Source: an uncultured Acidobacteriota bacterium (GTDB taxonomy: Bacteria > Acidobacteriota > Thermoanaerobaculia > Gp7-AA8). From it: a stretch of DNA of 50,402 nt. The notes beneath the pieces are model-generated. The model ran no database searches. It had not been told where the DNA came from and saw nothing but the letters and a program-made list of their open reading frames with translations. This document shows, one piece after another, positions 1 through 50,402 of this stretch. Where the stretch lies: the NCBI GenBank assembly GCA_937870635.1, contig CALMZP010000157.1, positions 1-50,402 on the forward strand, written 5' to 3'. Position 1 is the first letter of the stretch. Every line of letters begins with the position of its first letter. The translations under genes were made by a program, and so were the position numbers.

Positions 1-1
1 C

Positions 2-1957
2 GCGAAGGATGCGATTCTCATCCTCGACGAGAACGCCCGCATCACTTCCTCCAACAAGGGCGCGGAACAGATCTTCGGCGAGCATGTGGTCTCGACGGCC
101 GGCCAGTCTGTGTCCGCACTGCTCGCTCTCGGTCTCGGCCATATGGGCGAGGAGGATGTCGTGGCACTCCTGCGCGATCAGAGCGGGCGCAGCGGTGGTT
201 CCTCGCTGCTGCCGGTGCTGGCGCGCCGTGGTGACGGGAAGACCTTTCCCGTAGAGATCTCGGTCTCCGAATGGGAGCTCGACGGCCGGTCGTTCTTCAC
301 CGTGGTGGCCCGCGATGTCTCGGACCGCCAGCGGCAGCAGATGCGGCAGCAGATCATCGCCCGCATCTCACGCGACATGTTGAACATTCCGGTGGAGCAG
401 TTCGCCGCGCAGATTTCCGTTGCGCTGCAGTCAGCGGGCATGTTCCTCGGCTGTAATTCGGCCTGCGCGCTCTTTTTCTCCGAGGATCGGCAGAGAATCG
501 AAGAAGTATTCGAGTGGGCGCCTGCTGGATTGGCTCCGCTTGCCGAGGATGTGGCTTCGCTCCCGGTGGCGTGGTTCTCCGAACTCATCCGGCGGTTGCG
601 ACGCTCGCCTTCGGCGGTGCTTCACCACGAAGAGCTGACGGCTGATTCTCCGGAGAGAGGGCTGCTGGAGCGGGTCGGTGCACGTAGCTCGATGTGTGTG
701 GCGGTCGAGAGGGATCGCCAGATGATCGGTGTGATCGGCGTGAGCGCAGCGCACGCCGGCCTTTTCTGGGATGACGAAGACGCGGCGACGTTGCGGATCA
801 TCGGCGAAGTCATCTCGAGCGTGCTGGCGCGCAAACACGCCGTCGATGAACTGGCGCGCAGCGAGAACATGCTCGCGGAGGCGCAGACGATCGCTGCCCT
901 CGGGAGCTGGCAGCGGAACAACCTTACGGGAGAGATTCTCTGGTCGGACGAGATGGCGCGTATCCATGGTTTCGAACCAGGCTTCAAACCAAGCCGCGAG
1001 GCCATCCTCCAATTGGTCCACCCGGAGGACCGCGAAAGAATCGCGAACATCACTGACTCCGCCGAGCCTCTCAACTTCGAGTACCGGATCGTGCGGCCCG
1101 ACGGGAAGACCCGCATCCTCCAGGCCAGACGGACCGTGGTCCTCGACGACTCCGGCCACATCCTGCGATACCAGGGCACGGTGCAGGATATGACCGAGCG
1201 CGTGACGCTGGAAAGACAGATCGATCAGGCCAATCGCGTTGCCCACCTAGGACGGATGGCGGCCACGATGGCGCACGAATTCAACAACGTATTGATGGGC
1301 ATCCAGCCTTTTGCCGAGATCCTCCGGCGCCGGCTGCCGCCTGACGACACCCGTGCGGAGGCAGCCGTGGCATCGATCCTCAACTCCGTGAATCGCGGCC
1401 GCAGAATCACGCAGGATATCCTCCGATTCACCCACCCCGGCACCGCAACCTTCACCGCGATCGACATCAATGCCTGGCTCACCGCGCTTGGTACGGAATT
1501 ACAGACCGTCGTCGGCGACCACATCACCGTCGCCGTCGAGTGCTCGCTGGTGCCCCTCTCGGTTCGAGGCGATGTTCAGCTGCTGGCGCAGGCTTTCTCG
1601 AACCTCGTCTTCAATGCCCGCGACTCCATGGCGAAGGGAGGAACGGTGACGATCTCCATTCATCCTCCCAGTGGCAACGGAACACGGCCGTTCGGCATCG
1701 TCAAGGACCCCTCGGGGAGTGCGCATGTCGTTGTGGCCGACCAGGGTGAGGGGATTCCCCGGCACGTGCTCCCGAACATTTTCGACCCGCTGTTCACGAC
1801 GAAGAAGAAGGGTACCGGCATCGGGCTGGCTGTGGTCCACCAGATCCTGCAGGCGCACGGCGGCCAGATCTTCGTCGAGAGCAAACCTGGTGAGGGAACT
1901 CAGTTTCATCTGTTCCTGCCGGTGGAAGCGGGGCGGAGTCTCCCCCAGAGCACATGA
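2..1957 (+). CDS. PAS-GAF-PAS sensor histidine kinase, 5' end outside window
   Basis: The reading frame is open from base 2, so the gene begins upstream; 651 residues are visible. Order: PAS domain (visible residues about 1-105, beginning DAILILDENAR), GAF-like domain (about 115-280), second PAS with PAC tail (about 285-405, HPEDRERI and RILQARRTV), then the kinase core. The phospho-acceptor histidine is in MAHEFNNVLMG at about residue 426. The ATPase domain has an N box (NLVFNARDS), G1 (DQGEGIP), F box (FDPLFTT) and G2 (GTGIGLAVV). It should autophosphorylate in response to a ligand sensed by PAS or GAF; the signal is unknown. The receiver gene at 1981-2352 points toward it and ends 23 bases away, so the two are convergent, not one operon. 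Confidence 0.93.
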   Translation, partial: AKDAILILDENARITSSNKGAEQIFGEHVVSTAGQSVSALLALGLGHMGEEDVVALLRDQSGRSGGSSLLPVLARRGDGKTFPVEISVSEWELDGRSFFTVVARDVSDRQRQQMRQQIIARISRDMLNIPVEQFAAQISVALQSAGMFLGCNSACALFFSEDRQRIEEVFEWAPAGLAPLAEDVASLPVAWFSELIRRLRRSPSAVLHHEELTADSPERGLLERVGARSSMCVAVERDRQMIGVIGVSAAHAGLFWDDEDAATLRIIGEVISSVLARKHAVDELARSENMLAEAQTIAALGSWQRNNLTGEILWSDEMARIHGFEPGFKPSREAILQLVHPEDRERIANITDSAEPLNFEYRIVRPDGKTRILQARRTVVLDDSGHILRYQGTVQDMTERVTLERQIDQANRVAHLGRMAATMAHEFNNVLMGIQPFAEILRRRLPPDDTRAEAAVASILNSVNRGRRITQDILRFTHPGTATFTAIDINAWLTALGTELQTVVGDHITVAVECSLVPLSVRGDVQLLAQAFSNLVFNARDSMAKGGTVTISIHPPSGNGTRPFGIVKDPSGSAHVVVADQGEGIPRHVLPNIFDPLFTTKKKGTGIGLAVVHQILQAHGGQIFVESKPGEGTQFHLFLPVEAGRSLPQST

Positions 1958-1980
1958 ACGAAGGTGCAAACATCGCCTGG

Positions 1981-2352
1981 TCAGCCGTTCGTGACTGCCA
2001 GCAGCGCCGTCCAGAGATCGCCGAATGAAAATGGTTTGCGGAGGAACGCGACCGAGGGCGAATCGAAGTGGTGATGGAGGCCATCTTCGGCGTGCCCTGA
2101 AATAAAAACGACGGGGAGCGGCCGGCCCGTCTGACGCAGAGCGCGATAGAAATCGATGCCGTTGCCATCGGGAAGCCCGACGTCGACGACGAGCGCCTCG
2201 GGGTCGCCCTCGCACTCGCCGAGCAGGCGCATGGCTTCTGCCACACCGGTGGCCTGAATGACTTCGACTCGCTCCAGTTCCAGGAGTGCGGCGACCCCGC
2301 TGGCGACCGACGGATCGTCCTCCACCAGGAGAACTTTCGTTATCCCCACCAT
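1981..2352 (-). CDS. Single-domain response regulator
   Basis: A 123-residue stand-alone CheY-like receiver. The acidic pocket is in VEDDPS, the phospho-acceptor is Asp57 in VVDVGLPDG, the Thr/Ser position is FISGH, and the conserved Lys is in FLRKPFS. There is no output domain, so it probably relays phosphate to an Hpt protein or binds a partner. The ATG at 2352 is chosen because homology starts there; a TTG ten codons upstream is in frame but has no ribosome-binding site. The ATG itself has only a GGAG placed very close to it. Confidence 0.88.
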   Translation of the reverse strand: MVGITKVLLVEDDPSVASGVAALLELERVEVIQATGVAEAMRLLGECEGDPEALVVDVGLPDGNGIDFYRALRQTGRPLPVVFISGHAEDGLHHHFDSPSVAFLRKPFSFGDLWTALLAVTNG

Positions 2353-2586
2353 GTCTCCGAACGGTGTCCGGCAGGGTGGCAAGAAAATTGTTTTTTGTGC
2401 CAGGGTAGGGAAATGGCGGCCTCCGTCACTCCTTATACCCAGTTTGGGGAGGGGCGAGCTGTAAAAACGAAGCCAATTTCAATGTGAGAGCGAAGATCCA
2501 TCCAGCGCCGGCAGAAATCTCCGCTGAAGTCGCAAGCGCGAACAGCGCCACGGCCAGAGCCTTCCGTGCCGCGGAGGCGCGGCCGT

Positions 2587-2886
2587 TCATGCCGCGGTGG
2601 CGAGGGAGAGGACCGCCTCGCGCAGGATGGCAACGTCGGCCGCCGAAACGGTGCGGCCGCCTTCAAGCACGTCCAGGCAGATCAACTCCGAAACGCGCGC
2701 GCGGGCGGTGAGATCGTGGCAGCCGTACGTTCCGCCGATTCCTGCAAGGCTATGGAAGCCGCGCATGATCTCGAGCAGCACGCCGTGATCGGCCGGGCAC
2801 TCTTCGAGCCTGTTCAGGCGGATTTCGATCTCGTGCAGCCGGACGGGCAGACGCTCGCGAAATCGCCGCTGGAGGATCTCGTTCAA
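2587..2886 (-). CDS. Hpt-domain phosphotransfer protein, TTG start
   Basis: This 99-residue protein is a single helical histidine phosphotransfer domain. The signature MRGFHSLAGIGGTYG carries His45, the expected phospho-acceptor. It is read in a different frame from the receiver upstream: the receiver stop TGA and the start TTG overlap as TTGA at 2883-2886, which suggests translational coupling. Such proteins carry phosphate between receivers in multi-step relays, and the neighbours supply several receivers. The open frame continues far upstream across the receiver gene, but that part has no Hpt homology, so the TTG start is preferred. Confidence 0.72.
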   Translation of the reverse strand: MNEILQRRFRERLPVRLHEIEIRLNRLEECPADHGVLLEIMRGFHSLAGIGGTYGCHDLTARARVSELICLDVLEGGRTVSAADVAILREAVLSLATAA

Positions 2887-3482
2887 CGCAGTTTTCCCAG
2901 CGTGGCTTCCAGCACCGGGAAATCGACGGGTTTGGCCAGATACCCATCGGCGCCGAAGACCCGATGAGCCTCCGCCTTGTAGCGAGGCGCGGTGTAGAGC
3001 GACGTCATGATCACGACCTTGATCCGCGGATTCAGATCCTTGATGCGCCGGCAGAGCGTCCGTCCATCCATGAGCGGCATCAAGGCATCGGTGAGAACGA
3101 TGTCCGGCGAGGTCTGCTCGATCATCTGCAGCGCTTCGGCGGCGCCGGTCGCGGTCCGCACGCGGTAACCCATCTGTTCGACCCGGTAGGCCGCCATGTC
3201 GCGGATCTCTTCGTCGTCGTCGACGATCAGCACATCGGCCAGCCGCGCGGCATTCGCCGGGTCCTCCCGTCGGTTCCGCTCCCGGTTGAGGCGTACCGTT
3301 ACTTCCGAGGATGCCGACCGCAGGAATGCCGAAACGGCCGCCGGGTTCCTGCACAGACATGACCGGCAGGAGGGGCAGATCACCGTCGCGTGCGCCGCGA
3401 TGCACTGGCATACCTCCGCCGTCAGAGCGTTGATCTCCGCGCCGCAGGACGGGCAGAGAAGGGAAGTCACGGGGAGGGTCAT
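2883..3482 (-). CDS. Zinc-ribbon plus receiver-domain response regulator
   Basis: A 199-residue protein. The first 45 residues hold eight cysteines (10, 13, 25, 27, 36, 39, 42, 44) in CPSC and CPSCRSCLC patterns, a likely double zinc ribbon. Residues 82-199 form a receiver domain: DDDEE acidic pocket, phospho-acceptor Asp132 in LTDALMPLMDG, conserved Lys in YLAKPVD. A metal-binding module at the N terminus of a receiver is uncommon and may mediate protein or nucleic-acid binding. Start ATG at 3482 begins directly before the cysteine cluster. It lies 14 bases after the next receiver gene and overlaps the Hpt gene by 4 bases. Confidence 0.82.
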   Translation of the reverse strand: MTLPVTSLLCPSCGAEINALTAEVCQCIAAHATVICPSCRSCLCRNPAAVSAFLRSASSEVTVRLNRERNRREDPANAARLADVLIVDDDEEIRDMAAYRVEQMGYRVRTATGAAEALQMIEQTSPDIVLTDALMPLMDGRTLCRRIKDLNPRIKVVIMTSLYTAPRYKAEAHRVFGADGYLAKPVDFPVLEATLGKLR

Positions 3483-3496
3483 GGGAATCGTCAAGA

Positions 3497-3880
3497 TCAA
3501 TCCTTTCGCTGAGACAGCAGCGCGGCGACCTGATCGCTGAGTGAAAGAGGGTCGAAGGGCTTGGCCAATACACCGCATGCGCCGAGGTCCGCGAGGCGGC
3601 GGCGATCGGCCGGCTGGACTTTCGCGGTGAGGAAGATCACCGGAATCTCCCGCGTGCGCGGCGCGCCGCGGAGCCGTTCGAACGTCGAAGGACCGTCGAG
3701 CCCCGGCATCATGTAGTCGAGGAGGATCGCGTCCGGCCGTTCGCTCGCGGCTCGCTCGATGCCGATCGCTCCCGACTCGGCTGTGATCACCTCGAACACT
3801 CCCATCGTCTCCAGCGCGAGGGTTGCCACTTCCCGGATGTCCGGCTCGTCATCGATCAGAAGCAGCTTCTTACGCGACAT
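3497..3880 (-). CDS. Single-domain response regulator
   Basis: A 127-residue CheY-like receiver with acidic pocket IDDEP, phospho-acceptor Asp55 in LLDYMMPGLDG, FLTAK at the Thr position and conserved Lys in VLAKPFD. Its ATG overlaps the end of the hybrid kinase fragment by 11 bases and is preceded by GGAGAAG, a good ribosome-binding site. It was probably the downstream partner of the intact hybrid kinase that once preceded it. No DNA-binding domain is present. Confidence 0.9.
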   Translation of the reverse strand: MSRKKLLLIDDEPDIREVATLALETMGVFEVITAESGAIGIERAASERPDAILLDYMMPGLDGPSTFERLRGAPRTREIPVIFLTAKVQPADRRRLADLGACGVLAKPFDPLSLSDQVAALLSQRKD

Positions 3881-4906
3881 GTCTTCTCCGTTTCTGGGTA
3901 AGCTGTTCGAGAAGTCCCATCACGCGCCGCTCGAACTCCTCGGGAGAAGTCCGGCTCTTGGTCATGAACTCCGTGCTGCCAAGCGTCAGGCGCTCCTTCT
4001 GGGAGGGAGTCGGCTCCAGTGCCGAGTAGACCACCAGCGGGACGTTGCGCCAAAGCTGATGGTCCTTGAGCCATTCCACGACCTGAAAGCCGTCCACCTC
4101 GGGCAGGATCAGGTCGAGAACGAGAAGATCAGGCTGCATCTTCGTGCTGAGCTCGATCGCCTGCCGGCCGTTGACCGCGTGGACGATCTCGACCCCGTAC
4201 CGTTCGAAGGAGGCGGTCACGACCCGTGCGAGATCGAGATCATCTTCGACCAGCAGCACGCGCGGCTTTCGCTGCACGCGGCAGACGCCGTCCACCGTCT
4301 CCGCGACGTGCTGCTCGTCGAGCGGTTTATGAATCCAGCCCGAAAGATCGAACAGCGGCTCTCCGTTCTCTTCCCGTCCCAGCACGCTGACGATCACCAC
4401 GGGCACGTCCGCCGTTTCGGGATCGTTGCGAAGGCGTGCCAGCGCCTCCCAGCCGTTCATCCCCGGCATGAAGATGTCGAGCAGGATCACGTCCGGGCGG
4501 TGCGCGGCGATCGCCGGGTGAAGACTCTCGCCTGATGCCACCTCGCGGATGTCGTAGCCGCGGCGGGTGAGCATGTCCCGAAGCGCGTCGCGAGTCTCCG
4601 GGTCATCGTCGCAGATGAGCACGAGGCCGCTCGAGGCGGAGGCGACGGAGGCATCCGTTAGCGGCGCTGGCAGCGTGAACCGGAACGTGCTCCCGGCCCC
4701 CACTTCGCTGGTCACCGAGATTTCGCCGCCATGCTGCCGGACGATGCTGCGGGAGATCGCCAGCCCAAGGCCGGAACCTCCCTTGTCGCGCGAGTCGGAG
4801 GCATCGACCTGCAGGAAACGCTCGAAGATCGACTCGAGTTTGCCGGCAGGAATGCCTCGTCCATGGTCGGAGACCTCGAAGACGATCTGGCCGCCTGCGC
4901 GAGCGG
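3870..4906 (-). pseudogene. Hybrid histidine kinase, 3' fragment (ATPase part plus two receivers)
   Basis: What remains is the back half of an ATPase domain followed by two receivers. The ATPase part starts abruptly at GGQIVFEV and keeps G1 (DHGRGIP), F box (IFERF) and G2 (GGSGLGLAIS). The sensor region, the phospho-acceptor His helix and the N box are missing. Receiver 1 has CDDDPE and LLDIFMPGMNG; receiver 2 has VEDDLD and VLDLILPEVDG. Upstream the frame runs into sequence that encodes an EamA transporter in another frame, so the break is sharp and lies at about 4895-4910. As it stands it cannot be a kinase. A deletion or inversion in the genome, or an assembly misjoin, would all give this picture. 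Confidence 0.8.
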
Positions 4907-5182
4907 GCCATTGATCATGCCCGCGACCGAGGAGCTGATCAGGCGCTGGGCGAGAGGAAAGAGAATCATCGGCAGGCCGATCCACACGACCCCGAGCAAC
5001 GCGATCCTCGGAAGATCGTCTCGATCCACCGGCTTGCGCGCTCCTTTGAAGAGCGCGAGGGCCGAGGCGCCCAGGAGAACGCGCATCATGGCCACGACGC
5101 CGGCGCGGAAGGAGTTCAGCCCGATCTCGATGAGCAGGAACGACGAGCCCCAGATCAGCGCCGTCGCGGCGAGCAGTCCCAT
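4907..5182 (-). pseudogene. EamA/DMT-family transporter, 5' fragment
   Basis: Residues 1-92 match the first EamA half: ATALIWGSSFLLIEIGL, then RVLLGASALALF and a segment ending SSSVAGMING, a hallmark just before the fourth helix. After Gly92 the sequence becomes the ATPase region of a kinase read out of frame, and this frame stops at 4712. A complete EamA protein has about ten helices and 290 residues, so more than two thirds is missing. The ATG at 5182 is the only start codon in the frame after an upstream stop. If expressed, its promoter would now drive the kinase fragment and receiver genes downstream. Confidence 0.8.
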
Positions 5183-5347
5183 TCGACGGGCCCGAACGCG
5201 CCGGCGATGCTTCCCGTCCCGCTCTCGATCAGTCGCCGGCGCGGAGGCGCATCCGCAGTCACATCATTTGACACAGAAAATCTCCTTCAAGCCTGACCAG
5301 GCAGGAAAGACTTCGTTCGGAGTGCTGGGTGGCTTGGCAGCTGACCC

Positions 5348-6268
5348 TCACCCCCCGCCGCCGGACGAGGGCTCCGGCACCGTGCTGCCGAATCCGCCGG
5401 CTGACGAACGCTTGAAATTGGGCTCGTACTTTCGCGGCGGCCGCGTAATCCATGGCCGCAACGGCAGGCCGGGCTCCATGACGTTCGCGATGTGAACGGC
5501 GATCCCGGCCGCCTCGCTGTCGAAGAAGAAGCCGTCGAGATCGATGACCGGCGCCTGCGCCGGATCGTTGGTCACGTACACGATCCGATTGATGCCCGCC
5601 GATTTCATCAGCCCCGGACCAGGGAGCGCCGCCTCTTCGATGTAGTACCGGTTGTCGAACTCCCCCGGCTTGCCGGTTCGTTGTCCGAGGCGGCCGTTGT
5701 CGCAGATCCAGACAGGGGGTGAGGAAGGAGTCAGACGCTCTCGAACCTCTCCGATCGTCGTCGCCCAGCGCAGCAGCTCCGCGAGAATGAGCTCGGGGCG
5801 GATCAGGCCTTTCGGATGCGGCCAGTTGTTGAATGTGCAGACGGGCTGACACCCGGCCGATGTGACGAGCCATGCCGCCGCTTCGACGCTCGCGGGTCCG
5901 GGCAGATCGGCGATCGTCAGGACGCCGGGGACGAGCCATTGCGGCGCCGGAGCGCTGCCCCTGGCATGCTCCGGCAGTTCTAGGCTCGGCGGAGCGCCCG
6001 GCCGCGCCGGTCCGATTTTTTCTTTCGGGATTCTGTCGAGCGCAGCGAAAATCGGAATCGCGTGAAACGGGATCCATTGCGATTCCGGGTGCGGTCCCCA
6101 CACGTCGTAAAGCTTCTCGGGACGGATGTACCGGTGCCACAGCTGGCTGCGCTGCGCATCGTCGGCCGTCGGATCTCCGACCGTGACGTCCTGATGACCA
6201 AACAGCACGTCGAGCCTGAGTCTGATGCGACCCAGAAGCTCAAGTATTCGCGACAGCGGTTGCCACAT
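5348..6268 (-). CDS. Protein of unknown function, third gene of ATP-grasp cassette
   Basis: I do not recognise this 306-residue protein. It has no signal peptide and no clear membrane helix; the N terminus is amphipathic (RILELLGRIRLRLDVLF). Notable blocks are WHRYIRPEKLYDVWGPHPE, VPGVLTIADLPGPASVEAAA, a central CTFNNWPHP and a conserved-looking WICDNGRLG. The last 40 residues are Pro/Gly/Ser-rich and end in a run of four glycines. The ATG at 6268, preceded by GAGG, overlaps the ATP-grasp gene by 29 bases, which argues for co-translation and a shared pathway. Its stop precedes a 165-base gap before the EamA fragment. Confidence 0.75.
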   Translation of the reverse strand: MWQPLSRILELLGRIRLRLDVLFGHQDVTVGDPTADDAQRSQLWHRYIRPEKLYDVWGPHPESQWIPFHAIPIFAALDRIPKEKIGPARPGAPPSLELPEHARGSAPAPQWLVPGVLTIADLPGPASVEAAAWLVTSAGCQPVCTFNNWPHPKGLIRPELILAELLRWATTIGEVRERLTPSSPPVWICDNGRLGQRTGKPGEFDNRYYIEEAALPGPGLMKSAGINRIVYVTNDPAQAPVIDLDGFFFDSEAAGIAVHIANVMEPGLPLRPWITRPPRKYEPNFKRSSAGGFGSTVPEPSSGGGG

Positions 6269-7472
6269 GGTAGGCCTCGTGCGTGATGAGTGGCCGCGCT
6301 GCCGCGCGACTGTAATAACCGGCGAAGCGTCCGTTGACGACATACGCGCCGATCGTCGGATAGAGCGGACCCTGGTCGAACATCAGCGGACGGACTGCGA
6401 ATCGTTCCTGAATACAGAAGTCGGCCGGTGCCGCGGCGGCGCGTGCGAGCGCGTCACTCCATTCCTTTTCCGTGACGAGCGATCCGATGACGACCGCATC
6501 GCCCATGCGTCCGAACGCGCCCTTCAGCACCCAGCGGTCGCGCTGCTCGAGAAGCATCGGGACCTTGTCCGCCTGGAACGACTCGGTCCATGGACAATGC
6601 TCTTCGAGCAGGCGGCGATCCTGCGGATCGAGGGATGTCTCTTCCCGCCACAAAGCGAAGATCGTTTTGCTTTGACGCACGAGGCGCCGCAGCGGATTCA
6701 TCATCGGGAGCTGCGGCGCAGCCTTCAGCCATACATCGATGTTCGGCAGGCGAGGCATCCACTCGCCGGGAAAAAATCGGAACACCGCATCGACGCCCGT
6801 GCCGAGGATTCGCGGTCGTCCGAAGCGAATGGTGAGGTGCTCGGGCGAGGCGAGCACCGTCCGATGCCCCTCTTCCTGAAGCCACCGTTCCAGGATCAGC
6901 ATGTGCTGGAGGTCTTCCGCAAACGCGGTGGCGTAGAGCAGCGCGATCGTCTCGTATGGACGCAGGGCGTCGAGGACATGCCGCCGGAGATCGCCTTCCC
7001 ACCGCAGGCTATCGCCCGGGCTGCCGAGAAGATCGGGGACCCCGCAGCTTTCGTTGAATCCGCCGGGCGCATCTTCGTTGAACTCCGACACCATCCATCG
7101 TCCCTCCTCGGTGAGGAAGAGGTCGTAACGCGCAATCTGCAGCGCATCGCGATCTTCGCAACCGATGAGCGGATCGAGCACCGGCGGAATCCCCAGCCGC
7201 CTCAGCGCCTCGAGGTTGCGTGCGGCGCGGCGCTCGAAACGGTCGAGCGCGCGATGGAAGTCCTCGGCGAGAGCGACGATGTTCTCGTGGTCCGCGCGGC
7301 GAAGGACCATCGTCTCCGGAATCACCCGGCACACGCCGCTCGTGAACGCATCCCACTTGAAGTAGCGAAAACGGAGATCCCGAACGAACGCCGCGTGCTC
7401 GGAAGGCGAGAGGGACCACCGTTGAGCGTGCAGTTCCGGACCGTGGTGAGCCAGGGCGAGAGCGTCGCTCAT
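6240..7472 (-). CDS. Glutathionylspermidine-synthase-like ATP-grasp ligase
   Basis: A 410-residue protein of the circularly permuted ATP-grasp group related to the synthetase domain of glutathionylspermidine synthase and E. coli YjfC. Signals are the N-terminal FKWDAF region, FNEDAPGGFNES, RYDLFLTEEGRW, the long LPNIDVWLKAAPQLPMMNP region, and a nucleotide-binding segment RWVLKGAFGRMGDAV followed by CIQERF. Family members form amide bonds between a carboxylate and an amine using ATP; the substrates here are unknown. Start ATG at 7472 overlaps the upstream stop as ATGA, so it is translationally coupled to the membrane protein. No glutathione or spermidine genes are nearby. Confidence 0.85.
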   Translation of the reverse strand: MSDALALAHHGPELHAQRWSLSPSEHAAFVRDLRFRYFKWDAFTSGVCRVIPETMVLRRADHENIVALAEDFHRALDRFERRAARNLEALRRLGIPPVLDPLIGCEDRDALQIARYDLFLTEEGRWMVSEFNEDAPGGFNESCGVPDLLGSPGDSLRWEGDLRRHVLDALRPYETIALLYATAFAEDLQHMLILERWLQEEGHRTVLASPEHLTIRFGRPRILGTGVDAVFRFFPGEWMPRLPNIDVWLKAAPQLPMMNPLRRLVRQSKTIFALWREETSLDPQDRRLLEEHCPWTESFQADKVPMLLEQRDRWVLKGAFGRMGDAVVIGSLVTEKEWSDALARAAAAPADFCIQERFAVRPLMFDQGPLYPTIGAYVVNGRFAGYYSRAAARPLITHEAYHVATAVANT

Positions 7473-8305
7473 CCCGGTCCCCACCAGCGGTCGGCCAGGC
7501 GGTGAAGGCCCCACGCCGCGCTGCCGATCGCCAGGTAAGCGACGGTTTCAGCGATACGCCGCGTATCGAATTTCGTCACGTCCATCTCGGCATGGTCGCC
7601 GCCGCCGCCGTTCCACGACGCGAACAGCTCGTGCGCGATCAGCAGCGCCCCGATGATCCCGACGGACGACAGCCCATGCCGCCACCCCCAGAAGTCTCCC
7701 GACACGGCCTCGGTGAGCGGGACAGCGCAGGAGAGGAGGAACGCGCCGGCCGCGCGCGCCGCGGGGACGTTCCGCTCGCGCCGGATCTGATGCGAGAACT
7801 TTCCTTTGTCACGCCGGAGGTAGAGCGCGAATGCGCCCATGAGACATCCCCATCCGAGATGGAAGAAGATGACCGGGATCCACCAGCCGCCTTCGTAGTC
7901 GCTCAAGGGGTCGGCTTCGCCCCAGAGGCTTCCGCCGAAGATCATCCCGGTGGAGATCGTCAGCGCCGCGATGACGAGTGCGGCGGCGACGTTCCGGCGC
8001 TCACCGGCGTCCTGCTGCGTGCTCGCGCCGAAGGCGGCGGCCATCGTCTGGCCGTACATCTTCACCGCACCGTACCCCATGACCAGATAGAAGAAGACGT
8101 AGACGCCGGTGACGCTGGGGTCGGCGTAGTTCCAGAGGACGGACGCGATCCAGAGCATCGAGGCGATGACGCTGACGCGCACGATGCCGAGGGCAGGGTT
8201 GCCGCGAAATGAGAGGGAAGGGAAGGCGCTGGTCGAGTTGCGGGCCATCCCGATCACGCCGAACACGACGGAGATCACCAGAACGAAAACTTCGTCCTCG
8301 GACAC
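7469..8305 (-). CDS. Multi-pass membrane protein of the ATP-grasp cassette (DUF350-like?)
   Basis: A 278-residue protein with about seven hydrophobic segments, e.g. VFVLVISVVFGVIGM, VSVIASMLWIASVLW, ALVIAALTISTGMIFGG, and GIIGALLIAHELFASW. The segment ending GMIFGGSLWGE resembles the DUF350 pattern, and DUF350 proteins are known neighbours of YjfC-type ATP-grasp genes; the match is by eye and weak. The GTG at 8305 is chosen because a perfect GGAGG lies at 8310-8314, four bases upstream. That ribosome-binding site directly abuts an inverted heptamer array, which could fold in the leader and limit initiation. It begins the cassette and overlaps the ligase gene by 4 bases. Confidence 0.75.
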   Translation of the reverse strand: MSEDEVFVLVISVVFGVIGMARNSTSAFPSLSFRGNPALGIVRVSVIASMLWIASVLWNYADPSVTGVYVFFYLVMGYGAVKMYGQTMAAAFGASTQQDAGERRNVAAALVIAALTISTGMIFGGSLWGEADPLSDYEGGWWIPVIFFHLGWGCLMGAFALYLRRDKGKFSHQIRRERNVPAARAAGAFLLSCAVPLTEAVSGDFWGWRHGLSSVGIIGALLIAHELFASWNGGGGDHAEMDVTKFDTRRIAETVAYLAIGSAAWGLHRLADRWWGPG

Positions 8306-8314
8306 GAAACCTCC

Positions 8315-8380
8315 ATTTTGGATTTTGGATTTTGGATTTTGGATTGGATTGTCGTCAATCCAAAATCCAAAATCCAAAAT
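8315..8380. repeat. Inverted heptamer array, unit GATTTTG
   Basis: Four to five copies of ATTTTGG run from 8315 to about 8350, a six-base loop GTCGTC follows, then three inverted copies (CCAAAAT) end at 8380. The arms could pair into an imperfect hairpin. It sits immediately upstream of the GGAGG of the membrane-protein gene, inside its probable 5' leader. Confidence 0.9.
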
Positions 8381-8408
8381 GCCCCCCCCCGCCCGCGGCT
8401 CCACCCCG

Positions 8409-8449
8409 AAAAAAAATAAGGCCCCGAAAGCCTTTGCCTTTCGGGGCCG
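8409..8449 (-). terminator. Rho-independent terminator, minus strand
   Basis: On the minus strand an 11-bp perfect stem (GGCCCCGAAAG with CTTTCGGGGCC) closes a 7-base loop and is followed at once by TTATTTTTTTT. It would end transcripts arriving from the right, that is from the 75-nt repeat array; no protein gene on that strand feeds into it. It also insulates the cassette at 5348-8305 from upstream transcription. Confidence 0.85.
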
Positions 8450-8760
8450 TTCTCGACGCGTTGACATCCGCAAAGGGGCATTCGCGCCGCATTTGCCTCG
8501 ATGATCCAGGCATCATCGTGGGCCGTTCCGGATCGTTGACATCCGCCTTGGAGCGTTCGATCCGTAACCTGACCTCGCGAACCTTCGCTTCCGAGGTCTT
8601 CTACGTCGCGTTGATATCCGCAAAGGGGCGTTCGCGCCGTAGCTGCCTTGATGACTTATCGCGTCATTCGCGGCCACCTCACATCGTTGACATCTGCGAT
8701 AAAGCATCCGATGTGAAGCACGCGAATGCTAATCGGAAATCAACGCGAAGTGCTGTTAAC
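8450..8760 (-). ncRNA. Candidate structured RNA: four tandem 75-nt units
   Basis: The motif CGTTGACATCCG (plus strand) recurs at 8459, 8534, 8609 and 8685, a spacing of 75, 75 and 76 bases. Units 1 and 3 are most alike; units 2 and 4 are diverged. Read on the minus strand each unit ends in GCGGATGTCAACG or a variant, and each carries its own stem at an equivalent place: CGATGAT/ATCATCG, GACCTCG/CGAGGTC, ATGAC/GTCAT, AGCAC/GTGCT. The stem bases differ while pairing is kept. Two units also hold GGCG-CGAA-CGCC-type hairpins. The terminator at 8409-8449 follows. No convincing protein frame covers it. A defined RNA class cannot be named from sequence alone. Confidence 0.5.
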
Positions 8761-8901
8761 TTTTCATCGTTTTTCAACAGCCATCCGCAGCGTGCATACA
8801 GAACTTTGTGCAGTTCGAACACGTCCCCTGTGCGAATGCACAACAAATGTTGCAACCCCTGTTGAAATCTTTTTACTTATGTGAGGTGACATACTGCGCG
8901 C

Positions 8902-9663
8902 ATGACAGGCCATGCCTCTTCTTCCGCACCGTCGAATGTCGCCGAGCCCAGCCACGCCGAGCGTGTTCGCACGCTCCTCGATCGCGAAACCATCGGCACG
9001 CTCGCGACGAATTCGGACCGTCATGCGGGCTTTCCGTTCGCATCGGTCATGCCGTACGCGCTCTCCTCAGACGGCGCGCCGCTGTTTCTCATCAGCGGCA
9101 TGGCCATTCACACGCAGAATCTTCTCGCTGACCCGCGCGCGAGTCTTCTCGTCATGCAGAGCGGCGGCGACACCGATCCTCTCGGTCTCCAGCGCGCCAC
9201 TCTTCTGGGCAACGTGCGCCGGATCGAGAATCCGGGCGAGCCCGTTCGCAACGTGTACCTGCAGCGGCACCCCAATGCGAAGCACTGGATCTCCTTTTCT
9301 GATTTCTCGTTCTTCCAGCTCGAGGTCGTGGAGATCTATTACGTGGGTGGTTTCGGCGTCATGGGGTGGGTCCAGGCTCGCGATTACGCAGCAGCGGCCG
9401 TGGATCCGCTCGCCGCCGCGTCGGCAGGAATCATCGAGCACATGAATCGGGATCATGCCGGCGCGCTGCGCAACATCACGCGCCGGTTCGGCGGCCTCGA
9501 AGCGCTCGAAGCGCAGATGGTGTCCTGCGACCGCCTCGGTTTCGTCGTGCGTGTGAAAACGGCGGAGGGGATGAAGGGAACGCGAATCGCCTTTCCCGAA
9601 GAGGTGCGATCAGCCGAGGACGCGCGAAGAGTGCTCGTGGCGATGTCGAAAGAGTCGCGGTAA
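8902..9663 (+). CDS. HugZ-like FMN-barrel protein with DUF2470 tail
   Basis: A 253-residue protein of the pyridoxamine-5'-phosphate-oxidase-like split-barrel fold. Residues about 18-150 form the barrel (RTLLDRETIGTLATNSD, PFASVMPYAL, LFLISGMAIHTQNL, GNVRRI). Residues about 170-250 are the DUF2470/heme-iron-utilisation domain with EHMNRDHAGALRNI, the segment that binds heme in HugZ relatives. Family members bind flavin or heme and some degrade heme. GAGGTGA lies 12 bases before the ATG, further than ideal. The 240 bases upstream hold weak promoter-like AT-rich sequence but no clear site. It is convergent with the MFS gene. Confidence 0.85.
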   Translation: MTGHASSSAPSNVAEPSHAERVRTLLDRETIGTLATNSDRHAGFPFASVMPYALSSDGAPLFLISGMAIHTQNLLADPRASLLVMQSGGDTDPLGLQRATLLGNVRRIENPGEPVRNVYLQRHPNAKHWISFSDFSFFQLEVVEIYYVGGFGVMGWVQARDYAAAAVDPLAAASAGIIEHMNRDHAGALRNITRRFGGLEALEAQMVSCDRLGFVVRVKTAEGMKGTRIAFPEEVRSAEDARRVLVAMSKESR

Positions 9664-9670
9664 CGCACCA

Positions 9671-9702
9671 CCTTCTCCCCCGGTCTCCGTTGGGGGAGAA
9701 GG
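9671..9702. terminator. Hairpin between convergent genes
   Basis: An 11-bp perfect inverted repeat, CCTTCTCCCCC and GGGGGAGAAGG with a 10-base loop, lies between the HugZ-like stop and the MFS stop. It has no T run on either side, so it may be a weak bidirectional terminator or a dispersed palindrome. Confidence 0.5.
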
Positions 9703-9712
9703 GCGCAGAAGC

Positions 9713-11143
9713 TCAGTGCGTGGCTTCTTCCGCGGCGCGCGCGGCGCGTTCGCCTTCCTCCACGTTGACGAGGGTGAGGATCGCTCCGCCGGCGAGGAAG
9801 AACACGATGACGGCCAGGATCGCGTTCCTGCTCGATCCCGTCGCTCCGATGATCGACGCGAACAGAAATGGCCCGAAGATGCCCGCGAACTTGCTGAACA
9901 CGCTGTAGAACCCGAAGAACTCGCCTGACTTGTGCCGGGGGATGAGCATCGCGAACATCGACCTGCTCAGCGCCTGCGTTCCGCCCTGAACCAGTCCCAG
10001 GAGCCCGGCGAGCACATAGAAATGCGCGGCGGTGCGCATGTAGTAGCCGACCACGCTGATCACCAGGTAAACGACGAGGCCCGCGAAGATGGCGCGCTTG
10101 GCTCCGATCCGGCCGGCGAGCGCGCCGAAGAGAAACGTGGCCGGGATGCCCACGAACTGCACGATCAGAATCGCGGCGATCACGGAGCCCCGCGGGATGC
10201 GAAGCTCCGTTGCGTACGCCGCGGCCATCCTCTGAATCGTCGCGATCCCGTCGTTGTAAATGAGAAATGCCAGGAGCATGACGAACGCATGTTTGTACCC
10301 CCGGAGCTCATGGAACGTCTCCATGAGCCGCGTGAAGGCGACGCGCGCCGGATTCTGGCCGGCTTGTTCATCCTGTTCGAGCCGTCGCGGCGGCTCGGGT
10401 ACGTGACGGAACATCGGGATGGAGAACACCAGCCACCACACGGCCACCGACGCGAGGGAGAGGCGAACCGGCAGCGTGGCATCGACGCCTTCCAGTCCGA
10501 ACCATTGAGGCTTGAGGATGACTGCGAGATTCACGGCGAGCATGATCCCGCCGCCGAGGTATCCGAGCGCGTACGCGCCGGTGGAGACGCGGTCGATCTC
10601 ACTCTCGGAGGCGATGTGGGGCAGGAGCGCGTCGTAGAAGACGACGGCTGCCGCGGCGCCGATCGCCGCCAGGACGAACAGTGCCGAAGCGAGCTGCAGC
10701 TCGCCCCTGTCGACGAAGAACATCCCTGCGCAGGCCAGTACACCGATGGTCATCGCCGCGGCGAGCATCTTCTTCTTCGCGGCGGCGTAATCAGCGATGG
10801 CGCCGAGGATCGGGGAGAGGAGGGCCACGATGGCGATGGCGATGCCGTTGGAGAGCGCCCACCACTGCGCCGCCTTCGTCGCGCCCGCATCCGCTCCCGC
10901 TGTCTGAATGAAGTAGATCGGGAAGACCGCGACCATGATCGTCGTCTGGACGGGCGAGATCGCCCAGTCGTACATCGCCCACGCGCGCAGCTCGCGGCGG
11001 TGGAGACCCAGGCGCTCGAGAAGTGGGGGCTTGGCGATGGGCGATTGTACGCATTCCTGGGGACGGCGCCCGCCCTGCTCTGAAGATCTCTGTGGTTTTC
11101 GGTCGGCAAGCTGCCGCACTCGTGATCTTGTGACAGGTGTCAC
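9713..11143 (-). CDS. MFS transporter, UMF1 (Atg22-like) family
   Basis: A long hydrophobic protein with about 12 helices. The motif LRAWAMYDWAISPVQTTI near the N terminus is typical of UMF1/Atg22-like transporters, and the second half opens with YKHAFVMLLAFLIYNDGIATI, also characteristic. Substrates are unknown; yeast Atg22 exports amino acids from the vacuole. The start is uncertain: the frame extends to a GTG at 11143 with another GTG at 11119, and the region between them overlaps the dispersed palindrome at 11104-11123. Homology begins only at about residue 40 (LLERLGLHRREL), with no ATG between. Confidence 0.85.
   Translation of the reverse strand: MTPVTRSRVRQLADRKPQRSSEQGGRRPQECVQSPIAKPPLLERLGLHRRELRAWAMYDWAISPVQTTIMVAVFPIYFIQTAGADAGATKAAQWWALSNGIAIAIVALLSPILGAIADYAAAKKKMLAAAMTIGVLACAGMFFVDRGELQLASALFVLAAIGAAAAVVFYDALLPHIASESEIDRVSTGAYALGYLGGGIMLAVNLAVILKPQWFGLEGVDATLPVRLSLASVAVWWLVFSIPMFRHVPEPPRRLEQDEQAGQNPARVAFTRLMETFHELRGYKHAFVMLLAFLIYNDGIATIQRMAAAYATELRIPRGSVIAAILIVQFVGIPATFLFGALAGRIGAKRAIFAGLVVYLVISVVGYYMRTAAHFYVLAGLLGLVQGGTQALSRSMFAMLIPRHKSGEFFGFYSVFSKFAGIFGPFLFASIIGATGSSRNAILAVIVFFLAGGAILTLVNVEEGERAARAAEEATH
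11104..11123. repeat. Dispersed palindrome REP-C, copy 1
   Basis: CGGCAAGCTGCCGCACTCGTG matches, in inverse orientation, the sequences at 34216-34236 and 45252-45272, and in the same orientation 34442-34460. The core CGGCAGCTTGCTGCCG-type palindrome can form a short hairpin. Here it overlaps the doubtful N terminus of the MFS frame. Confidence 0.8.
11131..11142. promoter_or_regulatory. Palindrome in divergent promoter region
   Basis: TGACAGGTGTCA is a perfect 12-bp palindrome lying between the divergent MFS and NfnA-like genes. Its form suits a dimeric repressor site, but no regulator gene is adjacent and a single copy is weak evidence. Confidence 0.25.
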
Positions 11144-11216
11144 CCGACGCTCGTGTCAGCCATCTCAATCCATTGTTCGGGGTGGCTGCTAACGTCGCGG
11201 GCAGGAAGGTGACGGA

Positions 11217-12077
11217 ATGTTCCCAATCGTGAACGCGACGCTGCTCGCCCCCGGCGTCAAGCAGTTCGAGATCGAAGCACCGCGCATCGCCCGGAAACAG
11301 CAGCCGGGGCAGTTCGTGATCATCCGGATCCACGACGCCGGCGAGCGCATTCCGCTGACGATCAAGTCCTCCGACCCGAAGAAGGGAACCATCACCCTCG
11401 TCGTGCAGGCGATCGGCAAGACCACTTCGCTTCTGAACGAGCTCGGCAGGGGCGACGCGATCCTCGATGTGGCCGGGCCTCTCGGCAAGCCGTCCGAGAT
11501 CGAGAAGTACGGCCGGTGTGTGGTCATCGGCGGCGGCGTCGGAACGGCGATCGCGCTGCCGACGGCTCAGGCCCTCAAAGATGCCGGCAACCACGTCACC
11601 GCGATCCTCGGCGCGCGCACGAAGAATCTCCTCATCCTGGAGAAAGAGGTCCGCGAGGCCTCGCACGAAGTCTTCGTGATGACCGACGACGGAAGTTACG
11701 GCGGCAGGGGTCTCGTCACCGACAAGCTGCGTGAGCTGATCGGTGAGGCCGACTTCGTGCTCGCCATCGGGCCCGTTCCGATGATGCGCGCGGTCGCGGA
11801 AGCCACGCGGCCGCGGGCGATCAAGACGGTTGTCAGCCTCAACTCGATCATGGTCGACGGCACAGGGATGTGCGGAGGGTGCCGCGTGGCCATCGGCAAC
11901 GAGAGCAAGTTCGCCTGTGTCGACGGCCCGGAGTTCGACGCGCATCAGGTCGACTTCGGCGTGCTCATGCAGAGAAACGCGATGTATCGCGATGCCGAGC
12001 AGCAATTACTGGCGCACTTCAAGGAGCACCGCGCCGAAGAAGTCGCGCGCGTCAGGGGAGCCTGCGCCCATGTCTAA
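11217..12077 (+). CDS. Ferredoxin-NADP reductase-like subunit (NfnA/SudB type)
   Basis: A 286-residue FAD/NAD-binding protein of the sulfide dehydrogenase/NfnA family. It has an FAD-binding barrel (QQPGQFVIIRIHDAGERIPLTI), a nucleotide-binding region (CVVIGGGVGTAIALP) and the C-terminal [2Fe-2S] motif GMCGGCRV with a third Cys in FACVDGPEF. With the GltA-like partner it should form a flavin-iron-sulfur enzyme that moves electrons between NAD(P)H and ferredoxin or a similar carrier. AGGAAGG seven bases before the ATG supports the start. It overlaps the next gene by 8 bases, as is usual for this pair. Confidence 0.9.
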   Translation: MFPIVNATLLAPGVKQFEIEAPRIARKQQPGQFVIIRIHDAGERIPLTIKSSDPKKGTITLVVQAIGKTTSLLNELGRGDAILDVAGPLGKPSEIEKYGRCVVIGGGVGTAIALPTAQALKDAGNHVTAILGARTKNLLILEKEVREASHEVFVMTDDGSYGGRGLVTDKLRELIGEADFVLAIGPVPMMRAVAEATRPRAIKTVVSLNSIMVDGTGMCGGCRVAIGNESKFACVDGPEFDAHQVDFGVLMQRNAMYRDAEQQLLAHFKEHRAEEVARVRGACAHV

Positions 12078-13518
12078 CACCATCCCGAACAAGGAACGGA
12101 TGAAGCTTCCCCGGCAGCACATGCCGGAGATCGCCGCCGATGTTCGCGCGCGCAATTTCGAGGAAGTGAATCTCGGCTTCGAAGCCAATGCGGCCATCAT
12201 CGAATCGCTCCGCTGCCTGGCGTGCAAGACGCCGACGTGCACGCGCTCCTGTCCCGTGGGCGTGGACGTCAAAGAGTTCCTGGCCCGCATCATCGATAAG
12301 GACTACCTCGGCGCCGCGGCCGTGATCCGCAGAGACAATGCACTCCCGGCCATCACCGGGCGCGTCTGCCCCCAGGAAGATCAGTGCGAAGGCGACTGCC
12401 TCGTCGCCAAGCGCAACGAATCGGTCGCGATCGGACATCTCGAACGCTTCGTGGCCGACTACGAGCGCAAGACTGGTCAGATCGGGATTCCGGAGAACGC
12501 TCCGTCCACGGCGAAGAAAGTGGCGATCGTCGGCAGCGGCCCGGCCGGCCTGAGCGCGGCGGGAGATCTCGTGCAGCAGGGCCACAAGGTCCGTGTCTTC
12601 GAAGCGCTGCACGAGCTGGGCGGTGTGCTGGTCTACGGCATCCCCGAGTTTCGCCTTCCGAAGGACATCGTGCGTCAGGAAGTCGATGTGCTCCGCAAGA
12701 GGGGAGTGGAATTCGAGACGAACGTCATCGTCGGCAAGACGGTCACCGTCGATGAGCTCCTCGGAGAAGAAGGATACGACGCGGTCTTCGTCGCCACGGG
12801 GGCCGGCCTGCCGCAATTTCTCGGCGTCCCGGGCGAGAACCTGAATGGTGTCTATTCTGCGAACGAGTTCCTGACGCGCGTCAACCTCATGCGCGCGTAC
12901 CGGTTCCCCGATTACGACGAGCCGGTCTACGACTGCCGCGGCAAAGACGTGGTCGTCGTCGGCGGCGGGAACACCGCGATGGACGCCGTGCGCACGGCGC
13001 GGCGCCTCGGTGCCCGCAACGCGTACCTCGTCTACCGGCGCGGCGAAGAGGAGATGCCGGCACGCAAGGAAGAGGTCAAGCATGCGAAGGAAGAAGGGAT
13101 CGAGTTCCGCATGCTGACGAATCCCGTCGAGCTGATCGGCGACGAGCGCGGATGGCTCACCGGGGTCCGCTGCGTGCGGATGGAGCTCGGCGAGCCGGGA
13201 GCAGACGGCCGGCGCAAACCCGTCCCGGTTGCAGGATCGGAGTTCGTGATCGATGCGTCGCTCGTGATCGTGGCCGTCGGTACGTCGGCCAATCCGCTCG
13301 TGCAGTCGACCACACCCGATCTGAAGACGACGAAGAAGAACTACATCGAAGCCGATCCTGAGACGCTGCGAACGTCGAAGAAAGGCGTGTTCGCCGGCGG
13401 CGACATCGTGACCGGCGGCGCAACGGTCATCCTGGCCATGGGCGCCGGACGGAAGGCGGCAAAGGGAATCGGGGAGTATTTGAGCTCGGGCGCGTGGCCG
13501 TTAACGGTTAACGGTTAA
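12070..13518 (+). CDS. gltA: NADPH-dependent glutamate synthase small-subunit-like (GltA/NfnB)
   Basis: A 482-residue protein with an N-terminal twin-cluster region (RCLACKTPTCTRSCPVGVDV, then GRVCPQEDQCEGDC), followed by FAD motif AIVGSGPAGLSAA, NADPH motif VVVVGGGNTAMDAVRTA and a final FAD motif GVFAGGDIVTGGATV. The eight cysteines fit two [4Fe-4S] clusters. Paired with the upstream NfnA-like gene it is more likely NfnB, an electron-bifurcating transhydrogenase subunit, than a true glutamate synthase; databases use both names. The final residues PLTVNG and the stop codon are encoded by a GTTAACG heptamer array that starts inside the gene. Confidence 0.9.
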   Translation: MSNTIPNKERMKLPRQHMPEIAADVRARNFEEVNLGFEANAAIIESLRCLACKTPTCTRSCPVGVDVKEFLARIIDKDYLGAAAVIRRDNALPAITGRVCPQEDQCEGDCLVAKRNESVAIGHLERFVADYERKTGQIGIPENAPSTAKKVAIVGSGPAGLSAAGDLVQQGHKVRVFEALHELGGVLVYGIPEFRLPKDIVRQEVDVLRKRGVEFETNVIVGKTVTVDELLGEEGYDAVFVATGAGLPQFLGVPGENLNGVYSANEFLTRVNLMRAYRFPDYDEPVYDCRGKDVVVVGGGNTAMDAVRTARRLGARNAYLVYRRGEEEMPARKEEVKHAKEEGIEFRMLTNPVELIGDERGWLTGVRCVRMELGEPGADGRRKPVPVAGSEFVIDASLVIVAVGTSANPLVQSTTPDLKTTKKNYIEADPETLRTSKKGVFAGGDIVTGGATVILAMGAGRKAAKGIGEYLSSGAWPLTVNG

Positions 13519-13527
13519 CGGTTAACG
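13500..13527. repeat. Heptamer array, four copies of GTTAACG
   Basis: Four exact tandem copies span 13500-13527. The third copy supplies the TAA stop of the GltA-like gene (13516-13518). The same unit recurs at 20681-20722 and, inverted, at 20509-20547. Confidence 0.95.
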
Positions 13528-13543
13528 GGCGTATTCTGACTCC

Positions 13544-14770
13544 ATGCGCTGGACCGCTCTTCTGCTCATTGTGGCGGCCGCATCCGTTGCGGCGCGGCCG
13601 GCGTCGACTCGCTGTGAGGTTGTCAGCGTTCCCATCGACGACCTCACGACCGACGTGCGTCTCGTCGGCTGCGGCAGCGAGCACACGAAGAACACGCTGT
13701 GGCACCTCGACCGCGCCGACTCCCTCACAGGGGTTCTCGACGGGACAGTCGACCGTCCGGCCACAGGAAAAGGTGTCGTCGTCTATGTCTACGACAGCGG
13801 CATTCGTGCCGATCACGATGAATTCGCGCGGCCCGGCGGGACGAACGTCATCGCCGCTCTCGATCCTGGGCGCGAGCTCGGGTTTGCGCCTGAAACCTGC
13901 ACGAGTGGATTCGCCGCGCCGCTCGATCCCTGCCGGGACACGGCCACTCCGTCCTCGCACTGGGTCTTCACGCATGGAACCGCGACGGCGTCAATCGTCG
14001 CCGGACGAACCACCGGTGTGGCACCCGATGCGAGTCTCGTCGCCGTCCATGTCGCCCGCTTCGACGCGCTGCTCTACCTGGAAGGACTCGATTCCATCAT
14101 CCGGCATGCGTGGGACAGCGCGACACCACCGTTTCGGACAGCGATCGTCAATATGAGCCTGTTGCCGGCCGCCGACGGTGATCCCTACGCCAACGGCCTG
14201 GAAGCGAAGATGCGCGACATGATCTACGGTGTCGATGCCGAGGGACGCCGCGATCCGAACGGAAAGCGGTTCCTGTTCGTGAGCATTGCCGGGAACTACC
14301 ACTCCAGGCGGCAGGAGAATCCGCCGCGTCTCTACGGTCAATGCGACGCGCAGCGCCGGGTGGCAATGTTTCCGGCTACGCGGGGAACGGCGATCGACGG
14401 GCTGATCGTCGTCGGCGGAATCACTCCGGAGAACCGCGTGTGGGAAGGAAGCTGCATCGGCGACGCCATCGACATTCTCGCGCCGGCCTCGGACATGCTC
14501 GTGGCCACGCTTACGGGACGCGATCATTATCGAAGCTCCCATCGCGTCTACGGCCAGCTTCCGAATGCCGGAACGTCCTACGCGGCGCCCTACGTATCCG
14601 GTCTGGCCGCGCTTCTCCTCGAAAAGTCGCCGGACCTCTCACCGGAGGATCTCGAGCGCATCATCAAATCAGGAGCGTCGCGCGTTGCCGACGCGAACGA
14701 GACCACGGCGGGCGGGCGCGTGGCGATCTTTGACCGGCCGGCGGCGCCGCGGCGCCGCGCTCTTCGCTAG
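13544..14770 (+). CDS. Secreted subtilisin-family serine protease (S8)
   Basis: A 408-residue protein beginning with a signal peptide (MRWTALLLIVAAASVAA). The catalytic triad is visible: Asp84 in VYVYDSGIRADHDEF, His144 in THGTATASIVAG and Ser345 in NAGTSYAAPYVSGLAALLL. The oxyanion Asn251 is in VSIAGNYHS. Several cysteines (24, 43, 119, 130, 267, 304) suggest disulfides outside the cytoplasm. The prodomain is very short or absent, which is unusual for subtilisins that need one to fold. It begins 17 bases after the heptamer array and stands alone, with a convergent small gene downstream. Confidence 0.92.
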   Translation: MRWTALLLIVAAASVAARPASTRCEVVSVPIDDLTTDVRLVGCGSEHTKNTLWHLDRADSLTGVLDGTVDRPATGKGVVVYVYDSGIRADHDEFARPGGTNVIAALDPGRELGFAPETCTSGFAAPLDPCRDTATPSSHWVFTHGTATASIVAGRTTGVAPDASLVAVHVARFDALLYLEGLDSIIRHAWDSATPPFRTAIVNMSLLPAADGDPYANGLEAKMRDMIYGVDAEGRRDPNGKRFLFVSIAGNYHSRRQENPPRLYGQCDAQRRVAMFPATRGTAIDGLIVVGGITPENRVWEGSCIGDAIDILAPASDMLVATLTGRDHYRSSHRVYGQLPNAGTSYAAPYVSGLAALLLEKSPDLSPEDLERIIKSGASRVADANETTAGGRVAIFDRPAAPRRRALR

Positions 14771-14778
14771 TTATCCGG

Positions 14779-14982
14779 TCACGGCGCAGCGCGCCGCATC
14801 TCGCGCAGCGCATGTTCGAGAAGGCCGCGCGCATCGAGAAGGAATGAACGTGCGTCGCCGATCATCCCTCCGCGGTTTCCCGTTTCACGCAGATATCCGT
14901 CCACGATCCGCGCGAAGAACCGGTCGGGCCATCCCGGGTGTGCCGCTTCGGCTGTGTCGAACTCCTCCATGCCGCGCGTCAT
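14779..14982 (-). CDS. Small hypothetical protein
   Basis: A 67-residue frame, rich in Arg and Glu, with a natural-looking helical sequence (RFFARIVDGYLRETGN, FLLDARGLLEHALREMR). It follows the zinc-ribbon/PH gene by 34 bases on the same strand and is convergent with the protease. There is no clear ribosome-binding site before ATG 14982 or the in-frame ATG 14970. Function unknown; it fills the gap without overlapping a real gene, which is the main support. Confidence 0.45.
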   Translation of the reverse strand: MTRGMEEFDTAEAAHPGWPDRFFARIVDGYLRETGNRGGMIGDARSFLLDARGLLEHALREMRRAAP

Positions 14983-15016
14983 ACGCGAGACTGGAACGGG
15001 AGTGCATCTGGTTTTT

Positions 15017-15655
15017 CTAAGTGGGCCGCGTGAACACCTGGCGCTGGCTGGCCTGATATGAATGCGTCCGGATCATCTCTCGCACGCCGCGGGGATCGGC
15101 GATTCCGCGGAGCATGTAGACCGGCGTGTTCTTGTCGGATGACATGATCGTCACGTGGCCGATCCCCAGGATCCGATGGAGGAAGCTCTGGGAGAACAGC
15201 GAGTCGTCGATGAGCCGCATGTCGATCTCGTTGAGTGATTTCGTGAAGAGGCCCTGCTCGATGAGCACGCGCTGATTCGTGACCGTGTATCGCGTGCTGC
15301 GGAGCATGATCAGTCCGACGACGAAGCTGACGCCGAGGATGAGCGAGGCGACGATCGCGACGATCAGGCCGACCGTGAGGAGTCCCGTGCGCGACGATTC
15401 ATCGTTCGCCGCTCCCGCAACGAACCACATGACGAGCGGCAGGATGAGGGCCGCGAAGACGAGGCCGAGGAGCCGCCCGGTCAGGAGGACCCACGACGGT
15501 GAGCCGTGCCAGACGGTCTCCTCCTTCGCAGGGGGAGGAGCGGCGGAAGGCAGAATCGGCGCCGTGGCGGCGGGAGACGGGCGCCCGCAGTGCGGGCAGT
15601 GTGGCGCGAGCGTGGACACGTCGCGGCCGCAATCGGGACAGGCGATGACCGGCAT
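15017..15655 (-). CDS. Zinc-ribbon plus bacterial PH-domain membrane protein
   Basis: A 212-residue protein. The first 25 residues form a zinc ribbon with two CxxC pairs (CPDCGRD, CPHCGRP). After a Pro/Ala-rich linker come two hydrophobic helices (LLGLVFAALILPLVMWFVA and LIVAIVASLILGVSFVVGL), then a bPH_2/DUF304 domain (TRYTVTNQRVLIEQGLFTKSLNEIDM, ending in the VTIMSSDKNTPVYML strand). The PH-like part is probably cytoplasmic beside the membrane. Function is not known for this family. The ATG at 15655 starts just before the zinc ribbon. Confidence 0.8.
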   Translation of the reverse strand: MPVIACPDCGRDVSTLAPHCPHCGRPSPAATAPILPSAAPPPAKEETVWHGSPSWVLLTGRLLGLVFAALILPLVMWFVAGAANDESSRTGLLTVGLIVAIVASLILGVSFVVGLIMLRSTRYTVTNQRVLIEQGLFTKSLNEIDMRLIDDSLFSQSFLHRILGIGHVTIMSSDKNTPVYMLRGIADPRGVREMIRTHSYQASQRQVFTRPT

Positions 15656-15710
15656 GCCCGGAATTGTATCGTCCGCCCCGCCCCCCGGCCCGTGAGCGCA
15701 CCCACCCCGC

Positions 15711-15856
15711 CACCGTGACGCCGACCACCCTTCCCACCGTGACGTCCGCCACCCGATCCGCCGTGACGCCGCCCGCCCATTCCGCCGCGGACGAAAACAC
15801 ATTTACGGGGGATGAGCGGGTGGCGTCACGGTGGAGAGGGCGGGTGGCGTTACCAT
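15711..15856. repeat. 24-bp direct repeats with inverted copies
   Basis: Three 24-bp direct copies of a unit beginning CACCGTGACGCC lie at 15711-15734, 15735-15758 and 15759-15782 with a few changes. About 35 bases later the unit returns inverted (GGGTGGCGTCACGGTG at 15819-15834, and GGGTGGCGTTACCATG at 15841-15856). The right copies end seven bases before the ATG of the next gene. This repeats the inverted-pair layout seen in the heptamer arrays but with a longer unit. Confidence 0.8.
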
Positions 15857-15862
15857 GTCCAC

Positions 15863-16360
15863 ATGATCCGCACCGGCGTCGCCCTCTTCCTCACATTGAT
15901 GATGACTGATGCCGTGCTGGGTCAGGAATTCGGCAGCGTGTCGGGTGGACAGATCAAGGTTCTCACGAAGGGGCCGAAGAAAATGTCCGGATCCCTCGGC
16001 ATCAGCCGGTCCAGCCAGGCGGTCAACGGATACGAGGCGACGCTCGGAGGGGAGCTTCTCGACGAACGGATCTGGTTTTTCGCGGCAGCGTCGATCCTGC
16101 CGGAGGTCTCGGTGAGCTCGCGGGTCGGAACGATCGACGCGAAGCTCGACACCCAGCTCGGCAGCCGCAGCACCCTCGGCGCGTCGTTCAGTCAGCAGCC
16201 GGGGGAACCGGCGTTTGCCACGAACATCGTTCCAGCCATCGTTCCGTCGTCGTTCCTGTCGCTGCGTTACACAGGTGTGATCTCGGAAAGCATCTTCTTC
16301 AATGCGTCCGCGACGCGCACGACCATCAGCAGCACTTCGAATCGACCTGACCCACGGTAG
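15863..16360 (+). CDS. Hypothetical secreted beta-rich protein, possibly truncated
   Basis: A 165-residue frame. ATG 15863 gives a signal peptide (MIRTGVALFLTLMMTDAVLG). The rest alternates polar and hydrophobic residues (GSLGISRSSQAVNGYEATLG, RIWFFAAASIL, SSFLSLRYTGVIS, SIFFNASATRTTI), as in outer-membrane beta-barrels, and resembles an internal stretch of a TonB-dependent carboxypeptidase-regulatory-like receptor. At this length it would be a fragment of such a receptor, ending in the unlikely tail SSTSNRPDPR. It could be a small independent barrel. It converges on the transketolase gene. Confidence 0.5.
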   Translation: MIRTGVALFLTLMMTDAVLGQEFGSVSGGQIKVLTKGPKKMSGSLGISRSSQAVNGYEATLGGELLDERIWFFAAASILPEVSVSSRVGTIDAKLDTQLGSRSTLGASFSQQPGEPAFATNIVPAIVPSSFLSLRYTGVISESIFFNASATRTTISSTSNRPDPR

Positions 16361-16376
16361 GCCGGGCGGCAGGCGT

Positions 16377-18665
16377 TCACGAGCGGCACGGGCGGGTGGC
16401 CACGTAACGCCGGATCTGCTCGTACTGGCTCACTCCATCCAGCCCCGCCTCCGCGATGACCGTCCGTCCCTGTCCGCTGCCGGGGTAGTGACCGTGCATG
16501 AACGGATGCATCGTCATCTCGCGGCCGAGGTCGGAACGGATCCAGCGGTACATCGTGGGCAGGGTGAAGCCGGTGATGCCCATGGCATCCGCGGGAATCG
16601 GTGAATCTGCGCCGCTCAGGTCGAACAGCTCGACACTGGCGATGTAGTACACGTCGATGTCGATTCCATCGCGTTCCAGAAGCGGCAGCGCGTCGTTGAT
16701 GAACGCGTATGCGACTCCCGATTCCTGCAGAACGACGGAACCCTGGGAGCGGCCCTTCGCTACGCGCAGTTTGTAGACACCCTTGCGCGCATCCGATGCC
16801 GGCGCGAGACCCAGGGCTTCGCGGTCGAGGACGGGCTCCACGGGGCGCGTCACGAACGGCGCGATGACAGAAGGGCGAGCGGCGAGCGCCGCAATCAGGA
16901 GATACCAGATCTCCCGCGGATCCCACGGAGTGAGCGTGATCATCGCGCCCGGCGGGAAGTTCTCCTGCAGGAGCTGCAGCGGCTGGGGATCGGCGTGTGT
17001 CGGGCCGTCCTCGCCGGTCTTGAGCCCGGCGTGACCGCAGACGACGATCATCGGGCGACGGTCGCCGCGCGCCTGGTCGCCGATGGCATGGAGACGAGCC
17101 GCGATGTGGCTCAGCGGTGCGATGAACGCGGCATACGACGAGCCGACGCCGATGTGGTGTCCGAACGACGAGATGCCCGAGAGAACGCCGCTCATGGCGT
17201 CTTCGCAGATGCCGCCGATCGAGAGCATGCGCGAGTCGGTGTTGCGGGCCGCGTGGAAGAAGCCTTTGTCGAATTCGGCGGCGGCGTCGGCGATGCTCGT
17301 GGAATTCAGGAGGTCGGCCGCGCTGACGAAGAATGCCCCGCCGCTGAAGCGGTTGAGATAGCCGATTGCCTTACCGAGCTGCGCGCGAAGGCTGACCCGC
17401 GCCTTCGGCTTGAGCTCCAGCTCCGGCGGAAGGCCGCTCTTCGCGGCGATGACGTAGACATCCTCCAGAACAGGAGCGAAGTCGCGGCGGTCGCGATTCG
17501 CTGCATCGAGGCGATCGCGCGAGCTCGCGACCCGGCCGGCGAGGAGCGCGAGCGATTCCTGGTGGTCCGTGATGTTCCGGCGGATCACCGAAAGCGACTG
17601 CCAGAAGCAGCGCTCGAGGACTGGAAGGTTCGATCCATCGTGACAGAGCGTGTTTTCCGAGCCCTCGCAGCTGGGCAGGTCGGTGAGCGGGATGGAGAGC
17701 GCCTCGTAGAACGCAGGCGAGCAGAGCTTGTGTCCCGCGCCGTGCGATGCCTTGCCTTCGATGCCGTACTGCCAGCCCTTGCGGGTTCGGTACACGATCG
17801 CCGTCGGCTGGCCGTTGTCCATCGTCACGGCCGCGCGCTGAGCAGCAACGATGCGCTGGAACGCGCTGCCGTCTTCGACGGAGATCACGTTCCACCGGTG
17901 CATCGCGAAGAGCTCCGCGGGGTCCCACTGCACATAGTCGCCCGCCAGCTCGCCTTCACGCGTGACGCGATCGGAGTCGATCGACGATTGATTCCAGTCG
18001 ACGTGGACGACGACATTTCTCAGCCCGGCCGTACTCGCGAACGCCAGGGCTTCGGAGACGCGCCCCGGAGTCAGGCCCCCTTCACCTTCGAGGACGTGGA
18101 CGAACGGCGCCGACTTTCCGAACCAGTCGAGCATCGCCGCGGCGTACCCCATCGACGAGGCCATACCAACGCCGGATGCTCCGGTCGCCAGACGCACGAA
18201 CGGTGTTGCGGGTGTCGGGTGTCCGTCGAGCGCGCGTGAGCCGAAGAGTCGAAACAGGGGAGTGTCGTGAATCGGATTGCGGCGGAAGCCGAGCAGATCT
18301 TCGAGGCGGAGCTGGTCCTGGACCGGCGCGAGGCGGTCCGGCGCGACGATGCGGACGATCTCGTTGCGCAGCGCATACATCGCGTAGAGGCCGAGAGCCT
18401 TGTGCCCCGCGGCGTAGGAGAGGACGTCGGCGTCTTCGCGCAGCGGGTCGGAGATGTCGTAGTTCATCGTCCCGAAGAGCAGTGCGGACACGATGCGCCC
18501 TGACGAGATCGATCCGCCGGGGTGCCCGGACATCGGTGCGAAGTTGTAGAGCATCGCGCAGAGCGTGCGGTAGATCGCATCGAACTGCTCGAATGTCTCC
18601 GACTCGCGCTGTGCGAGGACGACGTCGTCGATATGATCGATCGTGGTCGGGTGGACGGCGGTCAT
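16377..18665 (-). CDS. Transketolase
   Basis: A 762-residue thiamine-diphosphate enzyme. The N-terminal domain has APMSGHPGGSISSGRI, SYAAGHKALGLYA, and the cofactor motif GEGGLTPGRVSEALAFAS with downstream DWNQSS. The pyrimidine-binding domain holds RMLSIGGICEDAMSGVLSGI and CGHAGLKTGEDGPTHADPQ, with conserved His and Asp residues of transketolases. It transfers two-carbon ketol units in the pentose-phosphate pathway. It is longer than the usual 660 residues. The ATG overlaps the upstream aminotransferase stop as ATGA, an unusual pairing that hints at a dedicated rather than housekeeping role. Confidence 0.9.
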   Translation of the reverse strand: MTAVHPTTIDHIDDVVLAQRESETFEQFDAIYRTLCAMLYNFAPMSGHPGGSISSGRIVSALLFGTMNYDISDPLREDADVLSYAAGHKALGLYAMYALRNEIVRIVAPDRLAPVQDQLRLEDLLGFRRNPIHDTPLFRLFGSRALDGHPTPATPFVRLATGASGVGMASSMGYAAAMLDWFGKSAPFVHVLEGEGGLTPGRVSEALAFASTAGLRNVVVHVDWNQSSIDSDRVTREGELAGDYVQWDPAELFAMHRWNVISVEDGSAFQRIVAAQRAAVTMDNGQPTAIVYRTRKGWQYGIEGKASHGAGHKLCSPAFYEALSIPLTDLPSCEGSENTLCHDGSNLPVLERCFWQSLSVIRRNITDHQESLALLAGRVASSRDRLDAANRDRRDFAPVLEDVYVIAAKSGLPPELELKPKARVSLRAQLGKAIGYLNRFSGGAFFVSAADLLNSTSIADAAAEFDKGFFHAARNTDSRMLSIGGICEDAMSGVLSGISSFGHHIGVGSSYAAFIAPLSHIAARLHAIGDQARGDRRPMIVVCGHAGLKTGEDGPTHADPQPLQLLQENFPPGAMITLTPWDPREIWYLLIAALAARPSVIAPFVTRPVEPVLDREALGLAPASDARKGVYKLRVAKGRSQGSVVLQESGVAYAFINDALPLLERDGIDIDVYYIASVELFDLSGADSPIPADAMGITGFTLPTMYRWIRSDLGREMTMHPFMHGHYPGSGQGRTVIAEAGLDGVSQYEQIRRYVATRPCRS

Positions 18666-19945
18666 GCCACTTTTCCTTTCGCGATGAAGCGTCGAAATCC
18701 TTCGACGTCGGTGGAGGCTCGTTCGATTCGGGCAACGGCCTCTTGGAGGTCGTCCATCGCCGTAGCGATCGAAATCCGCAGGTAGTGCTTATCCTCGGCT
18801 CCGATCTGCCCGAACGATTTCCGGTCCAGCGTTGCCACGCCGTATTCGTAGAGAAGGAACATCTGGAACATCGACGACGCGAAGTGGTCGTGAATGCCGA
18901 GGCGATCGCAGACGCCGGCGATGTTGGGAAAGACGTAGAAGGCGCCCTGGGGCATCGCGCACGTGATTCCATCGATGGCATTGAGTCGCGGCACGATGAA
19001 GTCGCGGCGCTCCTCGAACTCGCCGACCATCTCCGCGATCGACACGGCGCTTTGCGGCGATTCGATCGCGTGCGCGGCGCCGAGCTGGTTGTACGCAGGG
19101 ACACATGAGAAGTAGTTGATGTTGAGGTTGCGGAACACCGCCGCCTCTTCCGCGGTAGGCAGGACCGCCCACCCCACGCGCCCGCCCGTCCATGCGTAGC
19201 TTTTCGAGACGCCCGAGACGAGGATCGTCCGCTCGGCCATCCCGCGGACGGAGGCGATCGAATGGTGTTTCGCGCATCCATAAAGGATGTGCTCGTAAAC
19301 CTCGTCCGAATAGACCCGGACATCCGGCGGTGCGAGCGCCATGATCACGTCCGCGATCTCTTCGAGTTGTTCCCGCGACGCGACGCCGCCCGTCGGATTC
19401 GACGGAAAGTTGAGATAGATGAGTTTCGTACGCCCGGTGATCAGCCGCTCGATGTCCCGCGCGCCGAATGCGAAGCTCTGTTCCTCGCGGAGATGAAGCG
19501 GCACCGGCACGGCGCCGAGGTAGCGGGTAAATGATTCGTAGATGGGAAAGCCGGGGCTCGGGTAGATGACCTCGGCCCCTGGATCACAGTAGATTTCCTG
19601 CGCGAATCCGATCGGCGGCTTCGCACCGGGGAAGACGACGACTCGATCCGGGGTGATCTCCACGCCGCGTGACTCGCCCATGCTCTTCGCGATGGCAGCA
19701 CGCAGAGGCTCGACGCCCTGCGGATCGCAATAGTGAGTCTGGCCGCGGTCGATCTCCCGCTTGACCGCCTCGGCAATGTGATGGGGGAGAGGGAAGTCGG
19801 GCTCGCCAATGTTGCAGCGGATGACCCTCGTCCCGCGGGATTCCACCTCGCGGATGTGGGGGCCGATCTTGAAGGCGTTTTCGCTGCCAATGGCCGAGAT
19901 TCGCGACGCGAATTGCGCCGTTACTGGCGGAGGTACGGTCGGCAT
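18662..19945 (-). CDS. Pyridoxal-phosphate aminotransferase, class I
   Basis: A 427-residue fold-type I aminotransferase of the aspartate/alanine group. Motifs: NIGEPDFPLPHHI near the N terminus, YPSPGFPIYES, NFPSNPTGGV (substrate/PLP Asn), YSDEVYEHILYG (PLP Asp and Tyr), and the PLP-lysine motif SGVSKSYAWTGGRVGW. It converts an amino acid to a keto acid with a second keto acid as acceptor; the substrate cannot be read from sequence. It is the first gene of a two-gene operon with transketolase. Confidence 0.92.
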   Translation of the reverse strand: MPTVPPPVTAQFASRISAIGSENAFKIGPHIREVESRGTRVIRCNIGEPDFPLPHHIAEAVKREIDRGQTHYCDPQGVEPLRAAIAKSMGESRGVEITPDRVVVFPGAKPPIGFAQEIYCDPGAEVIYPSPGFPIYESFTRYLGAVPVPLHLREEQSFAFGARDIERLITGRTKLIYLNFPSNPTGGVASREQLEEIADVIMALAPPDVRVYSDEVYEHILYGCAKHHSIASVRGMAERTILVSGVSKSYAWTGGRVGWAVLPTAEEAAVFRNLNINYFSCVPAYNQLGAAHAIESPQSAVSIAEMVGEFEERRDFIVPRLNAIDGITCAMPQGAFYVFPNIAGVCDRLGIHDHFASSMFQMFLLYEYGVATLDRKSFGQIGAEDKHYLRISIATAMDDLQEAVARIERASTDVEGFRRFIAKGKVA

Positions 19946-20048
19946 AGGCCCATTCTGACCGCGCCCGGCCGCCGCGGTCAGGCACTCAAGTCACACGCCG
20001 CCGTGATCGTTGGCTTCTCATGGCAGAATCGCCTGCGAAGTTCAAACC

Positions 20049-20516
20049 ATGGGAAAAACGCACGAATACAAGGCTCATCTCACCTGGATTGGAAACAGGG
20101 GCAACGGGACCGCCACCTATCCCGGCTACGGCCGCGAATACCGCGTGGCGATCAGGGGAAAGGCCGACCTGGTCGGGTCGGCGAACCCGATGTTCCGGGG
20201 CGACCCCTTGAAGCACGATCCGGAAGACCTCTTCCTGACCGCGATCTCGTCGTGTCACATGCTGTCGTACCTCGCACTCTGTGCGCGGCGGGGGATCACC
20301 GTGACCGCGTATGAAGACAATGCGAGCGGAACGCTGGCACTCGACGGCGACGGCGGCCGTTTCACGGAAGTGACACTGCGGCCGCAGGTGACGATCGCCG
20401 GCGGCGACGCCGCGCTCGCCGAACAGCTCCACCACATCGCGCACGAGCAGTGCTTCATCGCGAACTCGTGCAGCGTGCCGATCCGGTATGAGGCGACGGT
20501 CGTACGGAACCGTTAA
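20049..20516 (+). CDS. OsmC/Ohr-family peroxide-detoxifying protein
   Basis: A 155-residue OsmC-family protein. MGKTHEYKAHLTWIGNRG starts the fold, HDPEDLFLTAISSCHMLSYL carries the first conserved Cys, and EQCFIANSCSV the second pair. Such proteins reduce organic hydroperoxides with redox-active cysteines; the sequence is closest to the general OsmC/YhfA-like branch. The ATG at 20049 is favoured over an earlier in-frame ATG at 20010 because homology starts there. The stop codon TAA (20514-20516) lies inside an ACCGTTA heptamer array that begins within the last codons. Confidence 0.88.
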   Translation: MGKTHEYKAHLTWIGNRGNGTATYPGYGREYRVAIRGKADLVGSANPMFRGDPLKHDPEDLFLTAISSCHMLSYLALCARRGITVTAYEDNASGTLALDGDGGRFTEVTLRPQVTIAGGDAALAEQLHHIAHEQCFIANSCSVPIRYEATVVRNR

Positions 20517-20743
20517 CCGTTAACCGTTAACCGTTAACCGTTAACCGAAGTACGCGTCACGAGACACGTCACCCTGAGCCGCGAAGACGGCGAAGGGTCT
20601 CAAGATGCGCGATCTTCGCATTTTGAGATCCTTCGACGTCTGCGCGCCTCAGGATGACGTGGGCAGGCTACGCTCTCGCGGTTAACGGTTAACGGTTAAC
20701 GGTTAACGGTTAACGGTTAACGGTCAACGGTCAACGGTCAACG
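20509..20743. repeat. Composite: inverted heptamer arrays around a REP-A palindrome
   Basis: About 5.5 copies of ACCGTTA (20509-20547) are followed by a 97-bp palindrome (20565-20661) and then the inverse unit GTTAACG six times (20681-20722) and a variant, GTCAACG, three times (20723-20743). The whole forms a nested inverted structure of about 235 bp. The left arm reads into the OsmC-family stop and the right arm adjoins the collapsed PEBP gene. Confidence 0.92.
20565..20661. repeat. Dispersed palindrome REP-A, copy 1
   Basis: A 97-bp imperfect palindrome bounded by CACGTCACCCTGAG and CTCAGGATGACGTG, with inner inverted segments GAAGGGTCTC and GAGATCCTTC. Very similar elements lie at 23183-23281 and 38914-39010, and a diverged one at 31133-31237. 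Confidence 0.88.
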
Positions 20744-20763
20744 TTTCCGGTCGTACCGTCCCA

Positions 20764-20879
20764 TCAGCTGGGCCGGTTGAGGGCGTAGACCTTGAAGAAG
20801 GCATCAGATCCCCGCCGTCACACGGGTACTTCGCCGGAATCGTCTGTCCCTCGGAAAATGCAGGACTCGTGACTTTCAA
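20764..20879 (-). pseudogene. YbhB/YbcL-type PEBP gene with internal deletion
   Basis: The first codons from a TTG at 20879 encode LKVTSPAFSEGQTIPAKY followed by PCDGGDL, the N terminus of the phosphatidylethanolamine-binding YbhB/YbcL family. A near-perfect AGGAAGGAG lies five bases upstream of the TTG. The sequence then jumps, in another frame, to DAFFKVYALNRPS and a stop, which resembles the family's C-terminal RYFFKLYALD segment. About 100 middle codons are missing. The joint is near GGGATCTGATGCC, where both halves could share a few bases, as in a microhomology deletion. The right repeat arm begins 21 bases past the stop. Confidence 0.7.
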
Positions 20880-20978
20880 GCACTCTCCTTCCTGCCGTCC
20901 GCGGCACGCATGTGTTGTGCGCGCGGTCTGAAACCGCCGGTCGGCCAATCGCATCAAATCAAGAAAAGGAGACAAAGC

Positions 20979-22622
20979 ATGCGAGCAGTTGTCGTTATTT
21001 GTGTGCTCGTCCTCTCGGTAACACCGGTCTTCTCCCAGCATCAGCACGCCAGTGCGCCGAACGTGGCCACGGCGCTGCATCCCGATCTCGGAAACTATCA
21101 CCATCCCATCACCACGAAGAGCGAAGGGGCGCAGAAGTACTTCGATCAGGGCCTGACGCTTCTCTACGGCTTCAACCACGACGAAGCGGCGCGGTTTTTC
21201 CGGCGCGTCGCGCAGCTCGATCCCGACGCGGCGATGGCGTACTGGGGTCTCGCGCTGGCCATCGGTCCGAACTACAACGACACTGCGGTCGATGTCGTCC
21301 GCGCGGCGTCGACGTACGATGCCGTGAAGAAAGCGGTGGAGCTGGCGCCGAAGGTCAGCGAGCGCGAACGGGCCTACATCCAGGCGCTCACGAAGCGATT
21401 CGCGTCGGCCGATCCTGCTTCCGACTGGAAGAAGTTCCACGCCGATTACAGCAACGCCATGCGGGAGGTGACCAAGAAGTATCCGGACGACCTCGACGCT
21501 GCGGTGTTGTTCGCGGAGAGCCTGATGATGCTTCGCCCGTGGCAGCTGTGGACGCTGGACGGCGAGCCTGCGCCGGGGACGCTCGAGCTGGTGGCGGTTC
21601 TCGAATCGGTGCTGAAGCACAATCCCGATCATCCCGCGGCAAATCACTTCTACATTCACGCGGTGGAGGCGTCGCCGAACCTGGAGCGCGCCATTCCGAG
21701 CGCGGCGCGCCTCATGAGCCTGGTGCCGGGGGCGGGGCATCTCGTCCACATGCCGGGCCATATCTACCTGCAGACGGGAGACTTCGATCTCGCCGCGAAG
21801 ACCAACGTCGCGGCCTCTGATGCCGACAAGGCGTTCGTGCAGCGGACCGGCGCAACGGGCGTCTATCCGCTCATGTACTGGACTCACAACATCCACTTCA
21901 TCTCGTATGCGCGGGCGCAGCAGGGGAGGTACGAGGAGGCGAAGCAGTCGGCTCTGGACATGGTCCGCAACGTCGGCGACGCGGACTTGGAGATGCAGAT
22001 GCTCGAGGCATTTCTTCTCTATCCGGTGATCGCCGACATCCGTTTCCATCGCTGGGACGAGATCCTCGCCACGCCTGCGCCGAAGCCGGAGCGGAAGCTG
22101 GCCCGCGCGTTCTGGCAGTACGCAAAGGCGATGGCGCTCGCGCGGAAGGGAGACATGAAGGCGGCAAACGCTGCGCGAGCCGAGTTCGAGGCGCTTCGCA
22201 AAGCGGTGCCGGCCGAGTCGATGTATCTGCTGAACAACAAGTCGTCCGACTTTCTCGCTCTCGCCTCAGCGACGCTCGATGCCGAGCTCGCGTGGGCGCG
22301 CGGCGAAAAGGAGAAATCGATCGAGGAGTGGCGAAAGGCCCTGGCGCTGGAAGTGACGATCCAGTACGACGAGCCGCCCGCCTGGCACTATCCGATCCGC
22401 CAGTCCCTCGGCGCGGCGCTCCTTCGCACCGGCAACGCGGCCGAAGCCGAGAAAGTGTTCCGCGACGCGATCGCGAAACGGCCGCGGGACGGACGGCTCC
22501 TGTTCGGGCTGTGGCAGTCGCTCCTCGCACAGAAGCGCGACAACGAAGCAAAGTTCGTCGAGCAGCAGTTCCGGACGGCGTGGAAGGATGCGACGGTCGA
22601 GCTGAGGGCAGAGGATTTGTAG
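20979..22622 (+). CDS. Secreted TPR-repeat protein
   Basis: A 547-residue protein with signal peptide (MRAVVVICVLVLSVTPVFSQ). After a short His-rich stretch come tetratricopeptide-like helices: YFDQGLTLLYGFNHDEAARFF, MAYWGLALAIGPNY, and near the end LGAALLRTGNAAEAEKVFRDAI. A central NHFYIHAVE and HMPGHIYLQTGDF match a family of uncharacterised bacterial TPR proteins. Likely periplasmic and a scaffold; no catalytic motif is evident. AAGGAGA seven bases before the ATG supports the start. A GC-rich inverted repeat follows the stop. Confidence 0.85.
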   Translation: MRAVVVICVLVLSVTPVFSQHQHASAPNVATALHPDLGNYHHPITTKSEGAQKYFDQGLTLLYGFNHDEAARFFRRVAQLDPDAAMAYWGLALAIGPNYNDTAVDVVRAASTYDAVKKAVELAPKVSERERAYIQALTKRFASADPASDWKKFHADYSNAMREVTKKYPDDLDAAVLFAESLMMLRPWQLWTLDGEPAPGTLELVAVLESVLKHNPDHPAANHFYIHAVEASPNLERAIPSAARLMSLVPGAGHLVHMPGHIYLQTGDFDLAAKTNVAASDADKAFVQRTGATGVYPLMYWTHNIHFISYARAQQGRYEEAKQSALDMVRNVGDADLEMQMLEAFLLYPVIADIRFHRWDEILATPAPKPERKLARAFWQYAKAMALARKGDMKAANAARAEFEALRKAVPAESMYLLNNKSSDFLALASATLDAELAWARGEKEKSIEEWRKALALEVTIQYDEPPAWHYPIRQSLGAALLRTGNAAEAEKVFRDAIAKRPRDGRLLFGLWQSLLAQKRDNEAKFVEQQFRTAWKDATVELRAEDL

Positions 22623-22623
22623 A

Positions 22624-22689
22624 TGGAGCGCGGGCGACCTCGCCCGCGCTTTTCGGACGGGAGCCGCGGGCGGGGTCGCCCGCGCTCCA
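22624..22689. repeat. Dispersed palindrome REP-B, full copy
   Basis: The ends TGGAGCGCGGGCGAC and GTCGCCCGCGCTCCA are inverted, with further inner GC palindromes. It starts two bases after the TPR stop, so it may stop transcription, though no T run follows. Related pieces occur at 40681-40704 and 30827-30852, there inside coding sequence. Confidence 0.8.
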
Positions 22690-22737
22690 CTCTCTACGTC
22701 CTGCGCTAAGATGCGAGCCGGAAGAGGAGTCGTATCG

Positions 22738-23169
22738 ATGCGTATCGCAATTCTGGCCATGATCGTTCTCGCGGGGTGTGTTCCCCCGGCGGCCCCGGGC
22801 GGGGCGTCACAGGATGTGTCCGCAGCCGCACTTCTCGACCAGGAGTGGCGTCTCACGAACCTAGAGGGCAGCCCGTCGATCAAGACGAGAGGCGACCGTC
22901 AGCCGCACGTGCGCTTCATGGCCGGCGGGAAGCTAGAGGGCTTCGGCTCCTGCAACGGTTTCAGCGGGACCTACGACCTTGATGGTACGAAGCTGCGGAT
23001 CCTCTCTGTCGCCGCGACGAAGATGGCCTGCGCCGACTCCGCACTCAACCGTCAGGAATCGCGCTTCTTCGGCGCTCTGGAATCGACGCGCTCATTCTCG
23101 ATCTCTGGCGGCAAGCTGACCCTTCGGTCGGCTGACGCGGAACTGGCAAAGTTCGAAGCCGCGCCGTAA
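22738..23169 (+). CDS. META-domain lipoprotein (HslJ-like)
   Basis: A 143-residue lipoprotein: MRIAILAMIVLAGC gives a signal peptide ending in a LAGC lipobox. The mature part is one META domain: EWRLTNLEG, VRFMAGGKLEGFGSCNGFSGTY, ILSVAATKMACADSALNRQE, and FFGALESTRSFSISGGKLTL. HslJ relatives are linked to stress tolerance and outer-membrane location; exact role unknown. The ATG at 22738 is chosen for the signal peptide and the GAGGAG eight bases upstream. Confidence 0.88.
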   Translation: MRIAILAMIVLAGCVPPAAPGGASQDVSAAALLDQEWRLTNLEGSPSIKTRGDRQPHVRFMAGGKLEGFGSCNGFSGTYDLDGTKLRILSVAATKMACADSALNRQESRFFGALESTRSFSISGGKLTLRSADAELAKFEAAP

Positions 23170-23182
23170 TGAGCGGACTGTC

Positions 23183-23281
23183 CACGTCATCCTGAAACGC
23201 GAAGACGGCGAAGGATCTCAAAATGCGAAGATCGCGTAGTTTGAGGTCCTTCGGCGCGCTGCGCCGCCTCAGGATGACGTG
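23183..23281. repeat. Dispersed palindrome REP-A, copy 2
   Basis: A 99-bp imperfect palindrome with ends CACGTCATCCTGAAACGCG and CTCAGGATGACGTG, lying between the convergent META lipoprotein and pntB genes. Nearly the same as 20565-20661 and 38914-39010. Confidence 0.88.
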
Positions 23282-23285
23282 ACGT

Positions 23286-24719
23286 TCACATCTGCTTCAG
23301 CTCGCCGACGATTCCCTGAAGGGCCTTCTTCGCGTCGAGGAACAGCATCATGGTGTTTGGATACTCGAACATCTCGTTCTTGATGCCTGCGAATCCCGCG
23401 CTGAGCGAACGCTTGATCATGATCACCGAGCGCGCGTTCCACGCCTGAATGACAGGCATCCCTGCGATCGCGCTGGCGGGGTCCTTCTCCGCTGCCGGGT
23501 TGACGACGTCGTTCGCGCCGATGATGAGCGCGACGTCTGCCGTCCGGAGCTCGCGGTTCGAATCATCGAGCTCGAGCAGCTTTTCGTAATCGATATCCGC
23601 CTCGGCGAGAAGAACGTTCATGTGACCCGGCATGCGTCCGGCCACCGGATGAATCGCGTAGAGAACTTTCGCTCCGCGCGCCTCGAGCAGGTCGGCCATC
23701 TCCCGGACGGTGTGCTGCGCCTGCGCGACTGCCAGGCCGTATCCGGGAATGACGATGACCGTTTCAGCGGCGTCGAGAAGCATCGCCGCTTCTTCCGGTC
23801 CTCCCGACTTCACCGGCCCGTATTCACCACCGCCCGCGGCACCTTCGGCCACGGCGCCGAAACCGCCGAAGATGACGTTGGAGAGCGAGCGGTTCATCGC
23901 TTCGGTCATCACTTTCGTGAGGATGAGTCCCGATGCGCCGACGAGTGCGCCGGCGACGATCAGCATCGCGTTGTTGATGACGAATCCCGTGGCAGCCGCG
24001 GCGAGGCCGGAATACGAGTTCAACAGCGAGATGACGACCGGCATGTCCGCGCCGCCGATGGGAATGACCAGCATGACGCCGAGGATCAGGGAGAGGACGA
24101 CGACGACCCAGGCGAGGAGCGCATACATGCCGGGTTCGAGCTGACCGAATGCGAACCAGACCCCCACCGCGAGCGGGATGAGGAACAGGAGAGCATTGAT
24201 GACATGCCGGCCGGGAATGAGCACCGGCTCGCTCTTCACGACTTTGCCCTGCAGCTTGAAGTAGGCGATGAGGCTGCCGCTGAACGTCACGCCGCCGATG
24301 AGAATCGACAGCGCGATCGTGAGCGCGGAGGAGCCGCCGATCACATCGGCAAGACGTTCGGTGCGCCCCGGTTCGAGGTAAAGCAGATAGAGGGTCGAGA
24401 CGGCGACCAGAACCGACGCGCCGCCGCCGAAGCCGTTGAAGATGGCGACCATCTCCGGCATCATCGTCATCGGGACGCGCGCGGCGCCGATCCAGCCGAT
24501 GATCGTGCCGATGATCAGCCCCCCGATGATCCAGCGGTAGTCGATGCGCCCCGCTTCGATCAGCGTGCCGATGACGGCCAGCAGCATGCCGACGGCGGCG
24601 ATGGCATTGCCCTCGCGCGCCGACTTGACCTTCGTCATCCCCTTGAGCCCGAGGATGAAGAGCGCGGCGGAGACGAGGTAGAAGATCTGTGCGAGGGTCT
24701 GCAGTGCCTGCTCGCTCAT
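23286..24719 (-). CDS. pntB: NAD(P) transhydrogenase subunit beta
   Basis: A 477-residue subunit. The first 280 residues are membrane-embedded (about eight helices); the C-terminal domain binds NADP(H) with VIVIPGYGLAVAQAQHTVREM, the PVAGRMPGHMNVLLAEA segment and IGANDVVNPAAEKDPAS. It couples hydride transfer between NADH and NADP+ to proton flow and makes NADPH. It is the last gene of a three-gene pnt operon and overlaps pntA2 by 4 bases. Confidence 0.96.
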   Translation of the reverse strand: MSEQALQTLAQIFYLVSAALFILGLKGMTKVKSAREGNAIAAVGMLLAVIGTLIEAGRIDYRWIIGGLIIGTIIGWIGAARVPMTMMPEMVAIFNGFGGGASVLVAVSTLYLLYLEPGRTERLADVIGGSSALTIALSILIGGVTFSGSLIAYFKLQGKVVKSEPVLIPGRHVINALLFLIPLAVGVWFAFGQLEPGMYALLAWVVVVLSLILGVMLVIPIGGADMPVVISLLNSYSGLAAAATGFVINNAMLIVAGALVGASGLILTKVMTEAMNRSLSNVIFGGFGAVAEGAAGGGEYGPVKSGGPEEAAMLLDAAETVIVIPGYGLAVAQAQHTVREMADLLEARGAKVLYAIHPVAGRMPGHMNVLLAEADIDYEKLLELDDSNRELRTADVALIIGANDVVNPAAEKDPASAIAGMPVIQAWNARSVIMIKRSLSAGFAGIKNEMFEYPNTMMLFLDAKKALQGIVGELKQM

Positions 24720-25003
24720 GCCTTCTTCCGCCCGCCGAACATCTTGAGCATGCGGTCCGTCACCGCGAACCCGCCCACGACGTTGATCATCGCGAAAATG
24801 ATGGCGATGAATCCGAGGACGTTGCTCATGGTCACGTTCCCGGTGTCGGCGGAGAGCAGCGCACCGACGATCGTGATGCCCGAGATCGCGTTCGCGCCGG
24901 ACATCAGCGGCGTGTGCAGCGTCGGCGGAACCTTGTTGATGATCTCCACTCCGACGAACATCGCCAGAACGAAGAGATAGATGCCGATGAGAAGAGGACC
25001 CAC
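24716..25003 (-). CDS. pntAB: NAD(P) transhydrogenase subunit alpha, membrane part (PntA2)
   Basis: A 95-residue membrane protein corresponding to the C-terminal membrane portion of E. coli PntA, here a separate subunit, as in Rhodospirillum. Three helices are visible (LLIGIYLFVLAMFVGVEII, ISGITIVGALLSA, VLGFIAIIFAMINVVGGF). It starts with GTG directly after the TAG of pntA1, with no spacer, and its stop overlaps pntB as ATGA. Confidence 0.94.
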   Translation of the reverse strand: MGPLLIGIYLFVLAMFVGVEIINKVPPTLHTPLMSGANAISGITIVGALLSADTGNVTMSNVLGFIAIIFAMINVVGGFAVTDRMLKMFGGRKKA

Positions 25004-26062
25004 CTATGCGTTTCCTTTCACTACGGTTTCACGGATGATCTCGTTGTCCATGTTCAGTTTCAGCTCGCCCTTCTCTACGAACTCGAACACCAGCGCCTGG
25101 ATGTTCCGCGCATAAAGAAGGCTGGCGTCGTGCGACATCGTCGCCGCCAGGTTCGAGACACCGAGGATGCGGACGCCGTTGTGCGACGTCTCGCCCGGTT
25201 TGGAGAGCTCGCAATTGCCGCCGGAATCGACCGCGAGGTCGATGATGATCGAGCCGGGACGCATCCCCTCGACCATCTCCCGCGTGACGAGAACCGGCGC
25301 TTTCTTGCCCGGCACCTGCGCGGTCGTGATCACCACGTCCGCGGCGGCGATGTGCCGCGTGACGATCTCGCGCTGCTGCCGGAGGAAGTCCGCGCTGACT
25401 TCTTTCGCGTATCCGCCGGCTCCTTCGCCGCTTTCCTGCATCGGCAGGTCGATGAAGCGACCGCCGAGAGAATGAACCTGTTCCTTGACGGCAGGTCGGA
25501 TGTCGGAGACCTCCACGACCGCGCCGAGGCGCCGCGCGGTGGCCAGCGCCTGCAGCCCGGCGACGCCCGCTCCCATCACGACCACCTTTGCCGGCTTGAT
25601 CGTGCCGGCGGCGGTCATCAGCAGAGGGAAGTAGCGCGGAAGCTCGGTCGCCGCGATGAGCGCTGCCCGGTATCCGGCAATGCTTGCCTGCGAGGAGAGC
25701 GCGTCCATCGTCTGGGCCTTCGTTGTTCGCGGGATGCGCTCCATCGAGAACGTCGTGATGTTCGGACTGGCCGTGGCGCGCATCGCGATGAGGATCGATC
25801 CCGCTCTCATGCGCGCGACATCAGCCGCCGGAGGCGCACCGACCGCCGCGACGATATCCGCCGCCGCGAAGCCGGACGCGCGATCGACGATCGCCGCGCC
25901 GGCCGCGGTGTACTCACTGTCCGGCATGAACGCCGACTCGCCGGCGCCCCGCTCGACGGAAACCGTCATCCCACCTTTGATGAACGCCTTCGCCGATTCC
26001 GGCGTCACCGCCACCCGCGTTTCCCCTGTTCCTGTTTCTTTCGGTACAAAGAGATTGACCAT
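25004..26062 (-). CDS. pntAA: NAD(P) transhydrogenase subunit alpha, NAD-binding part (PntA1)
   Basis: A 352-residue soluble subunit: LFVPKETGTGETRVAVTPES at the N terminus, the Rossmann motif VVMGAGVAGLQALATARRLGA, and a mobile-loop-like KEVSADFLRQQREIV region. It binds NAD(H) and docks on the membrane subunits. It opens the three-gene operon. The left end of the RAYT transposon lies 15 bases upstream of its ATG, so the insertion may have displaced or supplied its promoter. Confidence 0.95.
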   Translation of the reverse strand: MVNLFVPKETGTGETRVAVTPESAKAFIKGGMTVSVERGAGESAFMPDSEYTAAGAAIVDRASGFAAADIVAAVGAPPAADVARMRAGSILIAMRATASPNITTFSMERIPRTTKAQTMDALSSQASIAGYRAALIAATELPRYFPLLMTAAGTIKPAKVVVMGAGVAGLQALATARRLGAVVEVSDIRPAVKEQVHSLGGRFIDLPMQESGEGAGGYAKEVSADFLRQQREIVTRHIAAADVVITTAQVPGKKAPVLVTREMVEGMRPGSIIIDLAVDSGGNCELSKPGETSHNGVRILGVSNLAATMSHDASLLYARNIQALVFEFVEKGELKLNMDNEIIRETVVKGNA

Positions 26063-26076
26063 GCGCCGCGCATTGT

Positions 26077-27241
26077 CATGGTGTCAGGTCTGGAAAAACA
26101 ACTTTTCTTCCAATAGTGACGTGTGAGGGGGGCCCTTTTCGGCGGGCGCCGGCCGAGGTATCCTCGTCATTCCACGCCGGCCTGTCTGGGACGCCTTCCT
26201 CGCCGTCCGTTCGCTATTGCTCACCCAACCTTATGAGCAGGCCATTGCGTTTCATTGATCCCAACACCCTTCAACATGTAACCAGCCGCGGCAACCGAAA
26301 ACAGGACATCGTCCGTGATGACCGCGACTGTCTCAATTTCGTCGAGCTTCTGGCCCAGGCAGTCCTCGACCGCCAGTGGATTCTGCATGCCTGGGTTCTG
26401 ATGACCAACCACGTGCACCTTCTGGTGACGGCGCCATTGGGAAACCTCTCGGACGGCATGCGCGATCTTCTGGGCGACTACGCGTCGTCCTTTAACAAGA
26501 GGCACGCGCTCGTCGGTCATCTCTTTCAGCATCGCTATGACGCGAAGCCTGTTGAGCGCGAGCGTCATCAACTCGAGCTGACGCGCTATCTGCCGCTCAA
26601 TCCTGTCCGCTGCGGACTTGTACGGACCCCCGCGGAGTGGCCATGGAGTTCGTATCGTGCAACGGCTGGGTTGGAGCCCGTTCCGTCCTGGCTGACCGTT
26701 TCCGGGACATTGGCGACATTTCACCCTACGGATCGAGAAATCGCGCAACGAGAGTTCCGTCAGTTCGTGAGTCTCGCGCGCGGTGTCGAATATGACCCAT
26801 GGTCGGAACTGGTGAACGGGTGGATTCTCGGGTCTTCGGCTTTCTGCGAGAAGGTACAGAAATGGATCGACGCTAAACCGCGCAGCAACGAGCATCCGGT
26901 CCGGCAGCGACACCTCATCACGCCCGGCCTCGCCAGGCTCATCGAAGTGGTCAAGACTGAGTTGGGAGTCAGCGATCTTACCTTCAAAGGCCGCCCGCAA
27001 CGCGTCGCGCGCAGACTCGTCGCTGATCTGGGTCACGAAGAGTGCGGCGCTAAGTTCCCGGCGATCGGAGCGGCGCTTGGAGTGACCGCTTTTGGCGCAG
27101 CAAAACTTCGCTCGCGGAGCCAGGCCCTGTTGCCGGACGACCCTGAGTACCGCGCACTGCTGGAAAAAGTTCGGATTGCGCTGAGAGCGGGCAAGGGTGA
27201 AATTTTGGAAGAAATGTCCAATGTCCAGACCTGACACCATG
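26077..27241. mobile_element. RAYT-type transposon with 18-bp inverted ends
   Basis: CATGGTGTCAGGTCTGGA at 26077-26094 is repeated as an exact inverted copy at 27224-27241, enclosing a single Y1 transposase gene. The transposase stop lies inside the right end. The element sits tightly between pntA1 and the phosphatidylserine decarboxylase gene. A solo end differing at one base in 20 occurs at 41458-41477. Confidence 0.8.
26233..27234 (+). CDS. REP-associated tyrosine transposase (Y1/HUH, IS200-like)
   Basis: A 333-residue transposase. MSRPLRFIDPNTLQHVTSRGNRK opens the Y1 domain; the HUH metal-binding motif is NHVHLLV at about residue 62, and the likely catalytic Tyr is in GHLFQHRYDAKPVE. LTRYLPLNPVRCGLV and WPWSSYRA follow, both RAYT hallmarks. 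The C-terminal 80 residues carry a helix-turn-helix-like segment (LVADLGHEECGAKFPAIGAALGVT) seen in longer RAYTs. It nicks single-stranded DNA at hairpins using the Tyr. No frameshift is visible. ATG 26233 is chosen because the family starts there. Confidence 0.88.
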   Translation: MSRPLRFIDPNTLQHVTSRGNRKQDIVRDDRDCLNFVELLAQAVLDRQWILHAWVLMTNHVHLLVTAPLGNLSDGMRDLLGDYASSFNKRHALVGHLFQHRYDAKPVERERHQLELTRYLPLNPVRCGLVRTPAEWPWSSYRATAGLEPVPSWLTVSGTLATFHPTDREIAQREFRQFVSLARGVEYDPWSELVNGWILGSSAFCEKVQKWIDAKPRSNEHPVRQRHLITPGLARLIEVVKTELGVSDLTFKGRPQRVARRLVADLGHEECGAKFPAIGAALGVTAFGAAKLRSRSQALLPDDPEYRALLEKVRIALRAGKGEILEEMSNVQT

Positions 27242-27246
27242 ACGGT

Positions 27247-28062
27247 CTACACGGATTGGCCGTATCGCACCTTCTGCGGCGCGCGCAGCCGGACCTTGCG
27301 CAGGTCGATGCGGCCGGGCTCGAAGAGCATCACCACGCTCGAGCCCATGTGGAAGGTGCCGAGGCGCTCGCCGGCGGCGATGGGAATCGCGGGGGAGTAG
27401 TCGCGCGTCGCGGGCGTGCGCGTTCTCGATACATTCGAGATGAACGAGTCGTACACGACCGAGATCTTTCCGACGTTCGTCGCGCCGATCATCACCACGG
27501 CCACGAGACCATAGTTCGATTCGACATACGTCACGACGCGCTCGTTGATCGAGAACAATTCCTCGATATTCGCGAGCGACCAGTCGTTGACCGGCCAGAG
27601 CATGCCGGGGATGTGAACGCTGCGCACGATGCTGCCGCCGACCGGCGAATGCACGTGGTGATAATCCTGCGGCGAGAGATAGAGATTGAAGAACGTGCCG
27701 TTCTCGTATCGCGCGGCATTGGCAGGGTCGCCGAGGAATTTCGCGAGCGTGTACGTCTTGCCTTTGATCTGTTCGAGACGTCCGCCGGTGACCGGGCCGA
27801 AGTTGCGCAGAGTCCCGTCGACCGGGCTGACGAGGTCGCTCTCGATCGGACGCAGCCCTTCGCGCAGATCGCGAATGAAGAAATGTCCGATCGACGGATA
27901 CTCGTGCAGCTCACGCCCCGCGGCGTCGACATCGATCTGGTAGGTATTGGCGAACCAGCGGACGAGCCGCCGCGCGATCGGCCGCGGAAGCCGCGCGTGC
28001 ACCAGATGGCCGATCGTCCGGCTCAGGTGATTCTTGGGAACGTAGCGTAGAAATCGATACAT
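27247..28062 (-). CDS. psd: Phosphatidylserine decarboxylase proenzyme
   Basis: A 271-residue proenzyme. SPVDGTLRNFG, FFNLYLSPQDYHHVHSPVGG and the self-cleavage motif near the C terminus (FHMGSSVVMLF, a GSS form of the usual GST) are all present. Cleavage between Gly and Ser creates the pyruvoyl cofactor. It makes phosphatidylethanolamine from phosphatidylserine at the membrane. The N terminus (MYRFLRYVPKNHLSRTIGHLVHARLP) matches the family. It is divergent from the esterase gene with only 29 bases between starts. Confidence 0.94.
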   Translation of the reverse strand: MYRFLRYVPKNHLSRTIGHLVHARLPRPIARRLVRWFANTYQIDVDAAGRELHEYPSIGHFFIRDLREGLRPIESDLVSPVDGTLRNFGPVTGGRLEQIKGKTYTLAKFLGDPANAARYENGTFFNLYLSPQDYHHVHSPVGGSIVRSVHIPGMLWPVNDWSLANIEELFSINERVVTYVESNYGLVAVVMIGATNVGKISVVYDSFISNVSRTRTPATRDYSPAIPIAAGERLGTFHMGSSVVMLFEPGRIDLRKVRLRAPQKVRYGQSV

Positions 28063-28091
28063 CGCAGGTTACGATTAGCGCAAAGAGTGCC

Positions 28092-28700
28092 ATGAACCGA
28101 AAGGTCGCAATCGCTGTCGCCGCAGCCGCCCTCCTTCTTCTATGGTTTCTCTGGCCCTCCCGGACGATCACCAATCGCGACTCGAAGGGAACGACCGTCG
28201 TCGCGTTCGGCGATTCTCTCACCGCAGGCTACGGCGCGAACGCCGGCGAAGACTATCCTTCTCAGCTCTCCCGGCGGGTAGGAATCCCCATCATCAATGA
28301 AGGGATCAACGGCGACACCACCGAATCGGCGCTGCCGCGCCTCCCGGACGTCCTCTCCCACAACCCCCGCATCGTCATCGTCGGCCTTGGCGGCAACGAT
28401 TACCTGCGGGGCGTCCCCATCGCGACGACCGAGGCGAACCTGCGGTCGATCATCCGCCAGATCCACGCCGGCGGCTCCATGGTCATCCTCCTCGGCTTCA
28501 ACTTCCCGAGCCTCGGCGCGAATTACGGGAAGATGTACGAGCGCGTGGCCGATGAAGAGCAGACGCAACTCGTCCCCGACATGCTCGACGGCATTCTGAG
28601 CGACCCGACGAAGAAGAGTGACGACGTCCATCCGAACGGCAACGGTTACGCGGTGATGGCCGATCGGGTCGAGGGCACGCTCAAGCGGCTGATGAGATAG
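28092..28700 (+). CDS. GDSL-type esterase/lysophospholipase (TesA-like)
   Basis: A 202-residue protein with an N-terminal membrane-spanning or uncleaved signal segment (VAIAVAAAALLLLWFLW). SGNH motifs: VVAFGDSLTAGYG (nucleophile Ser), INGDTTESALPRL (Gly), VGLGGNDYLRG (Asn) and DDVHPNGNGYAVMA (Asp, His). It hydrolyses short esters, thioesters or lysophospholipids in the periplasm. Divergent from psd, so a phospholipid role is plausible but unproven. The last 20 bases overlap the convergent aldo/keto reductase gene. Confidence 0.93.
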   Translation: MNRKVAIAVAAAALLLLWFLWPSRTITNRDSKGTTVVAFGDSLTAGYGANAGEDYPSQLSRRVGIPIINEGINGDTTESALPRLPDVLSHNPRIVIVGLGGNDYLRGVPIATTEANLRSIIRQIHAGGSMVILLGFNFPSLGANYGKMYERVADEEQTQLVPDMLDGILSDPTKKSDDVHPNGNGYAVMADRVEGTLKRLMR

Positions 28701-29490
28701 TCTCGATCGTCTCGATCTCTTCCGGCGAAAGGACAAGGTCCACCGCCGCGAGATCATCGCGCATGTGCGCGGGGTCGGAGGTGCCGGTCAGGCAGACCAT
28801 CCCCACCTGGAGCGCAAAGGCGAAGACGACGCGCGTCACGCTGACGCCATGCTTCTCCGCGATCCGGGCCATGACGGCACTCTGCAGTTCCTCGACATTG
28901 GCGGTCAGGAGCGAAAAGCCCTGATAGGTGATCCCTTCGCGCCGGCAGACGGCGCGGGTCTGGCGGTCCCATCCCATCCGCGCAAAGCATCGGTTCTGCA
29001 CGAAGGCAGGCCTGACCTCGGCGAACGAACAGAGCGTCGCGACCTGTTCCGCGGTCACGTTGCTCACGCCGATGAAACGCGTCCGCCCTTCGCGCTGCAG
29101 CGCCTCCATCGCTCGCCAGACCTCTTCGTCACCCTTCGACAATCCGCGGCGCGACCGCGGTCCGTGCAGGATGTAGCTGTCGACATAGTCGGTGCCGAGG
29201 TTGAGGAGGGAGCGCTCGAACGATTGGCGGACCTGGGTGGGGAAATCGGCGCCCGGGTCGTAGGGGAGGCGCGAGTCCTGTCCCTCGACGTATGTGTACT
29301 TTGTTTGCAGAAAGAGCTCTTCGCGCGGAAACGCGCGGATCGCGGCGCCGGCGCCGGCTTCGTAGTAATGCCTGCGTTGATTGGCGGTGTCGATCCCGCG
29401 AAAGCCCTCCGCCAGAGCCAGTTTTACGAGCCTCTCGGTCCTGTCCTCTTTCCAGGCGGTGCCATAGAGGAACCTCGGGATGTCGATCAT
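28681..29490 (-). CDS. Aldo/keto reductase
   Basis: A 269-residue TIM-barrel oxidoreductase. The catalytic tetrad is visible: Asp in FRGIDTANQ, Tyr in HYYEAGAG, Lys in FLQTKYTY and His in DSYILHGPRS. GVSNVTAEQV and the late cofactor-binding VCLTGTSDPAHMRDDL also fit. It reduces aldehydes or ketones with NADPH; the substrate is unknown. Length is slightly short of the usual 280-320 residues. Divergent from the O-antigen ligase gene with 20 bases between starts. Confidence 0.9.
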   Translation of the reverse strand: MIDIPRFLYGTAWKEDRTERLVKLALAEGFRGIDTANQRRHYYEAGAGAAIRAFPREELFLQTKYTYVEGQDSRLPYDPGADFPTQVRQSFERSLLNLGTDYVDSYILHGPRSRRGLSKGDEEVWRAMEALQREGRTRFIGVSNVTAEQVATLCSFAEVRPAFVQNRCFARMGWDRQTRAVCRREGITYQGFSLLTANVEELQSAVMARIAEKHGVSVTRVVFAFALQVGMVCLTGTSDPAHMRDDLAAVDLVLSPEEIETIETISSAA

Positions 29491-29510
29491 GATGTCATTC
29501 TGACGCAGTC

Positions 29511-31118
29511 ATGGAAGATCAGGTACTCGTCGCAGCGGAACCTGTGCCGTCGAAGGCGCCGCGGTCGCTGCTGCAGCTCGGTGCGATCGCGGTCGTCTTC
29601 GCGGCCTCGCCGACCCGCGCGTTCGATCTCGATCGCTTCCTCGTTCCGAAAGAGCTGGCTCTTCATCTGACGGCGCTGCTGGCGGGACTGGTCGCGATTC
29701 GTTGGGTACGCCGCTCGAATGCCGGCTGGATCGATCTCGCGCTCGGCTCATATCTGCTGCTGAGCATCGTGTCCGCAGTGTTCGCGACGAATCCCTGGCT
29801 TGCGGCGAGGGCTGTGGCTTTGAGCGCCTCCGCGTTCGTTCTCTACTGGACCGCGCGAGCTTTGCGCGTGGCCGGGCTGGAGAGGGTGGTGGTGAACACG
29901 GTCGCATTTGCCGTGGTGCTCGCCGCGATGACGTCGCTCGTGCAGGCATACGGACTCGAGCTGACGATCTTCTCGCCGAATCGCGCACCCGGCGGCACGC
30001 TCGGAAATCGCAATTTCGTGGCGCACGCGGCGGCGTTCGGTCTGCCGCTAGTCGTTCTCGCCGGACTGCGGGCGCGGCGTCTGAGCGGTGTGCTGCTCGG
30101 GGCGTTCGGACTGTCGATCGTGATCGCCGTTCTCGTTCTGACACGATCGCGCGCGGCGTGGCTCGCCGCGGCGGCGGCCGTCGCCATCATCGGCGCGGCC
30201 TTCATCCTGTTCGGCGCCCTGCGACGTGAAGGGAAGGTGTGGCGGCGCGTTGTGATTCTCGCCATCTTCGCGGCGGCGGGCGCGGTTGCGGCGCTGGCCA
30301 TTCCGAACACGCTGCGCTGGCGCAGCGAGAATCCGTATCTCGATTCGGTGAACGACATCGCCAACTACGAAGAGGGAAGCGGCCGCGGACGGCTGATTCA
30401 GTACGAGCGGACCTTGCGCATGGCCGCTGCGTATCCCGTGTTCGGGGTCGGGCCGGGAAACTGGCCGGTGCAGTACCCGGAGTTCGCGGCACGACGTGAT
30501 CCGTCGATGGACCGCTCGGTCGGTGGCGTCACGTACAACCCGTGGCCGAGCAGCGACTGGGTGGCGTTCGTATCGGAGCGTGGCTTCCTCGCCGCGGGCG
30601 TGCTCATCCTGGCCATCGCCGGAATTGCTGTGGTGAACGTGAAACGGCTGTGGACCGCGCACACATCGGACGAGGCGCTCGAAGCAGCGGCACTGCTGGC
30701 GACGCTGGCGGCGGCGGTGATCGCCGGCCTCTTCGACGCGGTGCTGCTGCTCGCGCTCCCCGCCCAGCTGGTCTTCACCGCCGCCGGTGCCCTCGGCGCT
30801 CCCGGTGGAGCCGCGGGCGATCCTGGTGGAGCCGCGGGCGATCCCGCCCGCGTATCGCGTCAAAGGATGCGCGGTGCGCGGAATTTCGTTTTCGTCATCG
30901 CCCTCGTCATCGCGGCGATCGGCGCCGCGCGGAGTACGGCACAGATCGTGGCGATGGAGATCTACGCCACGACGAACGACCGCGCGCTTCTGAGTACAGC
31001 GTCGCGGATCGATCCCGGCAACTACCGGCTGCACCTGAAGATCGGCGGCCGCGATCACGGCTGCAAAGCGGCGGCGCTCTTCCCGCACGCGCACGAGGCG
31101 GAAAGACGCTGCCGGTAG
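29511..31118 (+). CDS. O-antigen ligase/polymerase-family membrane protein
   Basis: A 535-residue protein with about 10-12 helices. The Wzy_C-type region is recognisable: SRAAWLAAAAAVAIIGAAF, then the large periplasmic loop containing GRGRLIQYERTLRMA, YPVFGVGPGNWPVQYPEF and SSDWVAFVSERGFLAAG. Relatives join O-antigen or other glycans to lipid or protein. Residues about 432-446 (GGAAGDPGGAAGDPA) come from two 21-bp tandem copies of a REP-B-like sequence inserted in frame. The C terminus lacks TPR repeats found in longer relatives and ends in a Cys-containing tail. Confidence 0.82.
   Translation: MEDQVLVAAEPVPSKAPRSLLQLGAIAVVFAASPTRAFDLDRFLVPKELALHLTALLAGLVAIRWVRRSNAGWIDLALGSYLLLSIVSAVFATNPWLAARAVALSASAFVLYWTARALRVAGLERVVVNTVAFAVVLAAMTSLVQAYGLELTIFSPNRAPGGTLGNRNFVAHAAAFGLPLVVLAGLRARRLSGVLLGAFGLSIVIAVLVLTRSRAAWLAAAAAVAIIGAAFILFGALRREGKVWRRVVILAIFAAAGAVAALAIPNTLRWRSENPYLDSVNDIANYEEGSGRGRLIQYERTLRMAAAYPVFGVGPGNWPVQYPEFAARRDPSMDRSVGGVTYNPWPSSDWVAFVSERGFLAAGVLILAIAGIAVVNVKRLWTAHTSDEALEAAALLATLAAAVIAGLFDAVLLLALPAQLVFTAAGALGAPGGAAGDPGGAAGDPARVSRQRMRGARNFVFVIALVIAAIGAARSTAQIVAMEIYATTNDRALLSTASRIDPGNYRLHLKIGGRDHGCKAAALFPHAHEAERRCR
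30804..30852. repeat. REP-B-like tandem duplication inside a gene
   Basis: A 21-bp unit starting GGTGGAGCCGCGGGCGATCC occurs twice, at 30804-30824 and 30825-30845, and runs into GCCCGCG, completing a palindrome like that at 22624-22689. It stays in frame and encodes two GGAAGDP copies in a loop of the ligase. Confidence 0.75.
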
Positions 31119-31132
31119 ACAGGTGGAGCCGC

Positions 31133-31237
31133 GTGTCATCCCGAGCGTAGCGAGGGACCTGAGTGTGAAGGGGGCGCGAGGATCGAGCCTCGTGCCGCCC
31201 GGCCCCCCCAGGTCCCTCGCTCACGCTCAGGATGACA
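31133..31237. repeat. Dispersed palindrome, REP-A variant
   Basis: Ends GTGTCATCCCGAGCGTAGC and CTCACGCTCAGGATGACA are inverted, and inner GAGGGACCTG pairs with CAGGTCCCTC. It fills the gap between the ligase and DUF1028 genes and is a diverged member of the REP-A group. Confidence 0.75.
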
Positions 31238-31262
31238 AGCGGTGTTTCGCTAAAGTATCCCC

Positions 31263-32000
31263 ATGCGAAAGCTTCTTCTGCTCCTCCTTCTCGCCCTCCC
31301 CCTTCACGCCGCCGATCCCGTCGCCACCTTCTCGATCCTCGGCTTCGACCCGAAGACGGGCGAGGTGGGCGGAGCGGTGCAGTCGCGCGTCTTCTCCGTT
31401 GGCAACGGCGTGTTATGGGCGGAGGCGGGTGTCGGCGTCGTTGCGACGCAGGCTGTCATCGACGTGGCCTACGGCCAGCGAGGACTCGAGCTGTTGCGCG
31501 CCGGGTTGACGCCCGAAGCCGCGGTCAAGGCCATCTGGGAGAGCGATCCAGACCCGCGGCCCGCCGACTGGACGAAGCAGGGCCGCCAGTTCGCGATCAT
31601 GGACACGAAAGGCAACTACGCCGCATTCACTGGCCCGAAGGCCAGCGCGTGGGCCGGCAATCGAGGCGGAAAGTTCTGCACGGCGCAGGGAAACATCCTG
31701 GCCGGCGAAGCGGTCGTGGCCGACATGGTCACTGCCTTCGAGAACACTGAAGGGCATCTCTCCTACAAACTGATGGCCGCCCTCGATGCCGGCCAGAAGG
31801 CCGGCGGCGATATCCGCGGCATGCAGTCCGCGGCGATCCTCATCGTGAAGAAGGATGGCGGCGTGTGGCTCAACAACGACGTGGTGATGCGCCTCCAGGT
31901 CGACGACAGCAAGGAGCCGCTTGTGGAACTGCGCCGGCTGATCGACCTCGCCGCGAAACAGCGCGACCGGATCGCAGCGAGCCGCGAACCGAAGCGCTGA
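31263..32000 (+). CDS. DUF1028-family secreted Ntn-hydrolase-like protein
   Basis: A 245-residue protein with signal peptide MRKLLLLLLLALPLHA. The mature part matches DUF1028: PVATFSILGFDPKTGEVG, AVQSRVFSVGNGVLWAEAGVG, VATQAVIDVAYGQRGLELL, and TAQGNILAGEAVVADM. The family is related to Ntn-hydrolases and may have peptidase or amidase activity, unproven. The mature start is not an exposed Ser/Thr/Cys, so self-processing is not obvious. Ribosome-binding site is weak. It is followed by a heptamer array. Confidence 0.88.
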   Translation: MRKLLLLLLLALPLHAADPVATFSILGFDPKTGEVGGAVQSRVFSVGNGVLWAEAGVGVVATQAVIDVAYGQRGLELLRAGLTPEAAVKAIWESDPDPRPADWTKQGRQFAIMDTKGNYAAFTGPKASAWAGNRGGKFCTAQGNILAGEAVVADMVTAFENTEGHLSYKLMAALDAGQKAGGDIRGMQSAAILIVKKDGGVWLNNDVVMRLQVDDSKEPLVELRRLIDLAAKQRDRIAASREPKR

Positions 32001-32030
32001 GCCTCGGGGCATAGCTGCGACATCGGACCT

Positions 32031-32140
32031 CCTTGGACCTTGGACCTTGGGATTGCCACCCAACGGACCACCCAGTGCGGCTACCTCTCCCAAGGTCCAA
32101 GGTCCAAGGTCCAAGGTCCAGGGTCCAGGGTCCAGGGTCC
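32031..32140. repeat. Inverted heptamer arrays, unit CCTTGGA
   Basis: Three copies of CCTTGGA (32031-32051, the last ending in GGG) face four inverted copies of CCAAGGT (32090-32117) and three copies of the variant CCAGGGT (32118-32138). The array ends four bases before the stop of the convergent ATP-grasp gene. Like the array at 20681-20743, one arm is a block of pure units followed by exactly three one-base variants. Confidence 0.92.
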
Positions 32141-32143
32141 GTC

Positions 32144-33169
32144 TCACCGGCCCGCGGCCCGCAAGAGCGCCAGATCGAGCACCTTCTGGATGAGCGCCGG
32201 ATACTCGATCCCTGCCTCCTCCGCCGCCGACGCGAATTCTTCGCTGCGGGCGATGTCGGGATTCGGGTTGGCTTCGAGGAAGTAGATCTTTCCGTCGGCG
32301 CCGAGGCGGTAGTCGATGCGCATGTAGCCATCGAGGTCGAGTGTGCGGGCGATGCGCTTCGTCGTCCGCACGATGTGGTTCTGCAACTCCTCCGGCAGAT
32401 CCTCGGCCTTTTGCTGAAAGATGCCGCGGCGGCGCTGGTACTCGGGATCGTGTTTGACCGACGCTGTTGCGATCGGAGCGGCGCCCGGCGCGAGATTCTC
32501 GAAGACCAGCTCCCAGATCGGCAGCACCTGCAGGCGGCGGTTGCCGATCACACCGGCGTAGAACTCGCGGCCGGCGATGTATTGCTCGGCGATCGCATCG
32601 GTGCCGTTGCGCTGATGGATGAAGAGGACTCGTTCTCGCAACTTCTCGTCGTTGTCGACGATCGATGCCTGCGAAATGCCGAGTGATGCTTCGTGGGTGA
32701 GGCTTTTGACGATGAGTGGGAAGTCGAGACCTTTCGGGCGGCGGACTCGGCGCCCGCGCTCGAACACGGCGAACTTCGGCACGACCATGTGGTGATAGGC
32801 AAGAAGCTTTTTCGAGAGCGCCTTGTCGCGCGAGAGAACCATCCCGCGCGGATTGCATCCCGTGTAGGCGACCTGCATCAGTTCCAGGTAGCTGACGACG
32901 TGATGGTCGAACTCCTGTTGTCCGAGAAATTCTTCGAGCAGGTTGAAGACGACGTCAGGCTTCCACTCCTCGATGACGTCGCGGATCGGCGTGAGCTCGT
33001 CGCGCACCGCGACTGCTCGCACTTTGTGGCCGAGCTTCTTGAGTGTCTTCATGACGTCGAACTCGGTCTTCCACTCGTAGGCCTGCCGTTCGGTGTACTC
33101 GTCCGGGTTATCCGGCGGCACGGTCGACGGGTGCATGAGGGCGACGACGCGCAGTCTCTTCCGCTTCAT
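32144..33169 (-). CDS. ATP-grasp ligase, D-alanine-D-alanine-ligase-like
   Basis: A 341-residue ATP-grasp enzyme. Key segments: PDVVFNLLEEFLGQQEFDHH, the substrate-side YTGCNPRGMVLSRDKALSKKLL, the ATP-binding FPLIVKSLTHEASLGISQAS, EQYIAGREFYAGVIGNRRL, and the metal-binding DYRLGADGKIYFLEANPNPDI. It should form an amide bond between a carboxylate and an amine. True Ddl enzymes belong with cell-wall genes; here it is coupled to a zinc peptidase by an ATGA overlap, suggesting a peptide-modification pathway. A paralogue lies at 47651-48709. Confidence 0.88.
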   Translation of the reverse strand: MKRKRLRVVALMHPSTVPPDNPDEYTERQAYEWKTEFDVMKTLKKLGHKVRAVAVRDELTPIRDVIEEWKPDVVFNLLEEFLGQQEFDHHVVSYLELMQVAYTGCNPRGMVLSRDKALSKKLLAYHHMVVPKFAVFERGRRVRRPKGLDFPLIVKSLTHEASLGISQASIVDNDEKLRERVLFIHQRNGTDAIAEQYIAGREFYAGVIGNRRLQVLPIWELVFENLAPGAAPIATASVKHDPEYQRRRGIFQQKAEDLPEELQNHIVRTTKRIARTLDLDGYMRIDYRLGADGKIYFLEANPNPDIARSEEFASAAEEAGIEYPALIQKVLDLALLRAAGR

Positions 33170-34203
33170 AGCGCGAACCAGTTCCTGCTGCTGTAGTGAA
33201 AATCCATCGTCTTCACCGTGAGAAGAATGGCGAACTCGACCCGCAGCCGGCGCTCGGGGCCCGCGGCGCGCAGCTTGAGCTCGCGGCTGCGTCCGATCAT
33301 GTCCTTCAGCACCTGCTCGAGTGTGAACTGATATTCACCGGTCCAGGTCGAGACGAGCTTGCGGATCTCGGTGCTGTTGCGCCGGATGAACCGGGAGGCG
33401 AGCTCGCGCCGGCGATGCTTCGGATCGTTCGAGAAAAGCCGGCGCAGATCGCCGTCGTAAATGTCGGGGTAGCTCACCAGGTACTGCGCGCGCTTCTCCG
33501 CGTAGTACTCGCGCAGCGTGATGCCCAGCGTCGGCAGCGAGTCGGGTTTCTTGCGGCTGTGATGGGCGGGACGCCTGCGCGACAGCGTGTCCAGCAGGTG
33601 GTCGACGTACTCCAGTTTCTTCAGCGCCGGCCAGCCCGTGTAGCGCTTCTTCCATCCCTGATTGCGGGAGCCGAGGATGACGGCGAAGGTTTCGGCGAAA
33701 TCTTCGAGGGGGTGGCTCTGCGCGTAATAGAGCCGCAGGTGGTGCACGAAGTTGCGGCTCGCAGGGTTCGGACGATAGTGGTCGGGGTAGGGGGTCGAGG
33801 GGTTTCCGAAGAGCTTCTGCCGCGCGACGAGCCTCTCGATGCGATAGGCGTTGTCGAGGGCATGTCCACACTCGTGGCGGAGGATTCTCATCATCTCCGG
33901 GCGGGTACCGCCTTCGACGTCCAGCATGTGCTTGCGCTCGAGCTTCATCAGCCGCGGGTGAGCGAGGAAAAAGGGGATGGCGATGCCGGGAATGTCGCCG
34001 GGGACGAACCAGTCGGTGGAGAGCCAGGCGTGCGGCCGGAACTTCAGCCCTCGGCGCGCCAGATCTTCGTAGAGGTCGTCGAGGCATTCCTCGATCCAGG
34101 TCCCCTCGATGCGGACGCCGAGGTCGCGCAGGCGGACGTCGAGAAGCTCCGAATCGGGCAGCTTCTCCCACGCGAACTTTCTGGCCGGGCTCATGGCGGG
34201 CAT
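33166..34203 (-). CDS. Putative zinc metallopeptidase paired with ATP-grasp ligase
   Basis: A 345-residue cytoplasmic protein with the zinc-binding motif HECGHALDNAY (HExxH with Cys in the variable position: H-E-C-G-H) at about residue 109, and a downstream EDFAETFAVIL that may give the third ligand and matches the glu-zincin-like pattern. LRLYYAQSHPLEDFAETFA and GWKKRYTGWPALKKLEYVDHLL are conserved-looking blocks. No signal peptide, so it acts inside the cell. ATG at 34203 or 34194 are both possible and neither has a clear ribosome-binding site. Such peptidases are known next to ATP-grasp amidoligases, but no substrate has been assigned that I can name. Confidence 0.78.
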   Translation of the reverse strand: MPAMSPARKFAWEKLPDSELLDVRLRDLGVRIEGTWIEECLDDLYEDLARRGLKFRPHAWLSTDWFVPGDIPGIAIPFFLAHPRLMKLERKHMLDVEGGTRPEMMRILRHECGHALDNAYRIERLVARQKLFGNPSTPYPDHYRPNPASRNFVHHLRLYYAQSHPLEDFAETFAVILGSRNQGWKKRYTGWPALKKLEYVDHLLDTLSRRRPAHHSRKKPDSLPTLGITLREYYAEKRAQYLVSYPDIYDGDLRRLFSNDPKHRRRELASRFIRRNSTEIRKLVSTWTGEYQFTLEQVLKDMIGRSRELKLRAAGPERRLRVEFAILLTVKTMDFHYSSRNWFAL

Positions 34204-34215
34204 CGTAACAGCACG

Positions 34216-34460
34216 GAGTGCGGCAGCTTGCTGCCGGGGGCGGGGGGCTGGGGGCGGGGAAGGAAGAAGGAAGGAGGCAGAAGGCAGAAGGCAGAAGGCA
34301 GAAGGATGACGGATGAATTGGGGATACGGGAATGGTGAATGGTCAATGTTGAATGGTGAATGGTGAATTCACAGCACAAACCATTCACCATTCACCATTC
34401 ACCATTCCCGCACTTCATCCTTCATCCTTGATCCTTGATCCCCAAGCTGCCGCACTCGTT
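34216..34460. repeat. Composite repeat: REP-C ends with nested heptamer arrays
   Basis: Order: REP-C palindrome (34216-34236), four GGCAGAA-type heptamers (about 34276-34305), GAATGGT heptamers (about 34330-34366), a short AT-rich centre, inverted ACCATTC heptamers (about 34379-34409), CCTTCAT/CCTTGAT heptamers (about 34415-34440) and an inverted REP-C (34442-34460). The whole is a nested inverted structure of about 245 bp. Its right end joins the truncated SRPBCC gene. Confidence 0.88.
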
Positions 34461-34669
34461 AGGACACCGAGGTCGAAGATGGTGTTGATCCAGATCGTGT
34501 CGCCGACGCGGAAGACCATTCCTTCGACGTCCCGCGCCGGCTGGGGAAAGATGAACCGCGGATCCCAACCCTTCGCCCAGCGGCGCTCTTCGTGCGCGCC
34601 GAAGAGGGGAGCGACCTTCGCGTAGGGAGCGGGGACGTCGAACGTGAAGCTCGTCGTGTGGTGGTTCAA
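34461..34669 (-). pseudogene. SRPBCC-family gene, truncated by a repeat
   Basis: The frame from ATG 34669 encodes 66 residues typical of an SRPBCC (START-like) domain N terminus: TSFTFDVPAPYAKVAPLFG, RRWAKGWDPRFIFPQ, DVEGMVFRVGDTIWINTIFDL. It then enters GVLTSAAAWGSRIKDEG, which is simply the REP-C and heptamer sequence read in frame, and stops at 34415. A complete domain has about 140-150 residues, so the second half is gone. Its ATG lies inside or against the start of the divergent endonuclease-like gene. A short protein could still be made but would not fold as the family does. Confidence 0.7.
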
Positions 34670-34694
34670 GGGTGTTCTCCTCTATGCTCTCGGC

Positions 34695-35471
34695 GTGCGA
34701 AAACTGATCGAGATCACATTGCTCACGCTTCTGATCGTTTCCTGCGCGAGCATCGCGCCGCAGCCGCTTCGCGTCCTCGTCTACAACATTCACGCGGGGA
34801 AGGACGCGAAAGGTGTCGACAATCTACAGCGCGTCGCGGATCTGATCAAAACGAGCCGGGCGGACATCGTCCTGCTGCAGGAGGTCGACATCCGGACGAC
34901 GCGCTCCGGAAACGTCGATCAGCTGGAGACGCTGACGCGGCTGACGGGCCTGCACGGAGTCTTCGGCAAGTCGCTCGATTACCAGGGCGGCGATTACGGC
35001 ATCGCGATCCTGTCACGCTGGCAGATCTCCGGGAAGGAAGTCGTGCCGCTGCGCATCGAGCCACCGCAGCCTCGTGCCGGGGGGTCACTCGAGCCGCGGA
35101 TCGCGCTGGTCGCCGAGACCCACGGGTTGACCGTGATGAACACGCACTTCGATGCCTCGCGCGAGGACACGTGGCGCCGGCAGGAAGTCGAAGAGCTCCT
35201 GCGCAGCGCCGCGCGGCGCAAACCGCTTCTCACCGGTGGGGACTTCAACTCCGAGCCCGGCAGCGCCATTCATGCGCGGATGATCGAAGCGGGGTTCCGC
35301 GACGCGTGGGAGGATTGTGGCGGCGGGCCGCACCTGACGTATCCCGCGGACACGCCCGTGAAGCGGATCGATTATCTGTTCCTGGCTGGCGGGGCACGCT
35401 GCGCTGCCGCCGAAGTGATCGAGACCGAGGCGTCGGATCATCGGCCGGTGCTGCTGACGGTCACGCCGTAG
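34695..35471 (+). CDS. Endonuclease/exonuclease/phosphatase-family lipoprotein
   Basis: A 258-residue protein of the EEP fold. Motifs in order: LRVLVYNIHAGKDAKG, ADIVLLQEVD (catalytic Glu), TGLHGVFGKSLDYQGGDYGIAIL, VMNTHFDA, LTGGDFNSEPGS (Asp, Asn) and EASDHRPVLLTV (Asp-His). GTG 34695 is chosen because it gives MRKLIEITLLTLLIVSC, a lipoprotein signal with lipobox IVSC; an upstream in-frame ATG at 34644 would overlap the divergent SRPBCC gene. Likely anchored to a membrane and cleaving phosphoesters of a nucleic acid, lipid or sugar. Confidence 0.85.
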   Translation: MRKLIEITLLTLLIVSCASIAPQPLRVLVYNIHAGKDAKGVDNLQRVADLIKTSRADIVLLQEVDIRTTRSGNVDQLETLTRLTGLHGVFGKSLDYQGGDYGIAILSRWQISGKEVVPLRIEPPQPRAGGSLEPRIALVAETHGLTVMNTHFDASREDTWRRQEVEELLRSAARRKPLLTGGDFNSEPGSAIHARMIEAGFRDAWEDCGGGPHLTYPADTPVKRIDYLFLAGGARCAAAEVIETEASDHRPVLLTVTP

Positions 35472-35502
35472 CCCGCATCGAGATCGAGGACGGAGAGCGG
35501 AA

Positions 35503-36219
35503 TCATCGAGTCGGCTGCATGAGCCGGAGGAAGCGGCGGATGCGATTGGCGTTGACGCCGGCATCGCTCCTGCCGACTCTCGATGTGGAACGCACATCGA
35601 CTCTGCTCCCGCCAGGCACGGGGCGGATGCGCACGACCACGTCGTCGCGGAACCCGAACCAGGCCGTGGTGGCCGTGGCTTCAACGGTGCGCGCGGTGCG
35701 ATCGACAGCGAGCACCTTCCATCGAAGCGACCGCGCGACTTCGACTGCGCGATCGAGCGTCTGGTCCGGGTTCAACGGAAGGACGAGCGGTTGCAGCGTC
35801 GCGTAACCGGCGCGGTGCTTCTGCGCGACGTCAGGCGCGAACGTGTCGGGCGCGGGATTCGATCCGCTGCCCCGCGCGGTGAGAGCCGCGCGGAAATGAG
35901 GAGGGTCTTCGAGCGACGTGGTGATGTCGTGGATGGGAGGAACGCCGCGCGCGGTCATGATTCCGTAGAGAGGAATTCCGAACGAGACGAGTCCCATCAC
36001 GATCGCAAGGTCGGCGAGGCGCGCCGCCTGCGAATTCGGAGAGGCACTCCGCCTTGCCAGGAAGCCGGTCACCGCGGCGAGCAGACCGACGAGCCCTGCC
36101 ACGGCGAACAGAAGCAGGCCGACGCGGTAGTCCCACCAGCTCCACCGCGTTCCCGGCCCCGAAAGAGCGAGAGCAGCGATCGCCGCGGTGGCAAGGATGG
36201 TGGCGATCCGAATGAGCAT
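35503..36219 (-). CDS. DUF1499-family membrane protein
   Basis: A 238-residue protein. Three hydrophobic helices fill the first 100 residues (MLIRIATILATAAIAALALSG, VGLLLFAVAGLVGLLAAVTGF, LAIVMGLVSFGIPLYGIM), followed by a DUF1499 domain: PPIHDITTSLEDPPHF, RSLRWKVLAVDRTARTVEATATT, WFGFRDDVVVRIRPVPGGSRVDVRS and the final RVGRSDAGVNANRIRRFL. The function of the domain is unknown. It follows the MFS transporter by 22 bases and may be in its operon. Confidence 0.87.
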   Translation of the reverse strand: MLIRIATILATAAIAALALSGPGTRWSWWDYRVGLLLFAVAGLVGLLAAVTGFLARRSASPNSQAARLADLAIVMGLVSFGIPLYGIMTARGVPPIHDITTSLEDPPHFRAALTARGSGSNPAPDTFAPDVAQKHRAGYATLQPLVLPLNPDQTLDRAVEVARSLRWKVLAVDRTARTVEATATTAWFGFRDDVVVRIRPVPGGSRVDVRSTSRVGRSDAGVNANRIRRFLRLMQPTR

Positions 36220-36241
36220 GCGCTCCCATCATATGGAAGTG

Positions 36242-37435
36242 TCAGGCCGAGCGGAATGCGCGGAGCAACGCCAGGTCGTAGACGATCTTCAGCAACCCCG
36301 CCGCGACGAACGGGATCCAGTCGTGGCCGAGCGTGAGGAGAAGAGGAACGGCAATGACGGGGGCCAGCGCCGCTCCCGCCGTTCGTGCCACGCCCGTGAT
36401 GCCGGCCGCGGCCGTCCGCTCGGCCGGATCGACAGCGGCGATCACGTAGGCCTGCCGCGTCGGAACGTCCATTTGAGAAATGGAGAATCGAAGCAGCAGC
36501 ACGGTCAGCGCGAGCGCCAGCGTCGGCATGAACGGGACGGCGATCAGCAGGACATTCGATGGGAGATGGGTGAACACCATCGTGTTGAGCAGTCCGAAGC
36601 GCCGGGCGATTCGCGCCGCCGCTAGTGCGGACACTCCGGCCAGCAGATTCGCTCCGAAGAAGATGGCGCCCAGTTTCGCCGGGGAGACGCCGAAGCGCTG
36701 GTGGAACCAGAACGCCATGGCGCTCTGAATCACAAGGCCGCCTGCGAACGAGTCGAGGGCGAACAGCGACGACAGCCGCAGGATTACACCGCGCGAACGG
36801 TGCAGACGGAAGAACGCCGGGTGCGATGCAGCGACCGGCGCTTCCACCGCGGGCGAGAGGCTACGGAAGAGAATCGCCAGCAGCGCACCGAGCGCGGCGT
36901 AGGTGATGATCGCGCTGCGATAGCTGCTCGTCTCGCTGAAGCCCCCGCGCAGCAGGATCTCGCTGAACAATCCCGCGGCGAGCGATCCGGCCGCGGTTGC
37001 GAAGGAGCCGACGAGGTTGTACCAGGCATACAGCGAGGTTCGATCGCTGTCCGGCGCCACCTCCGCCAGGGCCACCTGCTCGATCGCGAGAAACGGCCCC
37101 ACTTCGTTGCCGCTCGGACTGATCACGCCAATCGTCGCCGCCAGAACGAGCAGTACGAACACGTTCGTCGCCGCGAAGACGACAGCCGCGGCGGCCATGA
37201 GGATCGCGCCGGCTATCAGCGTCCAGCGCCGGCCCATGACATCGGAGCGCGTGGTCAGGAAGAGCGAAAGGACGACGTCGCCGGCCAGGGTCAGCGTCAG
37301 GAGCAGGCCGATACGTCGGTCATCGAGCCCCAGTGCCGAGAGATAGAGGACGAGAACGATCGACAGAAAGCCGTAGGCGAAGAGGCGTACCACGCGCGTG
37401 GCGAAGAGAAGCGCTACGTCGCGATCGCGGGCCAC
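36242..37435 (-). CDS. MFS transporter, 40 bp from boxB
   Basis: A 397-residue protein with about 12 helices. YLSALGLDDRRIGLLLTLTLAGDVVLSL holds the first helices, followed by the loop TTRSDVMGRRWTLIAGAIL, a good MFS signature-A (DxxGRR). The second half has KLGAIFFGANLLAGVSALAAARIARRFG. It lies 40 bases downstream of boxB on the same strand, so a role in uptake of benzoate or related acids, or in efflux of toxic intermediates, is possible by context only. Its N terminus (MARDRDVALLFATRVVRLFAYGFLSIVLVL) also fits drug-efflux-like MFS members. Confidence 0.85.
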   Translation of the reverse strand: MARDRDVALLFATRVVRLFAYGFLSIVLVLYLSALGLDDRRIGLLLTLTLAGDVVLSLFLTTRSDVMGRRWTLIAGAILMAAAAVVFAATNVFVLLVLAATIGVISPSGNEVGPFLAIEQVALAEVAPDSDRTSLYAWYNLVGSFATAAGSLAAGLFSEILLRGGFSETSSYRSAIITYAALGALLAILFRSLSPAVEAPVAASHPAFFRLHRSRGVILRLSSLFALDSFAGGLVIQSAMAFWFHQRFGVSPAKLGAIFFGANLLAGVSALAAARIARRFGLLNTMVFTHLPSNVLLIAVPFMPTLALALTVLLLRFSISQMDVPTRQAYVIAAVDPAERTAAAGITGVARTAGAALAPVIAVPLLLTLGHDWIPFVAAGLLKIVYDLALLRAFRSA

Positions 37436-37475
37436 GATGACAATTGTGGCATCGGAATGCCGGAGGTTTGACCAC

Positions 37476-38897
37476 CTACACCCGCACGTATTCGTAATCG
37501 ACCGGGAGGTTGTTGATGCCGCGATCCGGGGGCGCGATCCATCCGGCGATCTTGCCCGGCTCCATGACCGGCTGCATCACGGACGCGACGAAGGCCTGAT
37601 CCTCCGGTGTCGGAATCCATTGACGGATTCCGGCGGCAAACATCTCCGGCGCGATCGGCTGACCCGACGGATCGGTGGGGATGCCCGCCCACGCGCCGAC
37701 GGTGCGGCGGAAACGGGAGCTGGGCAGGCGCAGCTCGAAGTTGATGCCGCCCTTCTCGATGATCTTATTCCAGCGCTTCACGCCGTTCTCGCAGTCGCGG
37801 ATGTAGGCCTGGCGCAGCACCTCGTTCATGGCGTTGCGCATGGAGACGGACTCGGTCTTCACGCCGCCCTTGCCATCGGGCATGTCGAGCGAGAAGTCGC
37901 CGTTCGCGACGTGATCCTCGTACAGCGACTCGTCGGGACGCCCCTTCAGGCCCGCCGCGAAATAGCTCGCCGCGTTCGAAGAGACTTCCGATCCGAACAG
38001 ATCGAGCGCGGAGCTGAACCAGAAGTTCATGTAGCGCTGGATCGTCGGGAGGTCGATCGCCCCGCCGGCGCGGACCTTCACCGGATCGTCGGTCTTCAGC
38101 TCGTTCATCACCTCCACGGTGCGGCGCACGACGCGGCCGATGCCCGTGTCACCGACGAACATGTGATGGGCTTCTTCGGTGAGCATGAACTGGCACGTAC
38201 GCGCCAGCGGATCGAAGCCGCTCTCGGCGAGCGCCTTCAGCTGGAACTTGCCGTCCCGATCAGTGAAGTACGCAAACATATAGAACGACAGCCAGTCGTT
38301 GATCGGCTCGTTGAACGTCGAGAGGATGCGCGGCTTGTCGACGTCGCCGGAGTGGCGCTCGAGAAGTCCTTCCGCCTCTTCGCGGCCGTCGCGTCCGAAG
38401 TAGGCGTGGAGCAGATAGACCATCGCCCACAGATGCCGTCCTTCTTCGACGTTGATCTGGAAGAGATTGCGCAGGTCATAGAGCGACGGCGCCGAGTTGC
38501 CGAGGGCGCGCTGCTGCTCGACGGAGGCAGGCTCGGTGTCGCCCTGCGTCACGATGAGGCGGCGAAGCGTCGACCGATGCTCGCCCGGGACGACCTGCCA
38601 CGCCGGCTGTCCGATGTTGTCGCCGAAACCGATCGTGCGGTCCTGCTTCTGATCGGCGAGGAAGATGCCCCAGCGGTACTCCGGCATCTTCACCATCCCG
38701 AACGTGGCCCAACCCGCCTGATCGACCGAGGTGGCGGTGCGCAGGTAGACGTCATTGTTCTGGAAAACGGCCGGGCCGAGCTCCTTCCACCAGTCGAGAA
38801 AGCGCGGCTGCCAGTGCTCGAGCGCACGCTGGAGGGTCTTGTTCGTGGAGAGGTCCACGTTGTTCGGGATCTTCTCGTCGTAGTTGATGTTTGCCAT
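37476..38897 (-). CDS. boxB: Benzoyl-CoA 2,3-epoxidase subunit BoxB
   Basis: A 473-residue diiron enzyme. Four-helix-bundle iron motifs are visible as ExxH pairs: E152-G-R-H155 in NVEEGRHLWAM and E242-A-H-H245 in LTEEAHHMF. INDWLSFYMFAYFTDRDGK and the C-terminal WIAPPDRGINNLPVDYEYVR are typical of BoxB. It inserts one oxygen atom into benzoyl-CoA to give the 2,3-epoxide in the aerobic box pathway, and needs the reductase BoxA, not found in this window. ATG 38897, with AAGGGA upstream, starts MANINYDEKIPNNVDL as in homologues. A REP-A palindrome separates it from boxC. Confidence 0.95.
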   Translation of the reverse strand: MANINYDEKIPNNVDLSTNKTLQRALEHWQPRFLDWWKELGPAVFQNNDVYLRTATSVDQAGWATFGMVKMPEYRWGIFLADQKQDRTIGFGDNIGQPAWQVVPGEHRSTLRRLIVTQGDTEPASVEQQRALGNSAPSLYDLRNLFQINVEEGRHLWAMVYLLHAYFGRDGREEAEGLLERHSGDVDKPRILSTFNEPINDWLSFYMFAYFTDRDGKFQLKALAESGFDPLARTCQFMLTEEAHHMFVGDTGIGRVVRRTVEVMNELKTDDPVKVRAGGAIDLPTIQRYMNFWFSSALDLFGSEVSSNAASYFAAGLKGRPDESLYEDHVANGDFSLDMPDGKGGVKTESVSMRNAMNEVLRQAYIRDCENGVKRWNKIIEKGGINFELRLPSSRFRRTVGAWAGIPTDPSGQPIAPEMFAAGIRQWIPTPEDQAFVASVMQPVMEPGKIAGWIAPPDRGINNLPVDYEYVRV

Positions 38898-38913
38898 GGT
38901 TGGTTTTCCCTTC

Positions 38914-39010
38914 CACGTCATCCTGAGCCGCGAAGACGGCGAAGGATCTCAAGATGCAGGACTTTCGCATCCTGAGACCCTTCGGCGACTCCGCGCCTCA
39001 GGGTGACGTG
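38914..39010. repeat. Dispersed palindrome REP-A, copy 3, between boxC and boxB
   Basis: Ends CACGTCATCCTGAG and CTCAGGGTGACGTG are inverted, with inner GAAGGATCTCAAGATG against CATCCTGAGACCCTTC. It fills the boxC-boxB gap and would form a long hairpin in their shared transcript, which could alter relative expression of the two genes. Confidence 0.88.
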
Positions 39011-39014
39011 ACTT

Positions 39015-40637
39015 TCAGACTCTCTCCCAGCCGAATTTCGGTTTTGTCCCGCTTCCAAACAACTTCAATGCACCCTGCTCGCCGACCGCGTTCGGGCGGA
39101 TGAAGATCCAGTTCTGCCACGCCGAGAGCCGCCCGAAGATCTTCGTGGCGATGGTCTCGTCTCCGCCGAAGCGGAGGCTCGCTTCCATTCCTGTGAGCGC
39201 GTCCGGCGAGAGGCTGGCGCGCTCTTCGATCGCCAGGCGCAGCTCGTCGTCCCAGTCCAGCTCGTCGGGCGCGAACGTGATGAGACCGGCGTCGAGCGCC
39301 TCGTTCGCGTCCAGCTTCTTCTCGACCGACTGCCGCAGATCGTCGGCGCCGCGGCCGAAGCGCGTCTCCAGACGCGTGCGTCCGTTCACCATCTTGTAAG
39401 GTCCGAAGTTCATCGCGCTCAGGGCGATCGCCGGACCTTCTTCCGCGACGAGCATGTACGAGCGATCGGCCGCCAGCGCGAGCTCGAACAGCGTTCCCGC
39501 AAAACACGACCCGGCGGCGATGACCGCGTAGATGCTGCGCGAAGAGACGTCGAGCCGCGCGAACGTCCGTCGGATGAAGCCGATCGTCTCGCGGACGAAC
39601 CAGTGCCCGGCGTGCTTCTCGAGGGCGCGGTCCATCCGGAGCATCGCCTCGATGTCGCCGCGCGTCTTCACGATCCAGATGCCTGCTTCGCGGACGTTGG
39701 TGCGCAGATGGAGGATCGCGTCGTCGAGCTCTCGCGCCATCGCCAGCGGCCACCACTGCGCGCCGCGCTCGACCATCGCATCGATGGCGATCGCCTCGTC
39801 TCCGGCCGGAGCCGTGACGGTGATCGTGATCGTGCGCGCTTCCGCGTCGACGTCGAGGTCGACGTGCTCGTAATGGATGCCCTTCTCGTCGATCGTCCGT
39901 TTCAAAGGAGTGAGGGCGATGCCCTTCGCATCCCTCGGCCGGTCGGTCTTCGCGGCCAGGGCCTGCGCGCGCTCCTGCACTTTTTGCGGGAAGCTGCGCG
40001 GCGGCACGACTTCGTCGACCAGTCCCCACTCCTTCGCCTTCTTGCCGCCGAGGCCTTCCGCGGTCGTGCAGAACACGTCCGCGAGATCGCGCCGCACGCG
40101 CCGTTTGTCGACGAGGCGGGTGAGTCCCCCCGTCCCCGGCAGCACCGCCAGCAGCGGCACCTCGGGGAAGCTCACCGTGCTCGATCGATCGTCGACGAGG
40201 ACGATCTCATCGCATGCCAGAGCGAGCTCGTAACCGCCGCCGGCCGCCGTGCCGTTCACCGCGGCGAGGAACTTCAGGCCGGAATGCTCGCTGGAATCTT
40301 CGAGGCCGTTCCGCGTCTCGTTGGTGAACTTGCAGAAGTTGACCTTCGTCGCGTGCGTCGCCTTGCCGAGCATGTAAATGTTCGCGCCGGCGCAGAACAT
40401 CCGTTCCTTGCCGCTGGCGATGACCACCGCGCCCACTTCCGGGTGTTCGAACCGGATGCGGTCGAGGGCGTCGCGCAGCTCGATGTCGACGCCGAGGTCA
40501 TAGGAGTTGAGCTTGAGTTTGTATCCCTCGTCGATGCCGGCGTCTTCGTTCACGTCGAGCGCCAGCGTGGCCACGGGGCCGTCGAAGGTGAGTCGCCAGT
40601 GCTTGTAGCTGCCCGGCTCACGGTCGAATGTGATCAT
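39015..40637 (-). CDS. boxC: Benzoyl-CoA-dihydrodiol/epoxide lyase BoxC
   Basis: A 540-residue double crotonase-fold enzyme. The N-terminal half has VGAVVIASGKERMFCAGANIYML and AAVNGTAAGGGYELALACDEI, the enoyl-CoA-hydratase signature with oxyanion Gly residues; the second half carries IAAGSCFAGTLFELALAADRSY. It opens the ring of the 2,3-epoxide to a dialdehyde/semialdehyde CoA product in aerobic benzoate breakdown. The ATG at 40637 has GGAGA five bases upstream. A palindrome holding TATAAT lies 25-38 bases before the start. Confidence 0.95.
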   Translation of the reverse strand: MITFDREPGSYKHWRLTFDGPVATLALDVNEDAGIDEGYKLKLNSYDLGVDIELRDALDRIRFEHPEVGAVVIASGKERMFCAGANIYMLGKATHATKVNFCKFTNETRNGLEDSSEHSGLKFLAAVNGTAAGGGYELALACDEIVLVDDRSSTVSFPEVPLLAVLPGTGGLTRLVDKRRVRRDLADVFCTTAEGLGGKKAKEWGLVDEVVPPRSFPQKVQERAQALAAKTDRPRDAKGIALTPLKRTIDEKGIHYEHVDLDVDAEARTITITVTAPAGDEAIAIDAMVERGAQWWPLAMARELDDAILHLRTNVREAGIWIVKTRGDIEAMLRMDRALEKHAGHWFVRETIGFIRRTFARLDVSSRSIYAVIAAGSCFAGTLFELALAADRSYMLVAEEGPAIALSAMNFGPYKMVNGRTRLETRFGRGADDLRQSVEKKLDANEALDAGLITFAPDELDWDDELRLAIEERASLSPDALTGMEASLRFGGDETIATKIFGRLSAWQNWIFIRPNAVGEQGALKLFGSGTKPKFGWERV

Positions 40638-40658
40638 GCGTTCTCCAAGAAAATGGCG

Positions 40659-40672
40659 GGCATTATAATTCC
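40659..40672. promoter_or_regulatory. Predicted BoxR site at the boxC promoter
   Basis: GGCATTATAATTCC differs at one base from the perfect palindrome GGAATTATAATTCC found in the boxR promoter. It contains a minus-strand TATAAT 24 bases before the boxC ATG and overlaps the boxR stop codon. A repressor here would cover the -10 element. No good -35 box is present, so an activator may also be needed. Confidence 0.5.
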
Positions 40673-41433
40673 GATCTTTCGCGGGCGAGGTCGCCCGCGC
40701 TCCACTCCAGCAGCCTGGCTGCCGCGGCGTTCTCGCTCATCCCGCTGGTGTTGATCGCGGCATCCGCGCGCGCGTAAAGCGGCGTACGCTCCCTGAGGAT
40801 CCGGCGCAGATCGTCCATCGCTCTCGCTGAGCCCGCCATGGGGCGGAGATCGCCCTGCGCGATCACGCGCTGCATGTGTTCTTCCGGCGTCGCGCGGATC
40901 CAGACCGTGAAGCAGTGGTGGAGCAGCTGCTCGTACGTCTCCGGGTCCGAGACGATCCCGCCGCCCGTCGCAACGACGAACTCGGGTTGCGAATCGAGAA
41001 GGGCGTGAAGTGCCTGCGACTCATAACGGCGGTACGCGGCCTGGCCGTACATTTCAATGAGAGCAGCGAGCGAGGTTCCTGCCATCCGCTCGATCTCCTG
41101 GTCGAGCTCGAAGAAAGGGACCTTCATCGCCTTCGCCAGCCGGGCGCCGAGGGTCGATTTGCCGGCGCCGCGCATCCCGATGAGTGCGATGCGGCGGGAG
41201 CGGCCCGGCACAGGCTCGGCGTCCCGCACCAGCTGATCGAGCGGAATGCCGAGCGCCCCGGCGATGTGGCGGAGCACCAGCAGCGAGACATTGCCCTTTC
41301 CGCTCTCGAGCTGGGTGATGTAGCGCTCCGAGATCCCCGCCGTCTCGGCCACGGCGCGGCGTGTCAGGCCGCGACGGGAGCGCTCGCGCCGGATGTGCTG
41401 GCCGAACGCCCGCAGGAACTCCGTGTCATCCAT
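40663..41433 (-). CDS. boxR: BoxR transcriptional regulator (HTH plus shikimate-kinase-like domain)
   Basis: A 256-residue protein. Residues 8-75 form an XRE-type helix-turn-helix (TRRAVAETAGISERYITQLE). The rest is shikimate-kinase-like with Walker A GMRGAGKST (residues 86-94) and the FVVATGGGIV segment. BoxR and BzdR proteins use this domain to bind benzoyl-CoA, which releases repression of box or bzd genes. The C-terminal tail GDLARERSEL is encoded by a REP-B repeat (40681-40704) that has read into the gene. The start codon lies three bases from a perfect palindrome, so its transcript may be nearly leaderless. Confidence 0.93.
   Translation of the reverse strand: MDDTEFLRAFGQHIRRERSRRGLTRRAVAETAGISERYITQLESGKGNVSLLVLRHIAGALGIPLDQLVRDAEPVPGRSRRIALIGMRGAGKSTLGARLAKAMKVPFFELDQEIERMAGTSLAALIEMYGQAAYRRYESQALHALLDSQPEFVVATGGGIVSDPETYEQLLHHCFTVWIRATPEEHMQRVIAQGDLRPMAGSARAMDDLRRILRERTPLYARADAAINTSGMSENAAAARLLEWSAGDLARERSEL
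40681..40704. repeat. REP-B half copy inside the 3' end of boxR
   Basis: GCGGGCGAGGTCGCCCGC followed by GCTCCA matches the right half of the REP-B palindrome at 22624-22689. It encodes the last residues of BoxR. Confidence 0.75.
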
Positions 41434-41436
41434 GAA

Positions 41437-41454
41437 CCGGAATTATAATTCCGG
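41437..41454. promoter_or_regulatory. Predicted BoxR operator and -10 box at boxR
   Basis: CCGGAATTATAATTCCGG is a perfect 18-bp palindrome ending three bases before the boxR ATG. Its minus-strand TATAAT at 41442-41447 is eight bases from the ATG, so transcription would begin at or next to the start codon. The core recurs with one mismatch at the boxC promoter. Confidence 0.55.
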
Positions 41455-41457
41455 TCA

Positions 41458-41517
41458 ATGGGGTCAGGTCTGGAAAAGTTTACGGTCAAGATGTGACCCC
41501 AACCCCTAAACTTTTTT
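41458..41517. mobile_element. Solo RAYT-transposon end or small non-autonomous element
   Basis: ATGGGGTCAGGTCTGGAAAA (41458-41477) matches the left end of the transposon at 26078-26097 in 19 of 20 bases. Two further inverted pairs follow: GGGGTCA with TGACCCC (41494-41500) and AAAAGTTTA with TAAACTTTT (41507-41515). No transposase is present. It lies between the boxR promoter and the SDR stop. Confidence 0.6.
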
Positions 41518-41535
41518 CGGCGACGCCATGACGTT

Positions 41536-42465
41536 TCACTCGCCGGGCGTGGCGTACGGCATCGGGCCCCAGTATGAGTAGAAGGCGTCGTCGAGCTTCT
41601 TCCAGCCCGCCGCGATTTCCGGCTCGTTCTCTTCTACCCATCGCACGAAGTGCGGGCGCGTGCCGTCGGCGTCCGTCACGCCATATTCATCGCCGAGATC
41701 CCAGGACGCGATGACGCGGCCATTCTTCGCCCCGACCTTCGGATCCGCAGCCAGCGCTGCTACTCCTCGGCCCACGAACAACGGCGTCTCGGACGCGATG
41801 AACGATTTCATCTTCTTCGCCGCGTCACGCCAGTTGATTTCCGTGACGCCGAAGTGGTCGAGCATCCACTCGGATCGGAGAAATCCGGGAGTCACTGCGA
41901 TGGCGTTGATGCCGCGATCCATCAGCTCCTGCGAAAGCGCGAACGCCATCCGGATCACCGTCGTCTTCACGAGGTCGTAGAAAAAGTGCCCCCGATAGAA
42001 GTACGCATCACCGTCCGTGATCTCCACGACGAGTCCGCCTTTTCTCATGCGAGGGATGCCGTAGTAGCTGGTGATGATGTGAGTCTTGATCGCGCGATCG
42101 ATGAGGGTCAGCCCGTCGTCGAGTTTCGTCTCCCATAACTTCTTGCCCCACTCGACGAGGTCGTCGCCGCCCCAGATGTCGTTCACCAGGATGTCGAACT
42201 CCCCGACCTGCTCGAACAACCGCTGCACCTGCTCAGGAATGGTGTGATCGGTCTGGATGGCGATCCCTCGTCCCCCGCGCGCGGTGACGATCTCCGCAGT
42301 CTCGTTGATCGTCTCGGGACGGTTCTTCATCCCCGGCTTTCCGGGAACGCTCCGACCCGTGCAGTACACCGTCGCTCCTGCTTCGCCGAGGGCGGTAGCG
42401 ATGCCGCGGCCCGCGCCGCGAGTGGCGCCGGCCACGACCGCTGTTTTCCCTTCGAGTGGTTTCAT
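41536..42465 (-). CDS. Short-chain dehydrogenase/reductase
   Basis: A 309-residue SDR. The nucleotide-binding motif is VVAGATRGAGRGIATAL (TGxxxGxG type), with VNDIWGG at the NNAG position and YDLVK as the catalytic YxxxK in FFYDLVKTTVIRM. It uses NAD(P)(H) to oxidise or reduce an alcohol or carbonyl. The long C-terminal tail (ASWDLGDEYGVTDADGTRPH and PEIAAGWKKLDDAFYSYWG) matches a subgroup often annotated only as SDR. It follows the amine-oxidase-like gene by 9 bases, so they are probably one operon. Confidence 0.9.
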   Translation of the reverse strand: MKPLEGKTAVVAGATRGAGRGIATALGEAGATVYCTGRSVPGKPGMKNRPETINETAEIVTARGGRGIAIQTDHTIPEQVQRLFEQVGEFDILVNDIWGGDDLVEWGKKLWETKLDDGLTLIDRAIKTHIITSYYGIPRMRKGGLVVEITDGDAYFYRGHFFYDLVKTTVIRMAFALSQELMDRGINAIAVTPGFLRSEWMLDHFGVTEINWRDAAKKMKSFIASETPLFVGRGVAALAADPKVGAKNGRVIASWDLGDEYGVTDADGTRPHFVRWVEENEPEIAAGWKKLDDAFYSYWGPMPYATPGE

Positions 42466-42474
42466 GACCTCATC

Positions 42475-43782
42475 TCACTGGCAGTTGGTTCGGCTCGGCC
42501 CTCCGAGCGGATTGAAGTCGAACAGATTCCGCGGCTCGAGATCTACACCCTGCCAGTGCACGTTCGTGATCCCCGTCATCAGACTCGATGGATCGCCCGG
42601 GGCGTGATCCTCGTCGTGCGGATCGTGGTGGGCGGAGGAGCGGTACCAGAGCACGACGTCGCTGTTCTCGATCGATTCGTTGTCGGCCACTCCCATTCCT
42701 TCGAAGTCCTGGCCGAGGAGGTATTGATCGGGCTGGAGGTAGCGGACGTGGGCGGTGTCGTAAAGCGCATCGCGCTCCGACTGCTTGAATCGCGTCACCG
42801 CAAAGTCCGACTGCGTGAACTTCTCCTCGCGGGGAACCGATCCGAAATGGCGCGAGATGCCGGACGCGGCGGGACGAAGGGCGTAGCCGATCCTGTTCCC
42901 ATGTGCATTCAGCGTCGCGTCCTCCACGCCGATCGTGAAGAACTTCTCCGGATCCCACTTCACCACGCCTTCACGCCCTCCGTTGAATGGTGCTTCGTCG
43001 TCGCGCGTGACTCGTGGGTTGGAAGTTTCGGTATGCGTGAGTTCCACGGCGGTGTCATTGCCCGATCCGTTCAGATCGACATCCACCCTCCACAACACAT
43101 CATGCATATGCGCCTCGGTCGTGCTGCGCGGAGGAAAAAAAGGGTTGTTGTAGCCGGTAGCGCCGAGACGGAAGCCGATGCTGCCGTCGTCGCGCAGGCG
43201 GTACTCGATGATGAAGTCGTAGTTGGCCGCGTCCTGCACGCCCCACAGCACCAGCTCCTGACCGCGACGGCTGATGCTTCTGCGCTCCTTGCACAGCCAG
43301 GCGATGCCACGGTCATTTGTTTCTACGACGAGCTGGGGGATCCGTTGCCCCGAAAGTGTCAGCACCGTCCCGTTCGGCCCCGCATCGGCCGGTGTCACTT
43401 CGAGGATCGATTGCGCGCTCGTCGTCTCGTGATCGTAAAGGCGAAGACCGAGGCCGTGGTAGGGGACGAAGATCTCGGCGACGCCGGCTTCGCGGAGGAT
43501 GCGCAACCAGTCGCTGGTGGGAGTGCGCCGCAGGTCGGTCGGGCCGAGAACGAGGCCGCGGCGCCCCTGGTTCGAGATGCAGGTACGCCAGGCAGTTTCA
43601 GCGTTCGTGATCTCGATGCAGGCATGCGGTTGCGAGGTCGTGCAGATGTCGGTGGTGCATGCCCGCACACTCTGCTCCTGCGCCGGAGGCATGCGTGGGA
43701 CGGCCCGTCTTCGAGTTGTCTCCTGGGCTGATGCGATCGTGGCAATGAGTAGCACGAGGGCGGTGCTTCCTAGTGTCTTCAT
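42475..43782 (-). CDS. Secreted copper-amine-oxidase-like protein
   Basis: A 435-residue protein with signal peptide MKTLGSTALVLLIATIASAQ. The C-terminal catalytic domain of copper amine oxidases is recognisable: the topaquinone motif NYDF (Tyr188; usual form NYDY/NYEY), the copper ligands H225-x-H227 in EAHMHDVLWRVDVD, and a third His386 in VLWYRSSAHHDPHDED, matching the family's VLWY-HHxPRxED block. VPYHGLGLRLYDHE may supply the catalytic Asp. The two N-terminal domains of the full enzyme are absent. It would oxidise amines to aldehydes, hydrogen peroxide and ammonia outside the cytoplasm. Activity is inferred. Confidence 0.72.
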   Translation of the reverse strand: MKTLGSTALVLLIATIASAQETTRRRAVPRMPPAQEQSVRACTTDICTTSQPHACIEITNAETAWRTCISNQGRRGLVLGPTDLRRTPTSDWLRILREAGVAEIFVPYHGLGLRLYDHETTSAQSILEVTPADAGPNGTVLTLSGQRIPQLVVETNDRGIAWLCKERRSISRRGQELVLWGVQDAANYDFIIEYRLRDDGSIGFRLGATGYNNPFFPPRSTTEAHMHDVLWRVDVDLNGSGNDTAVELTHTETSNPRVTRDDEAPFNGGREGVVKWDPEKFFTIGVEDATLNAHGNRIGYALRPAASGISRHFGSVPREEKFTQSDFAVTRFKQSERDALYDTAHVRYLQPDQYLLGQDFEGMGVADNESIENSDVVLWYRSSAHHDPHDEDHAPGDPSSLMTGITNVHWQGVDLEPRNLFDFNPLGGPSRTNCQ

Positions 43783-43858
43783 TGGCGGATGAAGATTACG
43801 CCCAATGCATGGAGTTCTGCAGCCTCTCGAGAAAAGCTGTGGTTGGCGTCGTCCCCTT

Positions 43859-45229
43859 TCACTCCGGCGTGACGATGTACTGCTCCAGCTTTCCGTCCGG
43901 CATCCAGAACGTGCTGATCCGGAAGGTCTTCTTGGGCGTCACGACCCGATAGCGGCGCGCGACCATCCCGCCGCGCAGCGACTGCGCGGTCTGCGTGAAC
44001 TCCTTCGGCGTGCCGAAGGGCCGGAGCGTCGACGCGAAGTCTTTGACGGCTTCCTCGCTGAAATAGGCGTTTGCGTTCGGAGTGAAGAGCGTTCGGTCGA
44101 TCTTTCCACGCTGCAGCCCGGCGAAGATCGCTTTCGCGCGATCGAGCGCCTGCTGCCGGCCGGGATCAGTAGAGGTGAAGATCGCAGGGGCGATCTTCGA
44201 CGCGATCTGGCTCGACGCATCGGTCGCATCGAGATTCGTGAAGACCACGATCGCCGCGCGCTCATCTGGATAGACCTCATTGCGCGCCGTGAATCCGGAG
44301 ACTTCGCCGCCGTGAGAGATCACGCGACGTCCATCGACCGTGGCCACGCCTACACCGAGGCCGTAGTTGGTGCCGGCGCCGGAAGTGAGGAGCATCTCGC
44401 GCTGCATCTCCGCCCACGATTCCGGCCTGAGGAGCTTCCGCTCGATCATGGCGATGTCCCACTTCGCCAGATCGGCCGCGGTCATGGCGAGGCCACCGGC
44501 CGCGTACATCCAGCCGCGCCCTTCCTTCGGAGCGACGCGCACCGGTGCCAGCGAGTAACGGTGGTAACGCATCGGGTCTTGGGGTCCGAGCGCGGCCTGG
44601 TCGGTGTTGTAGACGGTGGTCATCCCGAGGGGCGTGAAGATCCGCTTCTGCAGAAATTCGAAGAAGGGCATGCCGGAGACGCGGTTCACGATCGCGCCGG
44701 CGATCACGTAGTTCGTGTTGCTGTACTGCCACTTCGAGCCCGGCTCGAAATCGAGCGGCTTCTTCGCCCAGTCGTCGAGGATCTTTTCGACCGTCACGTC
44801 TTCGAGCATGCCGGGCATGACGTAGTCCTGCGGCCAGAAATCCTGGTAGCCGGACGTCATCGAAAGAAGATGGCGAACGGAGACGTCGCCGGCGCGGGTG
44901 AGATCCGGCATCCAGCGGATCACCTTGTCGTCGAGCGAGAGCCGTCCCTCCTCAGCGAGGAGCAGCAGCGCCGCCGCGGTGAACTGCTTGCTGATCGAAC
45001 CGATGCTGTATCGCATCTGCGGCGTGGCCGCGGTCTTCGACGCCACGTCTGCGAGACCGTACGCGTGAGCGTAGGCGAGCTTTCCGTCCTGAACGATGGC
45101 GACGGAAGCGCTGGGCGCCCCGCTCTTCTCCAGCACGTCGACGACAGCTTTGTCGACCTCGGCGAACGGCTCGGCAGCGGTGAGAGGGAAGGCGAGGAGG
45201 GAGGCGAGGAGAAGCGATCCGATCCGCAT
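43859..45229 (-). CDS. Secreted serine hydrolase, class C beta-lactamase/PBP family
   Basis: A 456-residue protein. ATG 45229 gives a signal peptide MRIGSLLLASLLAFPLTAA. The beta-lactamase-like triad is visible: SxxK as S78-I-S-K81 in RYSIGSISKQFTAAALLL, YSN in WQYSNTNYVIAGAIV, and HGG in VISHGGEVSGFTARN. The C-terminal 120 residues form an extra beta-rich domain. Family members hydrolyse peptides, esters or beta-lactams. The open frame continues upstream of the ATG into the heptamer array as repeated HPSSFIL units, which is an artefact of 7-bp repetition and not part of the protein. Confidence 0.9.
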   Translation of the reverse strand: MRIGSLLLASLLAFPLTAAEPFAEVDKAVVDVLEKSGAPSASVAIVQDGKLAYAHAYGLADVASKTAATPQMRYSIGSISKQFTAAALLLLAEEGRLSLDDKVIRWMPDLTRAGDVSVRHLLSMTSGYQDFWPQDYVMPGMLEDVTVEKILDDWAKKPLDFEPGSKWQYSNTNYVIAGAIVNRVSGMPFFEFLQKRIFTPLGMTTVYNTDQAALGPQDPMRYHRYSLAPVRVAPKEGRGWMYAAGGLAMTAADLAKWDIAMIERKLLRPESWAEMQREMLLTSGAGTNYGLGVGVATVDGRRVISHGGEVSGFTARNEVYPDERAAIVVFTNLDATDASSQIASKIAPAIFTSTDPGRQQALDRAKAIFAGLQRGKIDRTLFTPNANAYFSEEAVKDFASTLRPFGTPKEFTQTAQSLRGGMVARRYRVVTPKKTFRISTFWMPDGKLEQYIVTPE

Positions 45230-45251
45230 GCGGCGGATCGTATCAAGTTGG

Positions 45252-45540
45252 GAGTGCGGCAGCTTGCTGCCGCGTGGACTTTGAAGGCAGAAGGCAGAAG
45301 GCAGAAGGATGAAGGATGAAGGATGAAGGATGAAGGATGAAGGATGAAGGGTGAAGGATGAAGGATGAAGGGTGAAGGATGAAGGATGAAGGATGAAGGA
45401 TGAAGGATGAACGACGCGGAGACGCCGAAGGATGACGTGATCGCGATCGTCGCGAGCGCCGTCGATCTGCAGCGTAGCTCGGGATGACACGATTTTGCCT
45501 TCACCCTTCATCCTTCATCCTTCACCCTTCATCCTTCATC
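45252..45540. repeat. Composite repeat: REP-C, 18 heptamers, inverted heptamers
   Basis: REP-C palindrome at 45252-45272 is followed by three AAGGCAG units (45284-45304), fifteen AAGGATG/AAGGGTG units (45305-45409), an 88-bp spacer with REP-A-like pieces (GAAGGATGACGTGA, CTCGGGATGACA), and about six inverted CCTTCAT/CCTTCAC units (45498-45539). The order REP-C then AAGGCAG then AAGGATG is the same as at 34216-34310. The region upstream of the serine hydrolase has no gene. Confidence 0.93.
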
Positions 45541-45573
45541 CTTCCTTCATCGTTCATCGATCGTTGATTGCAG

Positions 45574-45579
45574 TACAAT
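45574..45579 (+). promoter_or_regulatory. Possible -10 box of the riboswitch transcript
   Basis: TACAAT at 45574-45579 would start RNA at about 45586, 17 bases before the riboswitch P1 stem. No good -35 is seen; its place falls in the end of the inverted heptamer array. Confidence 0.3.
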
Positions 45580-45602
45580 CGCGGCCTGTTCTTTTACAAC
45601 CT

Positions 45603-45797
45603 CGTCTGATTTGGTGCAGCAACGCCCAGGCGGCGTTGCTCGAGGGAAGCCGGTTGAATTCCGGCGCGGCCCCCGCCACTGTAACCGGAGACGACTCGAT
45701 GCTGGTCGCGTAGACCCCCACTGTTCCGTGCACGCGGGACGGGAAGGGCGCATCGGGAAGGACGACCCGGAAGCCAGGAGACCGACCGCTTCAGACG
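45603..45797 (+). promoter_or_regulatory. Cobalamin riboswitch
   Basis: CGTCTGA (45603-45609) pairs with TCAGACG (45791-45797) as P1. Inside are the conserved core blocks GAAGCCGG, GCCACTGTAACCGG and the B12-box-like GAAGCCAGGAGACCGACC at 45770-45787. This is a textbook adenosylcobalamin aptamer. It lies 40 bases before the TTG of the receptor gene. The T run at 45802-45807 just after P1 and the purine-rich ribosome-binding site beyond it offer either a termination or a translation switch. Bound cobalamin should turn the receptor off. Confidence 0.95.
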
Positions 45798-45837
45798 CCA
45801 CTTTTTTATCGATCTCTTCGGAGGGAAGGAGTTCGTC

Positions 45838-47637
45838 TTGAAGCAGTTCCTCTTTGTCATTGTTTTTCTATCCGCCGTTTCCGTTCCGCTGACCGCGCAA
45901 AACACCGTCAGTGCCGAAATCGTCGTGACCGCATCGTCCGTCCCGGAGACGATTGAAGAAACGCCGGCATCGGTTTCCGTCATCACGAAAGAAGACATGG
46001 ACCGCCGCGCCGCGCGCGACGTGGTCGACGTGTTGCGCGAAGTGCCCGGCCTGGCAGTTGCGCGGACCGGCACGCCCGGGAAGGCCACCAGCATCTTCCT
46101 CCGCGGCGGCAGCTCCAAGCAGGCCCTCGTTCTGTGGAACGGCGTGGAGATGAACAATCCCTACTTCTCGGGTTACGACTTTGGACAGATGTCATCGGCC
46201 GGTGTCGAACGAGTCGAGGTCGTTCGCGGACCCTTCTCGGCCCTCTACGGATCGGAGGCTGTCAGCGGGGTGGTGAACGTGTTGACGACGCCGCGAGGGA
46301 GCGGCGGGCGGGTCGAAGTCGAAGGAGGCGAGCGAGGTCTCATGAACGCTTCCGCGTCGGGAGCGCTCGCATCCGATCGGTGGAATGCTCACGCCGCCGT
46401 TGAGCGTCGCGCCGACGACGGCTTCGCCCCGAACGACGACTTCAACGCCGGCTCGATCCTCGGCGGTCTGTTCGCAAGTCCGACGCAGAACTTCTCGATC
46501 GGGCTTCTGGCCCGGTACACGGCCTACGATCTCGGCATTCCGCTTACGCCCAGCGCGGACTCGACGCGCTTCGTTCCCAGTCCCGAGCGGCGGCAGGACG
46601 GATCCGAATCGCAGATCGTCGCGCCGATCCGCTTCGAGACTTCGTCGAACGGACTCGAGCTCCGTCTCGCCGAAAGCCGCCGCGTCGAGCATTTCGCCGA
46701 CAGCGCCGGGCCGTTCGGGCCTGAGCGCAGCGACACGACATCGAGAACGCGCTCCGCGCGCGGCACGGCCCGCTTCGGGACTCTCACCATCGGTGGCGAG
46801 TACGAAGAGAGCGTGGTCGATCACGCCAGCAACTTCTCGACGCTCGACGAGCGTTCGCGCACGAACCGTTCGGCTTTCATTGAGGATCGCTTTTCGTTCT
46901 CGAATGGCATCGCAGTGACCGCCGGTGCGCGCTACGATGACTTCGAAGCGTTCGGCAGCGAAGTCTCGCCGCGGTTGGCAGTCTCATGGCTGAGAAACGG
47001 CGGGAAGTTACGGGCTGCGTATGGTGCAGGCTTCCGCGCGCCAGCGATCGGAGAACTGTTCTCGCCGTTCTTCGGAAACGATTCGCTGGCCGCGGAGCGG
47101 AGCACCACGTTCGAGATCGGCTACGACCGCTTCGCGGCGAACGGATCGGCCTCGATCACGCTGTTCCGCAGCAGCTACGATGAGCTGATCGTCTTCGGAG
47201 ACGACTTCCGTTTCCAGAACATCGCGGCCGCCGACGCGACCGGGGTGGAGCTGAACGCATCGCGGCGTCTCGCGAACTGGAACGCCACGGTGTCCTACAC
47301 GTGGCTGGACTCGGAAGATGCGGCCACAGGGGAGTCGCTGCTGCGGCGTCCGGAACACTCCGGCTCGGCGGCCATCGGTTACGAGTTCTCGCGACTCTCG
47401 ACGCACCTGGTGGTCGTCCACGCGGGCGCGCGCGCCGATGTGACGGACCTCATCCCCTTTGGTCGTGTCATGAATGACGCCTACACGACGGCCGACCTCG
47501 TGCTCGCGTGGCGCCTCGGCGCGTACCAGCCGTTCGTGAAAGTGGAGAACCTCACCGACGAGCGCTACCAGGAAGTCTTCGGATACGAGTCAGCCTCGCG
47601 CCGGGTGCGGGTGGGGGTCCGTTACGTTCTGAGGTGA
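45838..47637 (+). CDS. btuB: TonB-dependent vitamin B12 receptor (BtuB-like), TTG start
   Basis: A 599-residue outer-membrane receptor with signal peptide (KQFLFVIVFLSAVSVPLTAQ). The TonB box region AEIVVTASSVPE and plug domain follow: SVSVITKEDMDRRAARDVVDVLREVPGLAV, FLRGGSSKQALVLWNGVEMN, and VERVEVVRGPFSALYGSEAVSGVVNV. A beta-barrel fills the rest and ends in an aromatic-Arg strand RVGVRYVLR. GGAGGGAAGGAG seven bases before TTG 45838 fixes the start. The cobalamin riboswitch upstream makes a cobalamin or corrinoid substrate likely. It is convergent with the ATP-grasp gene and stands alone. Confidence 0.93.
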   Translation: MKQFLFVIVFLSAVSVPLTAQNTVSAEIVVTASSVPETIEETPASVSVITKEDMDRRAARDVVDVLREVPGLAVARTGTPGKATSIFLRGGSSKQALVLWNGVEMNNPYFSGYDFGQMSSAGVERVEVVRGPFSALYGSEAVSGVVNVLTTPRGSGGRVEVEGGERGLMNASASGALASDRWNAHAAVERRADDGFAPNDDFNAGSILGGLFASPTQNFSIGLLARYTAYDLGIPLTPSADSTRFVPSPERRQDGSESQIVAPIRFETSSNGLELRLAESRRVEHFADSAGPFGPERSDTTSRTRSARGTARFGTLTIGGEYEESVVDHASNFSTLDERSRTNRSAFIEDRFSFSNGIAVTAGARYDDFEAFGSEVSPRLAVSWLRNGGKLRAAYGAGFRAPAIGELFSPFFGNDSLAAERSTTFEIGYDRFAANGSASITLFRSSYDELIVFGDDFRFQNIAAADATGVELNASRRLANWNATVSYTWLDSEDAATGESLLRRPEHSGSAAIGYEFSRLSTHLVVVHAGARADVTDLIPFGRVMNDAYTTADLVLAWRLGAYQPFVKVENLTDERYQEVFGYESASRRVRVGVRYVLR

Positions 47638-47650
47638 GGGGTTCTTGGTC

Positions 47651-48709
47651 CTAACTCTTGCCGTTCTTCTCCCGCATGGGGCGGAGCATCGCCACTTCGA
47701 CGATCTTCTCCAGGAGGTCGCCGTAGGACATCTCCGGCTTTGCTTTTCGCGCGGCCATTGCGAATTCCGCCGAGCGATCGAGCCACGGGTTCGGGTTGAC
47801 CTCGATGACGTACGGCTCACCTTCCGCGGTGAGGCGGAGATCGAAACGGGCGTAGTCGCGGATCTGGAGTGACTTCCACGTGTATAGGACGATGTCCCTG
47901 ATCTTCGACATGAGCGGCTCGTTCGCGAGCAGATCTTCCGGAACGAACTCCTTGGCCGCCTTCAGCTCAGGGTTTTTCCAGTCGTCCCATTTCACTTCGC
48001 TGCCGGCGATGCGCGGCATCCCGTCCGGAAGTTTCGAGAGATCCCATTCGATGGGTGGAAGCATCGTGGGGGGATTGCCCAGAAGTCCGATGTAGATCTC
48101 ACGCCCGTCGATGTACTGCTCGACGAGCGCCGGACACTGGAACTCCTGGTGGATCGAGAAGACGCGTTCCATCATGTCCTGGAAGTTGTCGACGACCGAC
48201 TTCGCGTTGATCCCGATCGACGCATCGGTGGCGATCGGCTTGACGATCACGGGGAACGAGTTCAGCTTCGGATTTCCTTCTACGTGTCCCGGCGCGATGA
48301 TGGCGAAGTCCGGAGACCGGATCTGGTGAAAGTCGAAGAGCTTTTTTGCCAGCGACTTGTCGGTGGCCAGCGTCAGCGCGAGCGATCCCGAGCCGGTGAA
48401 CCGTTTGTCGAGCAACTCCAGCACCGACGCAATCCGCCGCTCCTCGGAACCATCGCCGCCGAGGGACTCGCAGATGTTGAAGATGAGGTCGGAGTTGTCG
48501 TCCTCGATCTGCCGGACCAGTTTCTTGACCGGAGGGTTGGCGGCCAGCTTTTTGATCGTGTAGCCGCGCTTGGTCAGGCTTTCTTCGATCTGGTTGCAGA
48601 CGAGGGCTGGGAACTTCTCGCCTCTTGCCAGAGCCTGTTCCCGGACGCGATCCTCCTCCGCGTCGTAGAGGATGGTGATCGTTGGTTTCGTGTCCAGCTT
48701 CGTCGGCAC
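47651..48709 (-). CDS. Second ATP-grasp ligase, D-alanine-D-alanine-ligase-like
   Basis: A 352-residue ATP-grasp enzyme and a paralogue of 32144-33169. Segments: NSDLIFNICESLGGDGSEERR, RFTGSGSLALTLATDKSLAKKLF, FPVIVKPIATDASIGINAKS, EQYIDGREIYIGLLGNPPTM, and the metal-binding ARFDLRLTAEGEPYVIEVNPNPW. Paralogous pairs of such ligases with a zinc peptidase are often clustered; here this copy lies 14 kb from the other and is instead 7 bases downstream of trmFO in a likely operon. Not a canonical Ddl, since a peptidoglycan context is missing. Confidence 0.88.
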   Translation of the reverse strand: MPTKLDTKPTITILYDAEEDRVREQALARGEKFPALVCNQIEESLTKRGYTIKKLAANPPVKKLVRQIEDDNSDLIFNICESLGGDGSEERRIASVLELLDKRFTGSGSLALTLATDKSLAKKLFDFHQIRSPDFAIIAPGHVEGNPKLNSFPVIVKPIATDASIGINAKSVVDNFQDMMERVFSIHQEFQCPALVEQYIDGREIYIGLLGNPPTMLPPIEWDLSKLPDGMPRIAGSEVKWDDWKNPELKAAKEFVPEDLLANEPLMSKIRDIVLYTWKSLQIRDYARFDLRLTAEGEPYVIEVNPNPWLDRSAEFAMAARKAKPEMSYGDLLEKIVEVAMLRPMREKNGKS

Positions 48710-48716
48710 TGAGTCC

Positions 48717-50006
48717 TTAGTGTAACGCCCGCAACGCTGCTTCGACCTGCCGCTCCCGCTTCTCGGTCTTCTTCACGCGGCCCACGACATCTTCGATGAG
48801 CGCCCAGGTGACGTTCGACGGTTGATAACGATCGGGCGACGATTCGGACACGTGACGTCCGAGAGCGCCGAGCGCCGTGTGGTACGGCAGTGCATGGGCC
48901 GCGCCCTCCCGCGCGATCTCGTCGATGTAGCGGGCGACGAGAAGCCCGACCGCGGCCGATTCGACGTACCCTTCGACTCCCGTCACCTGTCCCGCAAAGA
49001 AAATGCGATCGTCCTTCTTCGCCTGGAACGTCGCGCGCAGATGGCGTGGTCCGTTGATGAACGTATTGCGATGCATCGATCCGAATCTCGCGAAGGTGCA
49101 GTTTTCGAGGCCCGGGATCAGCTGAATGACTCGCTTCTGCTCGCCGACTTTCATCTTCGTCTGGAAACCGACGAGGTTGAAGTACTCGTCCGACAGGTCT
49201 TCCTTCCGAAGCTGAATCACAGCCCAGGGGCGCTCCCCGGTCACGGGGTGTTCGAGACCGACGGGCTTCATCGGACCGAATCGCAACGTATCCACGCCGC
49301 GGCTGGCGATCTCTTCGACGGGAAGGCATCCTTCGAAATGCACGGCCTTCTCGAAGTCGTGAAGCGGATAGAGCTCGGCACCGAGCAGCGCGCCGACGAA
49401 GGCCTCGTACTGCTCGCGCGACATCGCCGCGTTGAGGTAGTCGGTGCCCGAGCCCTTGCCATACCGCGACTTCCAGTACAGCTTCGACATGTCGAGCGAG
49501 TCCGCGGCCACGATCGGTGCGATGGCGTCGTAGAAGTAGAGTCCGTCGTGGCCGAGGAACGCGTTGATCGCGTCGAAGAGCGGCTGCGAGGTGAGCGGGC
49601 CGGTGGCGACGACCAGGAAGTCGGCGTCGCCGCGGTCGAGAGCCGTCGCTTCTTCGCGGCGCACCACGATGTTCGGCTCACTCTCGATCGTTCTGGTGAC
49701 GAGCGCGGAGAATCGCTCGCGATCGACGGCGAAGGCGTCTCCCGCCGGAACGCGCGCTTCCGTCCCGCGGGCGACCACCATGGAGCCGAGGAGCGCCATC
49801 TCGTGCTTGAGCAGCCCGACGGCGTTCGTGATCGCAGACGATCGGAACGAGTTCGAGCAGACGAGCTCGGCTAGGTTCGACGTCTGATGGGCGGGTGTCG
49901 TCTTCACCGGGCGCATCTCGATCAGTTCGACCGAATGGCCGCGGCGGGCGAGTTGCACGGCGGCCTCGCATCCAGCGAGTCCGGCACCGAGGATCCTGAT
50001 CTTCAC
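48717..50006 (-). CDS. trmFO: Methylenetetrahydrofolate-tRNA (uracil-54-C5) methyltransferase TrmFO
   Basis: A 429-residue flavoprotein. The FAD motif IRILGAGLAGCEAAVQLARRG opens the protein; SNLAELVCSNSFRS, GTEARVPAGDAFAVDRERF and FEGCLPVEEIASRGVDTLRFGPMKPVGLE with the conserved Cys are diagnostic, as is FFAGQVTGVEGYVESAA near the end. It makes 5-methyluridine 54 in tRNA using folate and FADH2, and is typical of bacteria lacking the S-adenosylmethionine-dependent TrmA. It lies between the DUF3467 gene (3-base gap) and the ATP-grasp gene. Confidence 0.96.
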   Translation of the reverse strand: MKIRILGAGLAGCEAAVQLARRGHSVELIEMRPVKTTPAHQTSNLAELVCSNSFRSSAITNAVGLLKHEMALLGSMVVARGTEARVPAGDAFAVDRERFSALVTRTIESEPNIVVRREEATALDRGDADFLVVATGPLTSQPLFDAINAFLGHDGLYFYDAIAPIVAADSLDMSKLYWKSRYGKGSGTDYLNAAMSREQYEAFVGALLGAELYPLHDFEKAVHFEGCLPVEEIASRGVDTLRFGPMKPVGLEHPVTGERPWAVIQLRKEDLSDEYFNLVGFQTKMKVGEQKRVIQLIPGLENCTFARFGSMHRNTFINGPRHLRATFQAKKDDRIFFAGQVTGVEGYVESAAVGLLVARYIDEIAREGAAHALPYHTALGALGRHVSESSPDRYQPSNVTWALIEDVVGRVKKTEKRERQVEAALRALH

Positions 50007-50009
50007 GGG

Positions 50010-50315
50010 CTAGTTGGACGGCTCGTTGACCGAGTACTGCGTGGCAGCGTCGGTGCGGATCTCGCCGAACTTCTGCTCGAAGAGCGAGATGTTCTGAGCG
50101 AGAGCTTCGAGGAGCTGTTTCGCGTGAAGAGGGGTCATGATCACGCGGCTGTAGACCTTCACGTCGGTGCGCCCGGGAACGATCCGGCCGAGGTCGATCA
50201 CGAACTCGCTGGGGGAATGAATGATGTTGGCGAAATTCACGTACTCACCCTGCGCCGTCGAATCGTCGAGGGTGATGCGGATGGTTGGCGGCTGCTGCGG
50301 CGGTTGTTCGCTCAT
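50010..50315 (-). CDS. DUF3467-family protein
   Basis: A 101-residue protein: after a Pro/Gln-rich start (MSEQPPQQPPTIRI) come GEYVNFANIIHSPSEFVIDLGRIVPG, KVYSRVIMTPLHAKQLLEALAQNIS and LFEQKFGEI, the DUF3467 pattern. Function unknown. ATG 50315 is chosen; the longer frame would start inside the tRNA gene. It begins 11 bases after the tRNA CCA end and no clear ribosome-binding site is seen, so the mRNA may be cut from a common tRNA transcript. Confidence 0.85.
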   Translation of the reverse strand: MSEQPPQQPPTIRITLDDSTAQGEYVNFANIIHSPSEFVIDLGRIVPGRTDVKVYSRVIMTPLHAKQLLEALAQNISLFEQKFGEIRTDAATQYSVNEPSN

Positions 50316-50326
50316 GGGGAGTAAGT

Positions 50327-50402
50327 TGGTCGGGCAGGGGGGATTTGAACCCCCGACCACCTGAACCCCATTCAGGTACGCTACCAGGCTGCGCTACTGC
50401 CC
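50327..50402 (-). tRNA. tRNA-Pro (anticodon GGG), lacks first base at window edge
   Basis: Read on the minus strand the sequence folds as a tRNA: acceptor bases GGGCAG pair with CTGCCCG, and the first base (C1) falls outside the window. The anticodon arm is CCTGA-ATGGGGT-TCAGG with anticodon GGG (proline), and the T arm carries GGTTCAAATCC. The discriminator is A and the CCA end is encoded (50327-50329). Confidence 0.95.

Follow-up and report, generated by a model that had tools for sequence, protein, structure and literature searches.

A family of tandem kissing-hairpin RNAs, predicted by comparative analysis, in one order of Acidobacteriota

Introduction

Bacterial RNAs that repeat one structural unit in tandem have been described in several settings. 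The STAXI motif is a small pseudoknotted unit repeated in tandem, usually three times, and lies near genes for DNA-handling proteins (PMC2864571). The ToxI RNAs of type III toxin-antitoxin systems likewise consist of several pseudoknotted tandem repeats, 3 to 5.6 in number, but these are short H-type pseudoknots flanked by single strands and processed by ToxN (PMC8860590). The pan motif, which lies upstream of pantothenate operons, is composed of tandem simple stems with conserved unpaired purines and was suggested to be a protein-binding motif, the passage on it mentioning no kissing loops (PMC2864571). The protein-titrating RNAs of the CsrB/RsmZ type carry many copies of one hairpin site on one RNA, which is the mode of action that we propose below for the present RNA, and the ColE1 RNAI/RNAII pair interacts through fully paired 7-nt hairpin loops, although there two RNAs meet, whereas in the RNA described here both loops lie in one module of one RNA.

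Here we examine an array on the minus strand of a 50,402-nt stretch of DNA (referred to as the window; contig C157 of a 4.5-Mb draft genome of an uncultured bacterium of the class Thermoanaerobaculia, Acidobacteriota), which a sequence-only reading had proposed to encode a new structured noncoding RNA of about 350 nt built of four repeated 75-nt units and closed by a terminator. The modules found here are two hairpins joined by loop-loop kissing, the last of which is the terminator, and we found no description of such an RNA in the literature, as far as the open part of PubMed Central allowed this to be searched. What the RNA does is not yet known.

Results and Discussion

The repeats, the compensated stems and the terminator that had been noticed in the window were all confirmed. 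Four copies of a 31-nt unit begin at 8459, 8534, 8609 and 8685, with spacings of 75, 75 and 76 nt, the later copies being 77, 94 and 65% identical to the first, and the 13-mer CGTTGAYATCCGC, with up to 2 mismatches, occurs 11 times in the window against 3.8 expected, a number that none of 100 shuffles reached. The outer stem of the units, P1, changes in sequence but still pairs, reading on the minus strand UCACAUCG/CGAUGUGA, ACGGCGCG/CGCGACGU, ACGGAUCG/CGAUCCGG and GCGGCGCG/CGCGUCGA. The terminator is a stem of 11 bp at 8448-8420 followed by a T-run on the minus strand. Folding of the minus strand from 8409 to 8760 gave z = -5.4 and that of the plus strand from 8450 to 8760 gave z = -3.4, with 0 of 100 shuffles as stable in either case. 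Three details of the earlier description required correction: the repeating unit is two hairpins rather than one, the RNA most likely spans about 8720 to 8411 (~310 nt), and the gene directly after the terminator is a DUF350 membrane gene, with the glutathionylspermidine-synthase-like ATP-grasp gene behind it (the two together at 6240-8302, minus strand).

Each module of the array consists of a hairpin A with a 7-nt loop and a hairpin B with a 7-nt loop complementary to it. Module 1 (8644-8716, minus strand, as are all features of the array) contains hairpin A at 8716-8679 (loop UUAUCGC, 8702-8696) and hairpin B at 8674-8644 (loop GCGAUAA, 8662-8656), and its loops are complementary at 7 of 7 positions. 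Module 2 (8571-8640) contains hairpin A at 8640-8603 (loop CCUUUGC, 8626-8620) and hairpin B at 8598-8571 (loop GCGAAGG, 8588-8582), complementary at 7 of 7 positions with one G-U. Module 3 (8494-8565) is instructive, because the loop of its hairpin A at 8565-8528 (CCAAGGC, 8551-8545) is unlike the others and that of its hairpin B at 8523-8494 (GCCUGG(A), 8511-8505) has changed with it, although the fit needs one bulge: 5 of 7 positions pair in strict register, and the duplex energy of -7.4 kcal/mol is best with its own B. In module 4 (8420-8490), hairpin A lies at 8490-8453 (loop CCUUUGC, 8476-8470) and hairpin B is the terminator stem itself, the loop of which (GCAAAGG, 8437-8431) is complementary to the A loop at 7 of 7 positions. 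The inferred RNA consists of almost nothing but these four tandem modules. The U-tract of the terminator occupies 8411-8419 and marks the inferred 3′ end.

Homologues with the same period, the absence of which would have counted against the original proposal, were found. At ordinary BLAST sensitivity the DNA of the array occurs only once in its own genome, without a second long copy, so a dispersed repeat was rejected, while relatives in the same family matched at E values down to 8e-20. These relatives include metagenome bins of Thermoanaerobaculia or Acidobacteria gp7, for example QHVT01000028.1 (contig C3 of genome G008), JADGNX010000088.1 (C83 of G005) and JADGOA010000182.1 (C442 of G016); here and below, genomes are numbered G and loci L. 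A covariance model built from a first alignment found 78 modules at E<=0.01 in 148 genomes of the class, 77 of them in the order to which the window belongs. Arrays are present in 17 of the 19 genomes of this order that were searched, amounting to 23 arrays. A diverged second array in the window's own genome, next to rpsA, was detected only with the RNA models and had been missed by the sequence-only reading, as had the second hairpin of the unit, the pairing of the loops and the identity of the terminator as the last of these hairpins.

In the class and phylum searches the family is confined to this one order. In the class, 18 of 148 genomes matched the first model, all in the order except for one weak match in G137 (E 0.003), which is a single module without good loop complementarity inside a long open frame and was dropped; the second model added G079 at E 0.02 (19 of 147), which was not examined further. 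A set of 396 genomes drawn from the phylum, overlapping that of the class, gave 6 matches, all in the order. A pattern scan of genome contigs gave 17 stretches, of which 13 are arrays under model R1, from bins called Thermoanaerobaculia or Acidobacteria. L053 and L063 gave only partial matches to R1 and L051 and L061 none, though model R2 gave L063 30.5 bits and L061 a partial 15.5. We take these four as chance matches to the pattern, the least certain being L063, a contig titled Flavobacteriales with a lone A-hairpin-like match at 2246-2309 (minus strand), in which the core letters match closely but the outer stem and B hairpin do not; that this match is due to chance is not proven. Among viral contigs there was one pattern match (L158) and no model match. 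The two genomes of the order without an array, G003 and G012, which form one genus, gave only chance-level matches. A search around their S1 genes with filters off found nothing convincing, the best match (17.8 bits, in L146) being not upstream of S1 and departing from the conserved core.

Covariation, also named in advance as a criterion, was far above background. Reading the relatives in the RNA direction showed two hairpins per module, and a scan over all column pairs of a sequence-only alignment of 39 modules ranked outer-stem pairs and pairs joining the two hairpin loops near the top without any structure being supplied, with 96.7% of cells paired in P1 and 97.0% in the loop-loop helix. 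This alignment used modules from 12 of the loci recovered in the initial search for relatives, omitting weakly matching loci, the second module of L026 and one degenerate module of L024. A second, MAFFT alignment, again based on sequence only, comprised 77 of the 78 model matches (that of G137 was dropped), three of which were lengthened to the full module; it does not contain the degenerate first module of the second array of the window's genome (E 4.8e-4) or a module cut by a contig end in L103. In this alignment the twelve best of all column pairs belong to the structure. Significance was assessed with our own R-scape-like script rather than with R-scape itself, by comparison with 60 tree-based nulls in which substitutions are re-dealt along the branches: P1 pairs 6-33 and 5-34, P2 pair 14-22 and kissing pairs 17-65 and 19-63 beat every pair in all nulls (E<0.017, i.e. 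below 1/60), and kissing pair 21-61 reached an E of 0.02-0.05. The kissing helix pairs in 95.1% of cells, with two-sided changes at 7 of 7 pairs, and P1 pairs in 93.3%; the covariation score was 0.560 against 0.221 when shuffled and at most 0.114 when slid.

The resulting structure of hairpin A comprises a P1 of 8 bp, an internal loop with RAY on the 5′ side and UGUYAA on the 3′ side, a short P2 with C-G and Y-R pairs, and the 7-nt loop; after P1 closes, a linker leads to hairpin B. RNAalifold had first folded the inner stem as YGC/GCR with a 6-nt loop, but this was replaced by P2 (13-23, 14-22) around a 7-nt kissing loop because 14-22 and pairs of 15-21 with 61-67 covary. The core is nearly invariant among the 77 modules: A10 is found in 76, G12 in 76, G23 in 77, U25 in 75, G26 in 74, A29 in 77 and A30 in 76. 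Hairpin B is less regular than A, its stem P3 pairing in 78.5% of cells on this alignment, partly through misalignment, and its pairs do not reach significance (E 0.3 or more). The A loop is fully complementary to its own B loop in 55 of 77 modules, against 13.5 in shuffles (maximum 23 in 2000 shuffles).

The terminator is an integral part of the array. Of 24 array pieces, two (L103 and L104, on contigs C67 and C26 of G009) are contig ends that both break inside the array and together look like one 7-module array split by assembly, hence 23 arrays. All 23 pieces that reach their 3′ end (L104 ends at a contig edge) terminate in a last B hairpin with a T-rich tail, the loop of which is complementary to the last A loop at 7 of 7 positions in 22 cases and at 5 of 7 in L111. 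In the 3-module arrays beside rpsA, the three loop pairs are mostly incompatible with one another, as if to keep each A with its own B, and over all arrays the mean duplex energy is -7.9 kcal/mol with the own B loop and -3.1 with a different B loop of the same array. In the long arrays, the inner modules share nearly one loop pair and the terminator module has its own. Cross-complementarity between modules of one array does exist, namely between modules 2 and 4 of the window and among inner modules of long arrays, and in L113 and L106 module 1 pairs better with the next B.

Most arrays of both kinds described below are preceded by a promoter-like pair of hexamers, TTG-type and TAGATT/TATCTT-like with a 17-18 nt spacer, ending about 10 nt before module 1, so the RNA would begin and end in structure. 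In the window this promoter is degenerate: by comparison with relatives, a possible -10 hexamer (TAGCAT) lies at 8726-8731 (minus strand), but there is no good -35 at the right distance in this genome and a promoter prediction listed none here, so this copy may be weakly expressed. The minus strand is further supported by the terminators on the RNA strand and by the presence of 98 G-U against 14 A-C cells in P1, P2 and the kissing helix when read as minus-strand RNA. A conserved protein frame through the region, which would have spoken against a noncoding RNA, was not found: one plus-strand frame is open across the window array, but the open frame, if any, differs between homologues and most have none.

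The arrays fall into two kinds according to their genomic setting. The first kind (14 arrays, of 3 modules) lies beside a divergent gene with four S1 domains (rpsA/S1), found by tblastn next to 12 of the 14 (L119 and L123 lie near contig ends). In 11 of the 14 a His_Phos_1 phosphatase gene follows on the same strand, in 9 of these 11 within 60 nt of the array, but in L118 the gene is 361 nt away, and in L102 (the window's own genome), L109 and L124 tblastn finds no phosphatase gene and the array is still there. The second, often longer kind (the window, L103/L104, L106, L108, L110, L111, L112, L113 and L115) has no common neighbour and precedes unrelated genes (DUF350, pirin, PCMT) or genes on the opposite strand. 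Most of the second kind share an upstream block with TGTGGAAAAC and ATGTAACAG; in L104, L106, L108, L110, L112, L113 and L115 this block includes TGTGGAAAA, which is close to a DnaA box, and it is likely a common control region, of which the window copy has only a diverged form. The independence from neighbours argues for an RNA acting on its own, not a leader tied to one gene.

Comparison with described families gave no assignment. No family of Rfam 15 (4227 models) matched the array at or above the gathering score, this having been one of the checks proposed at the outset: the whole window contains only a cobalamin riboswitch and a tRNA elsewhere, the array alone at E<=5 gave three sub-threshold matches, and nine relatives' loci gave one tRNA only. 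The array does not fit STAXI, which lies near genes for DNA-handling proteins: there is no model match and the neighbours differ. The array is not a CsrA sponge, since PF02599 was found in 0 of 19 genomes of the order, while the control search found it in 3 of 14 genomes, E. coli and B. subtilis among them; in addition, GGA is not conserved, 22 of 77 modules having it at neither candidate position and the commoner position (45 of 77) starting in a base pair. Nor is it 6S RNA (RF00013), for which a separate gene is found in 15 of 19 genomes.

The interpretation of the locus as a modular, minus-strand noncoding RNA is thus supported. Its identity as a structured RNA family, with conserved two-hairpin modules, kissing loops, a built-in terminator and a near-invariant internal loop, rests on comparison and is held with high confidence, whereas transcription, stability through structured ends and recognition of the internal loop by a protein are inferred; no transcript data were examined, and the promoter is recognized by pattern only. 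Most likely, though tentatively, the RNA acts in trans as a multivalent binding platform, in which the kissing contact would hold A in one shape, the internal loop would be the recognition site for an unidentified RNA-binding protein (or, less likely, a small ligand), and module number (2 to about 7) would set the number of sites. Multivalency is at present only an analogy and no binding partner has been identified. The explanation as a whole seems only somewhat more likely than not. A further possibility, which we also regard as tentative, is that the loop sequences act as a pairing code that keeps each A hairpin with its own B hairpin, with the terminator built in as the last module's partner, in a rigid multivalent scaffold for a dedicated, still unknown binding protein. 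This would represent a new class of bacterial RNA. What is new here is the family and its architecture; the function, once known, may prove to be a familiar one. The terminator hairpin has a loop that is evidently under selection to pair with an upstream hairpin, the loop pairs that differ within one RNA yet stay complementary offer a natural set of kissing loops, and the near-invariant internal loop makes a binding partner directly searchable by pull-down.

Among the alternatives, a cis-acting riboswitch or attenuator, in which the modules sense something and the terminator loop contact controls read-through into the next gene, is unlikely but survives best. It is favoured by the phosphatase gene that follows most rpsA-side arrays and by the participation of the terminator in the kissing structure, but no downstream gene is conserved throughout, the rpsA-side array persisting in three loci without the phosphatase gene and the other kind having no shared gene. 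Ligand binding and switching were not assayed, and no alternative antiterminator pairing was noticed, although none was searched for systematically. Slightly less likely is an architectural RNA that oligomerises by kissing between copies. Kissing in trans would give the same covariation, inner modules of long arrays can pair with each other's loops, and fully paired 7-nt loops suit trans kissing, as in plasmid copy-control RNAs; however, the mostly incompatible loop pairs of the 3-module arrays favour pairing in register within a module. An antisense small RNA that pairs with mRNAs through its loops is also unlikely: a promoter-like site and a terminator framing the element are typical of small RNAs, but the loops are complementary to each other and covary, so they are mostly occupied, the conserved unpaired letters lie in an internal loop, and no long conserved unpaired seed is seen. 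A DNA-level repeat of protein-binding sites or a coding repeat without RNA function is very unlikely in spite of the plus-strand frame open across the window array and the fact that repeats exist in DNA regardless of transcription, given the two-sided compensatory changes, the G-U bias, the conserved terminators and the lack of a shared open frame. A type III RNA antitoxin, which tandem structured repeats ending in a terminator resemble, is least likely of all, because the module is a ~75-nt two-hairpin kissing unit rather than a short H-type pseudoknot and no toxin-like gene lies consistently downstream (His_Phos_1, DUF350, pirin, PCMT or others, only ten selected neighbours having been run through Pfam).

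We do not claim rpsA/S1 as the binding partner, since only adjacency supports it and G003 and G012 keep S1 without either kind of array; this genus offers a natural comparison for finding a partner gene lost together with the array. The window contains further repeats. Tandem heptamers, of a different sequence at each place, occur at 8314-8381, 13500-13528, 20508-20743, 32031-32140, 34236-34441 and 45282-45558, and at several of these places a second array holds the reverse complement, forming inverted repeats (25-nt arms at 8314-8381). A similar run of heptamers lies upstream of the array in L118 / L029. The cobalamin riboswitch of the window (45595-45804, plus strand, 96 bits) lies beside a large heptamer repeat.

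Follow-up and report, generated by a model that had tools for sequence, protein, structure and literature searches.

Mirrored seven-base repeat arrays as probable arms of hairpin elements associated with S23p/IVP (PF05635) genes

Why should the short tandem repeats of a bacterial genome share a unit of seven bases, and why should they stand in mirrored pairs? The question arises at positions 20508 to 20743 of a 50,402-nt contig stretch of an uncultured Acidobacteriota genome (the whole stretch analysed, hereafter the window), where an ACCGTTA array, a palindrome of ~97 bp and inverse GTTAACG and GTCAACG arrays follow one another just as the earlier note on this DNA described. Specifically, the left arm (20508..20547, + strand) consists of 5.7 copies of AACCGTT and contains the TAA codon that ends the ORF upstream (20049-20516); the REP-like palindrome, CACGTCAYCCTGAG...CTCAGGRTGACGTG, occupies 20565..20661; and the right arm (20679..20724, - strand) holds 6.6 copies of the inverse of AACCGTT, extended by 3.6 copies of the variant unit GTCAACG (20719..20743, - strand). 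The predicted fold of 20505-20745 has an energy of -151 kcal/mol (z -13.8).

The rest of the window is similar in this respect: every exact array of at least three copies has period 7 (14 occurs only as a multiple of 7), so the claim that all microsatellites of the window are heptameric stands. A tight hairpin is formed by GGATTTT x4.4 (8315..8345, +) and AAAATCC x3.4 (8357..8380, -), and another pair of arms by TTGGACC x2.9 (32031..32050, +) and CCAAGGT x4.4, followed by CCAGGGT (32090..32140, -). A nested hairpin has an imperfect GAATGGT x5.6 (34330..34368, +) and ACCATTC x4.0 (34380..34407, -) as its inner arms, with GGCAGAA x4.4 (34275..34305, +) and CTTCATC x4.1 (34413..34441, -) as its outer layer, and a long left arm of 18.6 units, GGCAGAA then GGATGAA (45282..45411, +), faces CCTTCAT and its variants (45498..45558, -). 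Most arrays are thus paired with their inverse, as had been claimed, but a lone GTTAACG x4.1 array (13500..13528, +), which contains the stop of ORF 12070-13518, has no inverse copy, and 34275-34305 is paired only as the outer nested layer. Three minor observations concern these sites: the stop codons of the predicted genes 20049-20516 and 12070-13518 are each supplied by a GTTAACG array; GAGTGCGGCAGCTTG ends are mirrored outside the nested hairpin (34216-34230 and 34443-34457); and the motif GGAGTGCGGCAGCTTGCTGCCG is found again near 45250 (45246-45273), perhaps as a second REP.

The source genome (4.52 Mb in 171 contigs, 98.7% complete) is tentatively placed near Thermoanaerobaculia (Acidobacteriota) by the closest named homologues of one window protein. 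A census of exact arrays of at least three copies in a 723-kb sample of it gave period 7 for 123 of 135 arrays and some other period between 2 and 20 for the remaining 12, that is, the excess at seven that the earlier note predicted rather than a spread over 2-12. An order-2 Markov simulation of a 413-kb part led to an expectation of 0 period-7 arrays vs. 62 observed, and exact (GTTAACG)x3 occurs 197 times per strand genome-wide (0 for the reversed control). Same-unit neighbours no more than 300 bp apart were inverted in 54 cases and direct in one, again in line with the prediction. The units group into ~30 families, most of which hold one arm order (e.g., GGATTTT comes first in 30 of 30), and the copy number of arms has its mode at 4-5 units, and about half of the GGATTTT arms have five units (15 of 32 on the left, 19 of 32 on the right). 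Neither the random orientation nor the copy number falling from the minimum that characterize simple repeats made by slippage was found, given the 54:1 orientation ratio and this mode. Hairpin loops range from 1 to ~190 bp; those of GGATTTT hairpins are mutually unrelated except for heptamer pieces, and homologous loops were accordingly rejected as the mark of one transposed copy. In terms of location, 87 of 105 array blocks lie in gaps between genes, 13 at stretch edges and five within predicted genes (gene calls came from a simple home-made model, which makes their ends approximate). Of the blocks in gaps, 53 fall in tandem, 17 in convergent and 17 in divergent ones, vs. 194, 63 and 74 such gaps overall; many arrays lie 0-16 bp from stop codons, and arrays also abut start codons. 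Relatives in other genera show period 7 almost exclusively, with different units. The idea of a common cause that fixes seven and mirrors the arms has strong support both genome-wide and in relatives, but the agents proposed for it, a polymerase or a transposase, do not.

As far as the transposase is concerned, a Y1 enzyme could move the REP, with the heptamers being its flanks. The source genome has three Y1_Tnp (PF01797) genes, including a RAYT-like one in the window (26233-27234, +); the REP palindrome is centred between heptamer arms in ~10 copies; and, as in REP/BIME systems with RAYT, palindromes occur in intergenic regions near stop codons. However, the ~20 REP copies in the 723-kb sample are flanked by GGTTAAC, GGTGCTT, AACGATG or GTGACGA arms or by none, several of them lack heptamers altogether, most heptamer hairpins hold no REP, and, unlike in REP/BIME systems, the arms consist of tandem 7-bp units around loops unrelated to one another, and there is no Y1 link. 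A palindromic repeat unit together with a Y1 gene in the genome describes the REP core and not the heptamer arms; the REP is a dispersed repeat in its own right, found inside some of these arms. Since REPs occur with differing arms or none, REP/RAYT was rejected as the driver, and we consider this reading very improbable; the suggestion of a transposase acting on hairpin DNA is likewise not supported, with only three Y1 genes and with hairpins and REPs mostly uncoupled. A second class of palindrome of ~100 bp, GTCATCCCGAGC...GCTCGGGATGAC, mostly without heptamer arms, was also observed at 31135-31236 of the window and in six further stretches.

A PF05635 (S23p/IVP) fragment within the loop of one REP-less hairpin led to a search for this family. 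The full-length IVP gene of the source genome (C153:4680-4997) has inverted GGTTAAC arrays on its two sides, with the unit seen at 20508-20743, and an IVP fragment on contig C24 is flanked by GGGTAGT arrays. We searched 61 genomes for PF05635 and read 67 loci in relatives, chosen by rank and list order regardless of their flanks, with one criterion of enclosure for all (mirrored heptamers within ~220 bp); two loci were scored on the opposite strand, which affects the test little as the arms are mirrored. Mirrored heptamers enclose 46 of the 67 loci (a first pass gave 24 strict plus 17 relaxed) vs. 0 of 113 control genes, the latter being source-genome genes of 80-200 codons (Fisher p 7e-27). 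On named plasmids, 20 of 22 PF05635 loci are enclosed vs. 0 of 26 control genes from two Nostoc plasmids; taken together, the similarly sized controls of both sets give 0/139. The plasmid loci are mostly from Cyanobacteriota (Nostoc, Calothrix, Anabaena), which fits the link to cyanobacterial STRR heptamers drawn by the earlier note, and also from Azospirillum, Treponema, Bernardetia and Chlorohelix; a Gemmatirosa plasmid locus has degenerate arms only. The PF05635 genes split unrelated gene pairs, such as two ribonucleotide reductase genes or cas10/cmr3. As a separate observation, five of the 22 plasmid genes are housed in cas operons (between cas10 and cmr3 once, cas6 and cas4 twice, and cas2 and cas1 twice).

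Consistent with a link between gene and array, genomes with PF05635 had 49 arrays in 680 kb vs. 0 in 220 kb for genomes without it, a contrast confounded by descent, as the latter belong to the same class but to other families. Further, unit distance tracks the IVP protein tree (Mantel rho 0.20, 0/5000 permutations); for instance, neighbouring proteins of one clade are found with AGTGCTG, AGTACTG and AGTCCTG, and those of another clade with GAACGCA, GAAGGCA and GAACGAT. The dispersed units also resemble the arms of IVP genes of their own genus: 58% (mean of nine genera) differ by at most one base from an IVP arm of the same genus vs. ~8% for other genera (0/20,000 permutations), where several genera are represented by one or two arrays each, and the rows are biased for G007 and G014 (stretches chosen for containing GTTAACG) and for G013 and G017 (some stretches chosen for their match to a hairpin-bearing region). 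Dispersed units and IVP arms are alike, for example, in genera g5 (GGNNGTC) and g13 (GGGATCA), and the arms of the G003 and G009 IVP loci match many sites in their congeners G012 and G016. Several results count against such a link: in the source genome only 22% of arrays differ by at most one base from the arms of its own IVP genes, and none of the three IVP genes found there matches GGATTTT, its commonest unit; recognisable arms are missing from 21 of the 67 IVP loci; and G034 yields 25 PF05635 matches, yet 0 arrays in the 60 kb sampled. We also observed an armless PF05635 clade in several genera of the family (five loci), which may represent a host gene that originated in such an element.

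Individual sites differ among congeners as well. At the pgk-cyaB point, G017 has TGATG (a stop/start overlap), G004 a GGATGAA hairpin and G013 a GGCAGAA hairpin; similarly, the G009 IVP locus measures ~580 bp where G016 has ~40 bp that include a short remnant of the CAGACC type (this junction was read by eye, automatic alignment being poor there). That is, the presence or absence of a hairpin or IVP gene at one spot differs between congeners, by gain or loss either way, and no target-site duplication was seen at these two sites, both read by eye. A third comparison, G008 vs. G015, was discarded as an IVP insertion because G015 has a different gene there and no clean empty site.

Arms and IVP genes are therefore associated, co-inherited and matched in trans, with IVP genes enclosed by arms in several phyla and a related unit particular to each IVP clade. 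We thus favor the hypothesis, which we consider likely, that the heptamer arrays make up the stem, i.e., both arms, of hairpin elements belonging with S23p/IVP genes. The gene-bearing form would consist of a left heptamer arm, an IVP gene of ~120 codons and a mirrored right arm, and in such copies the PF05635 ORF does lie within the flanking hairpin stem; the copies in the window are gene-less, the far commoner form, which would comprise arms only, with either a short loop or a different repeat (for instance, the REP at 20565-20661) between them. Deletion from an IVP element was rejected as the origin of gene-less composites, as their interiors do not match. Such elements may be selfish and spread by means of S23p, which would be their own factor and act in trans, and RNase III would cut the transcribed stem, making insertion between operon genes tolerable, as for the 23S rRNA IVSs. 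The fold of PF05635 is a four-helix bundle, and TRAP, a protein that reads triplets, does so one unit per subunit. The solved family member from X. campestris is a homopentamer (PMC4990558; PDB 2GSC), and five subunits together with about five units per arm suggest, more weakly, that a pentameric S23p ring could read one heptamer per subunit in a TRAP-like manner; ring reading would then set both the 7-nt unit length and the arm length of about five units, and slippage plus template switching between arms would keep units and arms alike. The more sweeping idea, an unrecognised, widespread class of selfish hairpins with ring-read arms, of which the heptamer excess, STRRs and rRNA IVSs would all be products, is a tentative one that we hold to be rather doubtful.

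Alternatively, the arrays might be driven by plain slippage with a 7-nt polymerase footprint plus template switching within the hairpin, the IVP genes being bystanders. A 7-nt footprint has been proposed earlier for the bacterial heptamer excess, as quoted in PMC4692102 and PMC4679880, and the layers of nested hairpins (34275-34441, 45282-45558, pgk-cyaB) do show mirrored variant units. Yet slippage alone, which the earlier note had discounted on unit length and mirrored arms, is insufficient: it yields neither the preponderance of inverted pairs, nor a mode at 4-5 units, nor the tie to one gene family, and the PF05635-less genomes of the same class show no arrays in the 220 kb sampled; we regard this alternative as unlikely. 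Comparably unlikely, in our view, is that heptamers are host regulatory sites or terminators bound by IVP as a host regulator, with nothing mobile involved. The arrays adjoin stop codons, and the heptamer elements of Geobacter have been interpreted as sites to which an unknown global regulator binds (PMC2700814). A terminator role, however, is poorly suited because gap types are used in proportion to their number, and terminators were dismissed with convergent gaps not being preferred; the variable presence among congeners and the position of the IVP gene itself inside arms that split unrelated gene pairs also speak against host sites. Finally, spread by reverse transcription, with S23p as the Avd-like partner of the enzyme, as in DGRs or retrons, draws on the homology of PF05635 to the DGR protein Avd (PMC10053308), but no PF00078 match was found in the source genome, nearly complete as it is, or in most IVP-bearing relatives. 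A reverse transcriptase seems dispensable here and was rejected as the agent on this PF00078 result, leaving the polymerase suggestion unsupported, and we consider DGR- or retron-like spread extremely improbable.

The hairpin elements favored here resemble several known systems. In the 23S rRNA IVSs of Coxiella and Leptospira, a small hairpin element has an S23p ORF in its loop, and the Coxiella IVS has tandem GACAGAT heptamers beside the ORF, with copy number varying among strains (PMC4990558). Unlike IVSs, the elements described here lie outside rRNA genes, both of their arms are heptamer arrays, and gene-less copies far outnumber gene-bearing ones; because the window arrays lie between protein genes and not in a 23S rRNA gene, they represent an IVS-like variant rather than a member of the IVSs. 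Cyanobacterial STRRs and the GGGAATC (Xanthomonas) and GGGGA(C/T)T (Nostoc) repeats are likewise intergenic heptamer arrays, with 70-75 close inverted pairs in Xanthomonas, but the Xanthomonas and Nostoc repeats were described as G-quadruplex or simple repeats in a paper that does not mention PF05635 (PMC4692102); X. campestris has a PF05635 homologue, XCC0516 (PDB 2GSC). MITEs are also short, gene-less and numerous with inverted-repeat ends, whereas the ends here are tandem arrays whose unit varies from copy to copy, with no DDE transposase or target duplication seen. The heptamer excess, the Xanthomonas inverted pairs, the Beggiatoaceae and Geobacter heptamers and the rRNA IVSs were thus already known; what is new is that PF05635 genes are tied to mirrored heptamer arms outside rRNA genes, a link that we did not find in the open-licence literature searched.

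To our knowledge, many bacterial genomes have heptamers as the most frequent of their longer simple repeats and the cause has not been established, nor do we know of a function for the S23p/IVP protein despite its structures (2GSC, 2RLD). The two become one testable question, i.e., whether S23p binds and spreads heptamer hairpins. PF05635 genes near CRISPR or defence genes may also be inserted elements and could mislead searches for CRISPR-linked genes. On a more practical note, the arrays probably break assembly, because many contigs end in or beside heptamer arrays (seen in seven of the stretches read).
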